Part shown: positions 1 to 20,915 of the stretch, in pieces | How positions within the stretch are numbered: the stretch's first letter is position 1 | Layout of the letters: each line of letters opens with the position of its first letter | Source: a virus | DNA length: 20,915 nt | Strand: one strand, 5' to 3' | IMG/VR virus record: IMGVR_UViG_3300049434_000031 | Location: 1-20,915 of that record | Program-made: the position numbers and the translations under genes | Notes under the pieces: model-generated | The model's input: the letters and a program-made list of their open reading frames with translations, nothing else | The model's database searches: none | Told to the model about the DNA's origin: nothing

Positions 1-720
1 CCCTCCGCTCGCCATCATCGCGCCGCGCAGATACCACGCGGTTTGAAGGTCGTAACGGCGCTCGGCTATGTCGTCTTCGAAGTCGGGTAGGTAGCTGGAT
101 TGGCACGTCTTCACGTCGGCGATGCTCTCGCCCCACGAGGCGAAGGATGGATCGTAAATATCGAGGCGGGCTTTGCAGGGGATATCAACGACGCTGCGGG
201 CGCCGCGGATGTCCAGCGTTACCGTCTCGGTCCAAAACATCGACACTTCAAATTTTACGGTTGGCGAGTTGAGAATCTTGCGGGCGTCGTAGTGTTTGAA
301 TACGGCGCGAGCGCACGCCTTGGCCTTGTTGAGAATATCCACGGTAATCGGCGGCGTCTTCGGCGGATGTGCAGATGCCGGGGCGTGTCCCTTTGTTCTG
401 CAAAACCAAAATCCATCATCGGTAACGTATGTACCCTGATTTGAGCATTTGACCCCGTCCCCCTTTTTTATTGTGCAGCATTCTACCGCTACGACAAATT
501 GCTCCATCGTGTCGTGTTTTGGCGGGTTGGCGGCGAGCCCCCAAGTGGCTGAGTGAGTGACGCTTCCCAGGAGCATAACGTCGGTTGTCGGTTTTGGATT
601 GTCGCGGCGGTCCTTCTCATGTGCCGGCGACTTGGCGAAGGTCTTAATACCTGTCGATGAAATCGCCGGGATGGCGTGATAAATGGCGGCCGGCATGTCG
701 TAGATGATTTCGGTTTTCAT
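1..720 (-). CDS. RecE/exonuclease VIII-like PD-(D/E)XK nuclease, C-terminus outside window
   Basis: The frame is open from the ATG at 720 to the window edge, giving 240 residues without a stop. The N-terminus (IS-STGIK-FAKSPAH, then LGSVTHSATW around residues 51-60) fits the start of phage exodeoxyribonuclease VIII-like (DUF3799) proteins. The catalytic core follows: Asp187 in ARLDIYD, Asp202-Val-Lys204 in IADVKT, and Gln226/Tyr230 in YDLQTAWY, the QxxxY motif of RecB-type nucleases. Such enzymes resect double-stranded DNA for phage single-strand annealing recombination, usually with a RecT-like partner; any partner would lie left of the window. Residues 81-111 carry Cys82, Cys92, Cys107 and His111, resembling a small zinc-binding insert. 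The ribosome site is weak (GGTGG just upstream). The preceding gene ends 30 bp away, so they are probably co-transcribed. Family assignment is by motif and firm; substrate polarity is not visible. Confidence 0.85.
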   Translation of the reverse strand, partial: MKTEIIYDMPAAIYHAIPAISSTGIKTFAKSPAHEKDRRDNPKPTTDVMLLGSVTHSATWGLAANPPKHDTMEQFVVAVECCTIKKGDGVKCSNQGTYVTDDGFWFCRTKGHAPASAHPPKTPPITVDILNKAKACARAVFKHYDARKILNSPTVKFEVSMFWTETVTLDIRGARSVVDIPCKARLDIYDPSFASWGESIADVKTCQSSYLPDFEDDIAERRYDLQTAWYLRGAMMASGG

Positions 721-750
721 ATTCCACCCAAGAGACGATTCGCGGGTTGG

Positions 751-1413
751 TTACAGTTCGATGATTTCTAGTAGGTCGGAGATTTGCGCCTTGCGCTCAG
801 CAGCAGCAGCAGCAGCAGCAGCAGCACGCCAAGCAGCATCATCAGCAGCAGCAGCAGCAGCAGCAGCACGCCAAGCAGCAGCAGCAGCAGCAGCAGCATC
901 AGCAGCACGCCAAGCAGCAGCAGCACGCCAAGCAGCATCATCAGCAGCAGCACGCCAAGCAGCAGCAGCAGCAGCAGCAGCAGCATCAGCAGCACGCCAA
1001 GCAGCATCATCGGCAGCAGCACGCCAAGCAGCAGCAGCAGCAGCAGCAGCAGCACGCCAAGCAGCAGCAGCAGCAGCAGCAGCAGCCTGCATTTCCGGTG
1101 TAACCGCATCGTTGCGAAGGGCGGGAATCACTGCCAGGCCACGCGCGTCTTTCAGCAAGCCCCCCGCGGCGAGACGATCCAGAATACGCGCCAAAAATTC
1201 GAGCGATTGTTTCCGCACCAAAACGCCCGGCCGCATCGCCACCCAAACACGGTCTTTCGCGGGTACACCGGCCCACGGGCCGTCGTCGCGCGTCAGCACT
1301 TCGCGGATCGTCATCGGGCGGTCGTAGAGTTCGGCAAGCCTGGCATCGGCATAGCAAGCATCGTGCGAGCGGTTCCACGCGGCGTCGCTCATCAGGGCGG
1401 TTTTCGTTTCCAT
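751..1413 (-). CDS. Ala/Trp/Arg triplet-repeat protein of unknown function
   Basis: This encodes 220 aa, starting at an ATG with AAGGA a few bases upstream. Residues 1-109 are ordinary sequence (it includes RPMTIREVLTRDDGPW and AKDRVWVAMRPGVL) ending in VTPEMQ. The next ~95 residues consist almost only of Ala runs broken by eight Trp-Arg pairs and by Asp or Asp-Asp, and a normal tail of about 15 residues closes the protein. The layout, a short DRxW domain followed by Ala-rich AAW/AAR repeats, is one I associate with poorly characterised phage and bacterial proteins, some annotated as immunity-like; no function follows from that. The repeats should form long Ala-rich helices with Trp/Arg at irregular spacing. 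Because the tract is built from whole triplets, slippage would change length without breaking frame. The gene precedes the RecE-like nuclease in the same apparent operon. Confidence 0.75.
   Translation of the reverse strand: METKTALMSDAAWNRSHDACYADARLAELYDRPMTIREVLTRDDGPWAGVPAKDRVWVAMRPGVLVRKQSLEFLARILDRLAAGGLLKDARGLAVIPALRNDAVTPEMQAAAAAAAAAWRAAAAAAAAAWRAAADDAAWRAADAAAAAAAAAWRAAADDAAWRAAAAWRAADAAAAAAAAWRAAAAAAAADDAAWRAAAAAAAAAERKAQISDLLEIIEL
798..1086. repeat. CAG/CTG triplet-repeat tract with interspersed CACGCCAAG and CAT units
   Basis: On the plus strand the tract is made nearly entirely of CAG units, interrupted by CACGCCAAG (reading Ala-Trp-Arg-Ala on the minus strand together with neighbouring GCT) and by single or double CAT (Asp). 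One unit is CGG instead of CAG near 1011. Uninterrupted CAG runs reach about eight to nine units. All insert units keep the triplet phase, so three frames on each strand stay open across it and produce spurious poly-Ser, poly-Leu and poly-Cys readings. CAG/CTG tracts fold into hairpins and are prone to replication slippage; that is general knowledge, not something shown here. Confidence 0.95.
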
Positions 1414-1422
1414 GTTCGTCCT

Positions 1423-1734
1423 TCACATTGCGGCGACGGCGGCGATGGCGGCCAGCGCCAAGAAAAGTATTGCACCGTGGGCGAGCGTTTCGGGAGAGCG
1501 AAGGCGGGCCACGCTTCCCGTCCCCGGCGCGAACATCGGAACGGCGGGCGGCTCACTCACGCGCCGCCGTTCCGGGCCAGTCCGTTGAGCCATGTAGGCC
1601 GTCCGTGCTGTTCGCTGAATGAAAGTCCCCCGCGCCGCCCCCTCGCTGTTTACCGTTACGCATACGGACGTGGTGCCAGCATTTCCACGGTTTCCGAAGG
1701 GGGCGGCGGCGGGTTGTTTTGGGCAGGTCATCAT
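1423..1734 (-). CDS. Possible small membrane protein, start uncertain
   Basis: An open frame of 103 codons from tandem ATGs at 1734/1731 ends just before the repeat protein gene, so a short operonic gene is expected here. The last ~20 residues (LAHGAILFLALAAIAAVAAM) form a good hydrophobic helix at the extreme C-terminus, and the rest is Pro/Ala/Arg-rich with no motif I recognise. No strong ribosome site precedes the start. The frame stays open upstream to 1842, but that would overlap the better supported 43-aa gene. A second frame (1553-1774) starts three bases after that gene's stop and cannot be excluded. A tail-anchored protein is only a guess. Confidence 0.35.
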   Translation of the reverse strand: MMTCPKQPAAAPFGNRGNAGTTSVCVTVNSEGAARGTFIQRTARTAYMAQRTGPERRRVSEPPAVPMFAPGTGSVARLRSPETLAHGAILFLALAAIAAVAAM

Positions 1735-1777
1735 TGCGCGTCCGTGCGGTTGGGGGTGAATCCGTTCGTGGCATGGG

Positions 1778-1909
1778 TTACAGGCCGGAGTCGGCGTCAC
1801 TCGTGACGGAGATCCCGTCGAATGCGCCCAGGTGAATCGCACAATTTGGGCAACCCGTTGCAGAAACGAGGCGTGCGAGTTGTGTGTTGATTTCCTCGAT
1901 CAGATCCAT
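1778..1909 (-). CDS. 43-aa protein with a CxxC pair
   Basis: A small gene below usual length cut-offs. Its start is decided by an excellent AAGGAG ribosome site six bases before the ATG. The product begins MDLIEEINTQ, has an amphipathic N-terminal helix, and then Cys20-Pro-Asn-Cys23, which could bind a metal or form a disulfide. No family is recognised. It lies in the leftward cluster between two other small unknown genes. A longer in-frame start at 1960 exists but lacks a ribosome site. Confidence 0.55.
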   Translation of the reverse strand: MDLIEEINTQLARLVSATGCPNCAIHLGAFDGISVTSDADSGL

Positions 1910-1997
1910 GTTCACTCCTTTTTTCTTGAAAGCGTGAGGGCGTGCGGGCACGTTGGGCATCCAGTGGGGATGGATTCACTTGCAATTCAGGGATGAT

Positions 1998-2219
1998 TTA
2001 GGCGGCGCTTGCGGGCTTCGCGGCCATGCTGTCTCCGCGCTCCAGTAGATCGCGGATGCGTTCTGCAAGAAGGGTTCTCGCCAACTTTGAAAGTTTGCGT
2101 CGGCGCTTGGCGTAAGTGTCTTCGTCGGTGATCAACCTTCGTCCATGGCCAATGTCGGCCAATTGGCCTATCAAAGGGTTGTCGTGGGGGATGGCAACAA
2201 CTAATCGGGAGTTCTGCAT
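1998..2219 (-). CDS. 73-aa basic protein of unknown function
   Basis: It starts at an ATG preceded by GAGGT six bases upstream and follows a candidate promoter at 2248-2275, so it is probably the first gene of the leftward early cluster. The middle (residues ~28-62) is rich in Arg, Lys and Glu and predicted helical (DTYAKRRRKLSKLARTLL), which suggests nucleic-acid or protein contact. The C-terminus is Ala/Lys-rich. There is no recognisable domain. Position next to a repressor-like gene and upstream of a recombination nuclease fits an early phage gene. Confidence 0.6.
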   Translation of the reverse strand: MQNSRLVVAIPHDNPLIGQLADIGHGRRLITDEDTYAKRRRKLSKLARTLLAERIRDLLERGDSMAAKPASAA

Positions 2220-2222
2220 GGC

Positions 2223-2651
2223 TTACCTCGTGCAAGTTTGATGCATTATTGTGGCACAACAGAAACATGAGTCAAGAGGTTTTAATACGGATTGTGAACG
2301 ATTTATGCAAACCTGATTGCCAGAACAACTTACATCGCCCAACGCGCGAGCCAACTCGTGGCTGCTGATTCCATTCTTGCAGTTGGCAATCGACCAGACG
2401 GCCACGAACCACTTATCGAGGCCCAGCGGCGAATCCTCAAAGATCGTGCCGACTTTGTAGCTGAACTGTTTTCGGCAATCCTTGCAGCGGAGCATCCCGC
2501 GCGTCGCAATCTCGCCGATCCGAGTGCCGCCGCAGTGGTGGCAGAACGGCTGACCGTCCGGCCACTTGATCTTGAGCATGTAGGCGTTGCAGATTTTCAG
2601 ATCAGAAAAGTAGCGGACGGCGGCGATAAGGTTTTGGGGATTTTCATTCAT
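2223..2651 (-). CDS. Truncated IS1595-type transposase: zinc-ribbon and HTH part only
   Basis: The first ~106 residues match the N-terminus of IS1595-family (ISXO2-like) transposases: a zinc ribbon with Cys37/Cys40 and Cys56/Cys59 (FCHHCGG, LRCKDCRKQF), then VGTIFEDS, KWFVAVW and NGISSHELARALG, the usual lead-in to the helix-turn-helix. The expected continuation (helix contacting DNA, then the DDE-type catalytic domain, about 300 aa in all) is missing. After ALGD the remaining 36 residues look unlike the family and overlap a promoter and the next gene's ribosome site. It cannot transpose. The ATG overlaps the stop of the XRE gene (ATGA), so it may still be translated as a small DNA-binding protein, but a decaying remnant is equally possible. 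Confidence 0.7.
   Translation of the reverse strand: MNENPQNLIAAVRYFSDLKICNAYMLKIKWPDGQPFCHHCGGTRIGEIATRGMLRCKDCRKQFSYKVGTIFEDSPLGLDKWFVAVWSIANCKNGISSHELARALGDVSCSGNQVCINRSQSVLKPLDSCFCCATIMHQTCTR
2248..2275 (-). promoter_or_regulatory. Candidate sigma70-type promoter for the early cluster
   Basis: On the minus strand TTGACT (2275-2270) is followed after 16 bp by CACAAT (2253-2248). The start would fall near 2241, giving a leader of about 20 bases with the GAGGT ribosome site of the 73-aa gene. It sits within the non-homologous tail of the transposase fragment, which supports that tail being non-coding in origin. Judged by eye only. Confidence 0.4.
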
Positions 2652-2836
2652 CGCAGCAAGTCCTTAACTTTGCAGCCCAGTGCCGCTGCCAACCGCTCCA
2701 CCGTTGATAATTTTGGGTCGAATTTCCCCGAGAGAATGCGGGCGAAGTTGGGGCGGGCCATCCCCGCCGCCGTGGCAACTTCGGCTTGCGATTTTTCGCC
2801 TATTAACTTCCGTATTTTTTCAAGGTCGAGCGGCAC
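2648..2836 (-). CDS. XRE-family helix-turn-helix regulator (Cro/CI-like)
   Basis: A 62-aa protein consisting of little more than one HTH domain. Residues 17-58 read QAEVATAAGM-RPNFARILSG, then LSTVERLAAALGCKVKDLL, the standard XRE pattern with the helix-turn-helix at the first segment and the closing helix at the second. The start is a GTG with GGGAG eight bases upstream. Full-length CI repressors carry a C-terminal dimerisation or cleavage domain; this one lacks it and is Cro-sized. It is translationally coupled to the zinc-ribbon fragment and sits between the structural operon and the early genes, as expected for a phage switch component. The palindrome at 3452-3469 is a plausible target. 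Which decision it controls is inference. Confidence 0.85.
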   Translation of the reverse strand: MPLDLEKIRKLIGEKSQAEVATAAGMARPNFARILSGKFDPKLSTVERLAAALGCKVKDLLR

Positions 2837-2846
2837 TTGCTACTCC

Positions 2847-2911
2847 CAAAAGGAAGCCCCCGCGAGCATTTGGGGGCAGTGTAACCAACCCGGCCTAGCG
2901 CTCGCGGGGGC
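2847..2911 (-). terminator. Long-loop hairpin, probable terminator after the 158-aa gene
   Basis: A perfect 12-bp inverted repeat (2856-2867 with 2900-2911, arm GCCCCCGCGAGC) encloses a 32-base loop. On the minus strand the stem is followed by CTTCCTTTTGG, a broken T-tract. It starts 10 bp after the stop of the 158-aa gene, and the ribosome site of the XRE gene follows immediately, so it could also act as an attenuator or hide that site. Confidence 0.5.
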
Positions 2912-2921
2912 AATTGAGGAC

Positions 2922-3398
2922 TCATTCCGCTATTTGTTGAATTTGAGATTCAAATTTAGCAAGCATTTCTTTGGCGGCTTTTTCGCCCGCCGCCTGAGCT
3001 TCTTCAAGCGCTTCGATCTGTTCGGCGGGGAGATCGGTGAAGGTGCCGAAAATTCCGCGCATATTCATTCCGCCGCCACCCGCGCCGTTCCAACCATGAT
3101 AAAGTGCACGCGGGCCTTTGGCTCGCGTGAAGTTGATGCCCACAAGCCGCGAATCGGCCTCAGCCACCCGCAGCGCGGTTGTGACCAACTCGCCCGTGAT
3201 GGTGCTATCATCGCAAGCCAGCCCCTCGGTGCCGCCGTCAATCCGCTGCATCAGCCACTCGTCATTATCGCAAAACTCAACCTCGGGTGCGCCGATCAAT
3301 TCTTCCGCCGATTCGATCAATTCCGAATCGTCCATGCCCCAGCCCTTGAGGGCATAGAGAAGGGCTTCCGCGCCGATACGTTCTTTTCCAAAAAGCAT
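2922..3398 (-). CDS. 158-aa acidic protein of unknown function
   Basis: The start has an excellent TTGAGGAG ribosome site, and the gene lies directly behind the promoter/operator at 3450-3477, making it a single regulated unit closed by the hairpin at 2847-2911. The product is acidic in its first half (DDSELIESAEELIG, CDNDEW) and contains a glycine run (GAGGGGMNMRG, residues ~106-116). It ends in a helical, Ala/Glu/Gln-rich segment (EQIEALEEAQAAGEKAAKEM) likely to be a coiled coil. No domain is recognised. The position, between late genes and the repressor-like gene under a probable operator, suggests a regulatory or lysogeny-related role, but nothing in the sequence proves that. Confidence 0.75.
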   Translation of the reverse strand: MLFGKERIGAEALLYALKGWGMDDSELIESAEELIGAPEVEFCDNDEWLMQRIDGGTEGLACDDSTITGELVTTALRVAEADSRLVGINFTRAKGPRALYHGWNGAGGGGMNMRGIFGTFTDLPAEQIEALEEAQAAGEKAAKEMLAKFESQIQQIAE

Positions 3399-3449
3399 TT
3401 GATTCTCCTCAATCTTTCCCGACCAGCTACACGCCGATCAACTGGATGT

Positions 3450-3477
3450 ATTGTATCGCGCGTGATACATAATGCAA
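3450..3477 (-). promoter_or_regulatory. Promoter with palindromic operator
   Basis: On the minus strand TTGCAT (3477-3472) and TACAAT (3455-3450, five of six consensus bases) are spaced by 16 bp. The spacer and part of the -10 element are occupied by TGTATC-N6-GATACA (3452-3469), a perfect 6-bp-arm palindrome of the size used by dimeric XRE repressors. Binding there would block RNA polymerase. It points at the 158-aa gene 52 bp downstream. The XRE protein at 2648-2836 is the natural candidate ligand; that pairing is inferred. Confidence 0.55.
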
Positions 3478-3482
3478 GTGCA

Positions 3483-3505
3483 AATCCCGAAGAATTGTCG
3501 GGATT
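3483..3505 (-). terminator. Short hairpin in the gap downstream of the structural operon
   Basis: A perfect 8-bp stem (AATCCCGA / TCGGGATT) with a 7-base loop lies about 95 bp after the stop of the last structural gene and just before the 3450-3477 promoter. On the minus strand it is followed only by TTTGC, so termination would be weak. It separates two transcription units. Confidence 0.35.
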
Positions 3506-3515
3506 CACAAAAAGG

Positions 3516-3599
3516 ATGGTGAGTCATGTATATCGTTACGTGGCAAACTACAACGCGGAGCGCCGCACGGATCGCATCATCGGCGCAATGAAACGCTGA
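3516..3599 (+). CDS. Possible 27-aa plus-strand peptide
   Basis: The only plus-strand frame with any support. An ATG at 3516 (alternative GTG at 3519) opens a basic 27-residue peptide (it ends ERRTDRIIGAMKR) whose TGA abuts the stop of the convergent gene at 3600 exactly. The ribosome site AAAAAGG touches the start codon, which is poorly spaced, and I see no good plus-strand promoter. An overlapping 21-codon frame from the ATG at 3526 has better spacing but a less protein-like product. Either could be chance. Confidence 0.2.
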   Translation: MVSHVYRYVANYNAERRTDRIIGAMKR

Positions 3600-3875
3600 T
3601 CACTCCCCCGCCAAAAACCTCTCGATAGCGGCGGGGTCGGCCTTCACCTGGGCGATGTTGGTTTTGTCCCCACACGTCGAACACGGGGCCGTCTCGATAG
3701 ACTTCACGCGCGCCCGCTCAAACGCGCCAATCCACACTGGGTGATCACCGTCAAACCACATGCCGCCGAGCGGCGGAGCATCCTTGATGATGCACACGCG
3801 CATTTCATCCCACCAATTGGCGCGGCCGCGTTTCCGCTCGTTGATCTGTTCGTACGTGGCAAAGATTGCGTTCAT
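3600..3875 (-). CDS. 91-aa protein with CxxC, last gene of the structural operon
   Basis: It starts at the ATG at 3875, eight bases after the stop of the cysteine-rich gene, with a GAGG ribosome site. The frame is open upstream to 3917, but that would overlap the neighbour without a ribosome site. The product has a Trp-rich N-terminal third (RANWWDEMRV), GGMWFDGDHPVW around residues 37-48, and CSTCGDK at 75-81, a possible half zinc-binding site. No family is recognised. As the 3'-most gene of the tail block it may encode a distal tail accessory protein, but this is position only. Confidence 0.65.
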   Translation of the reverse strand: MNAIFATYEQINERKRGRANWWDEMRVCIIKDAPPLGGMWFDGDHPVWIGAFERARVKSIETAPCSTCGDKTNIAQVKADPAAIERFLAGE

Positions 3876-3882
3876 GTGATCC

Positions 3883-4686
3883 TCACGGCGGAAGTGGATT
3901 GCAACTGCCGTCGCCATTCGTCTGCGGCACGCTGTTGATGAAGCAAGTTCCGTTCGCCTTCCGGCAGCAGTAGTTCTTGTAAAGCACCGCCGTCAGACTG
4001 CCGCTGACGTTGGTGGCAATGTCGATGTTCGTCGGAGATCCAGATTCCAGGTGCTGGCAGTAAGGCCCGCACGTTGGGTCCTGAGTAACGCCGCTGCAGT
4101 CACCAGAGAATACGTTTGAACCGCCCACGTCGCCGCTGCCATAAATGGAGAATGGTGCCGCTCGAATAGAATCGCTGTTGAAACCCGGCCATGATGCATT
4201 GTCGAGAGCAAACTGAATTTGCGCCGTCCAGGCACCCCCCCCGGAATATTGCCAACCAGCTTCAAAGTGCCGCTGTTCTGGTGCGCCAAGCGTGTACGGC
4301 CATGAAGAGCCGGGTGGCAGGGCCGAGGGCGAGCCATTAACCACCAGTGTTGTGTTGGCCAATTTCATTGGAACGCCGAACGGGAACGGCGTCGTGTTGC
4401 CGTAGTAGTGGCCGCAGCCGACCGGCCTGATTGTATAGTCTGTCTCAAACGAGATCCCGGCGTCGGGCGAGCCAGAGCAGTCGGCACTGGTGCGGCCGAG
4501 CCATATCTCAACATCTATCGCGACGTGGCCGGCAATGTACGAGTTGGCAGTATCAAAGCAGCATGTGTCGATATTGCAGCAGACCGGCGTTTTTTTACAG
4601 AATGAATCCAAGCCCTTTGTAGACGGGCAGGCCCTGAATCCCTTCGTCCCCCCCGTGCATGCGGCTAATCCGAAGTTGAACGACAT
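3883..4686 (-). CDS. Cysteine-rich distal tail-region protein (16 Cys)
   Basis: 267 aa. The ATG overlaps the previous gene's stop (TGATG), which fixes the start; longer readings to 5166 run through the neighbouring gene in another frame. Sixteen cysteines are clustered at both ends. There are seven in the first ~45 residues, including two CC pairs (TPVCCNIDTCC), and a C-terminal set (GDCSGVTQDPTC, GPYC, NYCC, TC, GSC). The cysteine-poor middle is rich in aromatic, Gly, Ser and Thr residues like a beta-structured particle protein. No signal peptide is evident. Location after the tape measure and two further tail genes suggests a tail tip or adhesion component, stabilised by disulfides or metal. 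I do not recognise the family. Confidence 0.7.
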   Translation of the reverse strand: MSFNFGLAACTGGTKGFRACPSTKGLDSFCKKTPVCCNIDTCCFDTANSYIAGHVAIDVEIWLGRTSADCSGSPDAGISFETDYTIRPVGCGHYYGNTTPFPFGVPMKLANTTLVVNGSPSALPPGSSWPYTLGAPEQRHFEAGWQYSGGGAWTAQIQFALDNASWPGFNSDSIRAAPFSIYGSGDVGGSNVFSGDCSGVTQDPTCGPYCQHLESGSPTNIDIATNVSGSLTAVLYKNYCCRKANGTCFINSVPQTNGDGSCNPLPP

Positions 4687-5156
4687 CACGAGCACCCCGC
4701 GAATGGCATGTAAACTTCGACAATTTTTGTCCCGTCGCTGGTGATGCCCAATAGCCGGCCTACGAAGTCGATCGCAATCTGGTCCGTGTTGAGGCTGGCG
4801 GTGAGGAAGTGACTGCCGGACTGTAGGGTGCACTCGGCGGCGTTGAAAATCAGTGTGTCGTTTTCGCCCGCGAGGGCGCCAAGGGTTGATTCGATGAAAT
4901 CGCTCCCGCCCAAAGTCGCGTCCGAGACGGTGCCGAAGTCCGTCCGATCGACACGGCTCTTGCCAACGTAGATTCCGCCGCCGGTAGCGGTGCCAGTGAT
5001 CTTGCCGGAGATCGTTTCTTTTTTCGAAGTCGGTGGGAGCGGTAACAATCCCTGTTTCGCGCCCTTGAGATCCGGGCCGCGCCGCTCCCACCAATCGAGC
5101 ATCTCGAGCATCTTTTTCAGCGTGGCGGGCTTGAATCCAAAAACGTCGGTTGCCAT
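4686..5156 (-). CDS. Probable tail protein, 156 aa, unknown family
   Basis: The start ATG has TTGAGG about five bases upstream and lies seven bases after the previous stop; the stop is fused to the next start. The N-terminus is helical (FKPATLKKMLEMLDWWERR), then a Pro/Lys linker, and from residue ~48 the sequence becomes Gly/Thr/Ser-rich with alternating hydrophobics, typical of beta-structured baseplate or tail-tip proteins. The single pair of genes around it (a 289-aa and a Cys-rich protein) makes a three-gene distal tail set. The function is assigned by position. Confidence 0.65.
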   Translation of the reverse strand: MATDVFGFKPATLKKMLEMLDWWERRGPDLKGAKQGLLPLPPTSKKETISGKITGTATGGGIYVGKSRVDRTDFGTVSDATLGGSDFIESTLGALAGENDTLIFNAAECTLQSGSHFLTASLNTDQIAIDFVGRLLGITSDGTKIVEVYMPFAGCS

Positions 5157-5162
5157 GTGGCC

Positions 5163-6032
5163 TCAAGAGAAAAGGGCGGAGAGATCGCCGTAGTCGGATT
5201 CTACATAGGGGCGCGCCGTGATGCTGGCGGGATCATCGTCGGGCGCCGCTTGGGGCGAGCCGCTGCCGTCCAGAGGCCACGGCTTTTGCACCATCTGCTT
5301 TGAATCGTCGGGGACTTCGATGAGCGATCCGTCGGTTGCGATCGGCTTCCAAAACCCGGTGTCTAGCCCGTAATACCCAAAGTCGGAGAATTCATCTAAC
5401 CAACTTTCCTTGAACTTTAGCACCATTTTCACGGTGCGGTACGCCACGCCGTTTGAGGTTTTCACGGGCGAAACATTGGCCCCGCTGAACTTGGCCTGGC
5501 ATGTGTCGATCGAAACGCCATCGACGGTGAACCCGGAATCGTTCGTGGTTTGTCGGAAGCTCAAGAATGTTGATGTATCGAAGTCTGCAGCGACATTTTT
5601 TGTGATGGTGAGAGAGATGGCGCCGGTCTCGCGCGTCGGGATGGAGTCGAAGGCCTGGCCGGCGGAGTTAACTACCGTCGCGCCGTCTGCATCGACAAAA
5701 TAATCTTCACTTGATTCCGAAAAATCCCATTCAAATTCGGCTGCGGTATCGAGCGGAACATCAATGAGGCTGGAATAGTCAAGCTGCATTTCCCACACGT
5801 CGCGCAGCGAGTTTTCTTCGTCCTGATTCCGCCCGCGTATGCTCTTCACCTTCAGGGCCGCATTGTCATCGTGAGAATCGTAGTAAGTGGGCAAGCCGGA
5901 TGCGGCGGCGGCGGCGACGACGCTCACTGGCCCCGCGTTCGAGCGCACAAGGTAAAACTCGGTGGCGCGCAGCTCTTTTATGTCGCCGTCGACCAGCCCC
6001 TTTCTGCCAACTTTATGCACGGTCAAACTCAT
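5163..6032 (-). CDS. Probable distal tail protein, 289 aa
   Basis: The gene immediately downstream of the tape measure, starting at an ATG with GAGG five bases upstream. It begins MSLTVHKVGRK. The product is acidic and rich in Asp, Ser and Thr, with many alternating hydrophobic segments (AISLTITKNVAADF, VAYRTVKMVLKFKESWLDEF), as in beta-rich tail proteins. A Tyr/Trp-rich stretch and PWPLDGSG near residues 253-260 follow. In siphoviruses this position usually holds the distal tail or baseplate hub protein. I do not see a clear Dit or Tal motif, so the role is inferred from gene order. Confidence 0.65.
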   Translation of the reverse strand: MSLTVHKVGRKGLVDGDIKELRATEFYLVRSNAGPVSVVAAAAASGLPTYYDSHDDNAALKVKSIRGRNQDEENSLRDVWEMQLDYSSLIDVPLDTAAEFEWDFSESSEDYFVDADGATVVNSAGQAFDSIPTRETGAISLTITKNVAADFDTSTFLSFRQTTNDSGFTVDGVSIDTCQAKFSGANVSPVKTSNGVAYRTVKMVLKFKESWLDEFSDFGYYGLDTGFWKPIATDGSLIEVPDDSKQMVQKPWPLDGSGSPQAAPDDDPASITARPYVESDYGDLSALFS

Positions 6033-6041
6033 GTGTCCTCG

Positions 6042-8309
6042 CTAAACAGTGCCGACGGGCGGATTGGTGTCCCATTTGATGATGTAGCGGCTAATGATTT
6101 TCAAAACTTCGAGCGCCGCCATTGAGGGCTCTTGGCTTCCACTGGCGCTTGCGGTAGACGACGGCCCCGCATGGGCGGGGAGCGGGACGGCAATGGCCAC
6201 GGGCCGCGGCTGGCGCACCGGATCAGGAGCCTCTACGTCGGTCGTGGCGACGGCGACGGCGGGGGCGTGAGCGGGTCTTCCTGCCCGCGGTGCAGCCTTC
6301 CACGTCGGGGCCGCGGCGAACGCGGACAAATCGGAAATGCCGTCGTTCGGTCCCAACATGCCCCCCATCATCTCGGCAAGTTTGGCGGGGGAGTTATTGG
6401 CCCCGTCTTTATCGCCGCTGCCGACGTTCACGTTGAACCCAAGGGAGGGCCTGGGGGCCGTCGTAGCAAAGGATGGAGCTTTGATGCCGGTTGCGGCGGG
6501 CGGGGCTTGTAGGCCCGCATCGGCGGCCGCATGGAGACTCTGAGACAGCTCCGCACTGGCGAGCCGCTGTTGGGCACTCCCGAACTTAATCAGCTTGGCG
6601 GATTTTATTTCGGGCTGAATGCCGAGGGTGAGGGTCGACGGGTCTAGTTTTGGTGTGATTATGGGGCTGGTGGCGCCGCCGGCCGGATCGCCCAATCCCT
6701 TCCACCCTTCACGCAAAGCGTTTTTGATCTTCTCGGAAATGTTCCCCGCTTTCTTGTCCTGTTCGTCAAGGTATTCGTTGAGGCCCTTTCCGAAGGCGGT
6801 CGTTTTGGCGTCCAGGTCTTCCCCGAGGGCCTTTTCGAGTTCGCCGGGGATGCGCTCGGCAAGTTTGCCGAGTTTGTCCACTTCACTTTCAAAGCCAGCG
6901 CTGAGGGGCGTGAATGTGGCTTTTACATCGTCCAACGTGAGGGCGCCGGTGAGTAGTCCGGGGATCGCCAGTACGAAAGCCCCGATGTTGGCGGCCACAT
7001 TGTTTAAAGTTGTCATGGTGCCGGTGGAAAAGTCCTGCATCGAGGCGATGGCGTAGCGGATGCCGTAGGGGATGGCGGTGGTGAAGACGTACTCGGCTTG
7101 GTTCCCGAGTTTGACGAGGCCGTAGATGATGCCCTCGCCCGCGATGTCGGCCACGTCCTGCAGGTGGTTGAGACTATAGGCGGCGATGTTGATGCCGGTG
7201 GTTAAACCCTCGGCGAAAGCCTGCACGCCGCTGAGAATGTTTTCAAAGGATCCGGTAGCCCCATCGGCGGCGTCGGCGCTCTGGCCGGTGATAAGTTCCG
7301 TCCCCCAGCTCCACACCGCACTCACGGCATTCCACACGGCGGAAGCAATTTGGCTGATGGCGCTGAACGTCCCTGAAATCGTGTTCCATATTCCCACGCC
7401 GGCCGCGACGGTCGCGTCCACCATCTTCGTCCAGTTGGCGGCCACGAAATCGTAAATCCCCATCACCACCGGCGCGACGTAGTTATACACCTGATCCCAC
7501 GCACCTTTGAGAAGTGGCAGCATGGCCACGGTGATCCCGGTGATCTTCGTAGCGATGCCCGTCACGAGCGGGGCGAGGCCGACGGCGATGTTTTGGGCGA
7601 TCCCCGTTCCGACCGCTTTCAACCGCGTGATGGCATCATTGGCGTCCTCGATTTTCTTGGCGTCGATGCGGCTGTAGGTGAGGCCAAGTTTCTCCGCTTC
7701 TTTTTGCGCGGCGGCGATGCCCTGAGATCCGCTCATCAAAAGCGGGAGAAGACTTTGCGCCCCCTTTCCAAAGATAGCTATGGCGGCAGTGGCGCGTTCG
7801 GTCGGGTTTTTAATGCCGGCGATCTTGTCGGAGATCACGGCGAAGGCTTCATCGGGTTTCATTTTGGTAAGGGCATCGACGGATAGCCCCATGGCGTTGA
7901 TTGCGTCGGCACTCTTCTCCCCATCGTCCCCCGCCTTGCCGAGAGACTTGAACATGTGTTCAAACGCGACAGTCACATCCTCGGATGAAATACCCGCCAA
8001 GTTCGCCGCGTGCTGCAGGCCGACAAGTTTCTCGGTGGCGATGCCGAGGCGATCGGAGAGCTTGGCGTTAACGTCCATCCCCTCGAAAGCCTCTTTGACG
8101 GCGGTGATTCCGCCGATGCTTCCGCCAATCAATCCCACGCCGGCGGTGATCGCGGCCCCGATGCCCGTGAATTTCACCAGGCCCGAACCAATCCCCGCAA
8201 TCTTCGAACCGAAACCGCTGGCGGCGCTGGCGGCTCCGCTGAAGGCTTTGGAGAGGCCGGAGAAATCTCCGCCGATTCCTACGCTTAATTTTGTGAGAGT
8301 TTTGGCCAT
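6042..8309 (-). CDS. Tail tape measure protein
   Basis: 755 aa, the longest gene here, placed between the chaperone pair and the distal tail genes as in lambda-like phages. It sets tail length and is threaded inside the tail tube, later helping DNA entry. The sequence has long helical, Ala/Gly/Lys-rich stretches. Glycine-rich hydrophobic segments lie at residues ~38-70 (GSGLVKFTGIGAAITAGVG) and ~245-275 (GIATKITGITVAMLPLL), and Trp-rich repeats at ~300-340 (GIWNTISG, SAVWNAVSAVWSWG). The early residues NAKLSDRLGIATEKLVGLQHA match the common N-terminal tape-measure domain. The ATG overlaps the chaperone stop (TAATG). At roughly 1.5 angstrom per residue, the length would give a tail of about 110 nm. 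Confidence 0.92.
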   Translation of the reverse strand: MAKTLTKLSVGIGGDFSGLSKAFSGAASAASGFGSKIAGIGSGLVKFTGIGAAITAGVGLIGGSIGGITAVKEAFEGMDVNAKLSDRLGIATEKLVGLQHAANLAGISSEDVTVAFEHMFKSLGKAGDDGEKSADAINAMGLSVDALTKMKPDEAFAVISDKIAGIKNPTERATAAIAIFGKGAQSLLPLLMSGSQGIAAAQKEAEKLGLTYSRIDAKKIEDANDAITRLKAVGTGIAQNIAVGLAPLVTGIATKITGITVAMLPLLKGAWDQVYNYVAPVVMGIYDFVAANWTKMVDATVAAGVGIWNTISGTFSAISQIASAVWNAVSAVWSWGTELITGQSADAADGATGSFENILSGVQAFAEGLTTGINIAAYSLNHLQDVADIAGEGIIYGLVKLGNQAEYVFTTAIPYGIRYAIASMQDFSTGTMTTLNNVAANIGAFVLAIPGLLTGALTLDDVKATFTPLSAGFESEVDKLGKLAERIPGELEKALGEDLDAKTTAFGKGLNEYLDEQDKKAGNISEKIKNALREGWKGLGDPAGGATSPIITPKLDPSTLTLGIQPEIKSAKLIKFGSAQQRLASAELSQSLHAAADAGLQAPPAATGIKAPSFATTAPRPSLGFNVNVGSGDKDGANNSPAKLAEMMGGMLGPNDGISDLSAFAAAPTWKAAPRAGRPAHAPAVAVATTDVEAPDPVRQPRPVAIAVPLPAHAGPSSTASASGSQEPSMAALEVLKIISRYIIKWDTNPPVGTV

Positions 8310-8632
8310 TAGTTGTTCCCCCGCAGAGCGAGCCCGGCGTTATGCCGCATGTAGCGGGCATCCGCCTTTTCGCGGTAGGTTTCGGGCGTGGCGGGCTGTT
8401 TGAGTTCGAAACGCATGAGGTAATCACGCTCCGGCTTCTTGCCCCCGCACAATGCCCAAGTGATGCGAGCCTGCGCGTAGTTAAGGGCGTCGAACCCGGC
8501 CGGCTCCAGCATGAGCGCGATCCGCCATTCGTCAATTTGTCGGGGGGTGAGTTCGTCGGCGAGATAGTCGGGATGCTTCACCCCGATCAAGCCACACAAG
8601 CGAAAGCTGAAAAGCTCGTCGGGGCTTAGGAT
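8309..8632 (-). CDS. Tail assembly chaperone, T-like extension made by -1 frameshift
   Basis: This frame has no convincing start of its own. From the slip site at 8632 it reads ILSPDELFSFR then CGLIGV-HPDYLADELTPRQIDEWRIAL, the usual C-terminal domain fused to the G-type chaperone in lambda GT-like systems, and ends at the stop overlapping the tape measure start. A TTG at 8599 is in frame but would remove the first residues of the domain. The expected fusion is 103 residues of the upstream protein plus 107 from here, about 210 aa. The fusion holds the tape measure during tail tube assembly and is absent from the finished particle. Confidence 0.75.
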   Translation of the reverse strand: MLSPDELFSFRLCGLIGVKHPDYLADELTPRQIDEWRIALMLEPAGFDALNYAQARITWALCGGKKPERDYLMRFELKQPATPETYREKADARYMRHNAGLALRGNN

Positions 8633-8940
8633 TTTGGGCCGGGGGATTCTCCCGCGGTGGTGGGCTTGGGGGCGAAGCCGTTCAATTCAGAGATGGCGGT
8701 TTCGAGTTTCTTGAGGGTGGCGAAGGCGAGGGCATCGGTAAGGGCGGCAACATCTTCGGGCGTGTAAACCTTTTTCCCATCCTCCACCACGCTATCGACC
8801 ACGGCGCGGAGCGTAGAAGCGAGTCCGTCTAGTCCCTTCATGGCGTTCACGTCGGCAACACTCATTTCCTGAATGGTGACTTCGAGGCCGTCAAGATTTA
8901 CAACGGAAGTCTTTCGACCTTTGGTGAGTAGGGTTTTCAT
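8626..8940 (-). CDS. Tail assembly chaperone, G-like
   Basis: 104 aa, with ATG after GAGGATGCT. It lies between the major tail protein and the tape measure, the fixed place of the G-like chaperone. It begins with a beta-type stretch (TSVVNLDGLEVTIQEMSVADV) followed by helices (EDVAALTDALAFATLKKLETAI) and a Pro-rich end. Just before the stop is the heptamer CCCAAAA, allowing some ribosomes to shift into the T-like frame. The product keeps the tape measure soluble before tail assembly. Length and position fit the family; direct sequence similarity is weak, as usual for this group. Confidence 0.75.
   Translation of the reverse strand: MKTLLTKGRKTSVVNLDGLEVTIQEMSVADVNAMKGLDGLASTLRAVVDSVVEDGKKVYTPEDVAALTDALAFATLKKLETAISELNGFAPKPTTAGESPGPKS
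8632..8638 (-). promoter_or_regulatory. Programmed -1 ribosomal frameshift site CCCAAAA
   Basis: On the minus strand the zero-frame codons GGC-CCA-AAA-TCC-TAA contain C-CCA-AAA, an ideal X-XXY-YYZ slippery heptamer. After slipping one base back the P and A sites read CCC and AAA, so the A-site tRNA pairs perfectly and the P-site tRNA at two positions. The stop TAA is only one codon further on, and the -1 frame continues open into the T-like domain. Confidence 0.8.
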
Positions 8941-8951
8941 AGCATCCTCGG

Positions 8952-8996
8952 CGGTGGAATAATCGGAAAACGGGGGGGCAATTTTGGGCCATCCCC
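8952..8996 (-). terminator. Weak hairpin after the major tail protein gene
   Basis: In the 57-bp gap on the minus strand a GGGGG block (near 8992-8996) and a CCCCCCC block (near 8974-8980) can pair across a loop containing GGCCCAAAATTG. CGTTTTCC follows. It is a short G-C stem with a poor T-tract; a partial terminator or attenuator that favours the major tail gene is plausible, but it may be nothing. Confidence 0.25.
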
Positions 8997-8997
8997 C

Positions 8998-9423
8998 TTA
9001 CGAAACGGCTGCCATAAAGAGGGCGCGGCTCGTGAGGATGATGGTGACGGTGCCGTGGATGGCTTCGTCCTCGGTCTTCGTCGTAACAGGAACCTTGCTG
9101 ATCCAGCCCTCAAACTTCCATCCGCTGCCGTCCGGGAAGACTTCCTTGAAGTGGCAATGTGTCCGCGCGTCATGCAGCGCAAAGAGCGAGGCCTGCTGGG
9201 TCTTGGTATAGACCCACTCAAATTCCGTCTCGCCCGGCTCGGTGAGGCCGGGGATATATTCATGCGAATTGGCGGGCGAGTCGTTGTTCGTGATCTTCAC
9301 TTTCGGAATCTCGGATTCCGGGCTCTTGAGGTCGATTGATTGGGCGATTTTGTTGGCGATGGAATCGGCGGAAAGCCCTTGATAAATTTGGCTTCCGAAA
9401 CCGAGTGTTGCGTCACTACTCAT
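8998..9423 (-). CDS. Major tail (tube) protein
   Basis: 141 aa, ATG preceded by AGGGGA. It begins MSSDATLGFGSQIYQG. It then has the alternating hydrophobic pattern of tail tube proteins, with FEWVYTKTQQASLFALHDARTH, FPDGSGWKFEGWISKVPVTT and an ending GTVTIILTSRALF, matching the beta-sandwich with a terminal strand seen in lambda gpV-like proteins. Size and position between the tail completion gene and the chaperones are classical. It forms stacked hexameric rings around the tape measure. I am confident of the role; the exact subfamily is not determined. Confidence 0.85.
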   Translation of the reverse strand: MSSDATLGFGSQIYQGLSADSIANKIAQSIDLKSPESEIPKVKITNNDSPANSHEYIPGLTEPGETEFEWVYTKTQQASLFALHDARTHCHFKEVFPDGSGWKFEGWISKVPVTTKTEDEAIHGTVTIILTSRALFMAAVS

Positions 9424-9486
9424 GTTTTTCCCCTGAAAGAGTCCGGTCGTATACCCTGTTATTTCGACGACGGCGGCGGGGATTCC

Positions 9487-9882
9487 TTACCTGTAGTAAT
9501 TGAAACGCACGCTCAAGACGGCGATTTGGTTGGGGTTTTGGCGGCCGGCATCGGTGGGCTCTACCGCGTCCCCCTCGTTTTCAATGAAGAGCCCCCCGAA
9601 TTGAGTGCTGCCGCGCGTGGCGGTCATGTTGGCGTGAATGGCGGCCTTTACGAGAACGGACAAAGCGCGGGCGTCCGGCATGAGCGGGGCGATGCAGTTG
9701 ATTTGAATCCAGGCGGTAGCGGTGCCAACGGGGCCGTCGTTGGTGTAGTGCGCCGGCTGCTGCATCCGCTTGAGCGTGATCTTGGGAAAGACCTTACCGT
9801 TTGGGTCGGTTTCAAGTTGGATTGGGGTTGTCGCCAGCCCCGCATTGGTGCGGAGCAAAGTCACAATGTCATCTTCCAGCAT
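9487..9882 (-). CDS. Tail completion protein (DUF3168-like)
   Basis: 131 aa, with ATG after GAGGGG. It begins MLEDDIVTLLRTNAGLATTPI, followed by FPKITLKRMQQPAHYTNDG, the pattern of phage tail completion or terminator proteins of the DUF3168/gpU-like group (short N-terminal helix, then YP/FP-hydrophobic strand and a central helix ALSVLVKAAIHANM). It caps the tail tube so the tail can join the head. It overlaps the HK97 gp10-like gene by 14 bases and is followed by the major tail gene, the usual order. Confidence 0.85.
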   Translation of the reverse strand: MLEDDIVTLLRTNAGLATTPIQLETDPNGKVFPKITLKRMQQPAHYTNDGPVGTATAWIQINCIAPLMPDARALSVLVKAAIHANMTATRGSTQFGGLFIENEGDAVEPTDAGRQNPNQIAVLSVRFNYYR

Positions 9883-10330
9883 TTTCGATCCCCTCTTTTA
9901 GTTTGGATTCAAACACGGTAAGCGATTGGGCGTGGCTGGCGTTGTAGCCGCGCTCCATGAAGTTGTTACCGGCCACGGCTTTGCCCTCGGGAGTGATGTG
10001 GCCAAAAAGCACGAGGTGAAGGTGGCGGGCCACGCGCGGACCCTGATTCGGTTCGGTGGCTTTCGCGCCCCCCTCGATCCGGGCGGTGTCGATGCCGACG
10101 ATGGCGGATGCACCGCGGCTTTTTACAGATACTTTGCTGGCGAGGCCCTTGCGAAGATCGCCGGAATTGACGGGGCAAGCGGCCTTGACGGCCTGCAGCA
10201 TGGGGCGGATGGCGGCGGTAGACGCACGGCGCAAAATCTTCTTGGCTGTTCGCGGATCGGCGAGGGTTCGCAGCTCTTTTTTGAGCCTGTCGATCCCGTC
10301 AATTTTCATTCTTAGTGCGAATCCGCTCAC
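9869..10330 (-). CDS. HK97 gp10-like head-tail joining protein
   Basis: 153 aa. It opens with a GTG that overlaps the previous stop (GTGA); an in-frame ATG at 10309 (MKIDGIDRLKKEL) is an alternative. The pattern KIDGIDRLKKELRTL, then RRASTAAIRPMLQAVKAACPVNSGDLRKGL-SKV and a later HLVLFGH with NFMERGYNA is diagnostic of the HK97 gp10 family: helix-rich N-terminus, P-V-x-SG-L/DLR loop, and the end motif before a helical tail. These proteins act at the tail-to-head joint. Its neighbours (head closure and tail completion) confirm this. Confidence 0.9.
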   Translation of the reverse strand: MSGFALRMKIDGIDRLKKELRTLADPRTAKKILRRASTAAIRPMLQAVKAACPVNSGDLRKGLASKVSVKSRGASAIVGIDTARIEGGAKATEPNQGPRVARHLHLVLFGHITPEGKAVAGNNFMERGYNASHAQSLTVFESKLKEGIENAGR

Positions 10331-10686
10331 GTGCGCTCCACCACCATGTACATGAGCTCCCGGTTAGCTTCCTCGGGGTTGATGGCGGCGCCGACGATCT
10401 CGAACACGCGCGAGCCAAAGAGAATCCGGTCCTCGGCGGCTGGGGGAGCTGGTGAGCGGGTGTAGGTAATCGTAATTTTGTGCGTCGCCTCGGAATAGAT
10501 GGCGGCATTTTCTTTGATGAGGATCTCGCGAGCGCTGAACGGCTCGCGAGCGCTGAGCGGCTCGATACTTGCCCACCGCGCGGCGTCGTTCGTGTACGTC
10601 GGCGTTTTCTGGATGCCGCTCCCGGTGAGAGTGCGGCGGGACACGATGATGCGATGCCGGCGACGGCCGGCCCCTTGCGTCTTCAT
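10327..10686 (-). CDS. Head closure / head-tail adaptor protein
   Basis: 119 aa. The start ATG overlaps the glycosyltransferase stop (ATGA). The product is the small beta-barrel head closure type (SPP1 gp16-like): Arg-rich start, TNDAARWASIEPLS, then a hydrophobic strand THKITITYTRS, DRILFGSRVFEIVGAAINPEEANRELMYMVVE. It plugs the connector after packaging. Residues ~43-54 contain PLSARE followed by PFSARE, from an 18-bp direct duplication, at the place where the family usually has one such motif. Confidence 0.88.
   Translation of the reverse strand: MKTQGAGRRRHRIIVSRRTLTGSGIQKTPTYTNDAARWASIEPLSAREPFSAREILIKENAAIYSEATHKITITYTRSPAPPAAEDRILFGSRVFEIVGAAINPEEANRELMYMVVERT
10525..10560. repeat. 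18-bp tandem duplication in the head closure gene
   Basis: Copies at 10525-10542 and 10543-10560 (CTCGCGAGCGCTGAACGG and the same with a G at the third A of the end) differ at one base and encode PLSARE/PFSARE. Each contains the palindromes TCGCGA and AGCGCT. It keeps the frame, so it is tolerated. Confidence 0.9.
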
Positions 10687-11648
10687 GGCTTCACCTCGGC
10701 GAAGAGGGCGGCGTCAATCGCGGCGATGATCGGCTCGGGGTTCCAGGTGTTCGGCAGGAAGTGAACGGGGTGGGGAGAATTTTTGATGCGCATCAAGTCG
10801 ATGAAATCCTCTTGGCCATCATTTCGGAAAACCACAATCGGCTTTCCGATGGTAGATGCGAGATGCGTAGTGCCAGTGTCCGTTCCCACCCATAGGGCGC
10901 ATCGGCCAATCGCCTCGATAGCTGCATCACAGTTGCCGTCTGTATGGAAGCGCTGGCCGTCGAGGTCGAACGACGTGGGCCGTTTGCCCACCACGCCAAA
11001 CGTAAGCCCGCGGGCGGTGAGGGCGTCGGCGATTGCCTGCCATGCTTCGCGGGGGAAGTTCCGCTCCTGGCAAAAGTCACGCACGCGCACCCCGAGGCAA
11101 ACGTCCACTTTCAGAGCGCGGCGGCCGTGCGGGCGCGGGTTGAACGGGATGCGCTGATCGGGGCAGAGGACGTGATGCTCTTGGGCCTGGGTGAGGCCGC
11201 CGGCGTAGAGCGGGGTGACGCCTTGGAATTTGGCGAGGATGGCAGGCCACTCCACGGGCGGGCGTTCAAAGGGGCGGATTGTACCGGCCCGCTGCTCGTC
11301 GGGGATCGGGTCGGCCCACTCGGTATGAAACTCGTCGGCGGTGGGGTAGAGCGATTCCTCGCCCTTCCTGCAACACACAATTTTTCGCTTAGCCTGGCTG
11401 AAATGTACGATGCGGATGTGGGTTAGGATCATGTGGCCAAATTCGCCGACGAACGGGAGACAGAGAACGGTTTCGCCGGCGCCGATAGCGAGTCGTTTTT
11501 CGAGATCATCGATGAATCCCGGCGGCCTGGCGGAAATTATGGCGTGACGGCCGCGCACCCATGACGCGCCGATGGCGTCGGGAACGTCATAGATTGCCCC
11601 GCCCACGTAGCAGTCGCTGGCGGTGGCCACACTTTCGAGCATCTTCAC
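10683..11648 (-). CDS. GT9-like (heptosyltransferase-type) glycosyltransferase with phage-like N-terminus
   Basis: About 321 aa. The GTG at 11648 overlaps the upstream stop (GTGA) and is preferred; a TTG at 11654 and an ATG at 11642 are possible. The C-terminal half resembles GT9/heptosyltransferase proteins: VDVCLGVRVRDFCQ, LTFGVVGKRP and especially CALWVGTDTGTTHLASTIGKPIVVF at ~250-275, the nucleotide-sugar binding motif, where heptosyltransferases show GNDTGPMHLA. The first ~40 residues (KMLESVATASDCYVGGAIYDVPDAIGASWVRGRHA) look instead like a small phage head-region domain with a YDVP motif. It is embedded in the head-tail connector operon. Transfer of a sugar to a particle protein or host surface is inferred; the sugar and acceptor are unknown. 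Confidence 0.7.
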   Translation of the reverse strand: MKMLESVATASDCYVGGAIYDVPDAIGASWVRGRHAIISARPPGFIDDLEKRLAIGAGETVLCLPFVGEFGHMILTHIRIVHFSQAKRKIVCCRKGEESLYPTADEFHTEWADPIPDEQRAGTIRPFERPPVEWPAILAKFQGVTPLYAGGLTQAQEHHVLCPDQRIPFNPRPHGRRALKVDVCLGVRVRDFCQERNFPREAWQAIADALTARGLTFGVVGKRPTSFDLDGQRFHTDGNCDAAIEAIGRCALWVGTDTGTTHLASTIGKPIVVFRNDGQEDFIDLMRIKNSPHPVHFLPNTWNPEPIIAAIDAALFAEVKP

Positions 11649-12271
11649 AAACAAGGCCGATTCTCCATGTGCATCTTGAACAGGTCCAGGCGGGTCTGCA
11701 TCGGCAGCGCCGCGGCGTGCAGGGCAAACATCCCTTCATGCCACTCGGGCCGGCCTTCCACGCCGACGGGGAAACGACCCTGCAGGGTCTCCAGCGGTAC
11801 GACGTCGGCCGCGTACCAACCCTCGGCGAGAATCTTGATCATGGCCGTTTGCTCGTTGGGTTCGCTGTTGCGCTGAGCGGCGATGCCTTCTAAGAATTTA
11901 TGCGAGGCGTAGTTGTTGCGGATGAAAAAGAGATCGTCGTTTATGCCGCGGTCATCGCTGCCTATGATGAGGTCCGAGGGGGTGGCGGTGAATGTGTCGG
12001 GGGCGGTGGGGGGGCTGGTGAGCATCACGTCGGCGCCGAGGAAGAGGAACCATTCGGCGGGGCTGCTCTGCATCGCATGAAGCAAGGCGAGGATGCGTTC
12101 CTCCCACCTTCCGACCGTCCACGTCTTTGTGATGTCCCCGGAAATTTCAATGAGCCGGTGACATTGAAAACCCATCCCCCAGCGCTGAGCGTAGGCAAGG
12201 GCGGCGGGAGCGGTGAATTGCAGCAAGGGCCAATGTGTCGCGGAAGCAGAAATGAAAACTACGCCGTTCAT
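11645..12271 (-). CDS. Putative glycosyltransferase, GT34-like
   Basis: 208 aa, ATG overlapping the previous stop (ATGA). The sequence has the outline of a GT-A type glycosyltransferase: N-terminal strand MNGVVFISAS, a central W-F-L-F-L-G-A-D-V-M (residues ~74-83) resembling a DxD-type metal-nucleotide site (DVM would supply only one Asp), and later INDDLFFIRNN and KFLEGI-A-Q-NSEPNEQTAMIKIL, like the N-x-G-x-F and E-Q-x-A motifs of the GMA12/MNN10-like group. That similarity is partial, so I cannot settle the family. It partners the GT9-like gene in the middle of the connector genes. Substrate unknown. Confidence 0.55.
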   Translation of the reverse strand: MNGVVFISASATHWPLLQFTAPAALAYAQRWGMGFQCHRLIEISGDITKTWTVGRWEERILALLHAMQSSPAEWFLFLGADVMLTSPPTAPDTFTATPSDLIIGSDDRGINDDLFFIRNNYASHKFLEGIAAQRNSEPNEQTAMIKILAEGWYAADVVPLETLQGRFPVGVEGRPEWHEGMFALHAAALPMQTRLDLFKMHMENRPCL

Positions 12272-12828
12272 CCGATTCCTCCGGGCGCGTATTTGTCGTA
12301 AATGATGGCGAGGCCGGTGGGGATGCTGTCCGCGTCGGCTTCGCGGTAACGGTATTTGTGGGCGACGTGGGCGATGATGCCCCCGCGGATGGCGGCGGGG
12401 ACGCTGGCGGCGGCATCGCCGTAACCAGCCACGTACACCACCGTAACGGGGCCGATCACTGAGCCGATAAGTTGCACGACTTCCTTGTTACCGACGGTGC
12501 GGCGCTGATAGCTCACGTCGTTGCCCGCGCCGTTCTTGACGCTGATGATTAATTGCACTGGGCCGCGGAACAGTTCCAGCGGGAAATACACCGGGAAAGG
12601 GTTGGCGGCGACAAGGGCGCGTGAATTGTCGGGGTAGTAAACGGCGGTGATGGTGCGGGTGATGAGGGATTGTTGCGTCTCATTTTCGGCGTAGTCGGTG
12701 GCGTCGGCGATGGCGCGCGTCACCCAATTCGCCTCCAAAGTGAGATCGTCAAGCCGGGTTTGGTCGGCGACTTCCTGCGCCGTCACCGGCATGATGGCGG
12801 GCGGGGTGGTGATCTTCCATTGCGCCAT
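12268..12828 (-). CDS. Head-tail connector protein (gp6-like)
   Basis: 186 aa. The start is the ATG at 12828, preceded by GGGGA at good spacing; the TTG at 12840 is less likely because it sits in the terminator T-tract. The pattern PVTAQEVADQTRLDDLTLEANWVTRAIADATDYAENETQQSLITRTI is that of HK97 gp6/YqbG-like adaptors: a short leader, then two helices and a TG-like turn. A beta-rich middle (LFRGPVQLIISVK) and a helical end with HVAHKYRYREA follow. It forms the ring below the portal. Its place right after the capsid terminator marks the start of the connector block. Confidence 0.88.
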   Translation of the reverse strand: MAQWKITTPPAIMPVTAQEVADQTRLDDLTLEANWVTRAIADATDYAENETQQSLITRTITAVYYPDNSRALVAANPFPVYFPLELFRGPVQLIISVKNGAGNDVSYQRRTVGNKEVVQLIGSVIGPVTVVYVAGYGDAAASVPAAIRGGIIAHVAHKYRYREADADSIPTGLAIIYDKYAPGGIG

Positions 12829-12838
12829 GGCGTTCCCC

Positions 12839-12877
12839 AAAAAATAAACCCGCGGGGTTTATGTCCCCCGCGGGTTT
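12839..12877 (-). terminator. Strong intrinsic terminator after the capsid gene
   Basis: On the minus strand AAACCCGCGGGG-GACATAAA-CCCCGCGGGTTT is a perfect 12-bp stem with an 8-base loop, followed by ATTTTTT. It sits 40 bp past the major capsid stop, and the GGGGA ribosome site of the connector gene follows at once. It would lower expression of downstream genes relative to capsid, or require antitermination for the tail operon. Confidence 0.85.
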
Positions 12878-12917
12878 CGGTTTTACGGCGGGGACGATTG
12901 CCGCCGCTGATCGGTTC

Positions 12918-14099
12918 TTAACTGGCGGCGTGCTTGAGGAAGCTGTAGCCGGGGGCGAGGTCAAAGTCGCCGTTGACGAATTCCTGCCAGCCGGTTTGGT
13001 CGGCGTTGGTCGGGAGGTTCTTATACACGGCGATGCGGCGGTTGTTTTCGCTGCGCGCCTTGATGCTGGCGGCGCTCACGAAGACGCCGGAAACAGCATT
13101 GGCGGCGGGATCGGCCATATTCACGTCGATCACCACGGGGCAACCGCGAAGCGTCTTGACGGCGCCGGTGATGAGCGGGTCAGACAGCAACGGGCGGTGA
13201 ATGTCATCGGTCAGGTTTTCCATCGCGGCGAGCAATCCGTCCGAGACGACAAATATTCCGTCCACACGGAACGGGGCCGAAAGTGAGTGATACCAGGCGA
13301 CGAACTGGGCATAGGTGATGCCCGATGCCGCGGCGGCCGACGTGTGGCCACTCGTGTGGGTCAGTGCCTTAGTTGTCCATGCCGCGCCCTGCGCCAATTC
13401 GATGCGTTTTTCGAGGATGGGGAGGACGTAGGCGGAGAGGTCGTAGCCGGGGGCCTGCAGAACGGTGTTGGAGAGGAAGAGAGATTTGGAATCGTAGAGG
13501 ATGGCGCCGAGGCTGATCGAGGTGATGGTGGGTTCGGCCTCCGTCGCAGCTCCAGCGTCCTGCGCGAGCACTTGGCCAGAGACGCTTGTGTCATCAATCA
13601 CGGGGATGGTGACGGTCTCGGTGCTTCCCATGCTGATAATCGGCTGGCCGCCGATCATGCAGGCATTCGCCCACGGGTTCCAAAACCTGCGAACGGTCTG
13701 CGGAGTGAGTACGGTGGTGGGGACGAGCGCGCCGGAACCGGTGGCGGTCGTGACGACGGCGAAGGATTCGCGGCCTTCGCCATGCATGTAGGCGCCGTAC
13801 TCTTCGGCGTTGCCGGTGCGAAGGTAGCGATTGAACGCGGCCTTGTCAGCCTTTGCGGGGTCACGCGGGGCGCCGGGGGCGTTGAGGGGCTGGCGTGGCT
13901 CGGTGATCTGGCTGAACTGCATCGCGGCGGCTTCTTTTTCGCCGTCCAGAGTCTTCTTGAGGCCGGCAAAATGCTCCATTGCCGTGCGGGTCTGCGTGTA
14001 TTCCTCGGTGGTGAGTTCGCGGGCTTCCGTCTTCGCCTTCTCATAGATAGCGGCAACGTCGGCGCGGATCGTGTTCATTTTTTCAATGCGCGGGTCCAT
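12918..14099 (-). CDS. HK97-like major capsid protein
   Basis: 393 aa from the ATG at 14099, which has AGGGGA eight bases upstream; the ATG at 14129 is a weaker alternative. Residues 1-~70 are helical and charged (DPRIEKMNTIRADVAAIYEKA, AMEHFAGLKKTLDGEKEAAA), the delta/scaffold domain of HK97-type capsids. This is followed by a typical switch to the shell domain near residues 120-140 (SFAVVTTATGSGALVPTTV). Later strands and the end (AVYKNLPTNADQTGWQEF-NGDFDLAPGYSFLKHA) fit the fold. The prohead protease immediately upstream is expected to remove the delta domain; the exact cleavage site is not visible. No separate scaffold gene is seen, consistent with this type. Confidence 0.92.
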   Translation of the reverse strand: MDPRIEKMNTIRADVAAIYEKAKTEARELTTEEYTQTRTAMEHFAGLKKTLDGEKEAAAMQFSQITEPRQPLNAPGAPRDPAKADKAAFNRYLRTGNAEEYGAYMHGEGRESFAVVTTATGSGALVPTTVLTPQTVRRFWNPWANACMIGGQPIISMGSTETVTIPVIDDTSVSGQVLAQDAGAATEAEPTITSISLGAILYDSKSLFLSNTVLQAPGYDLSAYVLPILEKRIELAQGAAWTTKALTHTSGHTSAAAASGITYAQFVAWYHSLSAPFRVDGIFVVSDGLLAAMENLTDDIHRPLLSDPLITGAVKTLRGCPVVIDVNMADPAANAVSGVFVSAASIKARSENNRRIAVYKNLPTNADQTGWQEFVNGDFDLAPGYSFLKHAAS

Positions 14100-14158
14100 G
14101 TTCGATTCCCCTGAATAGACGGTAGTCACTGGCCGAAACTCTGCCGGCGTTCAATTGG

Positions 14159-14767
14159 TTAATTCGACGGCGGGAGGTTCATTTCCTGAATTTCGACGCT
14201 GAGACGGTTGCGGAGCGGCGTGGGCGCTGGCGGCTTGGCCTGGGCGAATTCGCTGGCGATGCTGGTGTCCGTGAAAGCGGGGCGGCCGGTGACAGTCACC
14301 TCGTCAAACTCGAATTCCGAATACTCGATAATGTCGGGCTCTCCCTCTTTCTCGGTGACTTCATATTTGCAATTGGCCCATAGCATGGAAAAGCTCATGC
14401 CGTTCACGTCACCGCGCCGGATCAGCGCCACCATGTCCCGGTTGTAGCTGGTGTCGGCGGGGTCAATCTCGACCTTCAAGCCCTTGTCATCGCTGGTCAT
14501 CTTGAGCGTGCCGTTGCCGGCGCATCCCATGATCTTCGTGAAATCGTGATCGCAAACGGCAAAGGTGTTTTCGTTGGCTGGCTTGGCGCTGCCGGCCTTC
14601 AACCGCACCTTGTAGCCGCCCCGATCGTCGGAGAGCGTGTTCCACTTCATGGCGTAGCCGGTGAGGATGGGCATTTTGTTCTCGCGATCCTGCACGGCGA
14701 ATTCGACGGCCTCGCGGTCGAGGTTGAAAATCTGCTTTTGGCCTGGGATGGGGCGATTGGTTTTCAT
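14159..14767 (-). CDS. Prohead protease (HK97 gp4-like, S78/U35 type)
   Basis: 202 aa from the ATG at 14767 with GGAG upstream; the open frame further upstream runs into the portal gene. It begins MKTNRPIPGQ. It contains ILTGYAMKWN near residue 34, VCDHDFTKIMG with catalytic His74, and DVNGMSFSM with catalytic Ser125, the two signature blocks of the herpesvirus/HK97 prohead protease fold; the GR-AF segment at ~161 follows as in the family. It cleaves the capsid delta domain during maturation. It sits between portal and capsid as in HK97, two bases from the portal stop. Confidence 0.92.
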   Translation of the reverse strand: MKTNRPIPGQKQIFNLDREAVEFAVQDRENKMPILTGYAMKWNTLSDDRGGYKVRLKAGSAKPANENTFAVCDHDFTKIMGCAGNGTLKMTSDDKGLKVEIDPADTSYNRDMVALIRRGDVNGMSFSMLWANCKYEVTEKEGEPDIIEYSEFEFDEVTVTGRPAFTDTSIASEFAQAKPPAPTPLRNRLSVEIQEMNLPPSN

Positions 14768-14769
14768 GG

Positions 14770-16425
14770 CTAACTCCGTAAACGGTTGATGATGGCGGCA
14801 AGGTCCGGGGTGGCGGCGGTGTCGCCGCGGTTGTGGGCGGCATAGAACGCGCGAAGCTCGTGGGCGTAGGCGCTGCCGACGGCGGCGGCCTTGTCGCCGG
14901 GAAGTAGCACGGCGGCGGCGTTCGATGCGTACACGCGCTGCTCCTCGGAGAAGGTGTTTCCCCAAATCGTTAGGCCGGCGGGGTTGGCCTCGAATTTCTT
15001 GAACGCGGTCTCGGTTGCCTTTGCGGTCTTCCGGCCCACCCGCTCGGCGGCGTCGGCAATCACCCGCGCGGCGAGGTTTTCATCTTCCGCGGCGGCGTCG
15101 TCGGCGTCGGGGTCTTTCTCGGGGTCTGCAGGCGCTGCAGGGGCGGCCGGTGCGGGCGTTTCCTTGCCGAGTTCCACCGTATTCGCGGCCACGCGGGGTT
15201 TGCTGCCGATGCCGTCGGCGAAGGGCGGGAGATCCCACACGGCCCGCTCTTCGTCGGGGGTGGTGAGGCCGTTTTGGGTGCGCTTGGTCGCAGCGTCGAT
15301 CTGTGCGGCGTGATCTCCGCGAAGCAAGGCGGCGAAATTGCACTTGATGTAAAACCCGCTCTTGCGCTCGGGGCGGGTGAGTAGTTTGCGGTCCATTTCC
15401 TGTTCAAGCGGGGTTGTCCAGTTTGTGAGCGAGTATTTCACCAGTTCGATGCCCATACTTTCGATGTTCGCCCACGTCGCGCGGCCCAGTTCATAGAGAA
15501 TGTGGGGCGGCAAACGAAGGATTCGGCAGATTTCCAGCGTCGAATATTTCCGGTTGAGGTCAGTTTGCGTCGTGTCCAGGGCCGGCGTGAGCGTCCGGGC
15601 CTTCCCTCCGTGCGTGATGATCATCCATTTGTTCGAGTTTTCGACCCCGGAATACTCGTTTCGGATGGCGTCGGAGATCTCTTTTCGCTGTTCCGGCGTC
15701 AACTTTTGGTCGGTTTCGATCACCCCGCCGAGTAGCCCGCCTTGTTTGTAGTACCGGCTGATGTGGGCCTCGGTGTTTTTGGCGGTGCGGAGCGTCTCCC
15801 CCGTCATCTGCACCGTCTTCATGCCCGCCATGCCGTCAAAGCTGAGCGCCGACAGGTGAAGCATTTCAGAATCGGCGAAGATGATGTAGCGGCTGTTCGG
15901 GTCGTGAGCGTCAACGAGTTGCTCGGTGTCGAAGGCGTACCATTGCTGGCCCTTGAATCGAAACGGAATCATCCGATCCGGAGCGAGGTTGTACAGCGTG
16001 GTTTCATCACCGATGCGGCGGATGGCGGCGTAGGCGTTCGACCAATTAACCGCATGAAGCATGAAGGTTGACCAAAACTTAAACGGCGATTGCAGGGCGT
16101 TCGGTTCCTTGTTGAGTGTCCATTCGGCGGGATGATCTTCTTTGTGCGTTGGCGTTCCATTGGTCCGCTGGTAGACGCACTTGGGTAATCCCGCCAGCGT
16201 CTCGGCGATGAAACGCACTCCCGACAGATACGCGGGAATCGAGAGCGCTGTGTGCTCGTTGATGATCGTGTTTCCGCCGCCCATGAGCGTCATCGGATCG
16301 ACGTTGCGCATCCCTTCGATAGTGAAGATTTGCGGAATGGAACCGGGGCCGGCGGTGCCGTTGCCGTCCAGCGTTGCCGGGTCAACGTGATCGGACGAAA
16401 CTTTGATGATGTTAGACGAAGGCAA
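14770..16425 (-). CDS. HK97-family portal protein
   Basis: About 551 aa, overlapping the terminase end. The TTG at 16425 is chosen because GGAG lies seven bases before it; the TTG at 16431 leaves only one base of spacing. The product begins MPSSNIIKVS. Family signatures are strong: IPAYLSGVRFIAETLAGLPKCVY, the LLGGVIETDQKLTPEQRKEI block, the KYSTLEICRILRLPPHILYEL motif with TWANIESM just after, and NWTTPLEQEMDRKLLT. From ~residue 395 the C-terminus is an Ala/Pro/Asp-rich linker (residues ~425-450) followed by a helical extension not found in the shortest HK97 portals. Twelve copies form the DNA gateway and motor docking ring. Confidence 0.95.
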   Translation of the reverse strand: MPSSNIIKVSSDHVDPATLDGNGTAGPGSIPQIFTIEGMRNVDPMTLMGGGNTIINEHTALSIPAYLSGVRFIAETLAGLPKCVYQRTNGTPTHKEDHPAEWTLNKEPNALQSPFKFWSTFMLHAVNWSNAYAAIRRIGDETTLYNLAPDRMIPFRFKGQQWYAFDTEQLVDAHDPNSRYIIFADSEMLHLSALSFDGMAGMKTVQMTGETLRTAKNTEAHISRYYKQGGLLGGVIETDQKLTPEQRKEISDAIRNEYSGVENSNKWMIITHGGKARTLTPALDTTQTDLNRKYSTLEICRILRLPPHILYELGRATWANIESMGIELVKYSLTNWTTPLEQEMDRKLLTRPERKSGFYIKCNFAALLRGDHAAQIDAATKRTQNGLTTPDEERAVWDLPPFADGIGSKPRVAANTVELGKETPAPAAPAAPADPEKDPDADDAAAEDENLAARVIADAAERVGRKTAKATETAFKKFEANPAGLTIWGNTFSEEQRVYASNAAAVLLPGDKAAAVGSAYAHELRAFYAAHNRGDTAATPDLAAIINRLRS

Positions 16426-18031
16426 TGCCAAGCTCCTGCACTTCCTCGGGGGCGTGCCGCATCGCGCGATCGAGCGCCATCACAAGAGAGACGATGCTGT
16501 CGATTTTAAGTTTGGAAGCGCTCCCGCCCGGCTTCTCAAGTTTGATGTTCTCATGTTGATCGAACTTGGCCTCGACGTTCCCGGCCTGCCAACGCATGAC
16601 GGGGTGATTTGCGTGGCGAATGCGGTGGAGCATGAGCAGCCTCTGTAGTTCCTTTGCGGGGGCGTTTAGCGAGTAGCCTTGTTTGATCGGCACACACACG
16701 AGGCCGGCCTCCTCGAGTTTCTGGATGATGAGCGGAGCATTCCAGTTGTCGAATCCGATCTCTTTAATCTTATATTTCGACGCCAGAGTGATGATTTCCT
16801 TGACGATCGAGGCGGGGTCGATGGCAGGTCCGGGGGTGGGAATGAGGTATCCCGCCTTCGCCCACGCGGTATAGCTCACCCCGTTCCGGCGCCCACGATC
16901 TTCGAGATTGTCTTCGGGAACGAAGATGCGGGGGAGTACGTCGTAGCCTTCAAGGTCATTTGGGAATGCGAGAAGAAAACACGCGGTATCGTTGACGCTG
17001 GCGAGGTCCAGGCCGCCACAGCATTCACGTCCTGCGTGGGCCTCGGCGTCGAAGGCGCCGGCGTTTGCGTCCCAAAGTTCCAGCGGTATCCAGCGCGTGG
17101 CCTGTTCGGTCCACTGATTTAGGCGAAGCCGGCGGAAACGATTCTCGGCGGCGGGGTTGGCGCGGGCCTCGGCGAAGTCACGCGCGAAAGCGGCAAGCGG
17201 CATGATGGCGCTGCCAAGTGACGGGTTGGCTTTCCGCCACGTCGACTCGGCGGTCCAATCGTCCCCCGGCTCGGCCTCGGCGATGTAGGTGTAGAACGCA
17301 TCGTCCGCGATTTCCCCCGCGCGTACGCGCTGCGCGTAGCTGTAAACCTCATAGCAGATGGACTCTCGATCGTGTCCGGCGGTGGTGGTGCTGATGAGCA
17401 AGGCCGGCTCCCCGGTGCGCTCTTCGATGGCGGTTCCGGCGTACTTGATGGTGTCATAGAGTTCGCGGCTCTTGGCGCGGTGCAGCTCATCGTAGTAGGT
17501 GAAAGCGGAGTTGATGCCGTCGGCGCTGTCGGCCTCGGCGCTCATAGAACGAAAGAATGTCCCGGCGTCATCGAAGACGATTGTTTTGGTGGTGCGGATC
17601 GGCGTGAGGATGGCTTTAAGCTCCGGCGATGCCCGCACCATCTTCGCCGCCTCACGGTATACGAGGGCGGCTTGCTCGCGCTCGGTGGCGAAGCTGTAGC
17701 ATTCTTGGCCGGGGCCGACTTCGCAAACTTCCATGTAGAGCAAAAGGCCGGCAGCCCAATAGGTCTTCCCGTTTTTCTTGGCCATGCTGATATAGGCTTC
17801 GCGGAATCGCCGTTTCCCATCGGCGCGTCGCCAGCCAAAAAGGTTGCGGTTCACTTCCGCTTGCCACGGCGTGGGCGTGTAGGGTTTTACCCCGCCCTTC
17901 ATGGGGACGCGCACGAAGGCGGCGAAGAATTGATTGGGGCGGTCGGCGGCGGCCTCGTCAAAGTAGCAACCATTGGCGACAGCGAGTTCGTCGGATTTAT
18001 TCTGGATGTGGCGGGCGGTAACGTCATCCAT
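16412..18031 (-). CDS. terL: Terminase large subunit
   Basis: 539 aa from the ATG at 18031, which overlaps the terS stop. Walker A is SMAKKNGKT around residues 82-90 with Lys89; Walker B is YYDELH with Asp181/Glu182; the coupling motif ISTTTAG follows at ~213-219. The nuclease domain has GGLDLASVND with Asp342, IGFDNWN with Asp428, and LKIDSIVSLVMALDRA with Asp511. This layout is of the HK97/P27-associated Terminase_1 family. The enzyme packages DNA into the prohead and cuts the concatemer. The gene is followed directly by portal, as usual. The three acidic residues are intact, so it should be active. Confidence 0.96.
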   Translation of the reverse strand: MDDVTARHIQNKSDELAVANGCYFDEAAADRPNQFFAAFVRVPMKGGVKPYTPTPWQAEVNRNLFGWRRADGKRRFREAYISMAKKNGKTYWAAGLLLYMEVCEVGPGQECYSFATEREQAALVYREAAKMVRASPELKAILTPIRTTKTIVFDDAGTFFRSMSAEADSADGINSAFTYYDELHRAKSRELYDTIKYAGTAIEERTGEPALLISTTTAGHDRESICYEVYSYAQRVRAGEIADDAFYTYIAEAEPGDDWTAESTWRKANPSLGSAIMPLAAFARDFAEARANPAAENRFRRLRLNQWTEQATRWIPLELWDANAGAFDAEAHAGRECCGGLDLASVNDTACFLLAFPNDLEGYDVLPRIFVPEDNLEDRGRRNGVSYTAWAKAGYLIPTPGPAIDPASIVKEIITLASKYKIKEIGFDNWNAPLIIQKLEEAGLVCVPIKQGYSLNAPAKELQRLLMLHRIRHANHPVMRWQAGNVEAKFDQHENIKLEKPGGSASKLKIDSIVSLVMALDRAMRHAPEEVQELGIAFV

Positions 18032-18518
18032 TTTTCCGGCCAATAAATCCCAACACGGCGTCACCTGGGGCGGCCTCGCGCTCGGCTTGGTTCACGCTGA
18101 TCCGCGTGCGGGCGCTGGGGGTCATGCCGAAAGATGCCGCGAGGCGGGCGAGTTGATCGGCGAGGGAACGCTCGGCGGAATGCAGGGCGCTCACCTGCAT
18201 GTACGAGCCGTTGGCGCTCTTCATTTCGGAAACCTCTTCACCCTTCTTCTCGAGCGCTTCTACCGTGCGCCGCCACCGCACCCACGTCGTCACATACCGC
18301 GTGAGTTCGTTGCTATCGACTTCGCCAACAACACCCATGTTGTTGAGCATCCGGGAAAGGCGTTTGAATTCGGCGCGGGCGTCTTTATTTTTGATCCACC
18401 GCGGAAGCCCCGGCAATCCGAGAGACGTGGGCTCGCCTGGGGCGGCGCGGTCGGCGCGGAACGTCCCATTGAGTTTCTTCATTGCCGAGGGAAGAGGTTG
18501 AGGGCCGCGGGCGCCCAT
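18024..18518 (-). CDS. terS: Terminase small subunit, P27 family
   Basis: 164 aa, ATG after TGGAG with 5-6 bases spacing. The opening MGARGPQPLPSAMKKLNGTFRADR and PTSLGLPGLPRWI are typical of P27-type small terminases, followed by a helical segment (ARAEFKRLSRMLNNMGV, DSNELTRYVTTWVRWRRTVEALEK) and a C-terminal part with SALHSAERSLADQLARLAASFGMTPSARTRI. The family consensus ends with an SPxxR motif, here TPSAR. It recognises the packaging site and activates the large subunit. It follows a 105-bp leader with two hairpins. Confidence 0.93.
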   Translation of the reverse strand: MGARGPQPLPSAMKKLNGTFRADRAAPGEPTSLGLPGLPRWIKNKDARAEFKRLSRMLNNMGVVGEVDSNELTRYVTTWVRWRRTVEALEKKGEEVSEMKSANGSYMQVSALHSAERSLADQLARLAASFGMTPSARTRISVNQAEREAAPGDAVLGFIGRKNG

Positions 18519-18623
18519 GATTTCTCCATTTGGAAGCCCCCGAGGGGCTAAAAACGTGCCAAGTAAGCGTAAAAGCTGGCGAATCGGTATGGATGAATGA
18601 CGTTCAAAAAGTTCGAAAGGGGG
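18519..18623 (-). promoter_or_regulatory. Leader of terS with two hairpins
   Basis: On the minus strand GGGGG-ATAA-CCCCC (18632-18619) overlaps the stop of the 111-aa gene and is followed by TTTC. Further on, AGCCCC-TCG-GGGGCT (18549-18535) ends 10 bases ahead of the terS ribosome site and is followed by TCC rather than a T-run. GGGGGCTTCC also occurs at the foot of the hairpin before the XRE gene (2850-2859). Either may be a weak terminator; a packaging site can also lie here, but I see no direct evidence for it. Confidence 0.4.
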
Positions 18624-18959
18624 TTATCCCCCAACCGTCACGGACCCATCATCCGCAATCGTCACGGGCTGCGGAGTGCCTACCAGCGTCACGCTGCCGC
18701 CCTTTAGAGCGTTCGCAACGCTCGCAAGGGCTTCCATCGCGGCCAGCATCTCGGCGCCGTCTGTGCCAAGTTCTGCGAAGTATTGGGCGGGCGTGTAGGT
18801 CTGAGCGAGCCACGCGCGGCGGTAGAGTTCGCCATGCGCATGCTTGATGCGGGCGAGGGCGGTGTTGAGTTCCGATGTGGCGTACTGGCGCGCGGCCTTC
18901 GGAGTGATCACCGTGGAGACAGGGGACGGGGCGGCGGGGCGTTCTCTTACAAGTGGCAT
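18624..18959 (-). CDS. 111-aa protein of unknown function next to terminase
   Basis: The ATG at 18959 is preceded by AAAGGAATC, and it overlaps the HNH gene end by 13 bases. It begins MPLVRERPAAPSPVSTV. The middle is helical (SELNTALARIKHAHGELYRRAWLAQTY) and followed by AQYFAELGTDGAEMLAAMEALASVANAL; the end is glycine-rich. There is no motif I know. Its position between an HNH endonuclease and terS suggests a role linked to packaging or head structure, but this is not established. Confidence 0.65.
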   Translation of the reverse strand: MPLVRERPAAPSPVSTVITPKAARQYATSELNTALARIKHAHGELYRRAWLAQTYTPAQYFAELGTDGAEMLAAMEALASVANALKGGSVTLVGTPQPVTIADDGSVTVGG

Positions 18960-19354
18960 GGTTGATTCCTTTCGGTTGCGGTGATGGTCGAGTGACAGGG
19001 GACACAGAGCGATTCGAGATTCGTGATTTCCGACGCGAGGTCGGGCCTGGTGGCGCGGCTTTGGATGTGGTGTACATCGTGAGCGAGCGCGACGATTCCT
19101 TTCTTGGCGCAGTCGGCGCAGAACGGGTGATCGTGCAACTGCTCGCGGCGCAGGCGCTGCCACGCTGCGGAGTTGAGGAAGGCGCGGGACTCACGCGTTT
19201 CAGGGAGGGCGTTGTAGGCGGCTTCTGCATCTGCCTTACGTTCGACAGTGACGGCCTGCATGCGCGGGGCATGGCGCGGGCAATAGCGGTCAATGCCGCC
19301 GAGTAGGGCGGGGCATCCTCCCCACTGGCAAGCGTGTTTGGGGGCGGCGGCCAT
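18947..19354 (-). CDS. HNH endonuclease (phage packaging type)
   Basis: 135 aa from the ATG at 19354 with GGGAG upstream and TGATG overlap. The central HNH module is clear: FCADCAKKG with Cys79/Cys82, DVHHIQSR with His95/His96, an Asn at 112 (ITNLESL), and CVPCHS with Cys117, Cys120 and His121. Four zinc ligands plus the His-Asn-His site match HK97 gp74-like HNH enzymes, which stimulate terminase cutting in related phages. A second Cys/His cluster lies at the N-terminus (Cys9, Cys14, Cys25, His28), a likely extra zinc knuckle. The gene sits just upstream of the terminase genes, as is common. Confidence 0.93.
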   Translation of the reverse strand: MAAAPKHACQWGGCPALLGGIDRYCPRHAPRMQAVTVERKADAEAAYNALPETRESRAFLNSAAWQRLRREQLHDHPFCADCAKKGIVALAHDVHHIQSRATRPDLASEITNLESLCVPCHSTITATERNQPCHL

Positions 19355-19509
19355 CACTCCCTCCCCCAGCGGGCGAATTGAGCAAAGCAATATATGCCGA
19401 ATCCTATTGCCACCGAATTAGTTCCCCACGATATCAAAAACAGCCCGGCAACAGCCCACAAATTGAAGACGATGGCATTGAAGATATGTTTGGTGGTTTC
19501 TTGGCGCAT
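19354..19509 (-). CDS. 51-aa small membrane protein
   Basis: Start at ATG 19509, which has GGAG with five bases spacing and overlaps the stop of the sigma-like gene (TGATG); its own TGA overlaps the HNH start. A double ATG at 19512 has worse spacing. After a polar start (MRQETTKHIF) residues ~11-46 are hydrophobic (AIVFNLWAVAGLFLISW, VAIGFGIYCFAQF) with one short polar break, enough for one long or two short membrane segments. It ends with ARWGRE. Small size and membrane segments fit a holin or a similar protein, but nothing is diagnostic. It is too short for usual gene callers. Confidence 0.65.
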   Translation of the reverse strand: MRQETTKHIFNAIVFNLWAVAGLFLISWGTNSVAIGFGIYCFAQFARWGRE

Positions 19510-20111
19510 CATTTCTCCAATTGGCCGGCAATCTTGCGGCGGGCTTGAAAGACGGCGTTGTCAACGGCCTTGGTGGTGACGCCGAGACGTTCAGCGGTGC
19601 GGCGGTAAGTGTCCCCGTGGGTGACGGCAAGGAAGGCGCGGCGTTCAAACTTCGAGAGGGTGCGGCTAACCTTCCGCCATTCGTGATTGGCCTCGTCGAC
19701 GTTATCAATTGTGGTTTCTGGATCAATGAAGGCGACGGGGGGGGCGTATGAATCCTTGAACAGCTTGGGGATTTCCGGTTTCGCATCGTGGGGGCGGCGC
19801 TTGCCGCGGTAGCCGTCACCGTGATTCTTGCGGGTGTTTTTGAGGCGTAAAAGGTCAACGCATTTGTGCGTGAGAATCGCTCCAAAGCACACGCGAACGC
19901 TGCCTTTATAGGGCTCATAATTATTTACGAGATTTATAACACTTTCTCCGGCGGCGCTTTCCACGTCATCGGTATCAACACTGTGAAAACCCATCCGCAC
20001 GCGCCGCATGATAGGCCAAAGCGCGGCGATGAGTTGGCGGTACGCGTCCTCGCGCTGCGTGGTGTAGCAGCTGCGAGCCTGGGTGATGAGTTGGGGGAGA
20101 TCGACTTCCAT
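19509..20111 (-). CDS. Phage-encoded sigma-factor-like protein (SigH/ECF type)
   Basis: 200 aa from the ATG at 20111 after AGGAT. Residues ~18-95 resemble sigma region 2: RQLIAALWPIMRRVRMGFHSVDTDDVESAAGESVINLVNNYEPYKGSVRVCFGAILTHKCVDLLRLK has the order of the ECF/SigH group (DDVES, then E-YKG, then LTHKCVDLLR). Residues ~145-198 resemble region 4 with LSKFERRAFLAVTHGDTYRRTAERLGVTTKAVDNAVFQARRKI, a helix-turn-helix of the type that contacts the -35 element. The two halves are joined by a 40-residue basic linker. A phage sigma factor would redirect host RNA polymerase to late promoters; the target promoters are not identified. A transcription-regulator role is the alternative. Confidence 0.75.
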   Translation of the reverse strand: MEVDLPQLITQARSCYTTQREDAYRQLIAALWPIMRRVRMGFHSVDTDDVESAAGESVINLVNNYEPYKGSVRVCFGAILTHKCVDLLRLKNTRKNHGDGYRGKRRPHDAKPEIPKLFKDSYAPPVAFIDPETTIDNVDEANHEWRKVSRTLSKFERRAFLAVTHGDTYRRTAERLGVTTKAVDNAVFQARRKIAGQLEK

Positions 20112-20118
20112 TTTTATC

Positions 20119-20915
20119 CTAAAGCGCCGTGGCCAATCCGCCGGCAATGAGGCTGGCGGACAATGCATCCGAGACGGTGTAGCCATGCTGACCGAGATAC
20201 GTCGTTACGCTGCGGTCGGGATTAAAAATAGCAACGGTTTGCGTCATCAGAACATTGCCGGTTTGCGGGCCGAACAGAGATCCCGATGATCCACTGAGCG
20301 TGCCGCGATCGGCGCCGGTGATGGCGGTCCAATCGCCGGTGATGGCATAGCCATCCTCAACGTGCCCCTTCTGCGCGATGATGTTTGCACGGGCGGCGGC
20401 ATTCGCTGCGGCGGCGGTAGTTGCCGACGTGGGATAACTCCCGCCTGTTCCGCCGGTGTAATTATCATGGCCAGTGACCACGAATGAGGCGCTGACCACG
20501 GCAGAGACAAGCACATAGGACGAGAGGTTTAGTGTCGGCGTGCTGCCGGTGCCATCGACCCCGTAGGGGCCATTGGTGGTGTCAACCTTTCCCCCCGGCG
20601 GAATAGTGAGCGTGCCCGTGTCCTGATCAATGGGCTGGGCGCTCAAAACATATTGCTTGGCGGGTACATGGCAGGCACCCGTCAACGTGTTGCCCGTGTC
20701 TCCGAAGTTCACGCCGAATCGCACGTCTGATTGGTCCGGTTGTACAACCGTTCCAACGGAACTACCGTCCACATCGTATGTAACGCCGTCCAAAACGTTC
20801 GTCACTGTCGGAACGACAAGCCCACCCGTATGAGAGTCGGCCGCATCAAAAGCAACACCGAATCTCACGTCCGCATCGCTCGGCACCCGAAGGTCTCCGC
20901 TCGTCGCATCGACAC
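20119..20915 (-). CDS. Repeat-containing fibre-like structural protein, N-terminus outside window
   Basis: The frame is open from the window edge (first complete codon at 20913) to a TAG at 20119, at least 264 residues. A GTG at 20886 lies in frame, but the sequence upstream (ATSGDLRVPSDADV) continues the same repeat, so the true start is beyond the window. Two DVRFGV units (in DADVRFGVAFD and SDVRFGVNFG) alternate with TG-x-L-x-VP and VLDGVTYDVDG-type strings; these short beta repeats are typical of phage fibre or decoration proteins. The end is Ala-rich helical plus Gly/Thr-rich (TTAAAANAAARANII). It precedes the sigma-like gene by seven bases. A host-contact role is inferred. Confidence 0.65.
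   Translation of the reverse strand, partial: VDATSGDLRVPSDADVRFGVAFDAADSHTGGLVVPTVTNVLDGVTYDVDGSSVGTVVQPDQSDVRFGVNFGDTGNTLTGACHVPAKQYVLSAQPIDQDTGTLTIPPGGKVDTTNGPYGVDGTGSTPTLNLSSYVLVSAVVSASFVVTGHDNYTGGTGGSYPTSATTAAAANAAARANIIAQKGHVEDGYAITGDWTAITGADRGTLSGSSGSLFGPQTGNVLMTQTVAIFNPDRSVTTYLGQHGYTVSDALSASLIAGGLATAL

Follow-up and report, generated by a model that had tools for sequence, protein, structure and literature searches.

A predicted glycosyltransferase pair within the head-tail connector operon of a tailed phage, with a head-region domain joined to one enzyme

The head-tail connector and head closure genes of the phage described here are separated by two genes whose products resemble glycosyltransferases, a GT34-like protein of 208 residues (12271-11645, minus strand) and a GT9-like protein (11648-10683, minus strand), and the second of these begins with a domain related to small proteins found in the head modules of related phages. 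The DNA analysed, referred to below as the window, is the whole of IMG/VR record IMGVR_UViG_3300049434_000031, a linear metagenome-derived sequence of 20,915 bases that may be a fragment. We give roughly even chances to the interpretation that the pair forms a late-expressed virion-glycosylation module, combining co-translation, stepwise sugar transfer and docking during assembly. A first-pass annotation of this DNA had already drawn attention to the pair, and the genes, strands and coordinates that it proposed were all recovered.

Scans against Pfam, PHROG and NCBIfam place a tailed-phage morphogenesis operon on the minus strand of the window, running from the terminase large subunit (18064-16412) and the portal (16431-14770) through a major capsid protein of the HK97 type (14129-12918; Pfam Phage_capsid, 43.2 bits; phrog_10) to the major tail protein (9423-8998) and the tail chaperone (8940-8626). 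The identities given earlier to the genes flanking the pair hold. The gp6/gp8-like head-tail connector (12840-12268, starting at TTG 12840 or ATG 12828) matches TIGR02215 at 39 bits, a score exactly at the cut-off (E 7e-10), as well as phrog_442 (E 9.1e-10), and the head closure protein (10686-10327) matches Pfam Phage_HCP at 56.9 bits and phrog_25. Downstream of these lies an HK97 gp10-like neck or tail completion protein (10330-9869; Pfam 23.1 bits against a cut-off of 21.4; phrog_5). Overlapping stops and starts had been described for the pair, and they are present at every junction as 4-base overlaps, with ATGA between the connector and GT34-like genes, GTGA between the two enzyme genes, ATGA between the GT9-like and head closure genes, and GTGA between the head closure and gp10-like genes. 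This regularity suggests GTG 11648, in preference to TTG 11654, as the most likely start of the GT9-like gene. Under a codon-usage model learned from 15 other window genes, the GT34-like and GT9-like frames score 0.19 and 0.21 log units per codon, respectively, and the other five frames of each are negative. Together with the overlaps, this coding signal supports the proposed coupling of the pair to the head-tail genes, with which the sequence predicts that they would be co-translated.

The 77 bases between the capsid and connector genes contain a terminator-like hairpin on the minus strand (12846-12877) with a GC-rich stem of 12 pairs followed by ATTTTTT. Seven terminator-like sites were found in all, against 8.3 expected in shuffles, and this hairpin has the longest stem among the terminator-like sites listed and a fold z-score of -2.59. 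It probably lowers expression of all the genes downstream of it. A scan of positions 8000-14500 detected no promoter-like site on the minus strand. The overlaps, the position of the hairpin before the connector and the lack of a promoter-like site belonging to the pair suggest that the two enzyme genes are part of a connector-tail unit, and transcription is probably reduced at a point upstream of that unit.

Other parts of the window contain further features of some interest. Upstream of the terminase genes, a Sigma-70-like protein is encoded on the minus strand at 19509-20186; its region 4 scores above the Pfam cut-off, and it is possible that this is a phage transcription factor. Near the left end, the minus-strand frame at 2223-2651 encodes the zinc ribbon of an IS1595-type transposase (Pfam, 37.3 bits) and terminates in residues unlike its remainder. 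A 220-residue protein encoded at 751-1413, also on the minus strand, has no match in Pfam, and its second half consists of an alanine run with repeated Trp-Arg and Asp-Asp.

The GT34-like protein scores 23.9-24.6 bits against Pfam GT34 (PF05637), above the cut-off of 23, and 20.7 bits against Pfam Nucleotid_trans, under the cut-off of 22. The D-x-D motif, which binds metal and nucleotide, is a hallmark of GT-A enzymes. At the corresponding position (residues 79-81) the window protein has G-A-D, in which the first aspartate is missing and the last is kept, and its activity is for this reason not assured. No relative of the protein was detected in viral contigs, or in phage records at E values up to 10. 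Matches in bacterial genomes (2 of 299 and 1 of 150 genomes at E<=0.01) were set aside as chance, being 54-61 residues long with E values of 0.003-0.005, and two of the three contained internal stops. A direct comparison with the GT34 gene of a related phage (L135) gave 2.5 bits, a score reached by 21 of the 1,523 shuffles reported from 2,000 made, and was not counted as support.

The evidence for the GT9-like protein is concentrated in its C-terminal half. Its score against Pfam GT9 (PF01075) is 17.9-19.9 bits, under the cut-off of 22, over a match limited to residues 244-274, and the NCBIfam models for heptosyltransferases I and II match far below their cut-offs. The donor-site motif D-T/S-G-x-x-H-L/I-A is nevertheless intact as DTGTTHLA (residues 259-266; 10880-10857) within a predicted GT9 donor-binding domain (10827-11069, minus strand). 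Bacterial genes of two phyla match the protein at E<=0.01, mostly over residues ~195-300 (35 of the 299 genomes searched in one phylum, 31 of 200 in the other). A profile in which 12 of these genes predominate (A3) matches structures of heptosyltransferases I and II with E values down to 5.8e-59, indicating that the matched bacterial genes are GT9 enzymes. A profile of 30 bacterial genes scores the window protein at 50.6 bits, a value that is partly circular since the genes were picked with the window protein as query. The N-terminal half of GT9 enzymes, a GT-B half-domain, carries a catalytic aspartate after its first strand. This enzyme half of the window protein had no match in any search, and only a loose A3 alignment hints that a GEFG stretch at residue 70 could be the counterpart of the catalytic-aspartate region. 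Viral contigs, phage records (E<=0.1) and genome contigs yielded no relative of the GT9-like protein, and matches to plasmids were weak (8 records, best E 0.05).

The two glycosyltransferase calls of the first-pass annotation survive at different strengths: profile searches place the first protein in GT34 above the cut-off, and the second falls short of GT9 (at best 19.9 bits) and is recognized in its C-terminal half only, with profile and comparative tests supporting the assignment. Each enzyme falls short of its family in one defining feature, and for this reason we name them as GT34-like and GT9-like, not as members of these families. Neither whole protein has a PHROG match, and no full-length relative of either enzyme was found in the viral, phage-record or bacterial-genome searches. 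Single-sequence structure models of both proteins were poor (pLDDT 36).

The start of the GT9-like protein had been described as resembling a phage head domain, and a profile from which the window was left out bears this out, although Pfam and PHROG are silent. Related loci were collected as 53 fetched with the terminase and 80 more, giving 133 loci and, with the window included, 13,832 ORFs. Among the 6,203 ORFs of the 53 terminase-fetched loci, the first match to the N-terminal region was a 78-residue free-standing ORF (L003, E 0.0031) directly upstream of the connector gene of its own locus, and three further loci (L015, L016 and L019) were seen on reading to have similar small ORFs near the same place. 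A profile made from 16 small free-standing head-module ORFs of related phages, none of them from the window, recognizes the first ~37 residues of the GT9-like protein (11648-11538, minus strand) at 19.6 bits, with an E value of 4.8e-4 over all 13,832 ORFs. The GT9-like protein is the best of the 394 window frames for this profile (E 2.5e-5; next best 0.48), and its score was reached by none of the 17,580 shuffles reported from 20,000 made (22.2 against a shuffle maximum of 11.8). Within the window, no free-standing copy of the domain was found, and the GT9-like gene is the sole convincing frame. A first version of the profile was discarded: its iteration had admitted capsid ORFs of three rhizobial loci (L025, L028 and L049) and it gave the window an E value of 0.046, and with the rebuilt profile these three ORFs fall to E ~0.5. 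The 45-residue N-terminal stretch by itself matches no Pfam or PHROG family at E<=10, so its link to the family rests on the profile built here.

Members of this family occur commonly near the connector gene. An alignment of 19 members (A2), comprising 18 small proteins and the window stretch, includes 13 that match phrog_2616, four that match Pfam DUF7302 and three that match DUF7210, and three and two members weakly match PHROG families called head-tail connector. The function of phrog_2616 is given as unknown in PHROGs, the family is likewise without known function in Pfam, and no paper on the names phrog_2616, DUF7302 or DUF7210 was found in the literature searched. The A2 profile also shows a weak likeness to the N-terminal domain of ribosomal protein bL9 (E 0.0027). 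The likeness between the GT9-like protein and these proteins consists of the fit of its first ~37 residues to a profile most of whose proteins match the three families. They are normally free-standing and lie upstream of the connector, whereas the window domain is fused to an enzyme downstream of it. Among the 42 non-rhizobial loci with capsid and connector genes in order, 26 have a family member between the two and 16 have none at E<=0.01. Sixteen of the 26 positive loci contributed training rows to the profile, and the other ten lie outside the training set, several being near copies (e.g., L160 of L173). The distance to the connector varies, with the family member lying 2.5 kb upstream in L168 and 390 bases upstream in L099.

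A second fusion was encountered in another locus (L164), where the first ~40 residues of the capsid protein (6170-7501) match the head-domain family at 14.7 bits (E 0.016 over all ORFs), a score reached by none of the 19,042 shuffles reported from 20,000 made. No free copy of the domain was present in that locus among the matches listed. The capsid domain is followed by a charged, helix-like stretch. By its sequence, this appears to be an independent fusion of the head-region domain, and the domain itself appears to be a portable part of head modules that is joined here to an enzyme.

The slot occupied by the pair was compared across the related loci. The connector and head closure genes had been described as normally adjacent, and this is so in 18 of the 27 non-rhizobial relatives with both genes, in which the gap is 200 bases or less. 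It fails in the other nine, where the gap is larger and other inserts are present, including collagen-like proteins (L109 and L114), small uncharacterized proteins (L106, L160, L170 and L173) and unclear ORFs (L015, L117 and L171). The collagen-like inserts, at 16906-17766 in L109 (Pfam Collagen) and 16909-18324 in L114, both lie between the connector and head closure genes. The rhizobial group (L021-L044 and L048-L053), defined by similarity to records of Rhizobium and its allies, makes up 30 of the 58 loci with slot data and stands outside both the 42 and the 27 loci counted above. In five rhizobial gaps inspected, the ORFs between the two profile hits are genes that we take to be gp10-like and tail-terminator-like.

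Whether relatives lack the pair at this slot had been posed as a check. In the 49 of the 133 related records that were searched, Pfam GT9 was found in none and Pfam GT34 in one, where it lies elsewhere in the genome. Across 57 loci, rhizobial loci included, none of the 65 gap ORFs of at least 45 residues resembled either enzyme convincingly (best E 0.021), and the bacterial GT9 profile run over the 13,832 ORFs retrieved the window gene alone at E<=0.01. The relatives are distant, with terminases at 46% identity or less, and queries with the capsid, portal and a tail-region protein found no closer relatives of the phage in viral contigs.

Glycosylation of a virion protein, as hinted in the first-pass annotation, can reasonably be inferred by analogy with phage Corndog, which offers a precedent. 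The enzymes would be translated together with the neck proteins, a coupling to which the observed overlaps point. In this scheme a sugar would be attached or lengthened by the GT34-like enzyme, and its GT9-like partner would add another. The N-terminal domain of that partner would probably dock it on the capsid or neck during assembly, a role guessed from the position of the domain. Capsid, neck or tail-tube subunits would in this way be glycosylated as the particle is built. A more specific proposal, which we advance tentatively and as a possibility only, is that fusion of a capsid-docking domain to the glycosyltransferase lets the enzyme act on, or enter, the assembling procapsid or neck, reaching it by structural-domain targeting and not by free diffusion. 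If true, the joining of a head-module domain to a transferase would provide a natural, ready-made test of how transferases reach their virion targets. It would likewise offer a first way into the function of the phrog_2616/DUF7302/DUF7210 protein, encoded beside the capsid gene in many relatives, and the domain might serve as a tag to steer enzymes to phage heads.

The main rival to virion glycosylation is a late alteration of the host surface, in which the pair would modify the LPS core or O-antigen so that progeny are freed from debris or rival phages are excluded, the slot being merely convenient. The GT9 enzymes include LPS heptosyltransferases, and it is structures of heptosyltransferases I and II that profile A3 reaches. 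Phage enzymes that change the serotype of the host are known as well (PMC12619734). A head-module domain has no obvious use on LPS, however, and the fusion adds no support to this explanation; neither protein has a membrane-like segment (highest 19-residue hydropathy 1.16 and 1.32 for the two proteins); and the genes lie within the head-tail operon with no promoter-like site of their own on the minus strand. On balance we find modification of the host surface unlikely.

Less probable still is that the pair is decayed or idle cargo, at least one enzyme being inactive, in a slot that tolerates foreign genes. The presence of other inserts in nine of the 27 non-rhizobial relatives is what such a slot would produce, and the missing first aspartate of D-x-D and the GT9 score under the cut-off could be read as signs of decay. 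Against this, both reading frames are uninterrupted, use codons as the phage's other genes do and have overlapping starts, DTGTTHLA is intact, and the fused head domain indicates a gene that has been integrated. We attach little probability to a third explanation, in which the acceptor is not protein but phage DNA or some other small molecule: DNA-base-modifying glycosyltransferases are known from viruses (cited in PMC12619734), but no base-modification gene was recognized among the window proteins scanned, which represent part of the ORFs of a record that may be a fragment, and the pair sits among structural genes, not replication genes. That the GT9-like protein serves chiefly as a structural component of the head, its enzyme half being a scaffold fold carried in the particle, is very improbable, as a pure scaffold would not need the conserved donor motif and in Corndog the enzymes went unidentified in virions (PMC4351075), even though no other frame of the window has a convincing copy of the head-region domain.

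Glycosylation of virion proteins by phage-encoded enzymes, the reading that we prefer, has counterparts in several known systems. Glycosylated proteins have been reported for phages Che8, Corndog and Myrna (PMC12363180). One close likeness is to the Corndog/cluster O mycobacteriophages, in which, as in the window, several sugar-transfer genes lie inside the structural operon: an O-methyltransferase (gp35), two glycosyltransferases (gp36 and gp37) and a putative N-acetylglucosaminyltransferase (gp38) are encoded between the portal and protease genes (PMC4351075). The authors of that work propose modification of the capsid, whose peptides were under-represented in mass spectrometry, and the modifying enzymes were detected in infected cells, with none identified in virions. 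The Corndog slot, compared here by its description, differs from the connector/head closure slot of the window, and the accessible part of that description mentions neither a GT9-like enzyme nor a head-domain fusion, both of which are features of the window (PMC4351075). In Che8, a cluster of phage-encoded glycosyltransferases (gp108-gp110) is similarly tied to capsid glycosylation (PMC12363180). Unlike the window pair in its neck operon, the Che8 cluster lies at the right end of the genome, and its Pfam families (GT2 with a methyltransferase, GT2-like under the cut-off, and GT25) differ from GT34 and GT9. No similarity was found in three of the six possible pairs, namely the GT34-like protein with gp110 and gp109 and the GT9-like protein with gp108.

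Among bacterial enzymes, the GT9-like protein shares with heptosyltransferases and TibC-type proteins a C-terminal donor domain bearing the D-T/S-G-x-x-H-L/I-A motif, and profile A3 also reaches TibC (residues 213-325), which modifies a protein. It differs from them in its unrecognized N-terminal half and in a whole-protein score under the Pfam GT9 cut-off. The L135 phage (IMGVR_UViG_3300044610_000192) encodes a related terminase and also carries a gene that matches Pfam GT34 above the cut-off, but this gene lies outside the head-tail slot, ~17 kb from the terminase gene. In the same phage (L183:8165-11556), GT34, Methyltransf_24 and GT2-like genes are found close together but apart from the head genes, and make up a candidate cassette for glycan modification that is separate from the head operon. 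The enzyme pair, its slot and the head-domain fusion were met neither in the sequence searches nor in the literature searched, as far as its text was accessible. Taken together, a phage-encoded virion glycosylation module in a structural operon is already known from Corndog, and what is new in this phage is the enzyme pair, the slot that it occupies and the fusion of a head-region domain to one of the enzymes.
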